Shown here: piece after piece, positions 1-64,000 of the stretch
Layout of the letters: each line of letters starts with the position of its first letter
Numbering within the stretch: position 1 is the stretch's first letter
NCBI RefSeq assembly: GCF_001039275.2
Contig: NZ_CP030117.1
Span: 676,001-740,000, forward strand
Origin: Brevibacillus brevis
GTDB lineage: Bacteria > Bacillota > Bacilli > Brevibacillales > Brevibacillaceae
Direction of reading: 5' to 3'
Length of the DNA: 64,000 nucleotides
Notes under the pieces: generated by a model
What the model saw: only the letters and a program-made list of their open reading frames with translations
The model's database searches: none
Told to the model about the DNA's origin: nothing
Position numbers and translations under genes: made by a program

Positions 1-195
1 CATGGTACTTCTGTTCATTTCAAGTTCTTCTACTCGATTTGCAAGAGTGGGATCAGATGCTGCGATGGGCACTACACTTTCACCTGTTCCGACAAAAAGT
101 TCATGGGTATCGGTTGTAAAAAGAGGCTCTCCTGCTGATGCAGCGGAGGGGAGATTGGCTTTTAGACCGCGTTTTAGTTTGATTGGTAGTGTCAT
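1..195 (-). CDS. phage tail fibre protein, N-terminal part (cut by window edge)
   Basis: The reading frame begins with ATG at 195 and runs open for 65 codons to the left edge, so the C-terminal part lies outside. Its ATG overlaps the TAA stop of the upstream 1032-residue fibre gene by one base (TAATG), showing translational coupling. The N-terminus (LPIKLKRG..., then GEPLFTTDTHELFVGTG) is the small beta domain found at the N-terminus of many phage tail fibres and receptor-binding proteins, where it attaches the fibre to the baseplate or tip. The following VEELE segment suggests the start of a coiled coil. The fibre series therefore continues to the left. Family assignment is from recognised sequence style; the receptor specificity cannot be judged. 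Confidence 0.8.
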   Translation of the reverse strand, partial: MTLPIKLKRGLKANLPSAASAGEPLFTTDTHELFVGTGESVVPIAASDPTLANRVEELEMNRSTM

Positions 196-3100
196 TAAAA
201 AGTACCTCCATCTACTTCTGTGAGCGTGGAGCCGCTGCCGCCGCCAGAGCCAACGTTAATTTTGTAGTCTCCATTTGACAGCAAGAGGACTCGCAGATTG
301 GTATTTCGATTATATCCATATTTGTAGTCTACTCCTGGCATCGCCATGTCCCAGGAATCTAGTAAGTCCACATCCATGGTAAGAGAGTCCAGACTTGTTT
401 CATCAGCGGATGAAGACTGTTCGAAGTAGAAGGCGCATCGCAAGTTTCTAGCTTGGCCAATTTTCTCGTCCCATTCAGAGATGCTATTGAAATCGTCTAT
501 TGTCATTGCTTTTTCTTTGAATTCAATGGGGGTAGTAACATCGACTGTTGTCCACGAGCCATCCTTTTGTTTTGCTTCCCATGTTGTTCCACTGTCCGTA
601 CTTATTGCGACTCTTAGAACGCCTTTCTCTGTACCTGATAAGGTTAAAGAGTTGATTTTAGCTACGCCGAGAAAGCTAGTATCATTTTTCATTTTTACGA
701 TTCTTGGTACAGGAACTCCAACGAGATGAGCGACTGTTGGCTCTCTTTTAGGTTTTGAAACAAGGATTTTGAGGTTGGATTTGTCTTTTAAATCTTTCAA
801 GTAGGGGGCGCATGTAGAGAGGTCGAGCATGCCTTTATTTAGAAACATATCGTCTGTGGGAGGAGTAGTACCAACGGTTTCCCAGCCGGAAGAAGTGTAC
901 GTTTTCACGTCTGTGCCGTCTAGTATGAGGAATCTGTTATTATTAATTGATTCAATCAGAAGAACTGGACGGAAGCCTCTACCTGGGGTTGTAAGATCTG
1001 TTGTACCAGATGTCCAGTTTGTAAGACCGTTATAACCCCGAATTACGCGGGCCTTTGCATTCGATTGATCGGTCGTACTTGTCCATGAACCGTGATTGAC
1101 GTTATTCCAGATACGATCATCGGTCATGTATTTATCCCATTCATTGTCTTTATCGTTTGGGGAAATTCCTCCCGTTAGAAGTCGCAGAGTGAAAGCATGA
1201 GTAGGTGTAGGAACAAGACTGGAATAACCGAGAGGGACTTCATACCTAAAAGGATTGTGTCCAAAATTAAATACGGCTTTTAAATGATCTGAGCTTGATC
1301 CACTAAAGAAAAGTGGGTAGACGGTGCCTAGAGATTTTAAGTCTGTAAATGCGGCTCCTTGTGAGACTCCGTTTTTATAGAAAGTTAATGTCCCCTCATC
1401 CATATCCAAACCAATGCCAATTACGTCTCCGCTGGTGTAACTGGAGCCATAAGAAGCAGCTGATCCATTCCACTTTAATCCCGATCCCGCATAACTTCTA
1501 ACCACTGCTCCTGAACCAACTGGATTTGATAGAGCAACATTGGATGTTGCAACCCCAATGTGAGTGTTGGAGCTGCCAAGAACGAAAGCTTCCCAATACC
1601 ATTTTCCACTAGTAAGGCCTCTATCTGTTCTTACCCCGCCAGCACCGTTGATTAATACAGTGTTATGAGATGCAGATGCTCCACCGCCAACAAGGAAAGT
1701 ATCTTTGAAGTCAGAGAGTGTCGTAGGAAGTCCACTGCCTGAAGCAATCCCTGCTGTATTTAAAACATCCATAGAGATGCCAGATTGAATGTTTCTGTCC
1801 GAAATCAGTATTTTTCGACCTTTATGATCTGTGTCAACCATGATGAAGTAGAAGTCACCATTTGGAGAAGTAGTGGGTACATTAGGAAGCAATTCTTTTG
1901 ATTCTTCTCCTAGGCCAGACACAGTACCAAATAAGTTATTTGAAGCAATATAGTTAGCGCGTATTCGTTTTCCTACTTGTAAGTCATTTAGGTCTGTTAC
2001 TTCATCAGGATGCAGGAGTCTGCCGTTGGAATCAATATCAATAGCATCCATCTGCACATTATTTGTCCCAACGTCAGGCGGAATACTAATTTCAACAGTA
2101 TGCTCTCCCTCTGTCAATCCAGTTTTCTCGTAAAGCAATGACTGGTACTGTACTGCTGATTTAAATTGATTGTAAGTTTCGGAAACCCCATCAATCTTTA
2201 TCGGCACAGCGATTGACTTATTCGGAGTCAAGGGCGCAATAATTCTAATCTTCGTGCCTGTAAATTTAAAAGATATTTTTGCGCTTATGTCGTTAGGATT
2301 AGAATGTTTTGCAGTTCCGCCATAATGAAGACCGCTACTTTCTGTAACCCATGTGCCAGAGAAATTAATTGACGGACTTGTGTCATCATATCTTTTCCAT
2401 CCTATTTCTGGTTCAGTTAAACGTTGTCCTACACTGGTAGTAAGATAACCGGTGTCATCAATATCAATAGCGTCAAAAATAAATCCCAGACCATCAAATG
2501 GTTGCTGAACAATTTCAACAGTGTGGAGTCCAATTGGTAAATTCGCTCTTTCAAAAATTAGTGTCTGGTACAGTGAATTTCTATCGTTGATGAGGGTTGA
2601 GTATTTAACTCCATCAATGTAGATATCTATTGGGTCAGGCGTGTAAGCACTATTACACACGCTGATAATTCTTATTTTCGTGCCATAAAATCTAAATTTA
2701 ACTGACGCTGGAGTCTTGTTACCACTTAATTGATGCCAATTGCCACCAGAGGTTGAAGTATTACTACCACTAACCCATGCACCTTCATATATGAGTTTTG
2801 GTGAATTATTTTCAATCCTTATCCAACCATTTTCGGGTGCTGTGTACTGTTGACCTATCCTACCAATTAGGTAACCACTTTCATCAATATCAATAGCATC
2901 AATCTGAATATTATTTGTTCCAATATTTGATGGAATACCAATTTCAACAGTATGTTCTCCCTCTGTTAGTCCAGTTTTCTCGTAAAGCAATGACTGGTAT
3001 TGTGTTACTGATTTAAATTGATTGTAAGTTTCGGAAACCCCATCAATTTTTATCGGCACAGCGATTGACTTATTCGGAGCCAACGCCGCAATAATTCTTA

Positions 3101-3293
3101 TCTTCGTACCTGTAAATTTAAAAGATATTTTTGCGTTAAGGTCATTAGCATTAGAATGTTTTGCATTTCCACCATAATGAAGACCGCTACTTTCTGTAAC
3201 CCATGTGCCAGAGAAATTAATTGATGGGCTTGTGTCATCATATCTTTTCCATCCTACTTCGGGTGATGGTAAATATTGTCCCACTGTTGCCAT
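195..3293 (-). CDS. modular tail fibre/adhesin with three tandem repeats and a SPRY domain
   Basis: This 1032-residue protein is a probable tail-tip adhesin. Residues 5-426 are three tandem units of about 142 residues, each opening GQ...PE.GW and ending in DAIDID; units 1 and 3 are almost identical and unit 2 is divergent. The units look like carbohydrate-binding beta-sandwiches. Residues about 530-690 resemble a SPRY/concanavalin-like domain (SGKWYWEA, GIGLDMDEGTLTFYKNG). Residues about 705-780 carry a motif LLTGG...NEWDKY...FRPVL that also ends the next two genes. The C-terminal 250 residues are unassigned beta-rich sequence ending in a Gly/Ser tail. ATG 3293 has an AAGGAG ribosome site inside the end of the upstream gene. 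No enzymatic motif is seen. Confidence 0.75.
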   Translation of the reverse strand: MATVGQYLPSPEVGWKRYDDTSPSINFSGTWVTESSGLHYGGNAKHSNANDLNAKISFKFTGTKIRIIAALAPNKSIAVPIKIDGVSETYNQFKSVTQYQSLLYEKTGLTEGEHTVEIGIPSNIGTNNIQIDAIDIDESGYLIGRIGQQYTAPENGWIRIENNSPKLIYEGAWVSGSNTSTSGGNWHQLSGNKTPASVKFRFYGTKIRIISVCNSAYTPDPIDIYIDGVKYSTLINDRNSLYQTLIFERANLPIGLHTVEIVQQPFDGLGFIFDAIDIDDTGYLTTSVGQRLTEPEIGWKRYDDTSPSINFSGTWVTESSGLHYGGTAKHSNPNDISAKISFKFTGTKIRIIAPLTPNKSIAVPIKIDGVSETYNQFKSAVQYQSLLYEKTGLTEGEHTVEISIPPDVGTNNVQMDAIDIDSNGRLLHPDEVTDLNDLQVGKRIRANYIASNNLFGTVSGLGEESKELLPNVPTTSPNGDFYFIMVDTDHKGRKILISDRNIQSGISMDVLNTAGIASGSGLPTTLSDFKDTFLVGGGASASHNTVLINGAGGVRTDRGLTSGKWYWEAFVLGSSNTHIGVATSNVALSNPVGSGAVVRSYAGSGLKWNGSAASYGSSYTSGDVIGIGLDMDEGTLTFYKNGVSQGAAFTDLKSLGTVYPLFFSGSSSDHLKAVFNFGHNPFRYEVPLGYSSLVPTPTHAFTLRLLTGGISPNDKDNEWDKYMTDDRIWNNVNHGSWTSTTDQSNAKARVIRGYNGLTNWTSGTTDLTTPGRGFRPVLLIESINNNRFLILDGTDVKTYTSSGWETVGTTPPTDDMFLNKGMLDLSTCAPYLKDLKDKSNLKILVSKPKREPTVAHLVGVPVPRIVKMKNDTSFLGVAKINSLTLSGTEKGVLRVAISTDSGTTWEAKQKDGSWTTVDVTTPIEFKEKAMTIDDFNSISEWDEKIGQARNLRCAFYFEQSSSADETSLDSLTMDVDLLDSWDMAMPGVDYKYGYNRNTNLRVLLLSNGDYKINVGSGGGSGSTLTEVDGGTF
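2016..2429 (-). repeat. protein-coding tandem repeat unit 3 (fibre gene)
   Basis: This unit encodes residues 289-426 and is almost the same as unit 1 (2856-3281). Differences are limited to scattered substitutions, such as NANDLNAK versus NPNDISAK. Confidence 0.8.
2430..2855 (-). repeat. protein-coding tandem repeat unit 2, diverged (fibre gene)
   Basis: This unit encodes residues 147-288. It keeps the frame GQ..T.PE.GW, KIRII, IDG, E...L..GLHTVEI and DAIDID of the neighbouring units, but most other positions differ. It is probably an older copy of the same binding domain. Confidence 0.7.
2856..3281 (-). repeat. protein-coding tandem repeat unit 1 (fibre gene)
   Basis: This unit encodes residues 5-146 of the fibre protein. 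It is nearly identical at protein and DNA level to unit 3 (2016-2429), for instance the shared VSETYNQF and LLYEKTGLTEGEHTVEI segments. It differs strongly from unit 2 (2430-2855). Such a pattern suggests a recent duplication or gene conversion that skipped the middle unit. Confidence 0.8.
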
Positions 3294-3296
3294 ATC

Positions 3297-4394
3297 TTAC
3301 AACTCCTTGTATTCAAATACTGGGCGAAAGCATGCCAAACTGGCTGTTACATTAGAGCTTAAAATGTATCCAAATTCCTTTGCGTTTAAATGGCCTCTGC
3401 CCACTCTGGCTGAATTTACAGCAGATGGCATCGAGAGACTAGGCGTGTCTTGGCACCAAGTAGATACATCCATGAAATGGAATACATCATTAAGTGTTTT
3501 GTCTGGTCGTATCAAATGATTTGGGAAATTCACTACGTATTTATCCCATTCATTGTTAACTGGCCAAGCTCCATTTTCTTTTTCAGTAGTAGACAGGTTT
3601 CCTTGCCCATCTGCATAGGCTACTCCGCCTGTTAGAGATCGCGCAGTTATAGCATCCTTGCATTCTCCGAAATATAGCCCTGCTCTTAATGCTATCCAGC
3701 CTCCTACGTAGCCGTTAATGACAAGCCTGTAACCTAAATAGGCAGTCGAATTATTAAAGGTAATCACTTTCGTTCCACTACTCGAGTAGGAAGCATTTGC
3801 AAGTGTGATATTCCAAGTGGAACCATCACTTGTCGCTTGAACGGATACGTTTGATGTATATACCGAACTGTTAAAATCTGTGAAGCCTACTGCATTAACC
3901 ACTTGTGGTTCACCAAAAATGTAACCTACCCATTGAGAAAGGACAGAAGTTCCCGCATTCCAGTACCCCTGGTCAGGATTAAACAAATTCTTTGCAGCTT
4001 CATTTCCAGAATTGTATTGATTGCTATATATAACCCGACCTCCATCTGAACCGTTATCTGACGTTGTTAAAGCAGGTACTTTATTTACCACAAGTACTGG
4101 AATTCCTTGAATGAATCGATTGGCGTTTATGGTATTCCACGATACAGAGTGAACAAGTACACGATCTGCAATAAGTAAACCTTTTGCAGATTTCAGGAAA
4201 TAGAAACTACCAAACCCTGAAGCATTGCCGGTGAAAGGAAATTCTGGTGCAATTGTAGAGGGAGGGGTACCTAATCCCATAAATGCCATCTGGCTATTAG
4301 TCTTGTCATAATAAAATCTACAAGGAATGTAATCCCCAATTTCCATATCAGAAATTTTTGTTCTTAATTGTCCTGTAGTTGCGGGCATTGTCAT
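3297..4394 (-). CDS. tail fibre/adhesin with F5/8C (discoidin)-like central domain
   Basis: This protein of about 365 residues shares its frame with the next gene upstream (4401-5540). The N-terminal scaffold ATTGQLR...DMEIGDYI is followed by KGLLIADRV..HSVSW, a discoidin-like domain (about residues 110-245, with AAKNLFNPDQGYW, WVGYIF, VQATSDGSTW), and the C-terminal LTGG...NEWDKY...FRPVFEY module. Discoidin-type domains bind glycans or other surface ligands, so a host-surface binding role at the tail tip is inferred. ATG 4394 is chosen because the two paralogues then begin at the same residue (MTMPATTG versus MPVPATTG). A TTG six bases upstream (4400) has better spacing to a GAGAG site and is the alternative start. 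Confidence 0.7.
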   Translation of the reverse strand: MTMPATTGQLRTKISDMEIGDYIPCRFYYDKTNSQMAFMGLGTPPSTIAPEFPFTGNASGFGSFYFLKSAKGLLIADRVLVHSVSWNTINANRFIQGIPVLVVNKVPALTTSDNGSDGGRVIYSNQYNSGNEAAKNLFNPDQGYWNAGTSVLSQWVGYIFGEPQVVNAVGFTDFNSSVYTSNVSVQATSDGSTWNITLANASYSSSGTKVITFNNSTAYLGYRLVINGYVGGWIALRAGLYFGECKDAITARSLTGGVAYADGQGNLSTTEKENGAWPVNNEWDKYVVNFPNHLIRPDKTLNDVFHFMDVSTWCQDTPSLSMPSAVNSARVGRGHLNAKEFGYILSSNVTASLACFRPVFEYKEL

Positions 4395-4400
4395 TTTCAA

Positions 4401-5540
4401 TCACTTCTCTCTATATTCAAATACAGGTCGGTATCCAATTGTCGTGCTGCTAATGCTACTAACCGAGAAATTGGAATAGTTCACTTCTTTTCGTACAGAA
4501 CCACTTGTATTAGTAGAACCTCTCCATATTCGATGCCCAGAAGCACCAGTTGTGACTCCGTCATGGTGTCTCGTTCCAGTGACGGGTGTTTCTTGACACC
4601 AAGTAGCTACACCTACATTCCAATGGAATACATCATCCAGTGTCTTTCCTGGCTGAATTTTATCAATAGGGAAATTCACAATGTATTTATCCCACTCATT
4701 ATTGGCAGGCCATCCACCTTTATTTTTATCAATAAGGGACAGTTGCCCGATTTCGTCTGCATTGGTTACACCGCCAGTCAAAGATCGCATAATACCCCCA
4801 AACTCAAACATTTCCAATTCACCAATGCTGAGAAATGCTGAGCCGTTATTTGCGAGAACGTTCATGCGATACTTCATATAAGGTTTGTTGTTATCGATAG
4901 GAAAATGGCGTTTCTGCGATTCAGACCAATTTATTTGAGAGGTAACATAATCTAATTGAATCCAATTGACTCCATCCCAACCTTCAAAAAACCATTCCTT
5001 TGGAGAAGAAGCTACCGTGTCAGTTGCTTCGCCGCAAGTAACAGCATATTTTCTCACAATTTTTGGTTCTGGGAATTCATAGGCCAACCAACCTTTAGAC
5101 TCCCCATTTGTATACCATACATTTTTTCCTGCGCCACTTAATTTGCCATCGAACGCTTGAAAAGCACCATATTGATTGCTCCCTACACTACTTGCAGTAA
5201 CGATACCGCTGGGAGACGTATTACTGGTCATAAAAGGAATGAGATTGGAGCTATTCCAACTATTTCCCTCTATTGCCTTTTGTTTGTTAAGACTGTCCCA
5301 TGAGACGGAATGTGAACGAACCCTGTCTGCAATTAACAGGCCTTTTTCTACTTTCACCATGTAAATGAAGGTATTTAAGAGACTTAGTTTGGTTCCATGG
5401 ATAGGAGTTTCTGTGTATCCTGCAGTACTTCCACCGAATTCGTGAAGACCTGTTGAAATCACCTTCATCACAATGTAATCAGCGATTTCCATGTCAAAAA
5501 CATTTTCTCGGAGTTGCCCAGTTGTTGCTGGCACTGGCAT
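4401..5540 (-). CDS. tail fibre/adhesin with F5/8C (discoidin)-like domain, paralogue of the downstream gene
   Basis: This 379-residue protein has the same layout as the 3297-4394 gene: MPVPATTGQLR...DMEIADYI, KGLLIADRVRSHSVSW, a clear F5/8 type C-like domain at residues about 105-248 (AFDGK, WLAYEFPEPKIVRKYAV, PKEWFFEGWDG, IGELEMF), then SLTGG...NEWDKY...YRPVFEY to the end. The start ATG 5540 is preceded by GTTGAGGTG; a longer TTG-initiated frame to 5573 lacks this signal and is rejected. It sits in the tail operon between a coiled-coil fibre gene and its paralogue, which suggests alternative or hetero-oligomeric adhesins on one particle. No catalytic motif is visible. Confidence 0.75.
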   Translation of the reverse strand: MPVPATTGQLRENVFDMEIADYIVMKVISTGLHEFGGSTAGYTETPIHGTKLSLLNTFIYMVKVEKGLLIADRVRSHSVSWDSLNKQKAIEGNSWNSSNLIPFMTSNTSPSGIVTASSVGSNQYGAFQAFDGKLSGAGKNVWYTNGESKGWLAYEFPEPKIVRKYAVTCGEATDTVASSPKEWFFEGWDGVNWIQLDYVTSQINWSESQKRHFPIDNNKPYMKYRMNVLANNGSAFLSIGELEMFEFGGIMRSLTGGVTNADEIGQLSLIDKNKGGWPANNEWDKYIVNFPIDKIQPGKTLDDVFHWNVGVATWCQETPVTGTRHHDGVTTGASGHRIWRGSTNTSGSVRKEVNYSNFSVSSISSTTIGYRPVFEYREK

Positions 5541-5581
5541 TTTTTTCACCTCAACTCTTGAATTGAAGGCCAATAGAATAT

Positions 5582-8440
5582 TTAAGTCACCTCAATTTTC
5601 TCAATACTCGAGTATTGATTAACATCGAGATTAAAAGAGTACACACTATTACCAGAGGAAAGCACGACGTCTTCTGTCATTTCAATCAAATAGTCGGTTT
5701 TAAGCCGTAACATACCCTCCAACTCCAGGTAATTGTCATGGTCAAAGTTAGAGGCTTCGTTGCTAGAAAAGGATGCAATTTCGAGGGAGTAATTTTGTTC
5801 ACCGGGGGCAAATTTCAAAACCTCAATAGGGGGTAATTTATAGTCGGAAGTATATGGGATGGTTATGTTTACTTCTTCAGGTGTGTTAGGGGAGGCTATA
5901 ACTCCGAATTTATTAATTTGGATTAAACCGGTTGATCCGGTGTTGCCACTTCCCGGTGTGACCTTGATGAATTCGACTGAATCATCGAACCATCCATAAC
6001 CTAATGATGATAGAGTTGACCCTGTGGAGAGAGTGGCACGAATGCAAACTTCTTTCCCACCAGTTACCTCCAAAAACTTGTCGAGAGTAATGTTGTTCAA
6101 CCAGGTATTTCCGCCGTTCATAGATAAATCGTAGATGACTTGCCCTTGGTGTTCCGCTATAACAATCATTTTCTTAGGTTCTACAGGAAGGGATTCCACG
6201 TTGGTATATATAGTGGTGGGACCAGTAGAGTACAACTCTATCTCATTGACAAATAAATGTTTTTGGTTCTCTCCCGTACCGCCAATAGAATAGCCTACGC
6301 GATAGTATCGATATGGGGTAGAGTTCGTGAAGGTAAAGTCAACCCATTTTCTAATACCATTGCCACTTAGACCACTTGGCTCATGAAAAAGCAGAGTCCA
6401 ATTGCTGTTGTCATCCGATCCATAGACGTATAGCTCGGGAGGATAGAAAATTCCAGATACCTGATACTCACAAAACATGGCTTTGACACGATTAATTATT
6501 TCTGGAACGGTAAGGTCAAAGTCTACCGTAGAAATCGATCCAGGAATCCCTAACTGACTAATCCAAGAGCCATCAAGATAATCGGCAGCTGAGCCGTCTT
6601 TTCCGGCTTTACCATCAGTTAGTTTTGAGTATGGTGTATTATCTGGATAATTTTTTGTTGGGATAGGATTTAGATAGTAAGTCTTGCCTTTAACTGCGTT
6701 ATGTCCCATGCGTTTGACTTCACCTTGTTCAACGATGAAGCCAGAAGATCTTGTTTTATCAATGCCCGAGTCGTCTATAAATGAGTCAATGATTAAATTT
6801 TTAGCGGTGTATTTGGGGAGATTGAGAGCTTCGGCAGCTCGGAAATTGGCTGTGATGAGGCCAATGGTATCGTATAAAAGGATCGAGCCAAGTGAAGGAT
6901 CTACCTCTACTTTGGTACCACTATTACCGGGGTCTTTTCCTCCAGAACTACCGCCTACCGTATCTGTATAAGTGGGGAGAGTGTCTTCGTCATACCAAAT
7001 GCAGCCAATGCTGTTGAGTAATGCTTTATCAGTAAGATTGGCTCGAATGACAAGAGAATTGCCTGGTAGGAAAGTGCTTAAGTCAACCAACTGATTCAAA
7101 GGAAAACCAGCTGTGAACGTGGTTCCTCCATCGAGTGACAAATCAATGCTGATATTGCCTTCGTACTCTGCATCCAGCACAAGATGGGTCGGAGCTTTTG
7201 CCAATGGAATCGGTTTAGAAACCATGACAGGATTTTTGTCAGATGCTTGCAGTATTTGTATTTCAGTAACGGTCATGTATGTGCTTTTATTCCATACCGT
7301 TACTTTGACCTCATTAATGAGATAGTCTAGGCTGATAGGGTAGTGCCATGAACCATCGCCATGTATACCTTTGTCAGTCGAAGAGGCGAGATTTATTCTT
7401 GGTGTTACTGCATCCCACTTACCTGAAAAAGGATTCTTAACAAAAATTTGATGATCACAATAGTGGTGACCGTTACTACCAAAACTCCCATTCATCCAAA
7501 GAATGACTTTCGAAACATCAACAAGGGCTTCCCATTTCATGAACAAGTCAGCACTTGTACCACTTTGTAACCAGTAATCAGAATATCCGCCTGGAGACGC
7601 AACGGCATTATCATCTGCGATTTTTTCAACAGAGTAGACAGATGTGGTGCCGTTTGCTTTGTATGGGCGATAGCCAGTATTGCTATTGCTGTAATCTCCA
7701 ACAGAAGAAGCGATCTGTACACCTAGTGTCTTCCAGCTATAAACTGAGCCAGCTGATTTGGTGAATTTGCCACTTCCAATTTGAAATGATTCGGACTTTG
7801 ATATATCAACCCCCGACGTATTTACAAAAGAATCGGCATACAAATTATGCCGTACCGTCGCTCCCTGCCCCGTACTTTCCAAAGTCCGATAAGCATTACG
7901 CAAAATATTAGTAGCAGCAACGACGTCAACTAACGGCTTCGTGGTAGTTGTTCCACCGCCATCGTCCCCCGTACCAATCTTCCCCTGCATATCATCCAAC
8001 CGAGCTTTCAGACTGGGAAACGTCCTGCCATCCCGATCCCGACGTGCAGCAACCACCTCGGCGTTCGGGTTAGAGGAGACATCGCTTTGTAGCTTCAAAA
8101 TGGCTTGGTCTTGCTGGGCGTTTTTTTGTTCGACTTGCGAAAGACGAAGATCTTGCGTCTGATTTTTCGCTTCTGCCGCACTGACCGTTGACGATAACGT
8201 ATTCAGCCGCGCTTGAATGGTAGAAACATCACTTTTCACGGCATCAAGCTGACGATCCTGTTCGTCGTCTTTGTCTTTTAGCTCACGAAATCTATCCTTT
8301 AAGCTCGGTTTATCCTCTCTAGCGTCATCCAGCTCCTGAAGGTAGGAGTCGATTTCAGCGTGGGTACGTTTTCCCTTGTTGGCCAACTCATTATGATCCA
8401 GGACGACCTCGTTGCCTGTTCGGGTGATTCTGACCGACAT
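5582..8440 (-). CDS. long tail fibre protein with N-terminal coiled coil and discoidin-like domains
   Basis: This 952-residue protein starts with a short beta segment (RITRTGNEVVLDHNEL). A charged heptad-rich coiled coil follows at about residues 45-130 (LKDRFRELKDKDDEQDRQLD, later VSTIQARLNTLSSTV), as in trimeric phage fibres. Two related beta blocks follow. Each contains NLYADSF or NLIIDSF, a GI/VDI-DKS signature, a discoidin-like stretch and a VVIAEHQG- or VLDAEYEG-type strand with LS.(D/N)GG.T. The two blocks look like an internal duplication. ATG 8440 has AAAAGGAGC upstream. It is probably a structural fibre with surface-binding domains. The N-terminus probably docks to the baseplate and the C-terminus faces outward; this is inferred from fibre architecture. 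Confidence 0.7.
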   Translation of the reverse strand: MSVRITRTGNEVVLDHNELANKGKRTHAEIDSYLQELDDAREDKPSLKDRFRELKDKDDEQDRQLDAVKSDVSTIQARLNTLSSTVSAAEAKNQTQDLRLSQVEQKNAQQDQAILKLQSDVSSNPNAEVVAARRDRDGRTFPSLKARLDDMQGKIGTGDDGGGTTTTKPLVDVVAATNILRNAYRTLESTGQGATVRHNLYADSFVNTSGVDISKSESFQIGSGKFTKSAGSVYSWKTLGVQIASSVGDYSNSNTGYRPYKANGTTSVYSVEKIADDNAVASPGGYSDYWLQSGTSADLFMKWEALVDVSKVILWMNGSFGSNGHHYCDHQIFVKNPFSGKWDAVTPRINLASSTDKGIHGDGSWHYPISLDYLINEVKVTVWNKSTYMTVTEIQILQASDKNPVMVSKPIPLAKAPTHLVLDAEYEGNISIDLSLDGGTTFTAGFPLNQLVDLSTFLPGNSLVIRANLTDKALLNSIGCIWYDEDTLPTYTDTVGGSSGGKDPGNSGTKVEVDPSLGSILLYDTIGLITANFRAAEALNLPKYTAKNLIIDSFIDDSGIDKTRSSGFIVEQGEVKRMGHNAVKGKTYYLNPIPTKNYPDNTPYSKLTDGKAGKDGSAADYLDGSWISQLGIPGSISTVDFDLTVPEIINRVKAMFCEYQVSGIFYPPELYVYGSDDNSNWTLLFHEPSGLSGNGIRKWVDFTFTNSTPYRYYRVGYSIGGTGENQKHLFVNEIELYSTGPTTIYTNVESLPVEPKKMIVIAEHQGQVIYDLSMNGGNTWLNNITLDKFLEVTGGKEVCIRATLSTGSTLSSLGYGWFDDSVEFIKVTPGSGNTGSTGLIQINKFGVIASPNTPEEVNITIPYTSDYKLPPIEVLKFAPGEQNYSLEIASFSSNEASNFDHDNYLELEGMLRLKTDYLIEMTEDVVLSSGNSVYSFNLDVNQYSSIEKIEVT

Positions 8441-8460
8441 ACGTTCAGCTCCTTTTCGAT

Positions 8461-9609
8461 TTATTTGGTATAAACGGCGGACAAATTGAGCCCAAAATGG
8501 ACATGCGTCGTTTTATCTACGAGTGCTGGATCGATTTCTCGAGAAATCCGCGTCCAGAAAACTTGTTCTTTTCCTGCGGCAGTATCCGGCAGGGTGAAAG
8601 AATCGCCCCACGTGCCGGGCACACCGTTTTGGTCTACGGCGACATCTACAAGCCGCTTGTACTGATCGGTACCTGCATAGGAAGTGAGAACACCTTGGAT
8701 ACCCGTAAAAGTTCCATGAAGCATGGTATTTCGGGCGATCATTTTTACTTCCTTGTACTGGCCTTGGAGCATATGACCGAGAAACTCCTCTGTGTTGTCT
8801 TGCAGGTGGACCTCATTTCCTTCGCCATCGATAAAAAAGAGGGTGGGAGAGGGGGAAAAGTCGTATTCGTCGCCGCCCCACATTTTCATCTGGTCGCTGG
8901 AGCTAATCGTTGTTTTGCCGTCTGCTTCCGCAAAACGAAGAGAGCCAGTGAAAGGGATAGGACGCTGAGTCATATCAAATTGAATGGATGTTTGGCTTGT
9001 CCGACACGTTTTGGAGTCGACAGCGGCTCCTGTGGAATCGAGCAGCTCCACGCGGGTGCCGGGAGAGAGGTTTGAAACAGTGAGAGTAGGGAGGGAGAAA
9101 ACGCGGACGTGTTCCATGTCCAGATAGTCGTCTGTAGCGCTGCTGTTGAGAAACATACCGATTTTGGGAGCAAGGCGATTGAATTCTTCCGAACCGATGA
9201 TGTGCCAGATGACGCCGTCCTCGGACCAATAAGCGGTGTAGGTATTGTAGTCGCGTACTAGCCGGAGCCAGGGGAAGGTTTTCGCAGTGCCTTGCGTTGC
9301 ATCGTAATATTCTTCGACGTGGAAAAAGTCATTGTGGTTTATGAAGACAGTCAATCCGCCTGTGCTTCCGGAAGCTTTCGGATTGTATGAATTTTTCATA
9401 TCGAGGACGAATTGCTTCACGGGGGTAAGTGTGTCTAAAAAGAGTTGAAGTGGCTCAGCTCCGCCTTTTAAACGGAGAGAGCCTGGTGCGTCTGTTAAAG
9501 ACCACCTTGAAGAATCATTCGGTGTCATGTTCCACTTGGAATCGAGGGTAAGAGAATCGAAAGAATCCTCGAAGAGAAACCCCGATTTACGCCGAGAAAC
9601 TACACTCAT
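8461..9609 (-). CDS. tail/baseplate-associated protein with concanavalin-like (DUF1349-like) N-terminal domain
   Basis: This 382-residue protein has an N-terminal beta-sandwich at about residues 10-170 (FEDSFDSLTLDSKW, VLDMKN, TAYWSEDGVIWHIIG, IGMFLNSSATDDYLDMEHV), the pattern of concanavalin-like or DUF1349 lectin/glycosidase-associated folds. The remainder (about 175-382) contains a short beta domain and a C-terminal sandwich but no recognised catalytic residues. ATG 9609 is preceded by AAGGAGGTAC. Its place between the giant proteins and the fibre genes suggests a linker or adhesin at the tail tip. Function beyond carbohydrate-surface binding is not assignable. Confidence 0.6.
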   Translation of the reverse strand: MSVVSRRKSGFLFEDSFDSLTLDSKWNMTPNDSSRWSLTDAPGSLRLKGGAEPLQLFLDTLTPVKQFVLDMKNSYNPKASGSTGGLTVFINHNDFFHVEEYYDATQGTAKTFPWLRLVRDYNTYTAYWSEDGVIWHIIGSEEFNRLAPKIGMFLNSSATDDYLDMEHVRVFSLPTLTVSNLSPGTRVELLDSTGAAVDSKTCRTSQTSIQFDMTQRPIPFTGSLRFAEADGKTTISSSDQMKMWGGDEYDFSPSPTLFFIDGEGNEVHLQDNTEEFLGHMLQGQYKEVKMIARNTMLHGTFTGIQGVLTSYAGTDQYKRLVDVAVDQNGVPGTWGDSFTLPDTAAGKEQVFWTRISREIDPALVDKTTHVHFGLNLSAVYTK

Positions 9610-9621
9610 AGAAGTACCTCC

Positions 9622-12600
9622 TTACGTAAATAGCCATATTCGTTTGCCAATCACACATGCCTCAGGGCGTTGTTTCCAGATCGCCAGCAAGCATTTGATC
9701 AGTGCTTCGACGCATTTGTCTCCGCTGCCGGGATCGCAGTAGGGGGTGACGAGGACCTTGTCGCAGATCCAGTTGGTTAGTTTGATGTAGTCGATATTGC
9801 AGTAATCCCAGACCTCTGTTGTACCTTTTGCTGTAAATACCCAGGTGAAAGTATGTCTTCCTCTATCTACTTGAAACACAGGAGATCCACCAGCATTTGT
9901 ATAGCTGCCTCGAAGAACGCCATCAATGAAAAAGTCCAATTGGCTATTAAAAGGAGAGGGGACAATTGTCCAATTTTCCGATGCCTTGAAATTTCGTAGC
10001 TTGAACGTAGTCAAATAACTTTTACCAGTCCACTCGCTTATTTCGCCTTTTTGTTCTGTAGTAATTTCAACGCGTACTTTGGTAATGTTGGGTTTGGATA
10101 GGTTTTCGAGGGTAAAGTCGTAGTTTCCGGACAGATTAACAGTAGTGTTTTGAAGTTTGTTGCCTGTTTGATCATAGATGTTTACCTGAATATTGCTGCC
10201 ATTGCATCCACCCATCCATATTGGGACGTTGGCTGTTGTTTTGAAATTGTAGACAAACGCCGATGATTTAGGGAGGGGGAGTTTATCGTGGAAGGTATAT
10301 TCTCCATTACTTAATCTCGCTTCGGCATCGCAATCCGTATAGAACTTGATTCGGATAGAATAATTTTTCCCTTCGTCAGAATCATTGGTAATGGCAGCCT
10401 TAATTGTTTGGATATCATCAAAATCAGAGTATTTCTCTTCGGATAGGATGGTTCCGTTGTCTTCGTCGTGAACTCTTACGCGGACATAGGCATCACGGCA
10501 TGGTTTTGATTTTTTACTTTGCCTGATCTCGATTGTATCGATCCAACACCAGGAGTCGTCAGGTATGATGACTTGAGTTGGTGGAGGGAGATTGGGTTCA
10601 TATGGAGATTGGTCTCTTGGATAAGTGGAGCCTAGTTTATCGATACAATATTTAGACCACTTTTCTACCGCTTTTCCTTGACTTAGAGTAAAGACACCTC
10701 CGTTGTCATCTAATCCTCCCCTCTGGCTTATTCCCTTTAAAAGCTTGTAATCAAAACGATAGTGTTTACCTAGAGGGACATCGTACTCTATGAAATGTTC
10801 AGCCTGTCCTGTAGGACCTGCTGATAAGGGGTAGGAATCAATAATTCTTCGATTGGTTATATCCGTTACAGTAACTTCTACTTTAGTGTCGTCATAGTTG
10901 TTGCTGAATTTACGGTGTTTATTGGATGTTAATTTGAGATTGCGAATAGCGATGTAATAGGGGATACCATCTTTTCCAAACGTTGAGTCTTTAAAAAAAG
11001 TTCGTCGGACGTCAAAGACAATGCAGTAGGGACCTGGCTTATTACAATAAAATTTTTTGGGACCATGGTGTTTAGCGCCGCTCCAATCTTTTATTTTATA
11101 GGGATTCTGTATGTTCCCTACATTCATCCTCGTATTACCTGTGGCTGTGATTGTTGGGGTATTCCAGCCAATACCTCTACGTGTTACAAATAGATGAGAA
11201 TTCGTTTTAGGATCATATTCCGTCGCTATTGCGTAACCATATAATCTTCTCGTAGAGACTTGTCGCCCATTTTTATTACCTTGTTGACTATCTAGTTCGT
11301 AACAATAGTATTGATAGTCAAACTCAACTTCTAAATGTTCGTTCCCTACACTGTCAAATACAACGTACCAATAAGTAGAGGAAATGTGTTTATTTGCAAC
11401 CTGTTCGGATGTTATCACATAGGTATTGTCATAGTGTATCGGTGTCTTTTTAACAGCGTCAGGATGAGAGCGGAAAACCCATTTGACAGGGACATCGAAT
11501 GCATTTGGAACATTATAGCCTTTACCAGCATAGATTTTTAATCGCTCTGAATATTTGGCTGTTGTAATGGGAGAGTTATTAATATGCCGTCTGATTGTAA
11601 AACCATCTTTTTCGGTACCTTGAGCAATGGGTACTGAACCATCATAGTAAATCTTAATGGGTCTATGAGCATTGGTGTTCCAGGCTACTCTAAACTTTCT
11701 TTTGGATTCACGAACTGGCTGAGGGTCATAGTTAACACCGTATTCAGCCAGATAAGTCTCTGTTCCAGCCGGATAGCACTGCTCGCCACCTGTAGAAGGA
11801 TCTGGTTTCGTCGGCGGCTCATAATCGGAATCGGGGTCCTCAACCTCAACTTCATCGTAATCTTCAAATACCCACTTTAACGTTTGCTTTCCTCGGCTAA
11901 GTGGAACTACTACCGTATGACCAAGAGGATCACTTGTGCTTTTGTTTTCAGACCAAATTAACCGATTGTTACTATATAAACTGAGATATTCGTAGTCTGA
12001 AAAGGAACCGCCATATTCGAACTTTACGAACCCCGGTTCATCCAAATCTATATTCTCGACATAAAGGCGGTTCCGGGTACCGTCTTTATTCTCGACCTTA
12101 AGTACGCCGTCTCCTCCGTGACCTTCTCCATGATAACGAGTAACGATATCTTCCCATTCCCAATTGTCATCGACACGAATTTCACGTGCATAATTATCGC
12201 GATCATTGAAATCCTCAGAGAAAATTACTTCATATTCATCTTCCTCTGATTCATCAACGAGACTTTTCAGCTCCAGTTCTTCCGAAAAGTCAAAGGAGGA
12301 ACCAGGGTTCAGGAAGATGTCGTAAACATTTTCTGCACGATCTTCTTTTGTATAACTCGAGTTTCTGTCTGTTTTCCATTCCCGGTCTACATCAATATAG
12401 CTGCTCATTGGTGTTTTATGTTTGCCGCTTGACGAGCGATAAGAGAATTCACCAGGATAAGTTTCTTCAAGGGGTTCTTCTGTCAGGTCATCTTGAATTC
12501 GAAAAATAACGGTATTGCGGCCTTTTACTAATGGGAGCTGTACATTTTTCTCCCATTCATCTCCCGTTGCTTCTAGTTGTTGTACGTCATTGATAATGAC

Positions 12601-14280
12601 GAGGAGTCTTTCTGTATCACGTAAACCAGTGGTAAAACTAAACTCAATCCACCCATCAGCCTCCAGGTCAAAAGTATAGGTGGCATCTCCATTTCCAGAA
12701 ACAATAGGGTCCTGCATATAAATTCCGCTGCCAAGTCCGGGAATCGACTTCCATTCCCAGTGACTCACCCCGGTGAAGGAGAAGTTTAAAGGATCAGAAA
12801 CATTGGTGGTTCGTTCCTCATAGTGATCAATCTCTAGTGGTGGACAAATCAGTTGGACATCTCCTGTTAAATCAACGGTACAGTTGTCACCAATTTCAAT
12901 ATCATAGGAAATGATAGCTGAATCTTCTTGAGTGGAGGAGGAACGTCCATCTAATGACCACTGCCACCCATGTTGTGAGACCGCGGTACTTCCTCGTACT
13001 CCTTCGCCGATTTGGGTACGGGAAGCAAATCTTTCATCGAAAAATAGAGCAGATTCATCCGTATATGGCGGGTTATCCACTCCCATTTCGTATTGAAAAC
13101 TGAAATCTCCAGCGCACTCCGCATCAAGTACTCTCTGAACTTTCCTTGAAAGTGTATCGTTTACTCCTGAAAAATAAGTGGTGATGATGCTCTTATCTGA
13201 AAACGTAATCCATTCCCACCCTGGAATGTTATAAGCTGCATCCCCCAACGTATCCACATCCGGCGGCGTCTGCTCATCCAAGCTCTGCACCACCTCAACA
13301 CACTCTACATCTTTAACATAAACCGCATTTTCCCCAAACCGCCGATCACTCATCCTACGCACAAACCAATCAAACTTGTACGTCTGCCCCGGCTTGACGT
13401 GAAACTTCGCTTCCTGCCAGCTGCTGTTTTGATTCCATTCCCCGCCAACCTGATTATTGTTAATAAAAAACAGCAACCCATCGCCGGGAGCGGTGCTAGC
13501 CATGTACTTGAAACGAATGAAGCCTTGCTTTTTAAAGCGCCATTGAAAAGTTACTTTACTGGAGTTGCCATGCTTGAGTGTGGTCACATCCAGCTTCATG
13601 ATATTTTCGTTCCCCGCCATCTCATTGGAGCCGACGGAGTGAACCATCTTCCATTCCTGATCCTCGGTGGAGGAGACGTAGCGGAACAAGCCGTGAAACT
13701 TGTCTGACAGCGGGAGGGTCCGCATATCGAAGGTCGGGACTTCTTTATCGATGGCATCGTAATGATTGAGATAGTAGCCACTAAAATGATGATAGTAAGG
13801 AGCCGGGCAGACTGGCAGCGAAACATTTTGGTGGGTTCCATCTGGCTGCTCAGCGTTTTTCAGGATTTTGTAAATGCAATCGCGTACCATGAGCAAGGCG
13901 CGCTGGTAGTCGTTTTTTTGCGGATCGATTTGCTGGTTGACCCACCATTCCAGGCGACGGTACATGTTCCAAAGCGCTTCGCGGCAACGAACCTTGGCGT
14001 ACCAATTTTTGTCTCGGACAAATTGCTCAATCATCTGATCAATCATGTTTTCGAGAGAATCGAGATTGACCGTCTGCCAACGGCCGATCTGACCTTTGCC
14101 AGGATCACCTAAGAGCGGATTCTGATACCCAGCGTAGCGATCCTCTGCACGAGGCCGATTGGGGCTGTCCGGATTGTCCGGATGATTCGGGTGGAATGCG
14201 CCCTCTACCAATGAGGAGCGCATTTTTCCGAATGTGACGTTGCCCACTGATTTAGAAAAAATGCCAAACGTATGACCCAA
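9622..14280 (-). CDS. giant tail-associated beta-rich protein; N-terminus completes the domain cut at the end of the upstream gene
   Basis: This protein of about 1552 residues is unrecognised as a whole. It is dominated by beta-sandwich modules (repeated pattern W.W..I, then FR..DG.L.F.INN, then F.W.F). Several of these look like carbohydrate-binding or jelly-roll folds that bear repeated DSW.WIDTIEI- or WEW-type strands. The first 20 residues (GHTFGIFSKS, VGNVTFGKM) look like the last two strands of the LamG-like domain that ends the 14292-17597 gene. A one-base change near 14293 would fuse the two into one protein of about 2650 residues. The TTG at 14280 follows AGGTGATC, a strong ribosome site; GTG 14289 is the longer option. 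Role inferred: tail-tip or side-fibre structural protein. Confidence 0.6.
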   Translation of the reverse strand: MGHTFGIFSKSVGNVTFGKMRSSLVEGAFHPNHPDNPDSPNRPRAEDRYAGYQNPLLGDPGKGQIGRWQTVNLDSLENMIDQMIEQFVRDKNWYAKVRCREALWNMYRRLEWWVNQQIDPQKNDYQRALLMVRDCIYKILKNAEQPDGTHQNVSLPVCPAPYYHHFSGYYLNHYDAIDKEVPTFDMRTLPLSDKFHGLFRYVSSTEDQEWKMVHSVGSNEMAGNENIMKLDVTTLKHGNSSKVTFQWRFKKQGFIRFKYMASTAPGDGLLFFINNNQVGGEWNQNSSWQEAKFHVKPGQTYKFDWFVRRMSDRRFGENAVYVKDVECVEVVQSLDEQTPPDVDTLGDAAYNIPGWEWITFSDKSIITTYFSGVNDTLSRKVQRVLDAECAGDFSFQYEMGVDNPPYTDESALFFDERFASRTQIGEGVRGSTAVSQHGWQWSLDGRSSSTQEDSAIISYDIEIGDNCTVDLTGDVQLICPPLEIDHYEERTTNVSDPLNFSFTGVSHWEWKSIPGLGSGIYMQDPIVSGNGDATYTFDLEADGWIEFSFTTGLRDTERLLVIINDVQQLEATGDEWEKNVQLPLVKGRNTVIFRIQDDLTEEPLEETYPGEFSYRSSSGKHKTPMSSYIDVDREWKTDRNSSYTKEDRAENVYDIFLNPGSSFDFSEELELKSLVDESEEDEYEVIFSEDFNDRDNYAREIRVDDNWEWEDIVTRYHGEGHGGDGVLKVENKDGTRNRLYVENIDLDEPGFVKFEYGGSFSDYEYLSLYSNNRLIWSENKSTSDPLGHTVVVPLSRGKQTLKWVFEDYDEVEVEDPDSDYEPPTKPDPSTGGEQCYPAGTETYLAEYGVNYDPQPVRESKRKFRVAWNTNAHRPIKIYYDGSVPIAQGTEKDGFTIRRHINNSPITTAKYSERLKIYAGKGYNVPNAFDVPVKWVFRSHPDAVKKTPIHYDNTYVITSEQVANKHISSTYWYVVFDSVGNEHLEVEFDYQYYCYELDSQQGNKNGRQVSTRRLYGYAIATEYDPKTNSHLFVTRRGIGWNTPTITATGNTRMNVGNIQNPYKIKDWSGAKHHGPKKFYCNKPGPYCIVFDVRRTFFKDSTFGKDGIPYYIAIRNLKLTSNKHRKFSNNYDDTKVEVTVTDITNRRIIDSYPLSAGPTGQAEHFIEYDVPLGKHYRFDYKLLKGISQRGGLDDNGGVFTLSQGKAVEKWSKYCIDKLGSTYPRDQSPYEPNLPPPTQVIIPDDSWCWIDTIEIRQSKKSKPCRDAYVRVRVHDEDNGTILSEEKYSDFDDIQTIKAAITNDSDEGKNYSIRIKFYTDCDAEARLSNGEYTFHDKLPLPKSSAFVYNFKTTANVPIWMGGCNGSNIQVNIYDQTGNKLQNTTVNLSGNYDFTLENLSKPNITKVRVEITTEQKGEISEWTGKSYLTTFKLRNFKASENWTIVPSPFNSQLDFFIDGVLRGSYTNAGGSPVFQVDRGRHTFTWVFTAKGTTEVWDYCNIDYIKLTNWICDKVLVTPYCDPGSGDKCVEALIKCLLAIWKQRPEACVIGKRIWLFT

Positions 14281-14291
14281 AATGATCACCT

Positions 14292-17200
14292 CTAATCCGT
14301 AAAATCGTATTGCAGGTTATGATCTACCCAGACGCGGATGCGGTTACCCGTAACCCAAACACGCAGCGTGTACCATTTCTCTTTTTCCCAGGCAAACGGG
14401 TTCATCGGGGTAGAGTACATGATTGATCTACCATTCTCTACCTTAAAAAGCTGCATGGGTCGCGGCATACCGCTGGCGCTTCCGTCACTGACGACAAACA
14501 TCCAGTAGTTCTGAGCGTTGTGATATTTGAACACGATGCCAGCGCTGTCACCATCTGCGGGCTCATCGACTTTGAAATCGACCTCAAACTGATAGTCTGT
14601 ATAGGTAAAGTCGTTTCGGATGTAGCCACTCATGCCACTGGAGCCTTTTGGATGGGTAAATGTGCCTTGGTCGCGATTATGCTCCCATGTGCCAGAACCA
14701 AAACGAGTCCAGTTGTCTTGCCCCATCGCGAGAGCATTCATATCTGTCGTCCATGGATAGTACGCATTGAATGGATCGTGGGGATCGTATACTTCTGGAA
14801 CAGAAAAACCACCTGACCAATGCTCTGGATCATGTTCAGATTCGAGTACATCATCCGAGTAGTCGTAGACTAAACCTTGTCCTATTTCTTCTATACGATC
14901 TGCCCACGCCTTCTTGTAGTCGCGAACGGAAAGTAATGGTTGCTCGATATGTCCTTTTCTGTGATCCAATTGGCCAGCCAAGTATTCCAGGATGACGGCG
15001 TCTGCGAGTTCTTTTTTACCCATGATTTGAGTGAGAAGAGAGGTAGCGCGCTCTTGGTTGTTTGCTATCCAATCCGTGTTGATAACAGCTTGATCCAGTT
15101 GCTTGTAGCTGAGGATGGATTCGATCAAATGAGCTGCTGCTTCTGGCTGATAGGCAATCAGTTGCTCATGCAATACCGTTTGTTCCAGCGCGAGTTTGGC
15201 ATACTTTTGCCACTCATCGTCCTGCAGTTCTCCATCACGCGCGCTTTTTTCTGCCACATCGTATAAATCGAGGAGGTAACTGGCTCGTTCATGTGGGGAG
15301 GTAGCGAAGAGATAGCCGCTGCACAATTCCGTGATTCTGCTGCGCAGCAGTGCGGTGACCGGCAACTCGTCAAGATCGCTGGCGTGAGCAGATTTACGGG
15401 CTGTATGCTCGTCAAACAAAAAGGACGGATCGGGTTCCATGTAACTAAAAGGATGCTCAATTTGCAGCTCGGCTGGACGGAATACATCTTCGCCAACGAG
15501 TGCTTCTGCAATAGTTGCAGGGGCTGCCTCCATTTGGCTGGTGATTTCTGCCTCATCAACCGTGGAAGAGAGCAAAACTTCCCGTTTTCCTGCAACCCCG
15601 TCTTCCTCCAGATGCGAGAGAACCTCGTTCGGACGGGTGGACTCCCATGTCTCAAAGGAAAGAATGCCGGCCCTGTCTTGCAAGGCTTTACTGAAAATGA
15701 CCTCCGATTCAATCAATGCCTGAACCCGCGTCCGCACACCCTCCAAAAATTCCTCATCTACGTAAGCATCGAAAGTCTTGTTGGTCAGTGCCCATTCCAT
15801 GAGTGCTTCCAGAATGCTTTGGCCGTCTGTAAGGCGCGAGGCAAAAATCATGTCGTCCATCAGGTGGGAAGGAAATTCTTTGGAAGCAAGGATGTCTTCC
15901 AAAAGATGAGCGGGCAGTAAGCGTAACATTGCTGCGAAGATCATCTCTTCTGCCAACAAGCCATCCATAGTTGCTTCGCGAGAATAGAGCTGGGCAGCGA
16001 GCGATTCTTGTAGAAGACTTGGGCGTACATTTTCCAGGTTGGCGAAAATGTCATCCTCATTCTGATAAAAAGATGGCTTAGGTGCTTTGCCCCCACTAAG
16101 ATCGATGGCGCGTTCCTTTTCCCAAAGATGAGCAGCATGCAAGAGCTGGCGATTTGCGCGAATATCATCCCTGATAATCGAAGTGGAGCGAGAAAGATCT
16201 TTCTTTCCGAGTTCGAAGTGCTGAGGAATCCAGAGCGGATTGGTTCTTTCACGAAGAGAATTATTGATGGGATTGGGAACAAACAAGGGGTGGCTGTTGT
16301 GGCGGGAGCTTTGTTCCAGATAGGTCATGAGCGAAGCATTTGTTTGAATCGTTCGGGTTCCCGTAATCTGTGATAGGAAAATAGCGAGGTCTGAAACCAC
16401 GTCCCGATTCCCGATTGCATATTCCGTCATGAGTGTGCCTAAGGATTGATAGGGACGAGTAGCATGGAGTCGAGAGTGATTGATGAACAAGTCATTTTGG
16501 TAGGGTCGGAAGGCTGTTGGTGAAAAGGAATCGAGGGAGAGAAGACGCGTGAAATCTCGATAGCCCCAGTCGTGCGTTTGTAAAAGGGAACCATCTTGAC
16601 GCATGCTTCGAAAACCTGTAGAAGCTCGATGGATAGCTAAGTCTTGCGTAGCAATCCTGCTTGCACGTTGTAGGAAGTGCAGCAAAGCGTCATACTGACG
16701 GGCTTTGAGGTAAGCCCAGTCCATGTCACGAAGCACCTTCGTTGGCTGTGTTTTCATCCGGTGGAAGGCTTGCACGAGGTGTCGGGTCATCTCGAACGTA
16801 AAATGACGCTCGCCAATGGAACGGGACCAATCCGTAAACATGGCATGTCTGTAATCCCGGCTGGAAAGAGGTAGGCTGTTCTCAATAGATAGGTTGTGAG
16901 TGATTGATCTGGTTGCGTATTCTCTTTCCATCTGCACAAAGAGAGAAGCCCAAAACTTTCGCTCAGCCAAACTTCTTTCGGTGCTGATGAATACATCAAA
17001 TGTAGAAGTACGCTCTCCCGTGAACCATTCGTTTATCTTTTTTCCTGCGAATCGCTCAGTTCGTGTTGCGCTAGGTTTCTCTTTCTCAACGGCAGCTTCG
17101 GTAGAAATGGAACGGCTAGCCGATGCTGGTGGCAAATCAATATGCAGCTCATCCTTATTTACGCGCACGGACATTTGGGTTGGATCGAGCTGTGCCATCC

Positions 17201-17597
17201 CTGCTGTTTTGATCCGATCCGATAAATGAACGCGACGAATAACTTGTAATGGCTGCTTAATAATCCGGTCAGCGTCCAAGGTCTCGTCCTGAAGCAAGCT
17301 CTCTTTAAGCGGAGAGCGATCGGATACCACGACCAGCTCCATGGGACTGGCCATGCTAGTATCATTCCGGATCATATCCTGCAAGGAGTCTTGAAGGTCA
17401 GCGGCAAATGATTTTCGATTCGCGAGCAAATAATCCAGCATAACCATACTGGCACTTTGTCCGTAGGGAATATAGACGAAGGAATACTTACGGGAGGGCG
17501 AGGTCGTGAAGGTTACTTTTCCGATATAGTTGCGAATAGAAGCGTAGTGGTCTGCAAGTCTGAATTGATAGGTTGTTAGAGAAGAAATCCCGGTCAA
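14292..17597 (-). CDS. giant tail-associated protein ending inside a LamG/DUF1080-like domain
   Basis: This protein of about 1101 residues is unrecognised over its first 900 residues. That part is largely helical and charged with many short repeats of R/E/L-rich helices, unlike its beta-rich neighbours. The final 150 residues form a LamG/DUF1080-like sandwich (GQDNWTRFGSGTWE, IVFKYHNAQNYWMFVVSD, WYTLRVWVTGNRIRVWVD) that stops after HNLQYDFTD, before the expected last two strands. Those strands appear at the start of the next gene in a different frame. TTG 17597 lies 8 bases after GGAGG, and GTG 17606 overlaps that site. A terminator-like hairpin (17612-17658) precedes the gene, so it may have its own promoter or be attenuated. 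Confidence 0.6.
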   Translation of the reverse strand: MTGISSLTTYQFRLADHYASIRNYIGKVTFTTSPSRKYSFVYIPYGQSASMVMLDYLLANRKSFAADLQDSLQDMIRNDTSMASPMELVVVSDRSPLKESLLQDETLDADRIIKQPLQVIRRVHLSDRIKTAGMAQLDPTQMSVRVNKDELHIDLPPASASRSISTEAAVEKEKPSATRTERFAGKKINEWFTGERTSTFDVFISTERSLAERKFWASLFVQMEREYATRSITHNLSIENSLPLSSRDYRHAMFTDWSRSIGERHFTFEMTRHLVQAFHRMKTQPTKVLRDMDWAYLKARQYDALLHFLQRASRIATQDLAIHRASTGFRSMRQDGSLLQTHDWGYRDFTRLLSLDSFSPTAFRPYQNDLFINHSRLHATRPYQSLGTLMTEYAIGNRDVVSDLAIFLSQITGTRTIQTNASLMTYLEQSSRHNSHPLFVPNPINNSLRERTNPLWIPQHFELGKKDLSRSTSIIRDDIRANRQLLHAAHLWEKERAIDLSGGKAPKPSFYQNEDDIFANLENVRPSLLQESLAAQLYSREATMDGLLAEEMIFAAMLRLLPAHLLEDILASKEFPSHLMDDMIFASRLTDGQSILEALMEWALTNKTFDAYVDEEFLEGVRTRVQALIESEVIFSKALQDRAGILSFETWESTRPNEVLSHLEEDGVAGKREVLLSSTVDEAEITSQMEAAPATIAEALVGEDVFRPAELQIEHPFSYMEPDPSFLFDEHTARKSAHASDLDELPVTALLRSRITELCSGYLFATSPHERASYLLDLYDVAEKSARDGELQDDEWQKYAKLALEQTVLHEQLIAYQPEAAAHLIESILSYKQLDQAVINTDWIANNQERATSLLTQIMGKKELADAVILEYLAGQLDHRKGHIEQPLLSVRDYKKAWADRIEEIGQGLVYDYSDDVLESEHDPEHWSGGFSVPEVYDPHDPFNAYYPWTTDMNALAMGQDNWTRFGSGTWEHNRDQGTFTHPKGSSGMSGYIRNDFTYTDYQFEVDFKVDEPADGDSAGIVFKYHNAQNYWMFVVSDGSASGMPRPMQLFKVENGRSIMYSTPMNPFAWEKEKWYTLRVWVTGNRIRVWVDHNLQYDFTD

Positions 17598-17611
17598 ATG
17601 GTTCACCTCCC

Positions 17612-17658
17612 AAAAAGAAGGGGGAACACCAGAGATGCGTTCTAGTTTTCCCCCTTTT
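17612..17658 (-). terminator. intrinsic terminator or attenuator inside the tail operon
   Basis: On the minus strand AAGGGGGAA pairs with TTCCCCCTT across a 21-base loop, followed by CTTTTTG. It lies in the 91-base gap between the 379-like structural gene and the giant gene, so it probably reduces read-through from the abundant upstream proteins into the giant tip proteins. Confidence 0.7.
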
Positions 17659-17688
17659 GCTAGCTATACGGTTTTAGAGGGACTTCTT

Positions 17689-18780
17689 TTAGTAGCGAAC
17701 TTCCTTCAGGAAAGCGACCCCCATTTTTACGTTGGCGGAGTAGTTCATGAAATTCTGCTCGGTATTGTGGTCGAAATAGCGGTAAACTTCCTGCTTGTGT
17801 TTCTTGGTCGTGTCGCTCGGATCGACATCAATGATCAACTCATCCAAGTGGAGAATGTTGTTTTTCGAAACAGCAATGCATGCATCCAGGCTGCCGCGGT
17901 ATCCATCGTAGCCATGCACGACATAAATCGGACTCAAATGGTAACGGCGTGTCCAAGCAGATGCGTTAAAGCCTTGTGGCTCCAGAAGAAGACCCGTGTC
18001 CCCGAGCTTGCTATCGGAATATGCCTTGCCAGGCTGTGGAGCTTGGGTAATGAAGGCAGGGTAGTGTTTTTGGAAGCGAATGCCCGATTTTGTCGCCAGC
18101 ATTTGCAAGGTGTTGTTGCCAAAAGAGGTGTATTGACCATAATCGTGTGGGGCGATTGGCGTAGCAGGCTCAGCAGCGACAGCACCAGCCGTCAGCATGA
18201 TGTTTCCAACCACATCATCCATGTTGTACTTGAATGGTTTCAGTGCGCCCACATACAGGAAGCTCTTGCGATAATCTTCAAAGTGAACAGCCGGATCGCC
18301 AACGGCAACTAGAGAAAGGCGATTATTCATCACGTTCATGTACAGGTAGACAGGTTTGTCTATCGTACGATCTGTCGGTCGTTTGTCACTCGTGACGAAT
18401 TTCTCGTCAGCCCATTCGAAATTGACTGGATGTCCTTCTGTTGCGAAGGTTTTGGCTGTCGCGTTGTATCCTTCCAATACTTGAACCGTCAAGGAACTAT
18501 GCTCCTTCGGGTTGGTGAAGCCTGGATTGACGAATTTGACATAAAACTCTTTGGTCACGTTGTTAATGCTGGAGATGCCTTTCAGGACAAGCTCGGAGGT
18601 TTTGCCAGAAGCGGTATCTTTTTTAATCAGATCGGTCATGACCGTCCAGGTTGATTTTTCTTGTGTCTCTCCGGCGGCTGGGTTAAAGGTATAGTTGGTA
18701 AGTTGTTCAATTTCGGATTTAATCGTATCCAGGAGCTCTTTAGAAGTGGTGATTTTTTCAATGTATTTAAAATTGGCCAT
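17689..18780 (-). CDS. tail structural protein, short paralogue
   Basis: This 363-residue protein starts at ATG 18780 with AAAGGAGGA 8 bases upstream; the longer frame into the upstream gene lacks support. It aligns through most of its length with the C-terminal half of the upstream 602-residue gene: MLATKSGIRFQKHYPAFITQ versus MLQTRSSVYFQAYYPAFITQ, WTRRYHLSPIYVVHGYDGYRG versus WTKKYHASPIYLVHQFEGYRG, and end motifs VGDPAVHF versus EGDPSPDM and ..FLKEV. No catalytic motif is seen. The pair probably arose by duplication and may form a ring or cap near the baseplate. The exact family is not recognised. The terminator downstream of it suggests high expression relative to later genes. Confidence 0.65.
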   Translation of the reverse strand: MANFKYIEKITTSKELLDTIKSEIEQLTNYTFNPAAGETQEKSTWTVMTDLIKKDTASGKTSELVLKGISSINNVTKEFYVKFVNPGFTNPKEHSSLTVQVLEGYNATAKTFATEGHPVNFEWADEKFVTSDKRPTDRTIDKPVYLYMNVMNNRLSLVAVGDPAVHFEDYRKSFLYVGALKPFKYNMDDVVGNIMLTAGAVAAEPATPIAPHDYGQYTSFGNNTLQMLATKSGIRFQKHYPAFITQAPQPGKAYSDSKLGDTGLLLEPQGFNASAWTRRYHLSPIYVVHGYDGYRGSLDACIAVSKNNILHLDELIIDVDPSDTTKKHKQEVYRYFDHNTEQNFMNYSANVKMGVAFLKEVRY

Positions 18781-18794
18781 GTGAAATTCCTCCT

Positions 18795-20603
18795 TTAATA
18801 TACTTCTTTTAAGATAGCGATGGTGCAATCAGTAGGGTTGGGGGAGTACTTGAAGAAGTTGACAGGGGTATTGATTCGAAAGAACTTGTAAACCTCTGTC
18901 CAGGTTCCGGCAGCGGGGTCCTTCGGATCTTTTGGTTCCTCTGTATCTACGACAAGCTCGTCCTTGTTGATCAGATTATGGTCCTCGATTGCTACGACAC
19001 TGTCGAGGTAGCCCCGATAGCCTTCGAACTGGTGTACCAGATAGATTGGCGAAGCGTGATATTTCTTCGTCCATTTCGAGCTTTGGAAGCCGTTTGCTTC
19101 GAGTACCATCTTGGACAGCTCAGGGGGGATTGTGCCCACTCCATCGTATTTAGGGAGCTGGGTAATGAAGGCAGGGTAGTACGCTTGGAAGTAGACGGAG
19201 CTTCGGGTTTGCAGCATGGAGAAGGAGTACATGCCGTTGGAGGTATAGCGTCCCCAGCCTGAATAGTTAGGATTGGAGTCCTGTTTGATGTCGGCTGGAA
19301 GGAAGCCTGTCTTCTCTTTTACAAGATCCCCCATCCCTACCGTAATACCGAAGTTTCCTTTATGGTCGTAGTCGGCAAACGGGATAGATTTTCCGATATA
19401 AGCGAAGTTGGTATAGTAGGCATCCATATCAGGGGAAGGATCGCCTTCAATCACGATTGCTACTCGATCATTGCTGATAGAGAGGTTGTATTCGACCCAA
19501 TAATCTGGGCGACGCTTCTTGTTCGGTACCCAAGAGACGACAGAGTCGGCGCCGTAGAAAAAGTGGGAGGAAGGACTTTTGATTTCGACCTTGTCATCGT
19601 AATCGAGAGCCCAAGCTTCGTGAGGTGGAGTATATTTGTCCGTTTCGTCAGGATTATTCCATTTCTTGTATTGGAGCTCGGCCTGTTTTTGGTCGAGGAT
19701 GACTGGGACCTTACCAGGAATAATCGTGGTTTTATCGCAGGCCAGGAGGTAGGTATCAGCAGATTTTCCAACGGGATTTTTACCAGTGAAGCCTTTGCCG
19801 TAGGACACATCGAAGTAGTTGTATTGATTGTTAGGATGTTTTAACATGACGAAATATTCGTTAGATGTTTGGCCTGAAGGTACGTCAGGAACGGTTTTTA
19901 GGACGACAGTGCGATCGTAGTGGTGGACGGGATTGGCAATGTATTTGACCATTCCGAATTTGTAGGGAGTAGGGCGTACATAGGTCCATTCCCCTGATGC
20001 GTAATATGCTGACCATTGTCCTTTTGCCAGAAGATCATTCCAATCAGAAGGCATTTGTGTAATGGGTTTATACTCGTCCCACTCAGCTCCGGGAGTAAAA
20101 GTAACTCCATCTAACTCATACTTGCCTTGTTGTAATACATAGCATTTCTTTCCTACCGTATTAGTTGGATCTGGATCATTCACATTAACGACAAGAAGTC
20201 CGGGTACCGAGAGAATCATGTCGCTTCCATCCGAATCTTTGTAGGTAAACTCATTTACTTGGATTTTTCTACCTGTTTTTGAGTTGTTACGGTCACTTGT
20301 TTCGTGAATGTAACCATCAGTATCAACGAGAGGAACTCCTGCATATACAGCCCTCAACTCCCTCAAATCCGGCAAAACATAAACCGGATAACTCTTCCCA
20401 TCCGTATGCTTGTACGTCCCTTGCGTATTCGCAACAGTCGTCTTTGTATACGTAACCCACTTATCTTCATTAACCTCAAACACCTTTTCCCAGCGGTTCT
20501 TCGTATCCGGGATTTTGGCATTGACGATTTCATCAGCCAGCTTGTTGATGAGCAAATCGGCTGTGACCTCGCCCTCGATCCAAGCTACTTGTTTACTAGG
20601 CAT
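18795..20603 (-). CDS. tail structural protein, long paralogue
   Basis: This 602-residue protein starts at ATG 20603 with AAAGGAGGC. The N-terminal 30 residues (VTADLLINKLADEIV) resemble the start of the short paralogue (TSKELLDTIKSEIEQL). Residues about 75-290 form an insert absent from the short copy, with repeated WDEYKPI-, WTYVRPT- and YHYDRTVVLKTV-like strands. The C-terminal 280 residues are homologous to the short paralogue. The two genes are separated by 14 bases and transcribed together. No enzyme or binding motif is recognised. It is probably a baseplate-periphery or adaptor component, inferred only from its place between hub genes and fibres. Confidence 0.6.
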   Translation of the reverse strand: MPSKQVAWIEGEVTADLLINKLADEIVNAKIPDTKNRWEKVFEVNEDKWVTYTKTTVANTQGTYKHTDGKSYPVYVLPDLRELRAVYAGVPLVDTDGYIHETSDRNNSKTGRKIQVNEFTYKDSDGSDMILSVPGLLVVNVNDPDPTNTVGKKCYVLQQGKYELDGVTFTPGAEWDEYKPITQMPSDWNDLLAKGQWSAYYASGEWTYVRPTPYKFGMVKYIANPVHHYDRTVVLKTVPDVPSGQTSNEYFVMLKHPNNQYNYFDVSYGKGFTGKNPVGKSADTYLLACDKTTIIPGKVPVILDQKQAELQYKKWNNPDETDKYTPPHEAWALDYDDKVEIKSPSSHFFYGADSVVSWVPNKKRRPDYWVEYNLSISNDRVAIVIEGDPSPDMDAYYTNFAYIGKSIPFADYDHKGNFGITVGMGDLVKEKTGFLPADIKQDSNPNYSGWGRYTSNGMYSFSMLQTRSSVYFQAYYPAFITQLPKYDGVGTIPPELSKMVLEANGFQSSKWTKKYHASPIYLVHQFEGYRGYLDSVVAIEDHNLINKDELVVDTEEPKDPKDPAAGTWTEVYKFFRINTPVNFFKYSPNPTDCTIAILKEVY

Positions 20604-20616
20604 CCATACGCCTCCT

Positions 20617-21036
20617 TTACAGTTTCTTGCGTAAAAATTTCACATTGTACCAAACTTTCTTTTCCGTACCTGAAATGTTGTGGAAGTCAAAGCGGACCTG
20701 CGCATTTGGCTTCAACGGATAGACGATCCCAAAGCTGTTTCCCATCGAGACGGACTCCGGGAGCTCTTTGGTATAAATCGTTTCACAGACCTTCACGCCG
20801 TCCAGACTCAGCTCCCAGTAATCGCCGACGCAGTAATTATTGGTAGCAAAAGCTACGGATAAAAATTCTGTCGGATAGGGAAGGGCATAGGTATCGGAAA
20901 AGACTTGCTTGGACGCGGTCACATCAAGCATGCGTCCGCGAATGAAGGGCTCGGTAAATTTGGAAAAGTGCGGATAGGGGAGCTCTCGTACCTTGTCGAT
21001 CACGCCCCCGCCCGAATAAACAACGGAGAAGCCCAC
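20617..21036 (-). CDS. small baseplate-position protein, unknown
   Basis: This 139-residue beta-rich protein starts at GTG 21036, with GAGAGGTGA overlapping the end of the upstream gene. It has no signal peptide, membrane segment or known motif. A jelly-roll-like alternation is suggested by EFLSVAFATNNYCVGDYWELSLDGV and QVRFDFHNI. It lies between the hub-region genes and the two structural paralogues and is surely part of the tail operon. A small tip or adaptor subunit is likely; function is not assignable. Confidence 0.6.
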   Translation of the reverse strand: MGFSVVYSGGGVIDKVRELPYPHFSKFTEPFIRGRMLDVTASKQVFSDTYALPYPTEFLSVAFATNNYCVGDYWELSLDGVKVCETIYTKELPESVSMGNSFGIVYPLKPNAQVRFDFHNISGTEKKVWYNVKFLRKKL

Positions 21037-21042
21037 TTGTAC

Positions 21043-21462
21043 TCACCTCTCTTTCTCTATACGAAGGACATCGGTGCCAGTTAAGAGGCCCCTCGTATCA
21101 TAGAGTAGACGGATCAGGTAAGATCCTACCGTTTTTCCGTCAGGTGCGTATCCCGCAGCGGTAACCGAGGTCAAGCGCCAAAGAGAATAGTACTCCCAGT
21201 CTGGATGGAGCTGATCGACTTCAAGCGGGAAGGTGGTAGTGTCTGTAGAGCCAAACGTGAGGGAAATATCCAGCATGTAGCCAGACTCGTAAAACAGCTT
21301 GGCACCCGTGACCTTTTCCGGGTCGAGGGGATGCTCCCGGATCAGACTTACAGAGGGTTCTTCTGAGAACGGGTCTGCTGTGACGGTCGTGGTACGGTGC
21401 ACTTCATCACGGATCAGATCGAGGATGGGGTAAATCAAATAATCATTGGCAATCCCGGCCAT
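21043..21462 (-). CDS. small baseplate-position protein, unknown
   Basis: This 139-residue protein starts at ATG 21462 (MAGIANDYLIYPI), whose A overlaps the TAA of the hub gene (TAATG), with GAGGGGGCG upstream. A longer frame to 21492 begins inside the hub gene and is rejected. The protein is acidic, has no membrane segment, and contains LFYESGYMLDISLTFGSTDTTTFPL, a beta-hairpin-like stretch. Translational coupling to the hub gene suggests equimolar assembly with it, for example as a hub-adjacent subunit. Family not recognised. Confidence 0.6.
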   Translation of the reverse strand: MAGIANDYLIYPILDLIRDEVHRTTTVTADPFSEEPSVSLIREHPLDPEKVTGAKLFYESGYMLDISLTFGSTDTTTFPLEVDQLHPDWEYYSLWRLTSVTAAGYAPDGKTVGSYLIRLLYDTRGLLTGTDVLRIEKER

Positions 21463-24400
21463 TACACAATCGCCCCCTCGTTGTTGCTCCAAAATAAATC
21501 AAGGATTTGCATATAGCCGTTCTCTGCATCAAACATCGTGCGGATTCCTTTGATGGTATACGCTTCGCGGGTGGTTGTATTGGAGTCGATAATGTAAATG
21601 CGATCGAGGACATCCAAGGTAGGGTTGCCGGGGATGGAGATTTGCAGCGTACGGCACAAGCGTTTTATATCAAAAAACGATCGTCGCGCGGCCAGTCGCT
21701 TCAACTCATCTGTCTTCGCAAAAGGAACGTGCCTCACGCCTGTACGGACCTCGCCTTTCAGCTCCATCAAAATCTCCGTGTCTACGAAATGACCAGCCTT
21801 ATTTTCTTCGTCCAAAATGACAAGATGGCTTCTGCCACGGGAAAAATCGATCGTCTTATGAATCGTGATCAAATTGTCGTGCTCCGTATACGTAGCCACA
21901 ATCGGCCGATTCATATCAATCTCTTCCAAGCGATACGTACCATAACGGTCACAATAGGAACGGAAATCTGTATCCTTCATGATTTCCGCGATGGCTTCTC
22001 CCACTTTGTATTGATACGATTCGAATTTGCGGCCGGGCGGTTCGATAAAAGGATTTTTCCAACCTTTTGGGGTCAAAATGGATTCGGCATCGACTTCCAC
22101 GAATTCGCCCTCTTTATCAGGCACAGCCTTGAAAACCTTGCCTGTTGCCTGCGTCACGTGGGTATAGCTAGTCTCTTGTACAATGGCATAGGGGTAGTAA
22201 ATGTCTTGCGGATTGCTGCGCCAGCCATACATTCCTGCATGGGCGATCAAGTCTTGTACGATGGCCGATTTGAGATAGGCCGCTTTCGCAGCAGGCTCTG
22301 TCGGAACAGGTGCGGTACCCTCCCACTCTGGAATCGTATCAAACTCCGTGCTTGAACGGAACTTTTGATAGATTTGCCACACGCTGTTAGGCCAATTCGT
22401 ATCGCCAGCCCATTGATAGGCTCCCTTGTCTCCTCCTTGCCAAAAAAATTTGACATCGTCGACAGATTGGAAACGCCACCCTTTGCTCGCCATGGCTTCC
22501 CGATAGCGAACGGCTCCGCGATAGAGCTGACGCTCGATCCCTTGGTATTGCGGGTCGCATTTTTCACCGGTAAAGCATCCATACCCGAGAATGAAGTCCC
22601 CTGGGGGCAGACCTTTCCCCAGCGTCCCCATTTTTGTCTCATGCTCGGCAATGGCAAGCAAAAATTTATAATCGAGCTCGGGACCCTGCTGCTTGGCCTG
22701 CTTTTTGGCCATTGAGATGATTTTGTCCCGACGAGACATCGAGGAAAAAACGTTGGTATCATGTGCAGCAGAATGTCCGACATCTGGGGGATATTGCTTG
22801 TCCTCGGTAATGACCTTGTTCAAAATCTTCTTATACATATCGCGGCAGTAAATGGTCATGGTCGATTCCTCGCCATTTAAATCGAGCTTGTCGATCAGGC
22901 CTGTAAAGACTCGCATCAAATTCAGACCATAGCCCATGTAGATCCGAACGGGAGTATTTTCAGAGAGGACACCGACATGGAATCCATTCACAAAATAAGA
23001 CCAAGGGGTTTCCTTGTAGGTTTCGGGAAAGTAAAACGGATTATAGTCCGGGCTGTAGTAGCCGCCCGGGTTTGAAATTGTGATCCGTGCCTCACATGAA
23101 TCCATTTCAAACTGGTCGTCCATTTCGATGTGGTTAATATTGTCCAGAGTAAGGGTGTCCATATAGACGAACTTTCCGACCTGGAGCGATACTTTTCGGG
23201 GCTGACCAGGCATGAAGGTGCTCGTAATTTCCCGTTCCTCAAAAAACTCCTGCTGGACAGTCGGGTCGACTTTGTCTTTGTTCCCGTACAGGTCAGGTCG
23301 CCCCTGCAATTCCTTGATCTGAATGTATTGGAGGGAAAAACGATTGACTTGTTTTCCATTCCAAAACAGCTCGATACGGATTTCCATTTCGCCATTGGGA
23401 AAGGGGATATCACGAATCTCTACGTTTTCTGTCCCGGAGAATTTGTTGACCTTGATTTGCATTTTTCCATTGAAAAAAACGCGCAGCTCGCCGGCACCTT
23501 CACCGAAGTTGGTGGAGAACCCCATGCTAAAAATGCCGGGGTGAACGGAGGTTAACTTGAGATTCATGCCTGTTGTAACGGTAGGGGATGGGAAGACGGT
23601 CTTGTACCCTTTGGGATCAAAGGTAAAGGTGAGGTTGCTATGCTCCGTCGAGCTTCTGGCGATCATGGATAGCTTTTTGGTCAGCTCGTCTACTTTATAG
23701 ACAGATTTTGTGTGCCACGTATTATTGGTAAAGCGTTCGTCAAAAAGAGTTGCTCCTGGCGTTCCAACATAGGTGGCATCGGTTGTGACTCCTGCGCCGC
23801 TATTGGAAGAGGCAGCGAACAGATGCTTCGAGCCATTCATATAAGGAAACGGATCGATGACGGCTTGTCCGTTCCAGACCTCAAAGTGCAGATGAGCACC
23901 TCTTCCTTTGGAGCGGGGGGAATTGGGATCATCATAGGTGCCCATGTTCGTAACGCCGGCAGAGCGGACATCGCCTGTATTGCCACTTTTTCCGATTATG
24001 GTGCCCTGCGTGACATAATCCCCTGTTTTAACGTGGATTTCGCTCATATGGGCGTAGCGGGTCCATATGCCATCCGCATGCTGAATTTCTACGCGAAAGC
24101 CAAAGCTCGTATATTTTTCAGACACGGTCACTTTTTTTACTTTGCCAGCCCAGGCAGCTTTGATAGGCGTGCCGACTGGACAAGCGATATCGATCCCTTT
24201 GTGGTTGCGATTGTCGCCCATATAGGCTGTAATATCACGGATGCTTTTGCCCTCTACGGGAAAGACAAAAGGAATCTTGGATAGAGCAGTTCCGCCCTCT
24301 CCTGTACCATTTTGAATGATGGTGCGGGTCAGCGTCTTCTCTTCCCGCGGATCACTCATAATGAAATCGAGTTCTTCGGTACGGCCCGGCACGAAGACCA

Positions 24401-24497
24401 GTCGATCTACCTCGACGCGGCAAGCGGGCCTCGATAATTCTCCGAGTTTGAGTCTTTCGGAGAGAATTCTGCGCAACTCATTAGACATCGTTTGCAT
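21462..24497 (-). CDS. tail hub protein with M23 endopeptidase and lysozyme-like domains
   Basis: This 1011-residue protein combines four parts. Residues about 75-222 form an M23/LytM peptidase with all zinc ligands visible: H99 and D103 in NHKGID, H202 and H204 in AHLHFEV. Residues about 405-575 and 740-1011 look like the gp27/late-control-D-like tail hub (VFTGLIDKLDLNGEESTMTIYCRDM; VLDRIYIID). Between them, about 590-725, lies a transglycosylase/glucosaminidase-like domain (FLLAIAEHETKMGTLGKG with a candidate catalytic Glu, YGCFTGEKC, QWAGDTNWPN). It should open peptidoglycan by cutting both peptide and glycan as the tail contacts the wall. ATG 24497 has AGGAGGTG at ideal distance. Having both hydrolases in one hub polypeptide is unusual. 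Confidence 0.8.
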   Translation of the reverse strand: MQTMSNELRRILSERLKLGELSRPACRVEVDRLVFVPGRTEELDFIMSDPREEKTLTRTIIQNGTGEGGTALSKIPFVFPVEGKSIRDITAYMGDNRNHKGIDIACPVGTPIKAAWAGKVKKVTVSEKYTSFGFRVEIQHADGIWTRYAHMSEIHVKTGDYVTQGTIIGKSGNTGDVRSAGVTNMGTYDDPNSPRSKGRGAHLHFEVWNGQAVIDPFPYMNGSKHLFAASSNSGAGVTTDATYVGTPGATLFDERFTNNTWHTKSVYKVDELTKKLSMIARSSTEHSNLTFTFDPKGYKTVFPSPTVTTGMNLKLTSVHPGIFSMGFSTNFGEGAGELRVFFNGKMQIKVNKFSGTENVEIRDIPFPNGEMEIRIELFWNGKQVNRFSLQYIQIKELQGRPDLYGNKDKVDPTVQQEFFEEREITSTFMPGQPRKVSLQVGKFVYMDTLTLDNINHIEMDDQFEMDSCEARITISNPGGYYSPDYNPFYFPETYKETPWSYFVNGFHVGVLSENTPVRIYMGYGLNLMRVFTGLIDKLDLNGEESTMTIYCRDMYKKILNKVITEDKQYPPDVGHSAAHDTNVFSSMSRRDKIISMAKKQAKQQGPELDYKFLLAIAEHETKMGTLGKGLPPGDFILGYGCFTGEKCDPQYQGIERQLYRGAVRYREAMASKGWRFQSVDDVKFFWQGGDKGAYQWAGDTNWPNSVWQIYQKFRSSTEFDTIPEWEGTAPVPTEPAAKAAYLKSAIVQDLIAHAGMYGWRSNPQDIYYPYAIVQETSYTHVTQATGKVFKAVPDKEGEFVEVDAESILTPKGWKNPFIEPPGRKFESYQYKVGEAIAEIMKDTDFRSYCDRYGTYRLEEIDMNRPIVATYTEHDNLITIHKTIDFSRGRSHLVILDEENKAGHFVDTEILMELKGEVRTGVRHVPFAKTDELKRLAARRSFFDIKRLCRTLQISIPGNPTLDVLDRIYIIDSNTTTREAYTIKGIRTMFDAENGYMQILDLFWSNNEGAIV

Positions 24498-24508
24498 GAA
24501 AACACCTC

Positions 24509-25924
24509 CTATTTAAACCGTTCCAGGGACCATTTTCGAAAGCGATTCAAAAAAGAGACGGCCTGTGCCCGGGTGAGTAGCGAGTAAGGCATGAACCATT
24601 TTTCTTTCTCTTCCGCATTGGATGACGATACCTCGTACATATGGTTGACGACAGCCGCTCCATCGACGAAATTGTTGATCGCAATTCCTTCGATCAAGTA
24701 ATCTCCGTTGCCAAACCGCTCGTCTTCCATAGAGAGGACGGATGGTGCCCACCAAGAAGGCTTGCTGCCTGCCATCCCACCGTTTAGCGCAATTTTTTCC
24801 CCGGTATTGCTGTTGTACATATATTTTTCACGCCCGACATCTTCAAAGCGGGTGCTCATCTCTTTGACATAGAAGAAATGAACGTTTTTACCTGCCGTAA
24901 GCGGCATGTTGAACAGTACCGTATGATCATCAAATTCCTGATAGTCGGAACTGCTCACCACTTTTCCATCCACTTTGACGGCAAGCAGCCCCTTACCCAA
25001 AGGGTAGGTACCGTTTAGGCGAAAAACACGTTGCCCCTCGTATGCCGTGTGGGATTCATCCAGCCGCTGTGTGGGAGGTTGTGAATCCGTAAAGCGTTGG
25101 TAAAAAGAGCGCCGAAGCCGGTCAATGAGCAGAAAAGCCTCTGCCCGATTGATGTAGGCGTTGGGAAAGAAGCGGTCGTTTCGCCATACACCAGGGCTTT
25201 TCACCGAAAAATAACCGCCTCGCATAAACAGAGCGCCGTTTTCGTAGCTGTTGTAGATGAAGCGCAACTGTACGCCGTTTAGATTGTAAGGAAGATAAAT
25301 CGTGGCTCCGGGAGCAGGACTAACCATGTAGACGTCTTGCTTGAGTCCGATATATTTTTTGGCGAGATCTTGGGCAGGTGTCGATTTCCATTCCTCTTCT
25401 GGCACATCAATCCGCTTGAAGGAGCGTCCATATGCGTACAAATACTCGTTGAATTGGCGGCTGAACGGATTGTAGAAATACGTGTCTCCGTTATCGAGGC
25501 GTTTGTTCGGGTAAGCAAAGGAAGAGGAGTTGGGGGGGATCGGTTTTCCAAAACGGTCCAAGGCAGGCTTACCGAAGCTGGAAAAAGCGACAACTGAGTT
25601 GGCAGATGGTGCGTAATACAGCTCGACGTCCGTTTTGTTCGGGTCTGTTTGATTCGGCCGAATTTCTTTGAAAAGGGTTTGCGTGCCGTCAATATAGACA
25701 AAGAGGGGGTTATCTGCACTCGGTGTCAATTTGGCTGCGAGGGTAAATACTTTTTGTCCGGTGGAGCCCTTCTGCTCCTCATACAAGTAAGGAGCATTAC
25801 TCTCAAAGGAGCCATAAGCAATTCCTTGAATGAACGGTTCTCCGTCAGCCATCAAATAATTGCTGGCCTCCATTACTTCATTAAAAAACCAGTCTTTTTC
25901 ATTCACATCAGCCCAGCTGATCAT
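24509..25924 (-). CDS. tail-tip protein with S-layer homology (SLH) segments
   Basis: This 471-residue protein has SLH-type motifs near both ends and in the middle: N-terminal WADVNEKDWFFNEVMEASNY, middle FFPNAYINRAEAFLLIDRL, and C-terminal LLTRAQAVSFLNRF. The sequence between them (YLYEEQKGSTGQKVFTL, VFRLNGTYPLGKGLLAVKVDG) contains two similar beta units, each like a short tip domain. SLH domains bind pyruvylated secondary wall polymer. No signal peptide is present, in keeping with a tail component rather than an exported S-layer protein. Start ATG 25924 follows AGGAGGTGATGAAA; the CTGTCTA motif (25942-25953) lies just upstream, so transcription may start here. The SLH copies are split, and each may be an incomplete module. 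Confidence 0.7.
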   Translation of the reverse strand: MISWADVNEKDWFFNEVMEASNYLMADGEPFIQGIAYGSFESNAPYLYEEQKGSTGQKVFTLAAKLTPSADNPLFVYIDGTQTLFKEIRPNQTDPNKTDVELYYAPSANSVVAFSSFGKPALDRFGKPIPPNSSSFAYPNKRLDNGDTYFYNPFSRQFNEYLYAYGRSFKRIDVPEEEWKSTPAQDLAKKYIGLKQDVYMVSPAPGATIYLPYNLNGVQLRFIYNSYENGALFMRGGYFSVKSPGVWRNDRFFPNAYINRAEAFLLIDRLRRSFYQRFTDSQPPTQRLDESHTAYEGQRVFRLNGTYPLGKGLLAVKVDGKVVSSSDYQEFDDHTVLFNMPLTAGKNVHFFYVKEMSTRFEDVGREKYMYNSNTGEKIALNGGMAGSKPSWWAPSVLSMEDERFGNGDYLIEGIAINNFVDGAAVVNHMYEVSSSNAEEKEKWFMPYSLLTRAQAVSFLNRFRKWSLERFK

Positions 25925-25941
25925 TTTCATCACCTCCTATA

Positions 25942-25953
25942 TAGAGTAGACAG
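25942..25953 (-). promoter_or_regulatory. CTGTCTA motif site A, upstream of the SLH tip gene
   Basis: Minus-strand CTGTCTACTCTA lies 18 bases before the SLH-gene ATG and is immediately followed by the ribosome site. It matches four other intergenic sites in this locus in the same orientation to the next gene. It is a candidate promoter -10 region or operator. Confidence 0.45.
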
Positions 25954-25972
25954 AAACGCGGGACAGCTTCAG

Positions 25973-26584
25973 TTATTCCCGAATCATCCGCTCTACCAGC
26001 CGCCTTGTCCGATTCAAAAAAGCAATAAATTCGGCGCGCGTCACAAAATCATTGGGGCGGAAGTAAATGACGGGCTTCCCATCTCTGGTAATGACCGTGA
26101 TTAGCCCAAGATCGGCCATTTCCTCGATGTTTTTCTGCGCCCAATGCCCTTCAATATCTTGAAACTGGAAGCGAGATTCGCGTTCGATCGAGTCTTTTTT
26201 GATAAGGATCAGGTCGACGGTTACGCTGTAGCGCCGTCCTGCCTCAAGCACATGGGGGGTGATGGATTCTGCACTTCCAAGGAAAATGCTTCCCTTTTCA
26301 TCGTAAAACTTGTGGGTCCAGCCTGCGTAGCTCAAGTACTGGTTATACGATTCTTTGTCTGGAAAAAGCAAGGTCAATGAACATTGGTAGCTGCTAAAGC
26401 CGGCGTGGTGGATGTGCGAGGGAGCGTTGATGATTTTGATTTCACGCAAGGAAGGCTGGGGACTCGGCGGAGAATAGGGCTCGATGAGGCGGGCGTTTAC
26501 TTCCATGAACTCGAAGCCTGTATCGACGAACAGCTTTTTTTTGTAGCGCTGATTGGCAGTGCCAAAGGCATATTGTTGGGTCAT
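25973..26584 (-). CDS. distal-tail-position protein with C-terminal SLH domain
   Basis: This 203-residue protein follows the tape measure gene directly, the usual place of a distal tail (Dit-like) protein. Residues 1-140 are a beta-rich body (LFVDTGFEFMEVNARLIEPYSPP; CSLTLLFPDKESYNQYLSYAG). Residues about 145-203 form an SLH domain (DIEGHWAQKNIEEMADLGLI...FRPNDFVTRAEFIAFLNRTRR), with the classical GHWA and TRAE motifs. ATG 26584 has AAGGAGGTA upstream. A fusion of a tail-tip structural body to a wall-polymer-binding SLH domain could fix the tail tip to an S-layer-type cell wall. The body itself resembles no family I can name with certainty. Confidence 0.75.
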   Translation of the reverse strand: MTQQYAFGTANQRYKKKLFVDTGFEFMEVNARLIEPYSPPSPQPSLREIKIINAPSHIHHAGFSSYQCSLTLLFPDKESYNQYLSYAGWTHKFYDEKGSIFLGSAESITPHVLEAGRRYSVTVDLILIKKDSIERESRFQFQDIEGHWAQKNIEEMADLGLITVITRDGKPVIYFRPNDFVTRAEFIAFLNRTRRLVERMIRE

Positions 26585-26596
26585 CGTTGTACCTCC

Positions 26597-29500
26597 TTAC
26601 AATCTCGTGTAGCTCGTGGCGATGCCGGAGCGTACTTGTTGGCTCAATTCGGTGGAAAGGCTTGCTTGTGTACTGCGAATGGCTTCGCTGACGGTCGAGC
26701 CGATGCGCTGTAGGTCAGCCTCGGTTCCGCTCATGTTGGCGATGGTAATGTTCACATTGCTGTTGCCACCATAGGTAAGGTCGTAGGTGCTATGTGTTGC
26801 ATTTGCGGTTTGCATGCCCCAATAGGTAAGAGGCTGCAAGCCGTCGGGCATGTTGAAGGTTCCTTTGGTGGGCCGCTTGGACATATTCAGGGATACGAGA
26901 TTGTCGTATTTGGCTTTTTCGAGGCCTTTTTTAAAGTCCTCGATGCTTTTCTTGAATGTCTCGTTGTTTTGGTACTCGGACAAAAGACGATCCATGTCAG
27001 AATTCCCTGCATCTAACGACTCAATCGTACTGCGTAAATATTCTTCCTCGAGTTTCTTAATGACTTCAGAATTGGCACTGTGACCAGCTAAGAGTGCTTT
27101 GCTTCGGTCAATGTAATACTGATGCTCTTTATTTGCCAGGTCAGAGCTCACTTTGCTCATCGCAGATTCAATTTTGGTGCCGGCTGTATGGTTGGTTTTA
27201 TCGAGGTTAATTTGTTCATAAGAAGCGTCTAAGCCCGCAAGTGTATATTGTCCTACTAGTTTGGCGTCGCTATTGTCAGGAATATTCTTGATGAGGCTTT
27301 CCAGTAAAAAACGAATTGTTCTGTTATTTGCTCTTCTACCATCTTGGTACTTTGCAAATAGGTCTAGAATTTCCTGGGAATCTTCTGTTTTGCCCTCGGA
27401 CAAAAGTTTGCTCTTTTCTGTTTCGTATTTGGCTTTGAGATTTTTGTCATTATAGTCGAGTTTTTCCAGATGATAACCAACTACTTCCTTGCCAAGGTCG
27501 AGTGTTTTAACCTCTTTCCATGAAGTAATGGGGGAATTGTCCAACTTGGAGCCGTCGCCATCGATATCGATAAGCTTAGAGTTCTTATCTTTCTCCTCCA
27601 GTTTTTTCTTATCGGATTTCGTTTTTTCGAATTCAAGGTCAGCTTCCTTCTCGTCTAGCTGAAGCGTTTTATTTAACTCTTCTTTGAGCCTAGCACCGTC
27701 GTATTTATCACCGGCTTGCAAGGCTTTCGAGTAATCGCTCCATGAAGGAGCAGTGCCACCCATGAGGTTGATCGCACTATCTGTAACAGCATTAAAAGCT
27801 GTTGATATATAACCCATAGCCTTTAAAACAGGAGGCATTTTGTCAATATTCATGATGTCAGCCGCGAGGTTTTTTTGATTATCCAAGACCCTGCTTTGTC
27901 GCTGGGTGTCGGACATAAACAAAGGCTGTAACCAGTCTTTGTTAAAAGTATCCAAGAACGTGAGCGCCGTTAAACCAGCACCTAAGACACCTGCGCCTTT
28001 TAAAAATTTCCCAGCATTTTTTAATCCTTTTCGCCATGCTGGTACACTCTTGGTTGCATCATCAACAGACGTTGAAGCAGCTTTGCCTGCTTTGGATGGG
28101 CCTTTTGGAGTGGAGTCTGTCTCATCCGTATCGCTCGTTTTTTCGGCAGATTTAGGTTTAGGTTTAGATTCGGATTTAGGTTTAGATTCAGAATCGGTTT
28201 CAGAGTCAGAGTCAGAGTCAGAGTCAGAGTCGGAGTCAGAGTCAGAGTCGGAGTCAGAGTCAGCATCTTTCTTATCCTCCTTCTTTTTGCCTTTAAACAT
28301 CTTGTCCCGTATCTTCGTCTTGAAATCACCAGATAATTCGTCAAAAAGGAGAGCAGCAACAGGAGCGAGTCTGCTAGCGGTAGAGGATGAACTGCTTGCG
28401 GCTGTAGCTGAGGGAGCGGCCTGAGAACCCGCTGCGGCAGTCGGAGGTTTGGGTACAGCCGTGGACAGTGCTTCTGTCAATTCGTTCAAGGCTTCCCGTG
28501 TTTTCTGGAGTTGTTCCTCCTGCTGCTTCAAATCGCTTGTCATGTCCGTGATCTGCTGGTCGGTTATGATAGACGTATCAGCAAGGGCACGCAGCTTCTC
28601 ATCCAGCGAAGAGACAGAAGGAATCAAGGTGGTAATCGTGCTCTGCAATCCCCCAAATGCGCGCTGGACCAAAAGGATTCGGCTGGTGAGCAAATGTGCC
28701 TGACGCTCTACGTCGCGCATCTTCCGTCTGAGCAAATGCAACTGTTCAAGAAGCTTTTTCTCTTCCGCAATCAATGCCTTTAACAATCGATCATTGTACG
28801 GATACAGCTCTTGTACCCTTTTCTGTTCTAGCCTGTTGCGAATTATTCGAGTGCGGGCAGCCTGATAGGAAGACAGATTTTGCAATTGCCAGGACTGGAT
28901 TTCCAGCGCCTCTTGTGTAAAGGGAGAAGAGGATTGACCAAGCAGTGCGGTAACACGCTCGTGTCTTCGCTGCTCACTTCCTTCATAAAGATTGCGCTGA
29001 GCTTTGACGTAGGAGGCTTTTCCTCCGTATTGATCCGCAGCATTTTTCAACAGACGCACAGCGAGCGATAATTGGTTCTGGCTTTCTCGCATGCGCTGAA
29101 GCAGGTGGATCAAAAGCGTAGGAAAGCTGCCGGGCTGATTTTTAAAAAGATCGAATGCTTCTACGGATGCTGCCTGCCAGATGGTTTGCTTCCGGTTTTG
29201 GGGAGCGAGAGGGTTATCTGGTAACAGAGCTGCTTTCTCCCGAATATCGGCTACAGTTACATACGGGTCATTGGATTGGCGGGAAGATGTATAGTAGGCT
29301 CTGGTTACTGCTTCAAGGCTGACGGCATGCGTTAGCGCGATATCCCGCAGGTCTTGTTTGACTCCCGATCGCAAGTATTCGCGCAAACCATGGGCTTCTT
29401 CTTCCACTTGTTTTTGATCCGTCGTTCGTCCAGAAACGCGTGCCTGCGCCAAATCCATCATGTTCGTATCTTTGAACAAAAAATTACGCTCTGCCTTCTT

Positions 29501-29968
29501 TAACAGACGGTTCAAAGATTTCGCTGACTCCCAATTTTCGATATCCATCGAGGTGATCAGCGTGTGAAGGCCGCTGCTCATCATGTTTCGCAACACATCT
29601 ACGGCAGCCTCTTCCCAAGCTTGTGGATGGAGGGTGCTTCTCGTGCCATAGGACTTTTCCGTTCTTTTAACGGGAGCATCAGGAAAAGTCACAAAGCGGA
29701 ACGGGGAAATGACTTCTCCTGTACTTACAGACAGTCGGGAAGCAGGAGCAGCATGGGAAACGGGCTGAGACTCGTACTTACGGGAAATGCTGAGCGGCTT
29801 CGATTCAATGTCCCGTATCATTTGGCGTAGTTCGTACAGTTGCTGATGCAGTGCTTGAAAAAATGGTGCAGCTTGTTGGGGACGAAATGGGGATGCCGAC
29901 TGTTCTACTGAATTTCGTACAGTACTCGTTATAGAGCGGAGGGCATCGGTCAAACGTTGAGTTTCCAT
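26597..29968 (-). CDS. tape measure protein with Ser-Asp repeat region
   Basis: This 1123-residue helical protein lies between the tail chaperone and the tail-tip genes, the standard position and size class of a phage tape measure protein, which sets tail length and occupies the tube lumen. N-terminal helices contain long coiled coils (MRDVERQAHLLTSRILLVQRAFGGL; later LKQQEEQLQKTREALNELTEAL). A low-complexity middle (about residues 565-625) consists of Ser-Asp repeats and KPKSESKPK units. It is followed by a hydrophobic stretch (FLKGAGVLGAGLTALTFLDTF) and a C-terminal helical domain. ATG 29968 follows AGGAAGGTGA. The length predicts a tail roughly of the 1100-residue class. No peptidase domain is obvious in this protein; the hub carries the hydrolases. 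Confidence 0.85.
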   Translation of the reverse strand: METQRLTDALRSITSTVRNSVEQSASPFRPQQAAPFFQALHQQLYELRQMIRDIESKPLSISRKYESQPVSHAAPASRLSVSTGEVISPFRFVTFPDAPVKRTEKSYGTRSTLHPQAWEEAAVDVLRNMMSSGLHTLITSMDIENWESAKSLNRLLKKAERNFLFKDTNMMDLAQARVSGRTTDQKQVEEEAHGLREYLRSGVKQDLRDIALTHAVSLEAVTRAYYTSSRQSNDPYVTVADIREKAALLPDNPLAPQNRKQTIWQAASVEAFDLFKNQPGSFPTLLIHLLQRMRESQNQLSLAVRLLKNAADQYGGKASYVKAQRNLYEGSEQRRHERVTALLGQSSSPFTQEALEIQSWQLQNLSSYQAARTRIIRNRLEQKRVQELYPYNDRLLKALIAEEKKLLEQLHLLRRKMRDVERQAHLLTSRILLVQRAFGGLQSTITTLIPSVSSLDEKLRALADTSIITDQQITDMTSDLKQQEEQLQKTREALNELTEALSTAVPKPPTAAAGSQAAPSATAASSSSSTASRLAPVAALLFDELSGDFKTKIRDKMFKGKKKEDKKDADSDSDSDSDSDSDSDSDSDSETDSESKPKSESKPKPKSAEKTSDTDETDSTPKGPSKAGKAASTSVDDATKSVPAWRKGLKNAGKFLKGAGVLGAGLTALTFLDTFNKDWLQPLFMSDTQRQSRVLDNQKNLAADIMNIDKMPPVLKAMGYISTAFNAVTDSAINLMGGTAPSWSDYSKALQAGDKYDGARLKEELNKTLQLDEKEADLEFEKTKSDKKKLEEKDKNSKLIDIDGDGSKLDNSPITSWKEVKTLDLGKEVVGYHLEKLDYNDKNLKAKYETEKSKLLSEGKTEDSQEILDLFAKYQDGRRANNRTIRFLLESLIKNIPDNSDAKLVGQYTLAGLDASYEQINLDKTNHTAGTKIESAMSKVSSDLANKEHQYYIDRSKALLAGHSANSEVIKKLEEEYLRSTIESLDAGNSDMDRLLSEYQNNETFKKSIEDFKKGLEKAKYDNLVSLNMSKRPTKGTFNMPDGLQPLTYWGMQTANATHSTYDLTYGGNSNVNITIANMSGTEADLQRIGSTVSEAIRSTQASLSTELSQQVRSGIATSYTRL
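28200..28265 (-). repeat. hexanucleotide tandem repeat coding for Ser-Asp
   Basis: About eleven copies of a GAGTCA/GAGTCG-type hexamer on the plus strand (minus: GACTCT) encode an (SD)n tract within the tape measure gene. A six-base unit keeps the frame, so copy number can change without disrupting the gene. A lysine-rich SKPKSE repeat follows, alternating in charge. Confidence 0.85.
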
Positions 29969-29984
29969 GAATATCACCTTCCTC

Positions 29985-30027
29985 AAAAGAAAAATCCCGT
30001 TCTGGTCTTAGAATAGACAGAAACGGG
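29985..30027 (-). terminator. hairpin with T-rich tail between chaperone and tape measure genes, overlapping motif B
   Basis: On the minus strand CCCGTTTCTG pairs with CAGAACGGG across a 13-base loop and is followed by ATTTTTCTTTTG. This is terminator-like and would lower transcription of the tape measure gene relative to tube and chaperone. The CTGTCTATTCTA motif (30009-30020) lies partly in the stem and loop, so promoter and attenuator functions may overlap here. Confidence 0.55.
30009..30020 (-). promoter_or_regulatory. CTGTCTA motif site B, upstream of the tape measure gene
   Basis: Minus-strand CTGTCTATTCTA is identical to site C (32736-32747) and close to sites A, D and E. It sits 40 bases before the tape measure ATG. 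It is a candidate element for a locus-encoded sigma factor, or a chance part of the hairpin. Confidence 0.4.
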
Positions 30028-30360
30028 TTATAGACCACCTAACACTTTGCCAAGTACGGCAATATCGTCTTCGGAAATTTCCTGATAGTCTTGTGAGCTA
30101 GGTGCAAGGGGAGAGCTGTCGACAGAATTCGTTCCCTTTCTTCTCAAGAAAGGAAAACCCATGCGCGTCTCTACCTCAAATTGAATGTATTTGTTCACTC
30201 TCTTCATTAATTCTGCTACTTGGGGAAGGGTGTACTCCCAAATATCCCATTTCTTCAAACCACAGTCCTTATGGAGATGAAAAAATAGATCGCCCCAATC
30301 AAGTGGCTCACCAGATTCCATATCGCGAATGGTGGAACTGTCACCCTCGCCACTCTCTAC
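30028..30360 (-). CDS. tail assembly chaperone, -1 frameshift extension (gpT-like part)
   Basis: This open frame has no stop from the slippery site at 30360-30366 down to TAA at 30028 and gives 110 residues. Read after a -1 shift it begins VESGEGDS, continues through an internal ATG (30321), and would be joined to the 134-residue chaperone to make a protein of 244 residues. This is the lambda gpG/gpGT arrangement, where the fused minor product helps load the tape measure during tail assembly. The internal ATG at 30321 has no clear ribosome site, so independent translation is less likely. The sequence (LDWGDLFFHLHKDCGLKKWDI) is not otherwise recognised. Confidence 0.8.
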   Translation of the reverse strand, partial: VESGEGDSSTIRDMESGEPLDWGDLFFHLHKDCGLKKWDIWEYTLPQVAELMKRVNKYIQFEVETRMGFPFLRRKGTNSVDSSPLAPSSQDYQEISEDDIAVLGKVLGGL

Positions 30361-30761
30361 TTTTTTAAGCCGTTTAGACCAATGAGGAGGTTAATAAGCT
30401 TTTTGGCCGTCTCCAAATCACAATGTTCATCCAAGTACTCACGAGTAACCGCAGGGTAGTTGCGAAAGCCTAGAAGCAGGATATCGAATAAATCTTCTTC
30501 CTTGTTTTCGTAGGGGAGGAAATTAAGGATAATCGCGTCGATATGGACGGTTCCTAGCTTTTTCATCAGGATGCGGGCGTCTTTTAAGGTCACAGGCGGA
30601 ATCCGGTAGGTTTTGCCATCACGCAGCATGATTTCACTATCATCTTCAAAGAAGATAGCTTCGACCAGATCAGCCTCCTGCTGTTTTTTGATGCGCTCTA
30701 CAGCTTCCTGGTTCATCATCTCTGCATGTTTTTTTTCCAGATCTTCTTGTTGGTTTAGCAC
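30357..30761 (-). CDS. tail assembly chaperone, major product (gpG/XkdN-like)
   Basis: This 134-residue protein is acidic at its N-terminus with a helix rich in K/E/Q (LEKKHAEMMNQEAVERIKKQQ), followed by a small domain (MLRDGKTYRIPPVTLKDARILMKKLG; FDILLLGF; AVTREYLDEHCDLETAKKLINLLIGLNG) in the style of siphophage and PBSX-type tail chaperones. It lies between tail tube and tape measure, the expected location. GTG 30761 has AAGGAGGGATC upstream. The final codons are TTA AAA AAG TAG, so the A_AAA_AAG slippery heptamer directly precedes the stop. Confidence 0.85.
   Translation of the reverse strand: MLNQQEDLEKKHAEMMNQEAVERIKKQQEADLVEAIFFEDDSEIMLRDGKTYRIPPVTLKDARILMKKLGTVHIDAIILNFLPYENKEEDLFDILLLGFRNYPAVTREYLDEHCDLETAKKLINLLIGLNGLKK
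30360..30366 (-). other. -1 programmed frameshift slippery site A_AAA_AAG
   Basis: The minus strand reads GGC TTA AAA AAG TAG; A AAA AAG is the most efficient known bacterial -1 slippery heptamer (the dnaX type). Shifting back one base joins the chaperone frame to a stop-free 111-codon frame. A weak downstream stem (GGTG/CACC) is present, and no internal upstream Shine-Dalgarno stimulator is seen. Confidence 0.85.
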
Positions 30762-30907
30762 GAAAGATCCCTCCTTGAAACATATATTTACTTGCTAAAA
30801 TGAGTTGTCGTTCGCTATGATTCGTTGTAAGTTACTCCCTTTGAGAAAAGCAAGGCAAGAGCGAAGAGCACGGAGCTCTCCACTCAGCCTGATTAGCCTT
30901 GAAAGGT

Positions 30908-31759
30908 TTACACTTTTTTGGTCGATACGAAACGTTTCACACTGCCTAGCTTGCCATCTGCTCGCTCTGGATCAATAACGGACAAGGAAATAGCGGAAGT
31001 GCTGGCTGTGGAGCGGGCCGCATCGATCGAGAAGCTGCCTTTTGCCATGCAGGAGAACAGCTCAGTTTCAATGCCTGCATAGGTTCCGTCTTTTTGCAGG
31101 AAGGAGCCGTGATGGACGACATGAACCGGGAATGGCACTTCATCCATCAAAATGTCGACCACGTCTACGGTTTCGGTTCGCTGATAGTTGAAGACCACAT
31201 CTTCATTGATCAGGGCAGGCGAGAAGATGAGACGCGTTTTATCTTCGCCGCCATCTTTGAAAGTATCCACCATGAATTCGTCAGCTTTTGGAGCAGCAGA
31301 CGTACTCAAGCTAACTTGCTTCAACAGGCGATTGCTATTTTTCAGACGAACAGCAAATCCGCCGCCGTTGAAGAGGGTACCGCCAAAGTCGACTTCACAC
31401 ACACCAGCGTCGCCAGTGGATGCAGAACGATCAAGGCTGCCAGCAGTAATTACTTTCTGCTCACCCAGCACATAGACATAGTCGCTCTTTTGCTCTTGCA
31501 GCTTGGAGCCCATCATGAGCTCAAGTGCGGCCAGATCAAATTTGGCATCCGTTGCGGTAATCTCAATGCTTTTCGATTTGACGAGAGTGTCAATGGCGAA
31601 GAGTCCATCGCCGCCAAAGATATCCTCCATTTCAACATTCATGTCAATTTTCAGGTCCTGCATATTACCAAGCGTAATGACTTCGACGCCATTTCCATCT
31701 TTGGAAGCGCGTTTGGCAAGAAATTGACCGACACCTTTGATAATCATTTTTTTAGACAA
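30908..31759 (-). CDS. major tail tube protein
   Basis: This 283-residue beta-rich protein lies just before the tail chaperone, as does the tube protein in tail modules. Sequence features fit a tube fold: VEMEDIFGGDGLFAID, KSKSIEITATDAKFDLAALELMMG, and a long C-terminal beta part. No sheath gene accompanies it, so a non-contractile tail is suggested. The size is larger than the roughly 150-residue tubes of contractile PBSX-like tails and closer to siphophage major tail proteins. TTG 31759 is supported by GAAGGAG 9 bases upstream; the next ATG (four codons later) has poorer spacing. A 146-base gap with no clear feature separates it from the chaperone gene. Confidence 0.75.
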   Translation of the reverse strand: MSKKMIIKGVGQFLAKRASKDGNGVEVITLGNMQDLKIDMNVEMEDIFGGDGLFAIDTLVKSKSIEITATDAKFDLAALELMMGSKLQEQKSDYVYVLGEQKVITAGSLDRSASTGDAGVCEVDFGGTLFNGGGFAVRLKNSNRLLKQVSLSTSAAPKADEFMVDTFKDGGEDKTRLIFSPALINEDVVFNYQRTETVDVVDILMDEVPFPVHVVHHGSFLQKDGTYAGIETELFSCMAKGSFSIDAARSTASTSAISLSVIDPERADGKLGSVKRFVSTKKV

Positions 31760-31838
31760 TGAAAGTCACTCCTTCTAGATAGGGGATTTGGATGCTGTTG
31801 CTGAATCGTGTGGAAAGGGAACCGCGATCAGCTTGTCA

Positions 31839-31850
31839 TAGGATAGACGG
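31839..31850 (-). promoter_or_regulatory. CTGTCTA motif site E (variant), upstream of the tail tube gene
   Basis: Minus-strand CCGTCTATCCTA differs from the shared motif at one core base. It lies about 79 bases before the tube start, in the gap after the first tail gene. It could mark a separate start for the abundant tube protein. Confidence 0.35.
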
Positions 31851-31863
31851 GGTTTTGAAATGT

Positions 31864-32295
31864 CTAACAAACTTGCAAAGTAAACTTCGTGATCAGTGTG
31901 AAGCAGTACGCAGAGGAATGGCCCGTATCGGATTCCTGCTGCGAGACAACATACGTGTCCAATCCTTCTATTCCATTCAGCGATAAGCTTTTGCCGTCTA
32001 AGAGATGGAAAAGATGGTTCGTGATTTGATGCGCCAGCTCGACATCACCAGGCGTGATCACATCCAATCGGAAAAAGCTGGTGAGAAGGAGGGGATTATC
32101 GGTGTCGCGCTTTCCGGAAGTTGCGTAGAAGGAAAGGAGAGGCTTCGTAACATCAGATAGCTCGGTGAGCTTTCTTCGTTTGATAATCTGCTTGGACAGG
32201 GAGTCCTTGTCTTCTGGAGCAATTCCGAGTAATGCGAGCAACTGGCTATCTGTAGACAGTAATTCATAGAGATGATGATAGAGGTCGACAACCAC
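31864..32295 (-). CDS. tail terminator/completion-like protein
   Basis: This 143-residue protein is the first gene of the minus arm, directly before the tube gene, the usual place for a tail terminator (gpU/XkdJ-like or HK97 gp10-like) protein. The visible sequence is a mixed alpha/beta body (VVDLYHHLYELLSTDSQLLALLG; SFFRLDVITPGDVELAHQITNHLF). GTG 32295 follows AAAGGGGGTGAATCATTC; the longer TTG frame (32334) lacks a ribosome site. Function is inferred from position and size only. It would cap the tube. In a virion this protein would join to the head, but no head gene is seen. Confidence 0.55.
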   Translation of the reverse strand: MVVDLYHHLYELLSTDSQLLALLGIAPEDKDSLSKQIIKRRKLTELSDVTKPLLSFYATSGKRDTDNPLLLTSFFRLDVITPGDVELAHQITNHLFHLLDGKSLSLNGIEGLDTYVVSQQESDTGHSSAYCFTLITKFTLQVC

Positions 32296-32355
32296 GAATG
32301 ATTCACCCCCTTTTGCTGAGAATTTTGGGAACAAAATGTGCTCCTTCTACGTTCA

Positions 32356-32367
32356 TAGGTTAGACAG
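32356..32367 (-). promoter_or_regulatory. CTGTCTA motif site D, upstream of the first minus-arm gene
   Basis: Minus-strand CTGTCTAACCTA lies about 60 bases before the first tail gene in the divergent intergenic region. It shares CTGTCTA and CTA with sites A, B and C and is in the same orientation to its gene. It is a candidate start of the whole tail operon. Confidence 0.45.
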
Positions 32368-32429
32368 ATGAGGAAGATGTCTCCCTTGGAATACATATTC
32401 GGTCGTCAATAAGCCAGGAGGTCATAACA

Positions 32430-32684
32430 TTGCGAAGTGATAGGATACAAATCATCATTCAACAAACGAAGGAAAAAGTTTCTGCGAAGGCGCTCAAGGA
32501 TCATGAAGCTGTTGTTGGGATTATAGCGATGGCCAAGAACTTCATGCTGAATGAAGAAAGTGTGCGTCACATTATCCACGAGGTTTTTGATGGAGATAAG
32601 GAGCGAATGGCAAAGGCATTGACAGTAGCCAGCCATTTGCTTGATGAAAGTTTGATTCAAAAAATCATCGCAGATGTAAAGTAG
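32430..32684 (+). CDS. small helical protein, unknown, first plus-arm gene
   Basis: This 84-residue protein starts at TTG 32430, 8 bases after AGGAGG. It is predicted to be all helical (RIQIIIQQTKEKVSAKALKDHEAV; IIAMAKNFMLNEESVRHIIHEVF), without membrane segment or signal peptide. It is followed immediately by a strong terminator, so it forms its own transcript. It is divergent from the tail operon, a position often used by a regulator, but no helix-turn-helix is convincing. Function unknown. Confidence 0.6.
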   Translation: MRSDRIQIIIQQTKEKVSAKALKDHEAVVGIIAMAKNFMLNEESVRHIIHEVFDGDKERMAKALTVASHLLDESLIQKIIADVK

Positions 32685-32712
32685 GCCCGTTTACAGCGGG
32701 CTTTTTCTTTTT
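32685..32712 (+). terminator. intrinsic terminator
   Basis: GCCCG and CGGGC pair over a 7-base loop followed by TTTTTCTTTTT, right after the stop codon of the small plus-arm gene. Confidence 0.85.
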
Positions 32713-32735
32713 AAAGGGAGAAAACTCATTCGAAA

Positions 32736-32747
32736 CTGTCTATTCTA
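32736..32747 (+). promoter_or_regulatory. CTGTCTA motif site C, upstream of the small membrane protein gene
   Basis: Plus-strand CTGTCTATTCTA is identical to site B and lies 32 bases before the next ATG (32780) and after the terminator at 32685-32712. Being the only plus-strand copy, and in the same orientation to its downstream gene as the minus copies, it supports a regulatory rather than a coding origin. Confidence 0.5.
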
Positions 32748-32779
32748 TCTCAAACGAATAAGAATTGAGGGGGATAAGA

Positions 32780-33040
32780 ATGAGAGATTCCAAAAAAGCC
32801 GTATTGTATGTCGTAGTTATTGCTGCATTAGCTGAATTTCTACTGGGAGAGGATATCGATCGCGAAGGCTGGGAGGAGCTCAGTGACGCGCTTGGCATGG
32901 TGGGAATGGACCTGAACGAGGTTTTCACAGAAAATGACTCCCTGCTGTTTGGATTTCAAAAAGTTTGCCAGGAATTTGGGAAGATGAAGATAACAGACGA
33001 AATGATAGAGGAATTATACGTAGAGGACCAGCTGGAATAA
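32780..33040 (+). CDS. small single-pass membrane protein, unknown
   Basis: This 86-residue protein starts at ATG 32780 after GAGGGGG. Residues about 7-23 (AVLYVVVIAALAEFLLG) form one hydrophobic helix, followed by an acidic, soluble C-terminal part (DIDREGWEELSDALG). One membrane helix with an acidic domain could suit a small holin-like, release or anchoring protein of the tail locus, but no family is recognised. It has a nearby CTGTCTA motif upstream and a terminator overlapping its stop, so it forms its own small transcript. Confidence 0.6.
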   Translation: MRDSKKAVLYVVVIAALAEFLLGEDIDREGWEELSDALGMVGMDLNEVFTENDSLLFGFQKVCQEFGKMKITDEMIEELYVEDQLE

Positions 33041-33060
33041 ACGGCTGGTTTTTTTATTTT
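33027..33060 (+). terminator. intrinsic terminator overlapping the stop codon
   Basis: ACCAGCTG pairs with CGGCTGGT (one G-U pair), the stem beginning inside the last codons of the small membrane protein gene, followed by TTTTTTTATTTTT. Confidence 0.8.
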
Positions 33061-33131
33061 TCAAAATCTGCTTAATGCATCGCAAATCGCTTCGTATAGA
33101 TTCGACAAGAAGCAAAAGGAGGGGAGAAACC

Positions 33132-33299
33132 ATGTACTATCAGATTAGTTTTTCGGCAGATGGAGAGCAGGTGCAGGTCATGAAATATACGTCGACCCAA
33201 GACACCCCCATAGCTGTTTTGGAAGAGTTTTTTCGCGAGCATGTTCAAGTGAATCCTGAGTCCCTAAAAGGAATCGGGATCGTCAGGATCGGTGGGTAG
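33132..33299 (+). CDS. small protein, unknown (55 residues)
   Basis: Starts at ATG 33132 after AAAGGAGGGGAG. The predicted fold is a short beta-rich domain (MYYQISFSADGEQVQVMKY) then a helix (AVLEEFFREHV) and a strand. It has no signal peptide, cysteine or metal motif. The stop overlaps the upstream end of the Cys-rich gene region, so the two are likely cotranscribed. Function unknown. Confidence 0.55.
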   Translation: MYYQISFSADGEQVQVMKYTSTQDTPIAVLEEFFREHVQVNPESLKGIGIVRIGG

Positions 33300-33300
33300 C

Positions 33301-33549
33301 ATGGCCTGTCAGGGATGTGATTATGAAAATGCCTGCCAAAAGAAAATCACAGTCAACGACAGCGTGATGTCAGCAAAGGAACAGGATGTCGTACCCATGA
33401 CTTGTCGGTGTGTGGTTCATGACATTTGTCGCGATTGCCAGTGGTACCTCAAGCGTCAGTGTGCTTCCTGGAAGATTTTGAATGGAAAAGTATTCACGGC
33501 TGGTACCTTGCAAACTTGTCCGAAAAAAATTTTGAAAGCTGGTTGCTAA
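33301..33549 (+). CDS. cysteine-rich small protein, probable zinc ribbon
   Basis: This 82-residue protein has ten cysteines, including CQGC, CRC and CRDC groups and C-x-x-x-C-type spacing, which suggest two or more zinc-binding or Fe-S-type knuckles. ATG 33301 (9 bases after a GTG option at 33292) overlaps the preceding small gene by none and is followed by the sigma gene operon. No DNA-binding helix is obvious. It could be a small regulatory or structural zinc protein of the tail locus. Family not recognised. Confidence 0.55.
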   Translation: MACQGCDYENACQKKITVNDSVMSAKEQDVVPMTCRCVVHDICRDCQWYLKRQCASWKILNGKVFTAGTLQTCPKKILKAGC

Positions 33550-33617
33550 ATCCCTCCTCCCATTACCTAGTGTGATAGAGCCACTGTGAATAGGAGCATG
33601 AGGAGGGGATGAAGTAC

Positions 33618-34172
33618 ATGACAGATCAACTTCACCAAATGGACGAGTTATTTTTTGCAGGGAAAGTCGATGATTTTTTGCAGAAGGCAAAAGAAAACTG
33701 TGAAGCCAAGCTGACCGGAATGACGTTTGCTGGAATGACCCATGATGATGTCGTTCAGGAGGTTCTCTTAAAGGTGTATCGCACGATGAAGGATTACGAC
33801 CAGGAAAAAGCCAGAGTGACTACCTTTGTCGATCATGTGATTACGAATAAAATTCGCGACTGCTTGCGGAAAGCAGGCACGCAAAAAAACCTGACAAACA
33901 GTAATGCAGTTCTTGTCTCTGGTGGAGATGAGAATGAAGAGGAAACGATGATCAGTCGTATTGCTTCTCCGAGCGAGGAGTTTCGCTATGAGGAAGTAGA
34001 GATGATGATCGACATCATGGAGTATATGAAGCTGTCCACGCGAGACAAGCTGATTCTCCAGATGAGAAGTGAAGGCTATTACCATGAGGAAATTGGCCAA
34101 AGATTCAATATCAGCAAGGAAAGAGTGTGTCAAATCATCAAGGCGATTTTGAAGCAGTACGGTGAGCTGTAG
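33618..34172 (+). CDS. sigma-70-family RNA polymerase sigma factor
   Basis: This 184-residue protein has region 2 (MTHDDVVQEVLLKVYRTMKDYDQEKARVTTFVDHVITNKI) and region 4 (LSTRDKLILQMRSEGYYHEEIGQRFNISKERVCQIIKAIL, a helix-turn-helix). It is shorter than vegetative sigma factors and resembles the late or ECF-like sigma factors of phages and PBSX-type elements. ATG 33618 lies 9 bases after AGGAGGGG; an ATG at 33609 is too close. Being in the divergent arm of a tail locus, it probably drives late gene expression, perhaps from the CTGTCTA motifs. That link is inference. Confidence 0.8.
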   Translation: MTDQLHQMDELFFAGKVDDFLQKAKENCEAKLTGMTFAGMTHDDVVQEVLLKVYRTMKDYDQEKARVTTFVDHVITNKIRDCLRKAGTQKNLTNSNAVLVSGGDENEEETMISRIASPSEEFRYEEVEMMIDIMEYMKLSTRDKLILQMRSEGYYHEEIGQRFNISKERVCQIIKAILKQYGEL

Positions 34173-34209
34173 ACATACACAAATAATCAATGAAAAGGAA
34201 TGATCCAGC

Positions 34210-34629
34210 ATGGCAGTTTTGTTGAAAAAGTTGAATGAGGAATTGACCGAGGAGCTCTCCCATCAGGTCATTGGAAAATATGTACACGTTCCGACCAATA
34301 TGCATACAACACCTACAGCCGAGGGTGGAGAAGAAGAGGTAAATATCTGGTTCGGCGGTTGCGTAGCGGGCATTGAAAAAGCAGTCATTGCTTTCGATTA
34401 CGAAAAGCAGGAGTTTCGTGAGGAGCCGTTGACCTACACAAACTTTTTACTGACCGACGGTATGGGATACACGGTGAACCGACTCCATTCCGAGATTTAT
34501 GAGATTACAAAGGAAGAATTCGAACAAATGCTAGCAGATCATCTGGCTACTCAGGCTGCTGAGCTGGAAGCAGAGAAAAAGCTTCGTGAAGCAGCAGAGG
34601 AAATCTCGACAAATAAGGAGACGATGTAG
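34210..34629 (+). CDS. hypothetical protein, acidic
   Basis: This 139-residue protein starts at ATG 34210 after AAAAGGAATG. It has a mixed alpha/beta N-terminal part and a charged helical tail rich in E/K (EAEKKLREAAEEISTNKET). It carries one cysteine and no membrane segment. It is followed after 4 bases by the thymidylate-kinase-like gene. Its role is unknown. The order sigma - this gene - kinase-like - transglycosylase - sigma suggests one transcription unit. Confidence 0.55.
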   Translation: MAVLLKKLNEELTEELSHQVIGKYVHVPTNMHTTPTAEGGEEEVNIWFGGCVAGIEKAVIAFDYEKQEFREEPLTYTNFLLTDGMGYTVNRLHSEIYEITKEEFEQMLADHLATQAAELEAEKKLREAAEEISTNKETM

Positions 34630-34633
34630 TGCC

Positions 34634-35209
34634 ATGAGACAGCCCACGATTGTTGCTTTCGAAGGAATTGACGCCAATGCGAAGGAAGCCCAAGCGGCGT
34701 TACTAGAAGAAAATTTGAGATGCCTCGGATATAAAGTGAAAAGAGTATCGTTTCCGCGTTTAGATACCCCAATTGGAGCGGTCATTGGCATGTGGCTTCG
34801 CTGCGAAATTGAGCTGGATGAGAAAGCGGTAGGGAAGCTTTTTGAAGCCGATTTTCTGGACTATCAGCGAGAAATGGCGAGGCTTTCGAAGGAGAACGTT
34901 GATTTTATCATCATTGATCATTACGAACTGTCCAATTATTACTACTTCTATATAAAGGATACTCCTCTTTCCTGGTATTCCACGATGAGTGATTTGACGA
35001 AGCGACCCGACGCAACCTTTTTTCTGCGAACCGAAGTAGATGCGAATAATGCCATGCTGCTCAAGGTGCAGGAAGCCTATCTGTCCCTTGCCCAAGCTTC
35101 GCGACGATCGGTCCTTACATTGGATACGGCAATCGGGGTGGAGAGAATGCAGAAAAACATTCTGCAAGCAGTCCATCAGCTACATCTGAAAAGGCGAGTT
35201 ACGTGCTAA
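34634..35209 (+). CDS. thymidylate-kinase-like P-loop protein with degenerate active site
   Basis: This 191-residue protein has the layout of a thymidylate kinase (residues 7-20: IVAFEGIDANAKEAQ; then YKVKRVSFPR, DATFFLR and a Tyr-rich DHYELSNYYYFY). However the Walker A is GIDANAKE, so the usual G-K-S/T is A-K-E, and the DR(Y/F)xxSS phosphate-binding signature is DHYELSN. It is therefore probably inactive as a dTMP kinase or binds another nucleotide. Start ATG 34634 has AAGGAGACG upstream; an earlier frame start at 34586 is rejected. Next gene overlaps by 7 bases. No role in tail assembly is known for this family. Confidence 0.65.
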   Translation: MRQPTIVAFEGIDANAKEAQAALLEENLRCLGYKVKRVSFPRLDTPIGAVIGMWLRCEIELDEKAVGKLFEADFLDYQREMARLSKENVDFIIIDHYELSNYYYFYIKDTPLSWYSTMSDLTKRPDATFFLRTEVDANNAMLLKVQEAYLSLAQASRRSVLTLDTAIGVERMQKNILQAVHQLHLKRRVTC

Positions 35210-35784
35210 CAAAACTAATCGGCATTGTTGCCGCAGTGTTCATTCCCGCTAATGCTGTACTGCCAGCCGTAGAAAAGGGGCTGTCGGAAATTCATCCTGT
35301 GCTGAAACTGGCCAGGGACACAGATAGGCAGGTGCATAGAAAAAAGGAGCTTGCAAACGTAATCACACAGGTTGCGCCGAGACTGGATAAAGCCACAGTC
35401 GAGCTTTATACAGAAACGATTTTTGGATTATCCAAGCAATACGAAATAGATCCGGTTTTGATCATGGCGATGATCTGGCAGGAAAGCCGTTTTCAGCATG
35501 ACGCGATCTCTGGCAAGGGCGCAAGAGGATTATTACAAATCATGCCACGCACAGGAAGCTGGCTGGGAGTTCATCCTGATGACCTGTTTGATCCAGTGAT
35601 CAACCTGCAAGCGGGTATCAAGTATTTGGATCTCTTGCAAAAGAAATATGGAGACCTTCGTTTAAGTATCATCGCCTATAACCAGGGCGAGGGAAATGTC
35701 GACCGAAATCGTTATCACGATGGCTACTATACAAAAGTCATGACCCATTACAAAAAAATGAACGGCTTATTAAGCAAATCATAA
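35203..35784 (+). CDS. exported lytic transglycosylase (SLT/GH23-like)
   Basis: This 193-residue protein starts at GTG 35203, overlapping the upstream gene by 7 bases. An N-terminal hydrophobic stretch (LIGIVAAVFIPANAVL) looks like a signal peptide or anchor. Residues about 70-190 carry the SLT fold: catalytic E94 in MIWQESRF, then GARGLLQIMPRTG, VINLQAGIKYLDLLQ and IIAYNQGEGNVDRN. It should cleave the glycan strand of peptidoglycan. In the tail locus it could help release particles through the wall or replace a holin/endolysin pair. A housekeeping-type origin is possible, but the flanking sigma genes favour the tail locus. Confidence 0.8.
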   Translation: MLTKLIGIVAAVFIPANAVLPAVEKGLSEIHPVLKLARDTDRQVHRKKELANVITQVAPRLDKATVELYTETIFGLSKQYEIDPVLIMAMIWQESRFQHDAISGKGARGLLQIMPRTGSWLGVHPDDLFDPVINLQAGIKYLDLLQKKYGDLRLSIIAYNQGEGNVDRNRYHDGYYTKVMTHYKKMNGLLSKS

Positions 35785-35806
35785 AGATAGGCTGGGAGGA
35801 GGTATT

Positions 35807-36613
35807 ATGAGTGAGCATGCGCTGTTCGTAAAACAGAGAGTGGGCAAGAATCAAGCACAATATTCCTTGTATAACATGGAGAATATTCGCCGCTGCAAGG
35901 AAGACAGTGAGTATCTTGGTGAAGTGATACTCGCAAATGAAGATCTCATTTGGCATTCTGTGCACAAATATATTGGAAAGCCAGAGACATTAGTGAGGCA
36001 ATATTGCTTGGAAAAAGCGGATATCTTGCAATTGGGGAGAATGGGAATCATCAAGGCTATCAAAGCTTTTGATATAACAAGAGGCGTGAAGTTTTCGTCC
36101 TTTGCAGTCATAACGATTGTGAGGGAGATCAACTGCTTTTTGCGAGATAGCGGAAATATTGTACGGCCGACTAGAACGGCAACAACGATTCTCCAACACA
36201 TCAGTAAAATAGAGGCAGACCTGGGCTATCTCCCTACCATAGAAGAATTGTCTGCACTGTTGGGTGAAAATGAGGAACAGATCAAAAAAGCGCTGGATGT
36301 CGGGAGACCTGTGAAGTATTTACAGGAGCCATACTTGAAGGCATCTGCTTCGAGCCATGAAGCTGCCACCGCTATGGACGTCTTGAAGGACGAAGGACGA
36401 GACGTGGAAGAGTACGTGCTGGACAAACTGTATGTTACTGCTTTGCTTGCGCAACTGCAAAATCAAATCTCATCAAAAGAGTGGCAAGTCCTGCAACTAA
36501 GGATGGCAGGATACAATCAGACGCAAACAGCAGATTTTTTAAATGTATCCCAAATGTGTGTATCAAGAACTATGAAAAAAATACAGAATATTTCGAAAAA
36601 TAAACTTTCCTAA
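35807..36613 (+). CDS. sigma-70-family sigma factor, SigB/F/G-like size
   Basis: This 268-residue protein has sigma regions 2 (ILANEDLIWHSVHKYIG...LQLGRMGIIKAIKAFDITRGVKFSSFAV), 3 (ILQHISKIEADLGYLPTIEELSALLG) and 4 (WQVLQLRMAGYNQTQTADFLNVSQMCVSRTMKKI), the layout of Bacillus SigB/SigF-type factors. ATG 35807 has GGGAGGAGG upstream. It is the last plus-arm gene before housekeeping genes. A second sigma gene in one tail locus is unusual and suggests an early-late switch. No anti-sigma partner is seen nearby. Confidence 0.8.
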   Translation: MSEHALFVKQRVGKNQAQYSLYNMENIRRCKEDSEYLGEVILANEDLIWHSVHKYIGKPETLVRQYCLEKADILQLGRMGIIKAIKAFDITRGVKFSSFAVITIVREINCFLRDSGNIVRPTRTATTILQHISKIEADLGYLPTIEELSALLGENEEQIKKALDVGRPVKYLQEPYLKASASSHEAATAMDVLKDEGRDVEEYVLDKLYVTALLAQLQNQISSKEWQVLQLRMAGYNQTQTADFLNVSQMCVSRTMKKIQNISKNKLS

Positions 36614-36687
36614 TCTTATTTTTCAATCCCTCCCAAATAGGAGATAATGGAAGAGCACTCCTATTATGAAAAGAGGTCGATCACAAT

Positions 36688-37662
36688 ATGAAATACTACC
36701 GACTCGGTGGCAGTGGATTGAAGGTATCAGCATTGGGATTAGGCACGAACTCATTCGGAGGGCGTGCGGATGAGCAAACGTCTGTAAACATCATTCATAC
36801 CGCAATCGAAAACGGGATTACCTTTATTGATACGGCAAATATTTACACGCAAACAGAATCGGAGCGAATCATCGGGCTGGCATTGGAAGGGAAGCGGCAC
36901 GAGGTCGTTTTGGCGACGAAGGCTGGTTTGGTAAAAGGCGAAGGACCGAATCAGAGAGGCTCATCGCGTTATCACCTGATGCTGGAGCTGGAGAACAGCT
37001 TGAAGCGCTTGCGCACCGATTATGTGGACTTATATCAAATTCATACGTTTGATCCAGAGACGCCTTTGGAGGAAACACTCCGCGCACTAGATGACATGGT
37101 TCGGTCCGGGAAGGTGCGTTACATCGGGGCTTCCAACTATGCGGCCTGGGAATTGATGAAGGCAATCGGTATTAGTCAGCGGGAAGGGCTGAATCGTTAC
37201 GTATCAACGCAGGTCAGCTACTCGCTTGCAGATCGGATGCCCGAGCGTGAACTCGTACCGCTTTGTCTTGACCAGGGGGTGGGGATCATTCCGTACTTCC
37301 CGCTCGCTGGCGGAATTTTAACAGGAAAATATACCTCCGCAGAACAGGCTCCGGCTGGTTCGCGTGCGGACAAGGAGCCGCGTTTCGTCCGGTTGCTGAG
37401 CGAAGACAAGCTGGAGTTTGGTCGCAAAATCAGTCAGGTAGCGGCGGAGATAGGCGTATCCCCCAGTGTGCTGTCCCTGGCTTGGCTCATGCACAAGCCG
37501 GCTGTCTCTTCGGTGATCGTGGGCGCGACCAGTGTAGGGCAGCTTACGGATAATTTGCAAAGTGCAGCTTTGACGTTGGATGAAGCGACATTGGCAGAGC
37601 TGGATCGATTGAGTGACATATACCGAAACGGGGAACCGTTTGCCGAATATCGTTTGCCGTAA
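36688..37662 (+). CDS. aldo/keto reductase
   Basis: This 324-residue NADPH-dependent oxidoreductase shows the AKR catalytic tetrad D48 and Y53 (IDTANIY), K78 (ATKAG) and H119 (YQIH), with C-terminal cofactor region SVIVGATS...QL. Its usual substrates are small aldehydes or ketones; the true one cannot be told. ATG 36688 follows AAAAGAGG. An inverted repeat (ATAGGAG 36637-36643, CTCCTAT 36658-36664) lies in the short promoter region and may be an operator. It marks the right boundary of the tail locus. Confidence 0.9.
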   Translation: MKYYRLGGSGLKVSALGLGTNSFGGRADEQTSVNIIHTAIENGITFIDTANIYTQTESERIIGLALEGKRHEVVLATKAGLVKGEGPNQRGSSRYHLMLELENSLKRLRTDYVDLYQIHTFDPETPLEETLRALDDMVRSGKVRYIGASNYAAWELMKAIGISQREGLNRYVSTQVSYSLADRMPERELVPLCLDQGVGIIPYFPLAGGILTGKYTSAEQAPAGSRADKEPRFVRLLSEDKLEFGRKISQVAAEIGVSPSVLSLAWLMHKPAVSSVIVGATSVGQLTDNLQSAALTLDEATLAELDRLSDIYRNGEPFAEYRLP

Positions 37663-37746
37663 ACAATGGTGGTAGTTGTAGACTAACATTCCTGCTACTA
37701 CTAACAAGATGCCTGGATATCCCCCCTCATCGCGTGAGGATTTTAA

Positions 37747-37793
37747 GAAAAAAACCAGTCTGCTAGCACTGTGAGCCGCAGACTGGTTTTTTG
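37747..37793. terminator. bidirectional intrinsic terminator
   Basis: AAAAACCAGTCTGC pairs perfectly with GCAGACTGGTTTTTT over a short loop, and T-runs occur on both strands. It separates the convergent aldo/keto reductase and IMP dehydrogenase genes. Confidence 0.9.
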
Positions 37794-37810
37794 TGATTAC
37801 GTCGATTGTA

Positions 37811-39310
37811 TTACTCAGCAGCCATGCTGCTTTCTTTCAAGATAACGTCATGTGCGCCGCCTTCTACCAAGCTGGTAGCAGAGATAACGGTGATTCGCGC
37901 TTTTTGTTGAAGCTCGGAGATGGAGAGAGACCCGCAATTGCACATGGTCGATTTGATTTTGCTCAAGGTGCGATCCATGTTCTCGCGCAGGCTTCCCGCA
38001 TATGGTACATAGGAGTCTACGCCTTCTTCAAAGACGAGACTGCTTTTGCCGCCAGTGTCATAGCGTTGCCAGTTGCGAGCGCGGTTGGAGCCTTCTCCCC
38101 AGTATTCTTTCACGAAGTTGTTGCCGATCTTCACTTTTTTGGTCGGGCTTTCGTCGAAGCGAGCGAAGTAACGGCCCAGCATGACAAAGTCTGCACCCAT
38201 AGCCAAAGCCAGTGTCACGTGGTAGTCATGTACGATTCCGCCGTCGGAGCAGAGCGGAACGTAAATGCCTGTTTCCTTGAAGTACTCGTCGCGAGCTGCT
38301 GCCACTTCAATGAGGGAAGAGGCTTGGCCGCGTCCGATTCCTTTTTGTTCGCGGGTAATGCAGATGGAGCCGCCGCCAATCCCTACTTTTATGAAATCTG
38401 CGCCTGATTCCACGAGGTAGCGGAAGCCTTCCTTATCGACGACGTTACCTGCACCGATCGGAACATTGAAGTTTTCTTTTACATATTGAACCGTCTCGCG
38501 TTGCCATTCGCTGAAGCCGTCGGAGGAGTCGATGACCAAAATATCAACGCCTGCTTCCACCAACGCAGGGACGCGCTCCTTGTAGTCTTTTGTATTGATA
38601 CCGGCACCAACGATATAGCTCTTGTTCGCATCCAAAAGGGACAGCGGATTGTTTTTGCGGGAATCGTAGTCCTTGCGGAAAACGAGGAAGTCGAGATTTT
38701 GATTTTCGTCCACGATTGGCAAGCAGTTGAGCTTGTGCTCCCAGATCAGGTCATTGGCTTCGGAGAGCGAGATGCCAGATTTGCCATAGATCAGCTTTGA
38801 GAATGGCGTCATGATATCGCTGACGAGTTTGTCCTGAGAGTCACGGCTGATGCGATAATCGCGACCTGTTACGATTCCGAGCAGCTTGCCTTTTGCCGTA
38901 CCATCTTCCGTAATGGCAACGGTGGAGTGGCCTGTCGCCTCTTTCAATTCCAAAATGTCTTTCAGCGTATGGCTTGGTGTCAGGTTGGAACGGCTCACGA
39001 CGAAACCAGCCTTGTAGCCCTTTGCTTTGCGAACCATGGTTGCCTGGCTCTCGATGGACTGGGAGCCAAAAATAAACGAAATACCGCCACATCTAGCCAA
39101 TGCGACCGCCATATGATGGTCGGAAACTGCTTGCATGACTGCGGATGAGAACGGTATGTTTAGTGAGATGGCAGGCTTTTCACCTTTTTTATACTTGGTA
39201 ATCGGAGTGGATAAGTCCACATTGTTCGGAGTGCATTCTTTTGTGGTGAGATTTGGCAACAACAAAAACTCATTAAACGTTCGAGATGGTTCTGTGTAAT
39301 AAAAAGCCAC
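37811..39310 (-). CDS. IMP dehydrogenase-like protein, atypical flap sequence
   Basis: This 499-residue TIM-barrel enzyme oxidises IMP to XMP, the first step to GMP. Catalytic C317 lies in [21 protein letters not shown] domains occur at about residues 95-215. The active-site loop (GGGSICITR followed by EQKGIGRGQ) and the C-terminal [13 protein letters not shown] segment differ from the canonical Bacillus GuaB pattern and resemble the alternative IMPDH group also known from some eukaryotic protists. It probably acts as a second copy to the main guaB. Start ATG 39310 follows GGAGGAG. It may also be GMP reductase-like, but the CBS insert argues for IMPDH. Confidence 0.85.
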
Positions 39311-39379
39311 GATTCTCTCCTCCTAGGTGAAGTTGGTCTCGATTTTTTGAACTGCCTCTTTAATAGAGAAATTTTTACC

Positions 39380-40222
39380 ATGTTAACCGTGAAGTACGAC
39401 AACGTCAATAGGGAATTGTTAGAAGGAGTGATTTCTTTGCTAAAATTGCGAACAGGTCATGAACAACGCCAGCTTTTGGAACAAATTTCGTTAGAAGATT
39501 CGTACATTTTATACAGAAATATGTATTTGCGAACGGACAGGAGCGTCGTTGTAACGGACAGCGCCCAAAAAGAATTAATTGCCATCGGGTCTTACTTAAA
39601 AGGGATGCCTTTTCACGCGTTTTCTCTTCATGTGGTAGAGGGGGAGGAAAATTACGAAGTGGAGCCGATGCTCTCCTATCTAAAAGAAGTGCTAGATGGC
39701 AGCCTGCCAGATGGACAAAAGGGCGTGCTTGCATTAGCAGAGCCTCTCCTTACGCGCGTACAGATTCCGAATATACTCGCCACACGTACCATGTATTTGA
39801 TGAAACTAACCGATCCTGAGCGTCTTTTACCGGTGGGAGAATCACGAATACTGGAGTTATCCGAAGCACAAATCGTGGAGAATATGGCGGCAGAGCTTGG
39901 CATGATTAGTTTTCGAGCAGAGGAAGTAGCAGAAATGCCACACATTGCACTCTTTTCGGAAGGAAGAGAACCGATGGCTGTAGCAGGCTTTCATGTCTAT
40001 GACGAAGCCTACGTAGAAATCGGGAACATTGGAACATCTGTTTATCATCGGCAAAAAGGGTTGGGTACGCAAATCAGCTCAGATATTTCCCGGATAGGCT
40101 TGGCGAAGTCTGCGAATGTTTATTTGATGGTTTTTGCCGATAATCCTACGGCGGTACACGTGTATGAGAAGCTCGGTTTTGTCACGGTATCTTCTTACGC
40201 TTTTATTGAATTTCTCTTTTAA
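39380..40222 (+). CDS. GNAT-family N-acetyltransferase
   Basis: This 280-residue protein has a helical N-terminal half and a C-terminal GNAT/FR47-like fold: IGNIGTSVYHRQKGLGTQISSD (acetyl-CoA loop, R-x-x-G-x-G) and VYLMVFADNPTAVHVYEKLGF (motif B). The two-part build matches tandem-GNAT or FR47 proteins, where the N-terminal half lacks the cofactor motif. Start ATG 39380 (MLTVKYDN) is chosen; a TTG frame from 39347 has no ribosome site and the chosen one has only a weak AGAGAAA. The substrate is unknown. It is divergent from the IMP dehydrogenase gene. Confidence 0.8.
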   Translation: MLTVKYDNVNRELLEGVISLLKLRTGHEQRQLLEQISLEDSYILYRNMYLRTDRSVVVTDSAQKELIAIGSYLKGMPFHAFSLHVVEGEENYEVEPMLSYLKEVLDGSLPDGQKGVLALAEPLLTRVQIPNILATRTMYLMKLTDPERLLPVGESRILELSEAQIVENMAAELGMISFRAEEVAEMPHIALFSEGREPMAVAGFHVYDEAYVEIGNIGTSVYHRQKGLGTQISSDISRIGLAKSANVYLMVFADNPTAVHVYEKLGFVTVSSYAFIEFLF

Positions 40223-40252
40223 AATAGAAAAAGAGAGGACAAGTGTCCCCTC
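40223..40252 (-). terminator. possible terminator between convergent GNAT and kinase genes
   Basis: On the minus strand AGGGGACA pairs with TGTCCTCT over almost no loop, followed by CTTTTTC. It is placed between two convergent gene ends. The tight loop makes the call tentative. Confidence 0.45.
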
Positions 40253-40255
40253 CTG

Positions 40256-41671
40256 TCAATTCAATCGGCCTTTGAACTCAACGGGTACGATCATTGTAAA
40301 GCAAGGTCCATCTGGATCGTTGCGGGCATCAATCGTCCCTTTATGTGCTTCCAAGACGGCACGTGCAATAGCGAGTCCAAGCCCATGCTTGCCCGACTTT
40401 CCTTTGCGGAAACGCTGGAACAAATTCGGCAGCAGCGCCTCCTCAATAAGTGGCCCATCATTGGAAATCGCGACGACTACGCTTTTTCCCGCGTGTCTAC
40501 CTGTGATGGTAAGTCGGCTTTTGGCGTAGCGCAATTGATTTTCCATGATATTGACAAACGCAGTGCTCAATTGCTCGCCGTCTCCCTCCACGATCAAGTC
40601 GGCTGCCAGATTTAACTCCCACTCGATTTGCGGATTGAGCACGGATAGCCGCTGCTTCAACAGGTGCATCATCTCTGACAGGTCGACGCGGTCGACTTGC
40701 ATCATTTGAGAGACAGACTCGATCTTCGTGATGTACAAGAGCTGTCCGACGACCTTTTCGAGGCGCTTGCTCTCTTCCATGATGATGGAAAGCCCTTTTT
40801 CAGCCTGAGGGCCCTGGAAAACGCCTTCGATGAGCCCTTGTGTGTATCCTTGAATCGCCATGATCGGTGTTTTGAGCTCATGGGAAATATTTTGGACAAA
40901 ATGTTGCTGTGACTCGTCGTATTCCTTCAGTTGGTTTTTCATCATATCGAATGAGCGGGCGAGCTGACCGATCTCATCTCCGCGATCCATCGCAAGCGGG
41001 ATATCGAATTGACGACGAGCGATTTTTTTGCACAGCTCTTCAAGTGTACGCAAAGGTCTGCTCAAATACCCGCTAAACCACACGGCCAACAACCAGCTTA
41101 CGAGCAGTAGCAGACCAAACACGAGCAAAAACTGACGAGTCAGGATCGAATTAATCTGGTTGAGCTCCTGTTCCTTGGAGAAGAGCACCATGTAGTAGGG
41201 GAAGCCATGGTAATCCATTTTTTTGCTGACGAACAAATAGCTCTCGGCTCCACGATCCAGCGAACCATGCTGGAGCTTGTTGCTTGGGTATGTGGCTGCT
41301 TTTAGGAACAGCTCCTTGGAATCCTCATACGGAATACGGCCATTGCTATTGCTTCGGCGCCCCAGCTCTTGACCGTTTTCAGCATAGACGATCATATCAA
41401 ATGAGTACTCATAACGTTGGAGCAAGAGCTGTAAAAAGTAAGGGGCCGCAGCCGGAACAGGCAGCAGCTCATTATGCTCGTTAAAGGAGATATGCTGAGA
41501 TAAGGTGTAAAACTCTTCTTCCAAGAGCGAGTAAGTGTTGGAGACCAGATACTGTTTGACAGCCATCGGATAACCGATGCCAAGGCCAACCCCGAGGACG
41601 CTTGTCAGGATCATGAACAAAATGAGGATTTGCCTTGATATCGGCAGATTTTTCAGCCGGAATTTGCTCAT
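40256..41671 (-). CDS. sensor histidine kinase, EnvZ/PhoR-type
   Basis: This 471-residue kinase has TM1 (about 14-36), an extracellular sensor of about 145 residues, TM2 (about 182-203), a HAMP domain, and the phosphate-receiving H264 (QNISHELKTPIM). The ATP-binding part ends with KHGLGLAIARAVLEAHKG. It is encoded downstream of, and overlapping by four bases (ATGA), its response regulator. The pair faces yerB. The signal is unknown; the small periplasmic-type domain lacks a recognised fold. Confidence 0.9.
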   Translation of the reverse strand: MSKFRLKNLPISRQILILFMILTSVLGVGLGIGYPMAVKQYLVSNTYSLLEEEFYTLSQHISFNEHNELLPVPAAAPYFLQLLLQRYEYSFDMIVYAENGQELGRRSNSNGRIPYEDSKELFLKAATYPSNKLQHGSLDRGAESYLFVSKKMDYHGFPYYMVLFSKEQELNQINSILTRQFLLVFGLLLLVSWLLAVWFSGYLSRPLRTLEELCKKIARRQFDIPLAMDRGDEIGQLARSFDMMKNQLKEYDESQQHFVQNISHELKTPIMAIQGYTQGLIEGVFQGPQAEKGLSIIMEESKRLEKVVGQLLYITKIESVSQMMQVDRVDLSEMMHLLKQRLSVLNPQIEWELNLAADLIVEGDGEQLSTAFVNIMENQLRYAKSRLTITGRHAGKSVVVAISNDGPLIEEALLPNLFQRFRKGKSGKHGLGLAIARAVLEAHKGTIDARNDPDGPCFTMIVPVEFKGRLN

Positions 41672-42369
41672 ATACGCGTCATTCGGTAGCCGAAGCCATA
41701 GACCGTCTCCAATGGAAACTTGGGCATTTTCTTGCGGATGCGCTTCACCAAGTCATCGACAGCTCTGTCTGAGCCGATGTAGTCTTCTCCCCAGATGGAG
41801 GTCAGAATTTGCTCGCGATTCAAGGCCAAGCCTTGATTGTGCAAAAGGTAGACGATGAGCTCGAATTCTTTTGTGGTTAAATCAATGAGTTCGTCGCCTT
41901 CTTTTACTTGTCTGCCTTTTTCTGAGATCATATAAGGATCAACTGTTACCCAATCTTGGAAAGTTTGGGTAGAGGAAGCAGTAGCACCGGGCTTCTCATA
42001 AGTGCGCTGTAGCAGCTTTTTCGCACGGATGACCAGTTCGCGAGGGAGAAAAGGCTTCGCCAAATAGTCGTCGCTGCCCAGTTCCAATCCGATGATTTTA
42101 TCGACATCCTGATCGCGAGCGGAGATGAAGATGATCGGGACATTCGACTTTTCGCGGATAAGACGCAAGAGCTCATAGCCGTCGATGTCAGGCATCATGA
42201 TATCCAATATCCACAAATGCGGCTGTGTTTCTTCATCAAGTAACGGCAAGACGTCCTTGCCATTAGAAAACGCTTTCACCTGCAATCCAGCACTTTGCAA
42301 ATACGATTGCAAGAGCTCCAACAGGTTCGTTTCATCGTCCACCAGATAGACGAGGTAGGGGGTATTCAT
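41668..42369 (-). CDS. response regulator, OmpR/PhoB family
   Basis: This 233-residue protein has a receiver domain with phospho-acceptor D56 (LWILDIMMPDIDG) and acidic pocket (LVDDETNL). The C-terminal winged-helix DNA-binding domain includes LTTKEFELIVYLLHNQGLALNREQIL and VDDLVKRIRKKM. It is expressed with the downstream kinase, overlapping by four bases. ATG 42369 begins the frame in a 179-base intergenic region shared with yerB. Confidence 0.9.
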   Translation of the reverse strand: MNTPYLVYLVDDETNLLELLQSYLQSAGLQVKAFSNGKDVLPLLDEETQPHLWILDIMMPDIDGYELLRLIREKSNVPIIFISARDQDVDKIIGLELGSDDYLAKPFLPRELVIRAKKLLQRTYEKPGATASSTQTFQDWVTVDPYMISEKGRQVKEGDELIDLTTKEFELIVYLLHNQGLALNREQILTSIWGEDYIGSDRAVDDLVKRIRKKMPKFPLETVYGFGYRMTRI

Positions 42370-42548
42370 AGATTGTGGCCTCGCTTTGCATCTGTTTTAT
42401 ATCAGTATTGTAGCATAGCCAAAAACAAGATGTGTGGCACGGACGTATGAGAATCGTGGAAAACGTGTGGAAGCAGGATTCCCCTGTATCGTTCTGGAAA
42501 AAGAAACAGGGAAAAAAAGACAACGAGAGATCGAAAGGAGCGATTCAT

Positions 42549-43604
42549 ATGAAACGAACAGTCAAATCGTCTCTCATGGTACTAGCCTTCATGCTCGTAA
42601 CAACCGCTTGCGGACAAAAGCCGGTGGACACCCAACCTAGTCCGCAGATACCTGATCCGATTGTGCAAACGCCACCGGAAACGAATCAGCCCATCGAGTA
42701 TGCGTATAGGGCACCGATGACAGGACTTGGCAGTCACGAAAACCTGGGGAGCAAACGACCCATCATGGTGATGATCAACAATGCTCCGCCCGCCCGTCCA
42801 CAAACAGGCATCAACAAAGCAGACATGATTTATGAGGTACTGTCCGAAGGGGAAATGACCCGCTTTCTTGCGATATTCCAAAGCCAAAAACCGGAAGTAA
42901 TCGGACCTGTCCGCAGTATCCGCCCTTATTTTATCCAGATCGGGACTGGTTTTGATGCGGTCCTCGTTCACGCGGGAGGCAGTCCGGATGCACTGGAAAC
43001 CTTGGCGCGAAAAGACCTCAGTCATCTGGATGAAATCCCGAACGGTCAATACTTTTGGAGAGAAAAGTTCCGCAAAATGCCACATAACCTGTACACCAAG
43101 CCAGAACTCTTGGAAAAAGCGATGCAGGATAAAGGGATGCGTCAAACGGCAGAGGTGCCTCACTTCACGTTCCTGCCGGAGGATGCCGAGGTCAAGGAAG
43201 GCGAGCCTGCTACACAGGTAGATCTGACTTTCCACTCATTGAATAAAGCTGCTTTTACATATGATGCCGAGCAAAAGAAATACATGCGCTTTACGGCAGG
43301 CAAGCCGCATTTGGACTTGAGTGACAAGAAACAGTTGTCCACGACCAATCTGTTGGTCATCTCTGCCAAACACCGCGTGCTGGATAAAGAAGGGCGTCTA
43401 TCGGTCGATGTAATCGGTCCGGGAGACGGTTATATATTCCAGCAAGGAAAAGCACGCAAGATAAAATGGAAGCGAAGCAATGGAGTTATCCGTGCCTATG
43501 AGGACGCGGCTTTGACGCAAGAAGTACCGCTTTTGCCCGGAAATACATGGGTGTCCATATTGCCGAACTCACCGGGTCTGTCGAAGTCGCTCAAGTTCCA
43601 GTAA
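42549..43604 (+). CDS. yerB: DUF3048 lipoprotein (YerB)
   Basis: This 351-residue lipoprotein has a signal peptide ending in LVTTAC with a lipobox cysteine, a Pro-rich linker, and the DUF3048 domain (GSKRPIMVMINNAPPARPQTG; GPVRSIRPYF; LVHAGGSPDA). It matches the family's usual length of about 340. Start ATG 42549 follows GAAAGGAGC; a longer frame from 42432 is rejected since it would hide the signal peptide. In Bacillus subtilis yerB sits upstream of yerC and pcrB, as here. Its biochemical role is not established. Confidence 0.9.
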   Translation: MKRTVKSSLMVLAFMLVTTACGQKPVDTQPSPQIPDPIVQTPPETNQPIEYAYRAPMTGLGSHENLGSKRPIMVMINNAPPARPQTGINKADMIYEVLSEGEMTRFLAIFQSQKPEVIGPVRSIRPYFIQIGTGFDAVLVHAGGSPDALETLARKDLSHLDEIPNGQYFWREKFRKMPHNLYTKPELLEKAMQDKGMRQTAEVPHFTFLPEDAEVKEGEPATQVDLTFHSLNKAAFTYDAEQKKYMRFTAGKPHLDLSDKKQLSTTNLLVISAKHRVLDKEGRLSVDVIGPGDGYIFQQGKARKIKWKRSNGVIRAYEDAALTQEVPLLPGNTWVSILPNSPGLSKSLKFQ

Positions 43605-43723
43605 GGATTAGGGCTTGCGGATGAAGGCGGTTTCTTCTAAGATAATTGTTGAAGCTTTAGTGCTTAAAAATTGTACAGTGAGAAACCGCTCGAAAGACGG
43701 ACTATATAACAGAGGTGACAGAC

Positions 43724-44014
43724 ATGCAATTGGAAAAATTAAAAGGAAAAGGGCTCGAGCAGTTGTTTGAAGCTGTTCTTTCCCTGGAAACGATGGAAGA
43801 GTGCTATCAATTTTTTGACGATTTGTGCACGGTGAACGAAATGCAGTCGCTCGCACAGCGTCTGGAAGTGGCGAGAATGCTCCGCAAGGGCTTTACTTAC
43901 AATCAGATTGAAGCAGAAACCGGCGCAAGTACGGCGACCATTTCTCGCGTCAAACGCTGTTTGAACTATGGAAATGACGGATATCAGATGGCGCTTGAGC
44001 GGATCGGAAAATAG
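43724..44014 (+). CDS. yerC: YerC/TrpR-family DNA-binding protein
   Basis: This 96-residue helical protein contains a TrpR/YerC-type helix-turn-helix (EMQSLAQRLEVARMLRKGFTYNQIEAETGASTATISRVKRCL). Start ATG 43724 has AGAGGTGAC upstream. The C-terminal helix ends YGNDGYQMALER, as in YerC proteins. It is followed by pcrB after 17 bases, consistent with the conserved yerB-yerC-pcrB order. It probably regulates transcription as a dimer; its targets are unknown. Confidence 0.9.
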   Translation: MQLEKLKGKGLEQLFEAVLSLETMEECYQFFDDLCTVNEMQSLAQRLEVARMLRKGFTYNQIEAETGASTATISRVKRCLNYGNDGYQMALERIGK

Positions 44015-44031
44015 CTAGGAGGCAGGCAACG

Positions 44032-44727
44032 TTGATTGACTATCGTGGCTGGCGCCATACATTTAAACTAGACCCGGATAAAACAATCGATGACGAGGCC
44101 TTGGAGGCGATTTGCGAGTCCGGAACAGATGCGATCATTGTAGGCGGCACGTACGGTGTGACCTATGACAATACACTCGAATTGATGTCGCGATTGCGTC
44201 GTTATGCAGTACCGGCTGTCCTGGAGATTTCCTCGCTGGATGCGGTTGTGCCGGGATTTGATTCGTACTTGATCCCGCTCGTACTGAACGCTGGCGATCC
44301 AGACTGGATTTTTGCTCCGCATGTATCGGGGCTTCAAGCGTTTGGCTCTTATATTCATTGGGATGAGATCATTACAGAAGGATATATCATCGCCAATCCA
44401 GAAGCGGGCGTAGCACAACTGACGAAAGCACGTCCGATTGCGGATGCCTCGCAGGCCAAAGCGTATGCGCAGGTAGCGACGAACATTTGTCGTTTGCCGA
44501 TTGTCTACATGGAGTACAGCGGTACATACGGCGATCCGGCAATCGTAAAGGCTGCCAAAGCAGGCGCTGGTGAAGCCCACCTCTTTTATGGCGGCGGGAT
44601 TCGTAACCCTGAGCAAGCGGCAGAAATGGCTGCGATTGCAGATACGGTTGTTGTAGGGAATGTCATTTATGATGATCTCGCTGCTGCATTGGCTACCGTG
44701 AAGGCCGTTAAGGGAACAAGCAACTAA
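44032..44727 (+). CDS. pcrB: heptaprenylglyceryl phosphate synthase (PcrB)
   Basis: This 231-residue TIM-barrel enzyme transfers a heptaprenyl (C35) group from heptaprenyl diphosphate to glycerol-1-phosphate. Recognised segments include ICESGTDAIIVGGTYG, VYMEYSGTYGDP and HLFYGGGIRNPEQAAEMA (phosphate-binding end). The size is typical of PcrB proteins. TTG 44032 follows AGGAGGCAGG. It closes the yerB-yerC-pcrB group. Here pcrA and ligA lie 16 kb further on, not adjacent as in Bacillus subtilis. Confidence 0.92.
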   Translation: MIDYRGWRHTFKLDPDKTIDDEALEAICESGTDAIIVGGTYGVTYDNTLELMSRLRRYAVPAVLEISSLDAVVPGFDSYLIPLVLNAGDPDWIFAPHVSGLQAFGSYIHWDEIITEGYIIANPEAGVAQLTKARPIADASQAKAYAQVATNICRLPIVYMEYSGTYGDPAIVKAAKAGAGEAHLFYGGGIRNPEQAAEMAAIADTVVVGNVIYDDLAAALATVKAVKGTSN

Positions 44728-44770
44728 AAAGCCACCTCCCCAACTTATGATTGGGCGAGGTGGTTTTTCA
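44726..44770. terminator. bidirectional intrinsic terminator after pcrB
   Basis: GCCACCTC-CCCAA pairs with TTGGG-CGAGGTGG over a short loop, with A- and T-runs on both sides. It ends pcrB and the convergent anti-sigma gene. Confidence 0.9.
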
Positions 44771-44778
44771 TGTTTGCT

Positions 44779-46479
44779 TTAGTTTTTCAAGGGAAGGGTT
44801 ACGCTCCAGTCGACATCTTTGTTTTCTATCAATTGCTCTTTAATTGTAAAAGTCAGTTCTTTCGGGATAGCTTTCAGATCTTTCACCAAATCGAGTGGAC
44901 CGCTCAAGACAATATTGCCTTTTGCATCTCTTGTGAGTGAGCCTTCGAAATAGCCGATGTATTTATTGCCATTTTCATCAACTGCTGCAAATTTATTTAC
45001 GTCTGCAACGCCTGGTGCCAAGGTTGCATCCAGTTGCATCGTTGCATTCATTCTCTTCTCGTTCCGAATCGTTTCTTCTTTTACCGTAAAATTCGAGAAG
45101 GTGAACACGTTTCCATCATGTTCTGTTGTGACGGGCTTGTTTTTCATCTCATCAATGGACAGCTTTTGCTCAAAGTCTGCGGGAGTGGTTTGATAGGTCG
45201 CTCCCACTCTAAAGGTCAGGTCTTTATCCGTTGGCAAGGAGTGAAATGTGAGAAAGTTAACGATTTTGCCTGTAGGTGAGTCATCGACAATACGGACATC
45301 ATAGTTTCTGGCTACATTTTTGTAATATGGCTGCGGGTACCTCTCCTTGTTCCCTCGGTCCATTTCGCTCCATTTCGCAAGCACCTCTCCCGTATCATCC
45401 ACAATTTCATAGGTAAGATCCTGAGAGGTATACTCTGCCAAGGTGTTCTCGATGACGAATTCCATCTGGCCTGGTGTCACCATGACTTGTTTGAGATCAA
45501 TCAATTCGCCATTTGGAGCAGTGTATTGTTTATGGATGGGAACAATTTTTGTGTCTTTTTTCGCTTTGGAAATGTCAATCGGAAAGGTAACCTTCCATTT
45601 TCCGTCAAGGCCTTCGACATCCTTGATCACAAGATCGATGATCAATTCATCTGGAATCTCGCTCGTATCACTAAAAAACGTTTGGATGGGACGACTGAGC
45701 ATAACTAGCTCGCTCTGTCCTTTTACTGATATCAAATCATTATGCCCGTTTTGAAATTCCTCATCGTAGTTTGTATACGTCTTGCCATCCTTATCTGTTA
45801 TTTTCAATTCATAGGATGTACCTTCGTCCTGCAAAACACGAGAGAACAGATCCTCAATTGGTTTTCCATTCTGATCCTTGATGGTAAATAGAATTCTGAC
45901 ATCCCTTGAGTCCGCCATGACTTCTTTTACTTCAAGGGTCATTCCATTATCGACAGCTTTCAGATCCACTTTTTTGTTATAGCCTTCTTGAAGGCCACGT
46001 TGGATGAGGAGGTTTGTGGAGGCTAGTGTTTCAAAAAGGCTGCTCTCTTGCGTCTGCTTCATCTGAGGTTTGATGGTAGAGGCATACAAACCATGTACAT
46101 ATGTTGCAAAAGAAGGCGAGGTAAGTGTTCCAAAATAGACGACTGCTGCTATTCCTGCTACGGCGATCGTTGCTTTTTTCACGATATCCAGACTCCTTTT
46201 TTTCCAATTGATTTTTTTTTGTAATTTTTGTCTTTCTGATCGTTTCAGAACGTGTATAGGGTAAGGGGGAAGATTCGCCATGATGTCATGAATGACTGTT
46301 TCGGACGGTTCGGCTGTCGCCAGTGATTCTTCCGGGTCCTCCAGCTCATCCAGCTCCTGCTTCAACTTACGCTGGCAATGACGGCATTCTTCCAAATGGG
46401 CGGCCATGACCTCGGCTTCCTCTGGCTCAAGAAGGTCGTATAGATACAAAGCAATTTGCCCTTTATCTAAGCATTTCAT
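44779..46479 (-). CDS. anti-sigma factor with N-terminal zinc finger and DUF4179 extracellular part
   Basis: This 566-residue single-pass membrane protein has a cytoplasmic anti-sigma zinc finger at its N-terminus (MAAHLEECRHCQRKL, with H-x3-C-x2-C). A membrane helix near residues 104-122 (ATIAVAGIAAVVYFGTL) follows, then a large extracellular beta-rich region with DUF4179-like and DUF5643-like domains. It overlaps by four bases the sigma gene upstream, the standard layout of an ECF sigma/anti-sigma pair. It should hold its sigma factor inactive until an envelope signal acts on the outer domain. The specific signal is unknown. Confidence 0.85.
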   Translation of the reverse strand: MKCLDKGQIALYLYDLLEPEEAEVMAAHLEECRHCQRKLKQELDELEDPEESLATAEPSETVIHDIMANLPPYPIHVLKRSERQKLQKKINWKKRSLDIVKKATIAVAGIAAVVYFGTLTSPSFATYVHGLYASTIKPQMKQTQESSLFETLASTNLLIQRGLQEGYNKKVDLKAVDNGMTLEVKEVMADSRDVRILFTIKDQNGKPIEDLFSRVLQDEGTSYELKITDKDGKTYTNYDEEFQNGHNDLISVKGQSELVMLSRPIQTFFSDTSEIPDELIIDLVIKDVEGLDGKWKVTFPIDISKAKKDTKIVPIHKQYTAPNGELIDLKQVMVTPGQMEFVIENTLAEYTSQDLTYEIVDDTGEVLAKWSEMDRGNKERYPQPYYKNVARNYDVRIVDDSPTGKIVNFLTFHSLPTDKDLTFRVGATYQTTPADFEQKLSIDEMKNKPVTTEHDGNVFTFSNFTVKEETIRNEKRMNATMQLDATLAPGVADVNKFAAVDENGNKYIGYFEGSLTRDAKGNIVLSGPLDLVKDLKAIPKELTFTIKEQLIENKDVDWSVTLPLKN

Positions 46480-47033
46480 AGATGAAAGTCCCCCCTTTGC
46501 CCTGCATGCCCGATTGCTTCCCTGAGCTTGTCTTTTCCACGAGACAGGCGCGTCCGCACAGTACTCGACGGAATCGACAGCCGATGGCTGATTTCCTCAC
46601 AACTCAATGATTCGAAGTAGCGCATTTCGAGGACGATCCGATACTTTTCTTCGACGGACATCATCCTTTGACGCAACAGGCGCTGACCCTCCTTATTCAG
46701 AAAGGCAACCTCCGGTGTATGGCTATCCACTGGTTCTATCTCTTCGCTGGCGGTGAGCTGCTGCTTTCGCTTGCGTTTACGCAGCTCGTCCAGACAGTGG
46801 TTGGCTGCTATCCGGTACAACCATGCAGAAAAATCGTAGTTTGTTTTATATTCTGGTAAATGGTAGTACGTCTTGATGAAAATTTCCTGCACGATATCTT
46901 GGGCATCTGGTGTGTGTCCCAGCATTTTACGAAGAATGGAACTTACTTTTCCGTGGTATCTGGAAATGATCTCGGAGTAGGAGTCTTTGTTTCCTTGCAA
47001 GACCCGCCCGATGATCACTCGATCTTCCTCCAT
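46476..47033 (-). CDS. ECF-type sigma factor
   Basis: This 185-residue ECF sigma factor shows region 2 (DSYSEIISRYHGKVSSILRKMLG...DAQDIVQEIFIKTYYHLP, WLYRIAANHCLDELRKRKRK) and region 4 (SVEEKYRIVLEMRYFESLSCEEISHRLSIPSSTVRTRLSRGKDKLR). Start ATG 47033 follows GGGGGAG; a longer frame to 47144 is rejected as it lacks a ribosome site. It is cotranscribed with the anti-sigma gene. A hairpin-like dyad with A/T tails (about 47048-47085) lies in its leader, which may attenuate it. Confidence 0.88.
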   Translation of the reverse strand: MEEDRVIIGRVLQGNKDSYSEIISRYHGKVSSILRKMLGHTPDAQDIVQEIFIKTYYHLPEYKTNYDFSAWLYRIAANHCLDELRKRKRKQQLTASEEIEPVDSHTPEVAFLNKEGQRLLRQRMMSVEEKYRIVLEMRYFESLSCEEISHRLSIPSSTVRTRLSRGKDKLREAIGHAGQRGDFHL

Positions 47034-47308
47034 TTGTGCTCCCCCTAGGCAAAAAAGGCTCGCTGCGCAGCTTTTCCTTTTTTGATCAAACAAAAGTGAT
47101 CTTGGTGAAATTTTCCTATTACATACTAGTACTACGAATCCCAAAAGGAAAGCGTCCCAAAATCAGGGCGATTTTCCAAAAACGATATAAATCTTTTCCA
47201 AAAAGAAGGAACTTTAAGAATTTTAATAGAAAATGGAAGGAAAATCCTATTGCGTACGAAATAAATAGTCAAATATTACCAAAATATATAATATTTTGCT
47301 AATATTTG

Positions 47309-47337
47309 TAGATTTCTGTAAATTCATGAAATATAAT
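47309..47337 (+). promoter_or_regulatory. probable promoter of the peptide gene
   Basis: The intergenic stretch 47034-47379 is AT-rich and has no gene. It contains TATAAT at 47332-47337 with TAGATT 17 bases upstream (a weak -35), 43 bases before the 18-codon peptide ATG. The -10 box is perfect and the -35 poor, so the promoter may need an activator. Confidence 0.55.
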
Positions 47338-47379
47338 GAACTTGTCTTCATTTTCGATCATAGAGAGGAGGAACTATCC

Positions 47380-47436
47380 ATGAAAATCCAAGCGAAAAAA
47401 GTTGAAAGCGTTCGCACTACTGCAGTAGCAGCTTAA
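47380..47436 (+). CDS. 18-residue peptide, candidate RiPP precursor
   Basis: The 18-codon frame encodes MKIQAKKVESVRTTAVAA. It is supported by GAGAGGAGG, a perfect ribosome site eight bases upstream, by a TATAAT promoter box, by an attenuator-like terminator directly after the stop, and by the E1-type enzyme gene downstream. This matches the microcin C layout (short mccA, hairpin, mccB). Unlike MccA peptides (seven residues ending in Asn), this is longer and ends in Ala-Ala. The Lys-rich front (KIQAKKVESVR) could be a leader read by the RRE domains, and TTAVAA the modified core. That assignment is inference. It could instead be a short leader/attenuation peptide. Confidence 0.7.
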   Translation: MKIQAKKVESVRTTAVAA

Positions 47437-47446
47437 TTCTCTTAAG

Positions 47447-47482
47447 AAAAGGGGGAGTAGCACACGAGCTATTCCCTTTTTT
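47447..47482 (+). terminator. intrinsic terminator/attenuator between peptide gene and E1 enzyme gene
   Basis: GGGAGTAGC pairs with GCTATTCCC (one G-U) over ACACGA, flanked by AAAA and TTTTTT. Partial read-through would give much more peptide message than enzyme message, as known for mccA-mccB. Confidence 0.85.
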
Positions 47483-47530
47483 CATCTAAAATGAGCCGGG
47501 TTAGCGAACCCCACCATTGGGAGGAGTTTT

Positions 47531-48685
47531 ATGGAACGTCGTCCTTTATTTAAACCAGTGCATCCCGTCTATGAAGTGACAGAGAAGATGATCCGCTTGG
47601 GGGAGGCTCCTGGCTATACCTTCGAATTGGAAGACGAGAATGGGTCCATCCGCAAGATGATCAAACTGATGGATGGCACTCGTACTGTCGGTGACATACA
47701 TACATTATTGGTTGTCGATTACCCTGAAATTACGTATGAAGAAATATCGGAAGCAGTGGAATCACTGAGTGGCTTGGGCTTCCTGATGGATCAGGCGAAG
47801 GAAGAGGCTTCCGTCCTGACTTCGGAACAAAAGGAAAGATATAAAGCGAATATCCGCTACTTCTCCTTGTTTACCGATCTCAATCAAAGTCCAAGCGAGC
47901 TACAGGAACAGGTAAGTAGAAAAAAAGTGACGATCTTAGGGATGGGTGCCTTTGGCTCTACGCTACTGGTCAATCTGGTAGGAGCCGGAATCCAGCATAT
48001 CAAGCTCGTGGATTTTGATAGAGTAGAGCTCAGCAATTTGAACAGGCAAATGGTCTTTAACGAGCGTGATATTGGTCGCTTGAAGGTGGAAGCGGCACGT
48101 GATTTCATCGGAAGGCTTCATTCTGAGGTATTGATTGAAACGGAGACGATGCAAATCAAGTCCAGTGAAGACGTGGAGCGGGTTATTGCCGGTAGTGACC
48201 TCGTGATGCTTGCAGCCGATCAGCCCTTTTTCTTTTTGCAGAGATGGGTGAATCATGCCTGCACCAAGCTGCAAATCCCGTTCATTGCTGGTGGATTCAA
48301 CCTCATCGAAGGACAGTTCTTCATGGTAGAACCGGGCAAGACAGGCTGTATCGACTGCATGCATTTGCATCGTTCTAGACAGATTGAGGACTATCCGCAG
48401 TTGATCCAAAGGCTGCTCGATACCAACTTTATTCTGCCTACCGCCACCATTGCGCCTAACACCATGATGATTACGGGAATGATGGCTTCCGATGCAATCA
48501 GGTATTTGACAGGAATTGCTCCGGTACAATCTGCGGGCAAATTTATCATTTTCGATTTCAACACGTTGGAAAAGAGCGTGTTTTTTGAGTGGGAGCGAAA
48601 TGAAGCCGAATGCCCGACTTGCGGAGGTGGCAGCGGAGCGGAGCCGATTTTTCATATCAAGAGAAGTGAAGTGCTCGCAAAGTAA
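47531..48685 (+). CDS. MccB/ThiF-like E1 adenylating enzyme with N-terminal PqqD-like domain
   Basis: This 384-residue protein probably adenylates the C-terminus of the adjacent peptide. Residues about 30-90 form a PqqD/RRE-like winged helix (IKLMDGTRTVGDI, ITYEEISEAVESLSGLGFL) as at the MccB N-terminus. The E1 core has the nucleotide loop GMGAFG (137-142), DFDRVELSNLNRQ with N171-R172-Q173, and a zinc tetrad C273/C276 (CIDC) and C361/C364 (CPTC). The ATG has GGGAGGAG upstream. The zinc and ATP motifs are intact. Neighbours are the peptide gene before and the membrane protease after. A catalytic Cys typical of ubiquitin E1s is not evident. A plain ThiF/MoeB role is less likely because of the RRE and context. 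Confidence 0.8.
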   Translation: MERRPLFKPVHPVYEVTEKMIRLGEAPGYTFELEDENGSIRKMIKLMDGTRTVGDIHTLLVVDYPEITYEEISEAVESLSGLGFLMDQAKEEASVLTSEQKERYKANIRYFSLFTDLNQSPSELQEQVSRKKVTILGMGAFGSTLLVNLVGAGIQHIKLVDFDRVELSNLNRQMVFNERDIGRLKVEAARDFIGRLHSEVLIETETMQIKSSEDVERVIAGSDLVMLAADQPFFFLQRWVNHACTKLQIPFIAGGFNLIEGQFFMVEPGKTGCIDCMHLHRSRQIEDYPQLIQRLLDTNFILPTATIAPNTMMITGMMASDAIRYLTGIAPVQSAGKFIIFDFNTLEKSVFFEWERNEAECPTCGGGSGAEPIFHIKRSEVLAK

Positions 48686-48721
48686 AGAGTCGTTCCTGTA
48701 AGAGAGGAAGGTGTCTGTCAA

Positions 48722-49960
48722 TTGAATATCTCGGGAGATAGCATTCTCAAGATGCACCCGCTTGCGCGACGGGCGGAAAACGAGGAAGAGATCCTCATTG
48801 GGCGAACAGATATCAGCAATTTCATTGTGCTTCCGGCCATTGGTGTCGAGATCATCGATATGCTGGATGAAGGGAAGAGCATCAATGAAGTCGCGACGAT
48901 CATGGAAGAACAGTTGGGCGAACCGGTAGATGTGCTTGACTTTGCTCAGGATTTAATTGCTTCCTATCAATTTGTGTATATGGCAGATGGAGAAGTTGTC
49001 AACGAACCAGTACCAGTAGTGGATCATTTCTCTTGGATCAAGCAGGGTACGGGTCAGTTTTTCTTTAACCGTGTTGCCTTTGGATTATACGGTATCTTAT
49101 TTGTCACAGGTCTTTTGATTTGTGTGTTTACGGGCAAGTATATCCCGGTCTATTCCGATATTTTTGTTTCTTCTTCCGTGACGGTTTCGGTAGTGGTTTC
49201 TTTTTTGGCCACGTGGGTTTTTCTGTTTTTCCATGAGATGGCCCACTTGATGGCGGCTCGATCATTGGGGATCGGTAGTCGTATCGGTCTGGGGCATCGA
49301 CTTGTTTTTGCCGTAGCAGAGACGAACATGTCCAATATTGTTCTCGTTGAGCCACAGCGCAGATACAGGGCGTTTTTGGCGGGAATGTCCTGGGATGCGA
49401 TGTTTATGGGAATCGGTGTGATTCTGTTGTTTGCCAATGATCAAGGCTGGTTGACGCTTGTGCCCTTCATGGAAGCATTCATTCGTATGCTGAATGTGAT
49501 CCTGCTCATGGCTTTGGCCTTTCAGTTCATGGTTTTCATGCAGACCGACTTGTATTACGTGTTGGCAACCAAGTTCCAATGCTCCAATCTGATGGTGAAT
49601 ACACGCCTGTTTCTAAAAGCGAAATTCCGTTCCTTGACGCAGGATGAGCAGGAGGAATGGGAGTACGTAGCCGACCATGAGAAAAGAGTCATCCGCTGGT
49701 ATAGCTGGGTCTACTTGATTGGATCGGTGTGGGGAATCTGGTTCTTTGTCCAGTATCAGCTACGCATGGCGGTTGATTTCATTTGGATTATCGCCGACGA
49801 TATGAAAAACGCTCCGCTTCACTCGTGGGAGTTTTGGGACGGCATCCTGTTGATCCTGTTGGTTCTGGTTCCGTTTCTCATATTAGGCTGGTCGTGGATG
49901 AGAGCCTATCGACAACAGAGAAGCGAAAGAGAGCGAGCAAAATCCTTGCAGGGCACATAA
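48722..49960 (+). CDS. membrane HExxH metalloprotease with PqqD-like N-terminus
   Basis: This 412-residue protein has a PqqD/RRE-like domain at residues about 20-95 (LPAIGVEIIDMLDEGKSINEVATIMEE), then about six membrane helices. The first two bracket H171-E172-M-A-H175 (HEMAHLMAAR), a zinc HExxH motif, and D276 (FMQTDLYYVL) is the likely third ligand. It resembles YydH-type or M50-like peptide zinc proteases of RiPP clusters. It would cut the leader or export the product. TTG 48722 follows GAAGGTG at good distance. Its RRE suggests it recognises the same peptide as the E1 enzyme. No ABC exporter or immunity gene is adjacent. Confidence 0.8.
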   Translation: MNISGDSILKMHPLARRAENEEEILIGRTDISNFIVLPAIGVEIIDMLDEGKSINEVATIMEEQLGEPVDVLDFAQDLIASYQFVYMADGEVVNEPVPVVDHFSWIKQGTGQFFFNRVAFGLYGILFVTGLLICVFTGKYIPVYSDIFVSSSVTVSVVVSFLATWVFLFFHEMAHLMAARSLGIGSRIGLGHRLVFAVAETNMSNIVLVEPQRRYRAFLAGMSWDAMFMGIGVILLFANDQGWLTLVPFMEAFIRMLNVILLMALAFQFMVFMQTDLYYVLATKFQCSNLMVNTRLFLKAKFRSLTQDEQEEWEYVADHEKRVIRWYSWVYLIGSVWGIWFFVQYQLRMAVDFIWIIADDMKNAPLHSWEFWDGILLILLVLVPFLILGWSWMRAYRQQRSERERAKSLQGT

Positions 49961-50035
49961 TTTGCGTCTTCACCTTGCCAAGCTGTCCTGTTACGCTAGG
50001 GGGAAGAGAGATACCGAGGCAAAGGAAGTGCTCAC

Positions 50036-50521
50036 ATGAACCCGATGATCCAAAATATTATTCATCTGCGAAAAGAGGGGCATCTGGACGAAGCGATCCA
50101 GCTTGCCCTTCAGCTCGTTAGCCAATCCCCGACTGATCCTGTCGCCCATTATCAATGTGCGTGGTGCCACGACGCAGCCGGAATGGAGAAGGAAGCCGTT
50201 CCCTTTTACGAAAAAGCGATTGAGCTCGGACTGTCTGTCGAAGAAGACCTGCAAGGGGCATTACTCGGTCTGGGCAGTACGTATCGCACGCTGGGACAAT
50301 ACGAGCAGGCAGCAGCTACGCTCGCGAAGGGGATGCAGCAGTTCCCCGATGATCGTTCTTTTCCGATTTTTCTTTCCATGGCGTATTACAATCTTGGGAA
50401 GCACCACGCAGCCATGAATCTCCTCCTGAAAAACCTCGCAGAAACCTCAAGCGATCCTACGATTTTGGCCTATCAAAAAGCGATTCTGTTCTATGCAGAT
50501 GACCTGAATAAGACGTGGTAG
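50036..50521 (+). CDS. tetratricopeptide repeat protein
   Basis: This 161-residue helical protein consists of about four TPR units (HLDEAIQLALQLVSQSPTDPVAHYQCAWCHDAAG; YEKAIELGLSVEEDLQGALLGLGSTYRTLGQYEQAAATL; FLSMAYYNLGKHHAAM), a TPR_5-like protein common in Bacillus-type genomes. ATG 50036 has AAAGGAAGTG. It is 75 bases after the protease gene and could be cotranscribed, but no function in peptide maturation follows from the fold. A general scaffold role is possible. Confidence 0.8.
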   Translation: MNPMIQNIIHLRKEGHLDEAIQLALQLVSQSPTDPVAHYQCAWCHDAAGMEKEAVPFYEKAIELGLSVEEDLQGALLGLGSTYRTLGQYEQAAATLAKGMQQFPDDRSFPIFLSMAYYNLGKHHAAMNLLLKNLAETSSDPTILAYQKAILFYADDLNKTW

Positions 50522-50590
50522 CGCCATACCTTTCCATTTGCAGGAAAACAGTCGCCTCCCGTTGTACAAGTACAACAGCGGGAGGTGCCT

Positions 50591-52195
50591 ATGTATAAGC
50601 TGATATTGGTAGATGACGAAGAAGATGTAAGAGAAGGGGTTAGCCAAGAAATTGACTGGCATAGCCACGGATACGAGGTGGTTGCCAAAGCAGAAAACGG
50701 CAGAGAGGCATTGGAACTGGTAGAGAGGCTGCGACCGGACGTCGTCGTCACCGACATCAAGATGCCCTTTATGAACGGACTTCAGTTGGCAGAGTCCATC
50801 GGGCGCGAGTTCCCTGCCATTCGTATCATTATCCTGACTGGGTTTGATGAGTTCGAGTACGCGCAAAAGGCCGTGAAGCTGCAAATTGATGAATATGTAC
50901 TTAAGCCGTTTTCCACGAGCGAACTGATGGAAGCACTGGATAAGGTCAAGAGACGGATGGATGAAGAGGCGGCCCATCGGGAAAACGTTCAGTTACTGCG
51001 CGATAGCTATCGAAAAAGCTTGCCGGTTTTGCGGGAGGTTTTTTTATCATCTTTGCTGAGTCGTCAGCTCGTACAGAACGATGTTTTTTCAAAAGCATGC
51101 GAATACGGGATAGAGCTCAGGAGTCCCGAATATCTCGTGGCGGTCATCTGTGTAGACCAGCCCAAGCAGGAGGAGCAGCAGCTTTTTCTTTTCGCTGTGA
51201 AAAATATTGCAGAAGAGCAGTTGAACGTAGGAAAACAGGCGGGAATCGTTTTTCTCCATGAAGATCAGGTTGTACTGCTCATGCGAGCAAAAGTAGACGA
51301 CACGCAGCGAATAGAAGTGCGAACACAAAATATCGCAGAAGAAATCAGGCGAACGATTGAAAAATATATGAGCATCACGGTAACGATCGGAATTGGCAAC
51401 GTCGTGACCGATATAGCGGCACTCCCTTACTCGTATGAGGACGCCATGCAGGCACTCGATTACAAAAGCATCCTCGGCTGCAACAGGATGATTGTGATCC
51501 AAGATGTGGAAAAGCAAGCGAGTGAGCAAATACGCCTCGATGAGAGAAGGGAGCATGAATTGGTTCGGTGCATCAAAATGGGGACGAGTACGGAGCTTCG
51601 GAACGTGATTGATGAATTGTTTGATCAGGTGGAGGGTGTACCCGTATCCCTCGAGGACTACCGAATTTATTTGTTGGAGATTATGACGACCATTTTGAAG
51701 ACTGCCCATCGTGCCGAAGTTGACATGGATCAACTGTTTGGCGGACAACGTTATCTGTTGCAGGTCATGACGACTTTTACCGGTATGGAGGATGCCCGAG
51801 AACAGATCACAGATATTTGTGAGCGCCTCATGGCGAGTATCGCAAGCGGACGGCAAACGACGTACAGGCGATTGATCACACAGGCATTGGACTACACCCA
51901 CGCGCATTATCATTCTCCCGATATATCCATCCACAAGGTGTGCGAACATCTGCACATCAGCCTCGGTTATTTTAGCGGTATTTTCAAGAAAGAGACGAAA
52001 ACCACCTTTGTGTCCTATCTCCTGTCATTGCGCATGGAAAAGGCCAAGGAGCTTTTGAGGACGACCGATTTGAAGTCCTTTGAAATCGCGGAGAAAGTCG
52101 GATATACCGATCCCAATTACTTTAGTTTCAGCTTTCGCAAGTATGCAGGTATGTCCGCCAAAGAGTACCGAAGTCAGAGCGAGCAGGAAGACTAA
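50591..52195 (+). CDS. YesN-type response regulator with AraC DNA-binding domain
   Basis: This 534-residue regulator has a receiver domain with phospho-acceptor D55 (VVVTDIKMPFMNG), a long central helical linker, and a C-terminal AraC-type double helix-turn-helix (ISIHKVCEHLHISLGYFSGIFKKE; SFEIAEKVGYTDPNYFSFSFRKYAGMSAKEYR). ATG 50591 follows GGGAGGTG. It precedes its sensor kinase by 3 bases and lies in a transcription unit with the sugar-binding sensor and the mgl transporter. It probably activates the mgl promoter in response to sugar. Confidence 0.88.
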   Translation: MYKLILVDDEEDVREGVSQEIDWHSHGYEVVAKAENGREALELVERLRPDVVVTDIKMPFMNGLQLAESIGREFPAIRIIILTGFDEFEYAQKAVKLQIDEYVLKPFSTSELMEALDKVKRRMDEEAAHRENVQLLRDSYRKSLPVLREVFLSSLLSRQLVQNDVFSKACEYGIELRSPEYLVAVICVDQPKQEEQQLFLFAVKNIAEEQLNVGKQAGIVFLHEDQVVLLMRAKVDDTQRIEVRTQNIAEEIRRTIEKYMSITVTIGIGNVVTDIAALPYSYEDAMQALDYKSILGCNRMIVIQDVEKQASEQIRLDERREHELVRCIKMGTSTELRNVIDELFDQVEGVPVSLEDYRIYLLEIMTTILKTAHRAEVDMDQLFGGQRYLLQVMTTFTGMEDAREQITDICERLMASIASGRQTTYRRLITQALDYTHAHYHSPDISIHKVCEHLHISLGYFSGIFKKETKTTFVSYLLSLRMEKAKELLRTTDLKSFEIAEKVGYTDPNYFSFSFRKYAGMSAKEYRSQSEQED

Positions 52196-52198
52196 CCG

Positions 52199-53968
52199 AT
52201 GAAACGATTGCTCTCGGTGATCAAGGTCAAAGGCATTCAATTTATCATTACCACTTCCTTTACACTCGTGACGGTACTCGTCATGCTGTTTGTCGGGGTG
52301 ATGCTGTACGGAAAATTTGCGCAGACGGCAGAGCAAAACGCCTATCTGCACACGCAGCAAATCCTGGAGCAGGTGAAATACAATCTGGACAGCTATTTGA
52401 ATGGGATGACGCAAATTTTCGAACTCGTCGATGACAAGATCAGAAGAAGCAAGGGACTCACGGCAGACAAGCTGAGCGAACAGCTTGAGACCATCGTAGA
52501 AACGAGAAAGGATATCGTCTCCATTGCGGTTTTTACACGAGACGGAACGTTATTGGCCACAACTCCTTCCAAAATACTGAGGAGTAACACTCGTTTGACG
52601 GAACAGAGCTGGTTCCAGAAGGCGATCGAGGACCCGACGAACCTGTCCTTTTCGCTCCCGCATATCCAGAACTTGTTTAAAGGGGAGTACACCTGGGTCG
52701 TCTCGATGAGTCGGGAAATTCTTCTCCATGGACCTGATGGAGAAATTCCTGCCGTACTTTTAGTCGATGTGAATTTCAAGGAGATCGATGAGCTCTGTCA
52801 GAGAGTGGGCTTGGGGAAAAAGGGGTACGTCTACATCATCGATTTGGTCGGGAACATCGTCTACCATCCGCAGCAGCAGTTGATTTACGCCGGATTGAAA
52901 AATGAAAACCGTTCCTTGCCGCTGAAGCATTCTTACGGCAGCTATGTAGAAGAGACGCAGGATGAAACGCGTTTGATCACCATCAAGACGATTGATCAGC
53001 TAGGCTGGAAAATCATTGGGGTGTCCTACATGGACGAGATTGTGACGACCAAAAAAGAAATCAGTCGCTTCATTTTTTGGCTACTCATCTTTGTGATTGT
53101 TATTGTGTTGTTCGTACTGCACTATCTTTCTGCGAAAATATCACGACCGATCAAGCTGCTGGAGCGGTCCATGGAAAGGGTGGAGCAGGGAGACTTTTCG
53201 GAGAGTGAACCGATCCGGGGAAGCCATGAGGTCGAACAGCTTTCCTTGCGTTTTCATCTGATGGTCGCGAAGGTCAGGGAATTGATGCACCAGATCATTC
53301 GGGAACAGGAAGCCAAACGAAAAAGCGAGCTGGAGGTGCTACAGGCACAGATCAATCCGCATTTTCTATACAACACGTTGAACTCTGTGGTCAGAATGGT
53401 CGGCAACGGAAAAAACGAGGATGTCATCACCACGATTACTTCGTTGTCAAAACTGTTTCGGATTAGCCTGAGCAGAGGCAAGAACATTATCACGGTGCGA
53501 GAAGAGCTCGAGCATGTGCGTCATTATCTTATTATTCAAAAAATGAGGTACAAGCAAAAATTTGAGTACGAGATCGTGGTCGAGGATGAGGATGAGGATG
53601 AGGTGCTCAACTGTCTGACGCTGAAGTTGCTGCTTCAGCCGATTGTGGAAAACGCTATCTACCACGGGATTGAGCATTTGGCTGATCCGGGCCGGATTCG
53701 CATATTGGCAGCAATCATCGACGGCAAGGTGTTACTTCAGGTAAGCGACAATGGATTGGGCATGTCCCCTGATGTTCTCGCACAAGTAAAAGCTGGCTTT
53801 TACAAAAGCGAAGAAGGCACGGGCGTTGGGATTCAAAATGTGCAGGAACGCATCCGCTTGACCTTCGGCGAACAGTACGGTTTGGAAATCGAGAGCGAAC
53901 AGGAAGAGGGGACTGTTGTGCGTGTGTGGATTCCGCGCCAGGTTGCAGAGGAGCGAGATCGTTTATGA
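52199..53968 (+). CDS. YesM-type sensor histidine kinase
   Basis: This 589-residue kinase has TM1 (about 12-37), a large extracellular dCACHE-like sensor (about 38-290), TM2 (290-312), a HAMP domain (ISRPIKLLERSM) and the characteristic His_kinase motif INPHFLYNTLN with H388. The ATPase part contains LLLQPIVENAIYHGI and GVGIQNVQERI. This family signals in sugar or polysaccharide uptake. It is coupled to the next gene, whose ATG overlaps the stop (ATGA). The substrate is not determined, but the adjacent sugar-binding proteins suggest galactose-type sugars. Confidence 0.9.
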   Translation: MKRLLSVIKVKGIQFIITTSFTLVTVLVMLFVGVMLYGKFAQTAEQNAYLHTQQILEQVKYNLDSYLNGMTQIFELVDDKIRRSKGLTADKLSEQLETIVETRKDIVSIAVFTRDGTLLATTPSKILRSNTRLTEQSWFQKAIEDPTNLSFSLPHIQNLFKGEYTWVVSMSREILLHGPDGEIPAVLLVDVNFKEIDELCQRVGLGKKGYVYIIDLVGNIVYHPQQQLIYAGLKNENRSLPLKHSYGSYVEETQDETRLITIKTIDQLGWKIIGVSYMDEIVTTKKEISRFIFWLLIFVIVIVLFVLHYLSAKISRPIKLLERSMERVEQGDFSESEPIRGSHEVEQLSLRFHLMVAKVRELMHQIIREQEAKRKSELEVLQAQINPHFLYNTLNSVVRMVGNGKNEDVITTITSLSKLFRISLSRGKNIITVREELEHVRHYLIIQKMRYKQKFEYEIVVEDEDEDEVLNCLTLKLLLQPIVENAIYHGIEHLADPGRIRILAAIIDGKVLLQVSDNGLGMSPDVLAQVKAGFYKSEEGTGVGIQNVQERIRLTFGEQYGLEIESEQEEGTVVRVWIPRQVAEERDRL

Positions 53969-54951
53969 GGACAGCAGCGGTAAAACGTTTGAGCGTATAC
54001 GGGTTGGTCGTTTTGGCAGCGGTGACGCTTTTTTACTCGTGCAGTGCTCCGCTTACGGATGGGGAAGTAGACAAGAAAAAGACAGTGGCGCTGATCGTCC
54101 GTATGAAGCACGGTGATTATTGGCGAACGGTCAAGCTCGGGGCGGAGATGGCTGCCAAGGAATATGAGCGTAACCTGAATTTTTACGCGCCGGACTATGA
54201 GGAGGATGCCAGTAGGCAAATGGAGCTGGTGCAGCAGGCAATCGCAGATGGCTCCGAGACAATCGTGGTGGCACCTAGTGACGATCGAGTTTTGCGAGAA
54301 GCCATCAAGCTGACAAGAGAGCGGGCCATCCCGATTCTTGTACTCGACACAGTCGGAAAAGATTCAGCCGTCAAAAGCTACATTGGGACAGATAACTACG
54401 ATATGGGCATGAAGGCATTCGAAAAAATGGTGTACCTGATTGAAAAAAAGGGACAAATCGCATTGCTCGGCACAGATCGGGTAAAGACAAATGCCAAACG
54501 AAGAGAGCAGGGCGTCCTCGATTTGCTACCACGGGAAACGCAGATTGAACTGATTGCCAACGAAAATGTTCCCTTGGATAAAAAGCAGATCGGTGAGTGG
54601 ACGCGCGAATTGATCCGCAAGCATCCGCAGGTGAAGGGAGTGATTGCACTCGATGCCAGTACTGCGATCGGTGTGGCCGAGGAAATGGAAAACTGCGGGC
54701 TGCGGGACAAAGTAAAGATTGTAGCAATCGACAGTCCGCCTGAAGTGCTGGAGTATTTGCAGGAAGGAATCATTTCCGCGACGATCATCCAGAAGCCGCT
54801 ATCGATGGGATATCTCGGCGTCAAGTACGCAGTCGAAGCGAGCAACGGAGAAGCAGTGCCCAGTCTGGTCGACACGGGAACAAAAGTAATCGATAGGGAG
54901 AATATGTTCTGGTCGGAGAATCAAAAGCTCCTCTTCCCCTTCGTAAAATAA
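53965..54951 (+). CDS. sugar-binding lipoprotein, probable sensor partner of the YesM kinase
   Basis: This 328-residue RbsB/MglB-fold periplasmic-binding-like protein has an N-terminal membrane anchor or weak lipobox (VLAAVTLFYSCS). It then shows the type I binding fold (KKTVALIVRMKHGDYWRTVKLGAEMAAKEY; VVAPSDDRVLREAI; IPILVLDTVGKDSAVKSYIGTDNYDMGMKA; VKGVIALDASTAIGVAEEM). It overlaps the kinase gene by 4 bases. Because a complete mglB binding protein follows with its own promoter, this one is likely a sensor that presents sugar to the kinase ectodomain, as in XylFII-LytS. ATG 53965 follows AGAGGAGCG. Confidence 0.75.
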   Translation: MRTAAVKRLSVYGLVVLAAVTLFYSCSAPLTDGEVDKKKTVALIVRMKHGDYWRTVKLGAEMAAKEYERNLNFYAPDYEEDASRQMELVQQAIADGSETIVVAPSDDRVLREAIKLTRERAIPILVLDTVGKDSAVKSYIGTDNYDMGMKAFEKMVYLIEKKGQIALLGTDRVKTNAKRREQGVLDLLPRETQIELIANENVPLDKKQIGEWTRELIRKHPQVKGVIALDASTAIGVAEEMENCGLRDKVKIVAIDSPPEVLEYLQEGIISATIIQKPLSMGYLGVKYAVEASNGEAVPSLVDTGTKVIDRENMFWSENQKLLFPFVK

Positions 54952-55014
54952 GCCACCGAAAAACAGGTGAGAATTTTGATAAAAATGCGCAGGATTTTCG
55001 ATGGAAGACATATG

Positions 55015-55028
55015 GGAAAACGCTTACA
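55015..55028 (-). promoter_or_regulatory. cre site (catabolite-responsive element) upstream of mglB
   Basis: The minus-strand sequence TGTAAGCGTTTTCC matches the CcpA consensus TGWAARCGYTWNCW at all but the last position. It lies 49 bases before the mglB ATG in a 125-base intergenic region. Glucose repression of the transporter is expected. Confidence 0.75.
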
Positions 55029-55076
55029 TTTGGTGTATATCAGATGTAAACATAGGGGATAAAGGGGGATTATCGA

Positions 55077-56123
55077 ATGAGAAAGCTGATTGCCACTACA
55101 CTGGTGGCCGCTGTTACACTCTCGGTGGTTGGATGCTCACAATCAGGCGGTTCGCAGCCGACAGCTTCGGGGGGAGGAGCTGCTCCTGCGGGGAATCCCA
55201 AAATCGGAGTCGCCATCTACAAGTTCGATGATACGTTCATGACGGGAGTGCGCAATGCGATTTCGAAGGCCGCGGAGGGCAAAGCGGAAGTGGACGTTGT
55301 AGACAGCCAAAATGCCCAGCCTACGCAAAATGACAAAGTGGATTTGTTCATTAACAAAAAGGTAAATGCCCTCGCCATCAATCCGGTGGATCGCACGGCT
55401 GCTGGCGTCCTTATCGACAAGGCGAAGCAAGCCAATATTCCTGTCGTCTTCTTCAACCGTGAGCCGATGCCAGAGGATATGCAGAAGTGGGATAAGGTCT
55501 ACTACGTGGGAGCAAAAGCGGAGGAATCCGGCACGATCTCTGGGCAGTTGATTGTCGATTATTGGAAGGCAAATCCGGAAGCAGATAAAAACAAGGATGG
55601 CGTCCTCCAATACGTCATGTTAAAAGGCGAGCCAGGGCATCAGGATGCTGAGCTGCGGACGAAGTTTTCGGTGAAGGCGATTGAAGATGCAGGGATTAAA
55701 GTAGAGAAGGTCGCCGAAGATACGGCCATGTGGGATCGCGTCAAAGGGCAGGAAAAGATGGCCGCCTTCCTCGCAGCTTCCGGTGACAAGATCGAAGCCG
55801 TTCTTGCCAACAACGACGATATGGCACTGGGGGCAATCGAAGCGCTGAAGGCATCCGGCTACTTTGCCAATGGCAAGTACATGCCCGTTGTTGGCGTGGA
55901 TGCCACAGCGCCTGCACTGAAGGAGCTAGAGGCGGGAACCTTGCTCGGAACGGTCCTCAACGATGCGAATAACCAGGGAAAAGCAACGCTTAGCATCGCG
56001 GCGTCTTTGGCGAAGGGTGAAACGCCAACGAAAGATTCCACAGGCTTTGACATTACGGACGGCAAGTACGTATGGGTGCCCTACAAAAAAATCACCAAGG
56101 AGAACATGAACGACGCGAAATAA
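55077..56123 (+). CDS. mglB: galactose/methyl-galactoside ABC transporter substrate-binding protein (MglB-like)
   Basis: This 348-residue lipoprotein has a lipobox (LSVVGC), then the MglB fold: GVAIYKFDDTFMTGVRNAI, VDLFINKKVNALAINPVDRTAAGVLIDKAKQ, IPVVFFNREP, LANNDDMALGAIEALKASG, VVGVDATAPALKELEAGT. It captures galactose or methyl-galactoside and delivers it to MglAC. ATG 55077 follows AAGGGGG. A 12-bp hairpin after it probably stabilises the message and raises binding-protein level. The cre site upstream suggests CcpA control. Confidence 0.88.
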   Translation: MRKLIATTLVAAVTLSVVGCSQSGGSQPTASGGGAAPAGNPKIGVAIYKFDDTFMTGVRNAISKAAEGKAEVDVVDSQNAQPTQNDKVDLFINKKVNALAINPVDRTAAGVLIDKAKQANIPVVFFNREPMPEDMQKWDKVYYVGAKAEESGTISGQLIVDYWKANPEADKNKDGVLQYVMLKGEPGHQDAELRTKFSVKAIEDAGIKVEKVAEDTAMWDRVKGQEKMAAFLAASGDKIEAVLANNDDMALGAIEALKASGYFANGKYMPVVGVDATAPALKELEAGTLLGTVLNDANNQGKATLSIAASLAKGETPTKDSTGFDITDGKYVWVPYKKITKENMNDAK

Positions 56124-56127
56124 GAAG

Positions 56128-56168
56128 CAGGAGAGTCGGTGAAGAGACGAATCCGACTCTCCTGTTTC
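56128..56168 (+). terminator. intercistronic hairpin between mglB and mglA
   Basis: CAGGAGAGTCGG pairs with CCGACTCTCCTG over a 13-base loop, followed by TTTC. It likely acts as partial terminator and 3-prime stabiliser, giving high mglB over mglAC expression, as known for many binding-protein operons. Confidence 0.85.
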
Positions 56169-56206
56169 AGTGATGGGGATGATTTTGCAAAAAGGAGGGC
56201 ATTCAC

Positions 56207-57724
56207 ATGGGCCAGCATGCGTTTTTGTTGGAAATGAACCACATTCATAAAGAATTTCCGGGGGTCAAGGCACTCGATGATGTCACGCTACAAGTCCGTC
56301 CCGGAACAGTCCATGCACTGATGGGAGAGAATGGAGCAGGCAAATCCACCCTGATGAAGTGTCTCTTCGGAATTTATCGGCCAGATGCGGGGGAAATCGT
56401 ATTAAACAATGAGCGGGTGACGATGAGCAGTTCAAAGGACGCGCTGGGACACGGCATCTCCATGATTCATCAAGAGCTGCATCCGGTGCCCTTTCGCAAT
56501 GTCATGGAAAACATATGGCTAGGACGTTTTCCTGTCAAAAGAATCGGGCCTTTTCCGTTTGTGGATGAGAAAAAAATGCTTGTGGATACAAAGAAGCTGT
56601 TTGCTGATCTGGGGATGGACCTGAATCCGCACGCTGTTGTCCGTGACTTGTCTGTATCCAAGGTACAGTCGCTTGAAATTGCCAAAGCTGTCTCCTACCA
56701 ATCCAAAGTGATCATTATGGACGAACCGACATCTTCCCTGACGGGTAACGAGGTGGAGCAGCTATTTGCGATCATCCGCGAGCTGAAGAGCAGAGGTGTC
56801 GCCATCATCTATATTTCACACAAGATGGAAGAAATTTTGCGGATTGCGGATGACGTAACGATCATGCGCGATGGCAAGCTCATTGGAACATGGCGTGCAG
56901 CCGAGCTGACGACAGATCTGATCATTTCCAAAATGGTCGGACGGGACCTGACACAGCGTTTCCCGAGTCGATCCAATATGCCAGGAGAACCGATCTTGAA
57001 GGTAGAGGGGCTGAGCTCTCCATTTTCCCAGTCCTTTCAGCACGTGTCGTTTGAATTGCGCAAAGGTGAAATCTTAGGAGTAGGTGGCCTCGTAGGCGCA
57101 CAACGAACAGAGCTGATTGAGGCATTGTTTGGACTGCGCGCGGTTTCAGCAGGAAAAGTGTCGATCAACGGTCAGGAGGTACGGATCAAATCACCGAAGG
57201 ATGCGAAGAAATACAAAATGGCGCTCTTGACGGAGGAGCGGCGAGTCACCGGCATCATTCCTGTCTTATCGATTCTGGAAAATACGGTCATTGCGAATTT
57301 GGCCAGTTACCAAACACCTTTTCTACTCCTCAATGAACGTAAGCGAAGAGCGGATGTCAGCCGCAGCATTGAGATGCTCCGCGTCAAGACTCCCTCTATG
57401 AAAGCTCTGATCAAAAACCTGTCAGGAGGCAATCAGCAAAAGGTTCTGCTGGCGCGGTGGCTCTTGACTGATCCGGATATTTTATTGCTGGACGAACCTA
57501 CGCGTGGAGTCGATGTCGGCGCCAAATACGAAATCTATACCATCATCGCGGAGCTGGCGAGCCAGGGAAAAGGCATCATCATGATTTCCTCGGAAATGCC
57601 GGAGTTGCTGGGAATGTCAGATCGAATCATGGTCATGTGCGAGGGTAGGCTCTCCGGTTTTTTGTCAGGTACAGCGGCATCCGAAGAAGAGATCATGCGG
57701 CTGGCTACCAAGCATCTTGCATGA
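56207..57724 (+). CDS. mglA: galactose/methyl-galactoside ABC transporter ATP-binding protein (MglA-like)
   Basis: This 505-residue ATPase has two tandem ABC domains. The first has Walker A GENGAGKSTLMK, signature LSVSKVQSLEIAKAV and Walker B VIIMDEPTSSLT. The second has a degenerate first loop (GVGGLVGAQRTELIEALFGL), signature LSGGNQQKVLLAR and Walker B ILLLDEPTRGVDVG. That asymmetry is typical of CUT2 sugar importers such as MglA, RbsA and XylG. ATG 56207 has AAAAAGGAGGGC. Its partners are MglB and MglC. Confidence 0.9.
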   Translation: MGQHAFLLEMNHIHKEFPGVKALDDVTLQVRPGTVHALMGENGAGKSTLMKCLFGIYRPDAGEIVLNNERVTMSSSKDALGHGISMIHQELHPVPFRNVMENIWLGRFPVKRIGPFPFVDEKKMLVDTKKLFADLGMDLNPHAVVRDLSVSKVQSLEIAKAVSYQSKVIIMDEPTSSLTGNEVEQLFAIIRELKSRGVAIIYISHKMEEILRIADDVTIMRDGKLIGTWRAAELTTDLIISKMVGRDLTQRFPSRSNMPGEPILKVEGLSSPFSQSFQHVSFELRKGEILGVGGLVGAQRTELIEALFGLRAVSAGKVSINGQEVRIKSPKDAKKYKMALLTEERRVTGIIPVLSILENTVIANLASYQTPFLLLNERKRRADVSRSIEMLRVKTPSMKALIKNLSGGNQQKVLLARWLLTDPDILLLDEPTRGVDVGAKYEIYTIIAELASQGKGIIMISSEMPELLGMSDRIMVMCEGRLSGFLSGTAASEEEIMRLATKHLA

Positions 57725-57742
57725 GAAAGGAGGGGAACAGGC

Positions 57743-58762
57743 ATGTCTTCGTTGTCTGCTAAACAGGTGCAAGGCTTTGTTACGCAAAATGCCATCTATA
57801 TCGTTCTGGTTTTGTTGATTGCGGGAATCGCGATTTACGATCCCAATTTTCTTTCCATTACAACGCTTCGGGATATTTTGTTGCAATCCTCAACTCGCGC
57901 CATTATTGCCTTGGGTGCTGCGTTTGTTTTGATTACAGGCGGAACGGATCTTTCAGCGGGGCGAGTGGTCGGGTTGACGGCTGTCATCTCCGCCTCGATG
58001 CTGCAAAGCCAAGACTATCCCCGGAGGTTTTTCCCGGATCTACCCGATTTGCCGTTGCTTATCCCTATTCTCATCGCGATTGCTGCGGGCTTGCTGGTTG
58101 GCCTGATCAACGGCATTATTGTGTCTCGTTTTAGTGTGCCCCCTTTTATCGCGACGTTGGGCATGATGGTCATTGTGTACGGGTTCAACTCCATCTATTT
58201 TGATATGGAGCCCAATCAATCCCAGCCAATTGCTGGACTGCGCAGTGACTTTAATCAGCTTGGGACCGGGTACATCGGCCCGAGTGGCCCGTATTCGATT
58301 CCGTATATCGTCATCATTGCGATCATGGTTGCGTTCATCGTCTGGGTGATCTTCAACAAAACACGGCTTGGAAAAAACATGTACGCCATCGGAGGCAACA
58401 TGCAGGCCGCCACTGTTTCCGGGATCAACGTCGCTTTCAACCTCATGATTATTTATGCCATTGCTGGTGCCCTGTATGGACTCGGAGGCGTTCTGGAGGC
58501 AGCAAGGACTGGTGGCGCGACGAACAACTACGGAAACATGTACGAGCTGGACGCGATTGCAGCCTGTGTGGTAGGTGGAGTATCGACGTCCGGCGGAATT
58601 GGTACCGTTCCAGGTGTGCTTGCGGGTGTCCTCATTTTTGGCGTCATTAACTACGGTCTTACGTTTATCGGAGTCAGCCCGTATTGGCAGCTCATCATTA
58701 AAGGACTTATCATTGTGGCAGCCGTTGCTTTTGACATTCGCAAATACTTGGCGAAAAAATAA
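57743..58762 (+). CDS. mglC: galactose/methyl-galactoside ABC transporter permease (MglC-like)
   Basis: This 339-residue BPD_transp_2 permease has about ten hydrophobic helices and the family signature GLINGIIVSRFSVPPFIATLGMM and GRVVGLTAVISASML. The C-terminal part (GGATNNYGNMYELDAIAACVVGGVSTSGGIGTVPGVLAG) is the CUT2 permease motif. ATG 57743 follows GAAAGGAGGGG, 18 bases after mglA. The operon ends at a terminator near 58869-58917. Confidence 0.9.
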   Translation: MSSLSAKQVQGFVTQNAIYIVLVLLIAGIAIYDPNFLSITTLRDILLQSSTRAIIALGAAFVLITGGTDLSAGRVVGLTAVISASMLQSQDYPRRFFPDLPDLPLLIPILIAIAAGLLVGLINGIIVSRFSVPPFIATLGMMVIVYGFNSIYFDMEPNQSQPIAGLRSDFNQLGTGYIGPSGPYSIPYIVIIAIMVAFIVWVIFNKTRLGKNMYAIGGNMQAATVSGINVAFNLMIIYAIAGALYGLGGVLEAARTGGATNNYGNMYELDAIAACVVGGVSTSGGIGTVPGVLAGVLIFGVINYGLTFIGVSPYWQLIIKGLIIVAAVAFDIRKYLAKK

Positions 58763-58868
58763 GAAAACCTTTTTCGAGGCTTGCTCAAGGATGAGCGACC
58801 GCGTATTGTCGGAATGTTTTCCGTAATATCGGGAGGAAACTCGAAGATGTTTACACTTTCCGATATTA

Positions 58869-58917
58869 TAAAAAGAGACCCCGGATTGGCTGTCAGGCAG
58901 CTTTTCTGGGGTCTTTG
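58869..58917. terminator. bidirectional intrinsic terminator between mglC and the DUF418 gene
   Basis: AGACCCC (58876-58882) pairs with GGGGTCT (58908-58914), with an inner GCTGTCAGGCAGC hairpin. T-rich tails follow on both strands. Confidence 0.8.
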
Positions 58918-58922
58918 ATTGT

Positions 58923-59972
58923 TTATTTTCGCAGCGGTGTGACTTTCATATACGTAAATAATCGCCATACCCACTCAAGTGGCCCCATGCGGAAGACAGA
59001 CAGCCAAAGTACACTAACTACCATTTGCAATACGTAGATACCGAGGCAGATCAGTGTCGTTTGCAGGTAGCCGAGATTGCCAAACCAATCGAACAAATAG
59101 CTTCCTACAAGGATCAATACGGTTTGTCCGACGTAGTTTGTCAAAGCCATGCGACCGTAGCTGGTCAGCGGAGAGAGGACGGTCTGGACGGTTTTATTTT
59201 GCAGCAGCCGAATCAAGGTCGTCGTGTAAAAAGCAGCCATGACAAGACCTGTGGAGGTCAAGGCAATCGTGTAATTCATCAACTGCTGAAGGGTTTCTTC
59301 TGACACGGTATCGTCTACAACCAGATTCGCCCCACCCATTGCCGGATCTGCTGGAGTCAGTCGGTATTGGATAAACAAGCCGATTAACGAAAGGACGAAG
59401 GTCACGCCCTGCACTTTTTTAATCACTGGCAAAAATCTCGGAATGTCCTGAAAGACCCCGTACTGCCCGACAGCCAGTCCCAAAATAAACAACGGAAGCA
59501 CCAAAAGCGCCTTGAAGCCGGTAGCACAGACAGCCATTGATAGAATAAGCCCGATGATCAGATTGGTTCGCGCCTTCAATCGATAAAAAGGCAGCAAGAT
59601 GAAGCCGAAGATGGCGTAGATGAAAAGTGCTTCGCCAGGGTGAAACATTTTATGCACATAGCCAAGAGCGAGTAGCGCAATCAGACGCCGAATGAACAAA
59701 ACGGTGCTGTTGGCGCCTTTTGCTTTTGCTCGATTGATGAATATATAGAAGCCCACGCCAAACAAGAAGGAAAAGATCACGAAGAAGCGAGATTCCACAA
59801 AGAAATTGAAAAACTGGAACAGCCAGTGGTCCACACTTCCTATCTCAGGTGTCTGTGCATACAGCAATGCCACGATGTTGACGAGGAGAATGCCCATTAA
59901 AGCAAAGCCTCGTACGGTATCTAATGTATCAATTCGTTGATTCATGGTCGGTGCGTTTTCTTTCAATCCCAT
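58923..59972 (-). CDS. DUF418 domain-containing membrane protein
   Basis: This 349-residue membrane protein has about eight to nine helices, the N-terminal RGFALMGILLVNI and FGVGFYIFINRA segments of DUF418/YeiB-type acyltransferase-like proteins, and a C-terminal GPLEWVWRLFTYMK box. The function of DUF418 is unknown; it resembles the membrane core of acyltransferase-3 proteins. ATG 59972 is chosen because of an AGAAGGAAG site; an earlier frame to 60011 is possible. It is convergent with mglC and divergent from the VanW-like gene. Confidence 0.8.
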   Translation of the reverse strand: MGLKENAPTMNQRIDTLDTVRGFALMGILLVNIVALLYAQTPEIGSVDHWLFQFFNFFVESRFFVIFSFLFGVGFYIFINRAKAKGANSTVLFIRRLIALLALGYVHKMFHPGEALFIYAIFGFILLPFYRLKARTNLIIGLILSMAVCATGFKALLVLPLFILGLAVGQYGVFQDIPRFLPVIKKVQGVTFVLSLIGLFIQYRLTPADPAMGGANLVVDDTVSEETLQQLMNYTIALTSTGLVMAAFYTTTLIRLLQNKTVQTVLSPLTSYGRMALTNYVGQTVLILVGSYLFDWFGNLGYLQTTLICLGIYVLQMVVSVLWLSVFRMGPLEWVWRLFTYMKVTPLRK

Positions 59973-60168
59973 CACTTCCTTCTCTCGGTGTTCGTCGTCC
60001 GATTCGCGCACTTTTCCTATCCTAGCTCATCAGGGGATGGTGGAGAAAGGGCATTTGCTTACGTCTTACTTACAAAAGTGTAAGAAGTGAGGGGATCTCC
60101 CGTATTCGACCGCAACTTCATCCCAAATTCATGCGTCTATTGTAATAATCAGGAAGTCGGGGTGCACA

Positions 60169-60969
60169 ATGAAACCGATCGTACGGGGAAAGTGGCGTCT
60201 GGCAGCAGGCATGGCCTATTTTCGTTGGAAAAGGTATGTACAATGGACATTTGGTCAAACGAGGTTCGCTCAGGAGAAAAGAAGCGATTTGTTGCGTTAT
60301 GTCCATTATTCTCATCAAACGATTTTGTTACGCCCTTTGCAGAACGTGGAAATGTGGATGCAGCACAACAAAGTGATCAATTTGCGTCTGGCCATTGCAC
60401 GACTGAACGGATTGCTCATTCATCCCGGAGAAACCTTTTCGTACTGGAAGCAGATTGGCAAGCCGACCCGTAGCAAAGGCTATGTAGAGGGTATGCTGCT
60501 CTCACAGGGACGCATCACGGCCGGAGTTGGCGGAGGGCTTTGTCAGCTCTCCAATCTGCTGTACTGGATGACCCTGCATACACCATTGACAATCACGGAA
60601 CGACATCGTCATAGCTACGATGTTTTTCCCGATTCGAATCGGACACAGCCGTTCGGAAGTGGAGCGACTTGTTTCTATAACTATCTGGATTTGCAAATCG
60701 CCAACCGGACGACCCAACCCTTTCAACTGCATGTCTACCTGACCGATACGCATTTGGTAGGGGAATGGCGGTCAGACATGCCATCGACACGGACGTATGT
60801 CATTATCGAGAAAGAACATGAGATACATCCATCGATTTGGGGAGGGTATGAACGGAAGAATGAATTGTATCGTGATGTTTATACGCTGGAAGGAGAATGG
60901 GTGGAGCAAGAATGGCTGACGCAGAATCGGGCTTATTTGATGTACGAGCCATTTTTACCGAAAGGATGA
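60169..60969 (+). CDS. VanW-like protein
   Basis: This 266-residue VanW-family protein has the conserved GETFSYWKQIG..T..KGY and GVGGGLCQLSNLLYWMTLH..L.ITERH.HS.D. A Tyr-rich C-terminal part follows, with no signal peptide. VanW proteins occur beside vancomycin resistance operons but are widespread in Bacillus-type genomes with unproven function. No vanHAX-like gene is near. ATG 60169 follows AGGAAGTCGGGG. Confidence 0.85.
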   Translation: MKPIVRGKWRLAAGMAYFRWKRYVQWTFGQTRFAQEKRSDLLRYVHYSHQTILLRPLQNVEMWMQHNKVINLRLAIARLNGLLIHPGETFSYWKQIGKPTRSKGYVEGMLLSQGRITAGVGGGLCQLSNLLYWMTLHTPLTITERHRHSYDVFPDSNRTQPFGSGATCFYNYLDLQIANRTTQPFQLHVYLTDTHLVGEWRSDMPSTRTYVIIEKEHEIHPSIWGGYERKNELYRDVYTLEGEWVEQEWLTQNRAYLMYEPFLPKG

Positions 60970-61070
60970 TGTTTCCTGTTCGGGATACGAACTGGAACTC
61001 CACTGCGATCTGTGCGAAAATAGGAACATATGCTTTCGTCTAGGGAACGTGGAAAGGTGGATTTATACAT

Positions 61071-63416
61071 ATGTCTTTTGCAGATCGTATCACAGCAGGG
61101 CTGAACCCGGAGCAGCGGGAAGCAGTCCTTACAACAGAAGGCCCCGTCTTGATTTTGGCCGGTGCGGGTAGCGGCAAGACCAAAGTACTGACTCAGCGCA
61201 TCGCATACCTGATCAGTGCCAAACAGGTAGCGCCTTGGAGCATTTTGGCGATCACCTTCACCAACAAGGCAGCGCGGGAGATGCAAAACCGTGTGGCTGC
61301 CATAATTGGCGGAGCGGCAGCGCAGGATGCATGGCTGTCGACGTTTCACTCCTTGTGTGTGCGGATTTTGCGCAGGGATATCGACCGACTCGGCATCAAT
61401 CGCAGCTTTTCCATTTTGGATGCCGGTGACCAGTTGTCTGTCGTCAAGCAATGTTTAAAAGAATTGAACATCGATCCGAAGCAGTATGAGCCGCGTTCGA
61501 TTTTGGCAGCGATCAGCGGAGCGAAAAATGAGCTGACCGATCCAGAAACGTATACGCGTCTGGCGGGCGATCCATTTGCACAAGTGGCAGCCAAGGTTTA
61601 CACGGCTTATCAGAAAAAGCTGAGAAACAACCAGTCGCTGGACTTCGACGATCTGATCATGACGACGGTTCGTCTGTTTAAAGAAGTGCCGGAAGTATTG
61701 GAGTTTTATCAAAAGAAATTCCGATACATTCACGTTGACGAGTATCAGGATACGAACCGGGCGCAATACCTTTTGATTTCCATGCTGGCAGACAAGTATC
61801 GAAATGTATGCTGCGTGGGGGATGCTGACCAAAGTATTTATAAATGGCGCGGTGCCGACATCTCGATCATTTTAAACTTTGAAAAAGACTATCCTGAAGC
61901 CAAGCTCATTAAGCTCGAGCAAAACTATCGCTCCACCAAGACGATTTTGCAGGCGGCGAACCAGGTCATTGCCAACAACAAGCTGCGCAAGGAAAAGAAG
62001 CTCTGGACGGAGAATCCGGGCGGCGACAAGATCATGTGCTTCCAGGGTGATTCCGAGCACGATGAGGCTTATTTTATCGTCGATACGATCCGCAAGCAGA
62101 TGGCACAGTACAAGCGCTATGACAAATTCGCAATCCTGTATCGGACGAATGCACAGTCTCGTGTGGTCGAGGAAGTTTTCATCAAATCGAATATGCCGTA
62201 CACCATCGTCGGCGGAACCAAGTTCTACGATCGCAAAGAGATCAAGGACATCTTGGCTTATTTGCGTCTCATCTCCAATCCGGATGACGATATCAGCTTG
62301 CAGCGCATCATCAACGTACCGAAGCGTAATATCGGGGATACGACAGTAGACAAGCTGCAAGCGTATGCGAACGCAAATGGTCAGTCCCTTTTCCAAGCGA
62401 TTCAGGAGACGGCTTATATGGGGCTGCCTTCACGTACGACGAATGCGATTCTGTCCTTTAATGATCTCATCTCGAACTTGATGCAAATGACTGATTACTT
62501 GAGTGTGACAGAGCTGGTGGAAGAAGTGCTGAAGCGCTCTGGGTACCGCGATTCTTTAAAAGAAGAAAAAACGCTGGAAGCACAGGCTCGTCTGGAGAAT
62601 ATCGAGGAGTTCCTGTCTGTAACCCAGGAGTTCGAGCGCAAAAATGAAGACAAGAGCTTGCTGGCCTTCCTGACTGACCTCGCGCTGGTGGCAGACATCG
62701 ATTCCTTGGGAGACGATGGTGCCCAGGAGGAAGTATCGGCAGAGGGGCAGGTTGTATTAATGACCTTGCACAGCGCCAAAGGACTGGAGTTCCCTGTCGT
62801 GTTCCTGGTTGGTTGTGAGGAAGGTGTCTTCCCGCATAGCCGCTCTTTGTTTGACGATGCCGAGATGGAGGAAGAGCGCCGACTGGCTTACGTGGGAATT
62901 ACACGGGCGGAGGAGCGTCTGTACATGACATGTGCCCGTATGCGGACGTTGTTTGGACGAACCAATGTGAATGCGCCGTCTCGCTTCCTGCAAGAAATTC
63001 CGGCTGAGCTGTTGGAAGGAAATCCAGCGGCAGCGGACCGAAGCTTTGGCGGTGGACGCAGCAGTGCATTTGGACAACGGGATGGCAGTGCATTCGGACG
63101 TGACACAGGAGCGAGACCGTTTGGAGCGTCCTCCTCACAAGCAGGCTCTGCTCCGAAATTTGGCATGGGTCAGCGAACCGCAAGCAGCACACCTGCTACA
63201 TTTACTCGTCCGGCGGGTGAAAAACTGCCTGGACACGGTCAGGGAGCCGGCGTTGATTGGAAGGTTGGCGACAGAGTGGCGCATGGAAAATGGGGCAACG
63301 GTACGGTCGTCAAAGTAAAAGGAACGGGTGACGACATGGAGCTCGACATTGCTTTCCCAAGCCCGACTGGCATTAAAAAGCTTTTAGCGAAATTCGCCCC
63401 TATTCAAAAAGGATAG
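61071..63416 (+). CDS. pcrA: ATP-dependent DNA helicase PcrA
   Basis: This 781-residue superfamily 1A helicase shows motif [19 protein letters not shown], Ia [77 protein letters not shown], and [19 protein letters not shown]. Length and C-terminal Gly-rich linker with Tudor-like end ([20 protein letters not shown]) fit PcrA rather than UvrD of Gram-negatives. It functions in repair and plasmid rolling-circle replication. ATG 61071 follows AAAGGTGG. It directly precedes ligA. Confidence 0.95.
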
Positions 63417-63457
63417 TGTGCAAATGCAAATGCAAATACAGCCAATCGCAAATGTAA

Positions 63458-64000
<543 letters not shown>

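Follow-up and report, generated by a model that had tools for sequence, protein, structure and literature searches.

The window analysed here is a stretch of 64,000 nt from Brevibacillus brevis (GCF_001039275.2, contig NZ_CP030117.1, positions 676,001 to 740,000 of the forward strand), and all coordinates are positions within it. At 47309..49960, a precursor ORF, a hairpin, a gene for an E1-like enzyme and a gene for a membrane protease (RRE-M50) follow one another in this order, all on the + strand. The precursor ORF (47380..47436, +, stop included) encodes the 18-residue peptide MKIQAKKVESVRTTAVAA and is preceded by the ribosome-binding site AGGAGG (47366..47371, +), which lies 8 bases 5' of the ATG. 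The 18-codon gene with an SD sequence that the initial annotation had described was borne out, as the peptide was unchanged in 10 out of 10 same-genus E1 loci, with identical DNA in nine of them and four synonymous changes in one. The peptide consists of a 14-residue leader, MKIQAKKVESVRTT (codons 1-14, 47380-47421, +), and a 4-residue core, AVAA (47422-47433, +), followed by the stop codon. It contains no Cys, and NCBIfam scans of six and then three precursor-like peptides assigned them to 0 families.

Upstream of the precursor, the hexamer TATAAT (47332..47337, +) is an exact match to a -10 element, was kept in 10 of the 10 same-genus loci, and is likely to belong to the precursor promoter. 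The promoter proposed earlier stands in this respect; the promoter scan of the + strand, however, returned no sigma-70-type pair and no -35 element at 16-18 bases from the TATAAT. Between the precursor and the E1 gene, folding revealed a terminator- or attenuator-like hairpin (47446..47483, +) of 16 pairs with a 6-base loop (-23.7 kcal/mol, z -6.7), and none of 200 shuffled sequences was equally stable. A stable hairpin was present at this place in 12 out of 13 folded loci, including the window; G208 and G225, which have nearly the same sequence, are both among the 13, and the shuffle test refers to the window hairpin only, the other 12 loci having been folded without shuffles. Because hairpin sequences differ among distant loci, the layout is kept rather than the sequence. 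The simple terminator rule of our scan did not flag the window hairpin, a clear T run is not present after every hairpin of the folded loci, and an Rfam scan of 46-51 kb of the window gave 0 matches. The precursor-E1 stretch of B. humidisoli (L017/L038) formed no stable hairpin (-3.5 kcal/mol); this locus, in which the E1 gene has an in-frame stop, the M50 gene lacks an open N-terminal part and the precursor has no clear ribosome-binding site, looks decayed.

The E1 gene (47531..48685, +) encodes an RRE-ThiF adenylating enzyme of 384 aa, assigned from Pfam, a PDB profile search, a structural model and invariant residues. Its Pfam match to PF00899 was strong (E 4.3e-53), and the PqqD match reached E 0.2 only. 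When a profile of six E1 homologues was compared with the PDB, PaaA (5ff5) was the best match (E 1.1e-40, residues 3-351 including the RRE) and MccB the next (E 1.9e-37). The PqqD-like N-terminus claimed from the sequence was thus hardly visible to Pfam, and we assign an RRE to the enzyme because of its match to PaaA and MccB. With the E1 model (pLDDT 93.4), Foldseek ranked MccB first (1.4e-25, TM by target 0.82) and PaaA 22nd (1.1e-23), and MoeB and ThiF matched the catalytic part. Residues R172, Q173, K185 and D230 were invariant in 38 homologues, as were the zinc residues C273/C276/C361/C364; the zinc tetrad and the MccB/ThiF-like character noted earlier are both confirmed. The spacing of R172-K185-D230 (13, 45) is that of R167-K180-D225 in EnfB, as given in the available part of PMC12250964. 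The protein models like MccB and PaaA over its full length, and neither its catalytic nor its zinc residues are lost.

The RRE-M50 gene (48722..49960, +, TTG start) encodes a membrane protease of 412 aa, recognised from its model, its structural likeness to known proteins and the annotation of its relatives as 'PqqD family protein'. The zinc-binding motif HEMAH (residues 171-175, 49232..49246, +) and Asp276 of a TDxYY motif (49547..49549, +), which is likely the third zinc ligand, are conserved: H171, E172, H175, T275 and D276 were invariant in 34 homologues. The protein accordingly carries the HExxH and distant Asp in membrane helices that mark site-2 proteases. Pfam matched PqqD and Peptidase_M50 at E 0.026 only, and when an M50 profile was searched against PDB sequences, TbiB1 came up at E 0.078 and RseP at E 0.49. 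In the model (pLDDT 92.1), residues 7-90 resemble lasso B1 RREs, and residues from about 100 to 356 resemble RseP and SpoIVFB. As Foldseek found nothing at E <= 0.001 (the TbiB1 RRE came first, E 0.16), our statement on the M50 fold rests on comparison with lasso B1 RREs, RseP and SpoIVFB. The modelled structure supports an RRE, that is, a leader-binding domain, joined to a site-2-type M50 protease, in agreement with the HExxH membrane protease with a PqqD-like domain that the initial annotation had recognised. The protein shares HExxH, Asp and a similar membrane fold with RseP and SpoIVFB, but differs from them in the lasso/PqqD-type RRE fused in front.

Among 11 neighbouring genes scanned, we found no exporter, and hence no MccC as claimed, and no tailoring gene, radical SAM or YcaO gene. 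A divergent ECF sigma factor and DUF4179 anti-sigma gene lie upstream (44779-47144, -), and a small TPR gene lies 3' of the M50 gene (50036-50521, +). Neither was retained as part of the cassette: more distant loci carry other upstream neighbours than the sigma/anti-sigma pair, and a search for the TPR gene in 12 loci, several of which end within ~3 kb of the M50 gene, found it in three, each belonging to the window's close group.

We surveyed E1 homologues in other genomes, and judged loci, precursors and M50 genes on the 31 matches listed. In a phylum sample of 398 genomes, an E1 search at 1e-60 matched the window's own genome only. In a family sample of 39 genomes, 16 had a full-length E1 and the other 23 had more distant ThiF proteins only. 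The initial annotation had named homologues lacking a conserved short ORF as grounds for refutation; this did not occur, and a leader-like short ORF was found close to E1 in 23 of the 31 listed matches (among them G032, whose ORF has no clear SD, G146, whose TTG-started ORF was spotted by eye, and G236, whose copies precede its M50 gene). The precursor lay elsewhere in the genome for three others, two had weak candidates only (G190, G203), one had no leader-like short ORF (G080), and two could not be judged (Ns in G207, contig end in G253). An M50 gene was near E1 in 26 of the 31, and missing at G339:C34, G146:C6, G190, G203 and G080. E1 relatives without a nearby M50 stand, by eye, beside MFS-like (L083, L084) or ABC-like (L087, L091) transporters.

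Across species, the first 14 residues of the precursor form a conserved leader, whereas the core that follows varies and has 4-9 residues. Pairwise comparison of codons among four species gave 31 synonymous and 3 non-synonymous differences in the leader, compared with 2 and 19 in the core; on this codon test we rejected a chance ORF for MKIQAKKVESVRTTAVAA. A leader DNA pattern was detected in 14 of the 16 E1-positive and in 0 of the 23 E1-negative family genomes (hypergeometric 8e-9, a value that ignores kinship), and the reversed pattern used as a control matched once (G021). In the two E1-positive genomes missed by the pattern (G029 and G170), precursors sit elsewhere in the genome, as arrays of two or three copies of MKIQAKKMEKVAPT-LANTCV and a single copy ending in -LVGSSV. 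In G139, the precursor MKIQAKKVEQVSPT-LMTSV is ~178 kb from E1, and no precursor adjoins the E1 loci of these three laterosporus-type genomes. Laterosporus-type arrays (L125, L126, L127 on the reverse strand, and L114) have their own ribosome-binding site per array or copy and are remote from the E1/M50 locus. Among the 31 listed E1 matches, distant precursors include MKIKLKKVENLIPT-MQVPHAS, MKIKIRKTEVLTPT-QIGPSV and MKITVKKVEKLAPL-MIVPHAS. In B. dissolubilis, nine tandem copies with varied C-terminal ends precede two E1 genes, and G236 (L085, ~9280-11950, - strand) carries MKKIKVKVLPKVGLPANRANT in triplicate, as identical tandem copies 5' of an RRE-M50 gene. A 276-residue ORF stands 5' of E1 in L085.

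We then tallied the residues of 22 unique precursors, leaving out the peptides of G208/G225, G190, G203, G146 and G236. None of the 22 ended in Asn; none of the cores contained Trp or Lys, three contained Cys, and a Glu pair was absent. The C-terminal Ala-Ala noted earlier is present in the window peptide but restricted to the window's species group, other precursors ending in V, T, Y, C, S, A or I. The leader carries VRTT, SPT or APT, and its Thr14 is the last invariant position (15/15 Brevibacillus-type and 5/7 other tallied precursors). The cores are species-specific and consist of small, mostly apolar residues; AVAA, like AAAGIAAV of one dissolubilis copy, has no nucleophilic side chain.

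A short precursor with a conserved leader and a variable core, and an RRE-bearing enzyme beside it (23/31 loci), are hallmarks of RiPPs, and the split of the peptide, its co-occurrence with E1 and the two RRE enzymes uphold the RiPP-like cassette that the initial annotation had proposed. We consider it highly probable that this is a biosynthetic cassette for a RiPP with an E1 and an RRE protease. ThiF-like adenylyltransferase (TLAT) RiPPs are an accepted kind (PMC12250964, available part), and the E1 has their combination of an RRE and a ThiF domain with ATP-binding Arg/Lys/Asp; judged from sequence, the cassette looks like an undescribed TLAT subfamily. The leader MKIQAKKVESVRTT would be bound by the RRE of E1, and the ThiF domain with ATP would adenylate the C-terminal carboxylate of the core, as we infer because Arg/Lys/Asp are kept and this activity is reported for MccB, PaaA, GrcB and IndF. 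A C-terminal modification of the precursor, as proposed earlier, is likely. The activated end would most likely react inside the same peptide and release water (-18 Da), and we lean slightly towards the RiPP cassette together with such intramolecular capture. AVAA lacks a reactive side chain and so does not suit the side-chain chemistries known in this class (Asn, Glu, Cys, Trp); candidate acceptors are a Thr hydroxyl (Thr13 or Thr14, giving a macrolactone), an amide of the backbone (giving an imide) and the new N-terminus formed on leader removal. Thr14 may be the macrolactone acceptor (ring TAVAA in the window) or may mark the cleavage site. The RRE-site-2 protease, with an RRE of its own, would plausibly read the same leader at the membrane, as had been suggested, and cut near Thr14 to release a peptide of about 4-9 residues. 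The hairpin might lower enzyme expression relative to the precursor by partial termination.

We compared the cassette with known systems. As in pantocin A (PaaP/PaaA), whose PaaA is the best PDB sequence match of E1 with the RRE included, an RRE-ThiF enzyme is encoded; however, pantocin needs a Glu-Glu core (PMC12250964, available part), the window core AVAA has no Glu and thus no Glu-Glu(-Asn), and the partner in the window is RRE-M50. Enterofaecin (EnfA/EnfB), for which an imide has been proposed, likewise has a precursor of ~20 residues and an RRE-ThiF enzyme that needs no conserved side-chain acceptor (PMC12250964, same part), but EnfA has (V/I)RKA and WWIVI motifs and its cluster has transporters, whereas here we found VRTT, SPT or APT, no Trp, and RRE-M50. 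The Ind cluster (IndA/IndF/IndP) is also a minimal RiPP system with an RRE-ThiF enzyme and a leader protease; its Trp-Ile indolylamide, however, needs the Trp that 0/22 tallied cores contain, its protease is an M16 enzyme for which RRE fusion is not reported, and the cluster has a transporter (PMC12150305, as far as available). Unlike the GRC type, which combines a Glu-Cys thiolactone with radical SAM partners, the window has a peptide without Cys, and the 11 neighbours scanned include no radical SAM gene; unlike the TOMM type, it has no YcaO cyclodehydratase beside the ThiF-like protein within the same 11. The core tally therefore indicates that the Asn N-P bond, Glu-Glu, Cys thiolactone and Trp indolylamide cannot be general here; a Thr-lactone, an imide, head-to-tail closure and an outside acceptor remain. 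The IndF study surveyed 27,400 RRE-ThiF fusions (PMC12150305, available part), and the E1 family of the window may lie unnamed in that network. Brevibacillus is not mentioned in PMC12250964 and was not found in the available part of PMC12150305. A search of partly available literature found no paper describing this precursor family, and a search with four leader strings gave one match, an unrelated cancer paper.

The layout of microcin C7 (MccA/MccB), which the initial annotation saw copied here, is reproduced in the order of tiny precursor, hairpin and E1, and MccB is the nearest fold of the enzyme, which would suit a reaction leaving AMP or another nucleotide on the peptide C-terminus. The 18-mer is, however, a 14-residue leader with a variable 4-residue core rather than a long MccA. 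MccB needs a C-terminal Asn for the N-P bond (PMC12250964, available part), an end that no tallied precursor has, and the MccC exporter beside mccB has no counterpart, and no tailoring gene was seen, among the scanned neighbours. We accordingly rejected strict microcin C membership and regard a peptidyl-nucleotide as very unlikely. Transfer of the peptide to an outside amine, lipid, protein or other peptide, giving a C-terminal amide, ester or tag, is unlikely as well: the E1 fold, the lack of a side-chain acceptor in the window core and the reported use of outside amines by EnfB (PMC12250964, available part) speak for it, but inspection by eye of the surroundings of the E1 loci, where the neighbours vary, revealed neither an acceptor gene nor an E2-like one.

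That the short ORF merely controls the E1 gene as an attenuator peptide is scarcely credible. The hairpin directly 3' of the ORF would suit this role, but tandem copies with varied C-terminal ends, identical copies remote from any E1, three tandem copies 5' of an M50 and the contrast between conserved leader and variable core do not, and the tandem and distant copies led us to reject it. Another proposal concerns role and is compatible with the RiPP reading: the site-2-type protease might free a pheromone of 4-9 residues whose C-terminus E1 caps or closes. Species-specific cores of small, mostly apolar residues have a fitting size and composition, the site-2 protease Eep matures SHP pheromones (PMC13361665, available part), and a MASE12-HD protein adjoins one related RRE-M50 locus. 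Yet no receptor gene was recognised by eye beside the E1 loci, and the TPR gene of the window is not kept beyond its species group, so we hold a pheromone role doubtful.

Against the literature searched, the probable RiPP cassette is new in its precursor family, its RRE-site-2 protease partner and, probably, its chemistry. The C-terminal links formed by E1-like RiPP enzymes are unusual, and because side-chain-based links need residues absent in many cores, the reaction here must draw on the backbone, a Thr or an acceptor from outside. Core variability points to a tolerant enzyme that would be useful for small cyclic peptides, and leader removal by a site-2 protease with a fused RRE would, if true, be new. 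As precursors are stored far from the enzymes in some genomes, mining of gene neighbourhoods misses their products.

RRE-M50 genes also occur without E1 beside other short-peptide genes, which points to a leader peptidase of general use whose partners can be exchanged. More speculatively, and with rather less than an even chance, there may be a superfamily of mini-RiPPs in Bacilli that have a common RRE-site-2 maturation peptidase and a changing modifier, E1 in the window and other enzymes where E1 is absent; its E1 branch would close cores lacking reactive side chains by a reaction undescribed for this enzyme class, and precursor arrays, some of them remote, would yield tiny peptides proper to each species, perhaps signals. 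In L139, L140, L141 and L143, RRE-M50 lies 3' of short CWWC peptides such as MKIRKLKKVKATCWWCGWKWY; in L139, the only one of these four that was scanned, the gene before the peptides encodes the MASE12-HD protein. Peptides of the MKKITVQKTEPVKLTSVANTMYDCTCEQA type (KTExVKLT) precede a second kind of RRE-M50 (L138, L142, L146), which is followed by a protein of ~730 residues, with TPR in L138, the sole one scanned. These loci are possibly another mini-peptide system, and in L138, from the same genus as the window, the KTExVKLT locus lies ~66 kb from E1.
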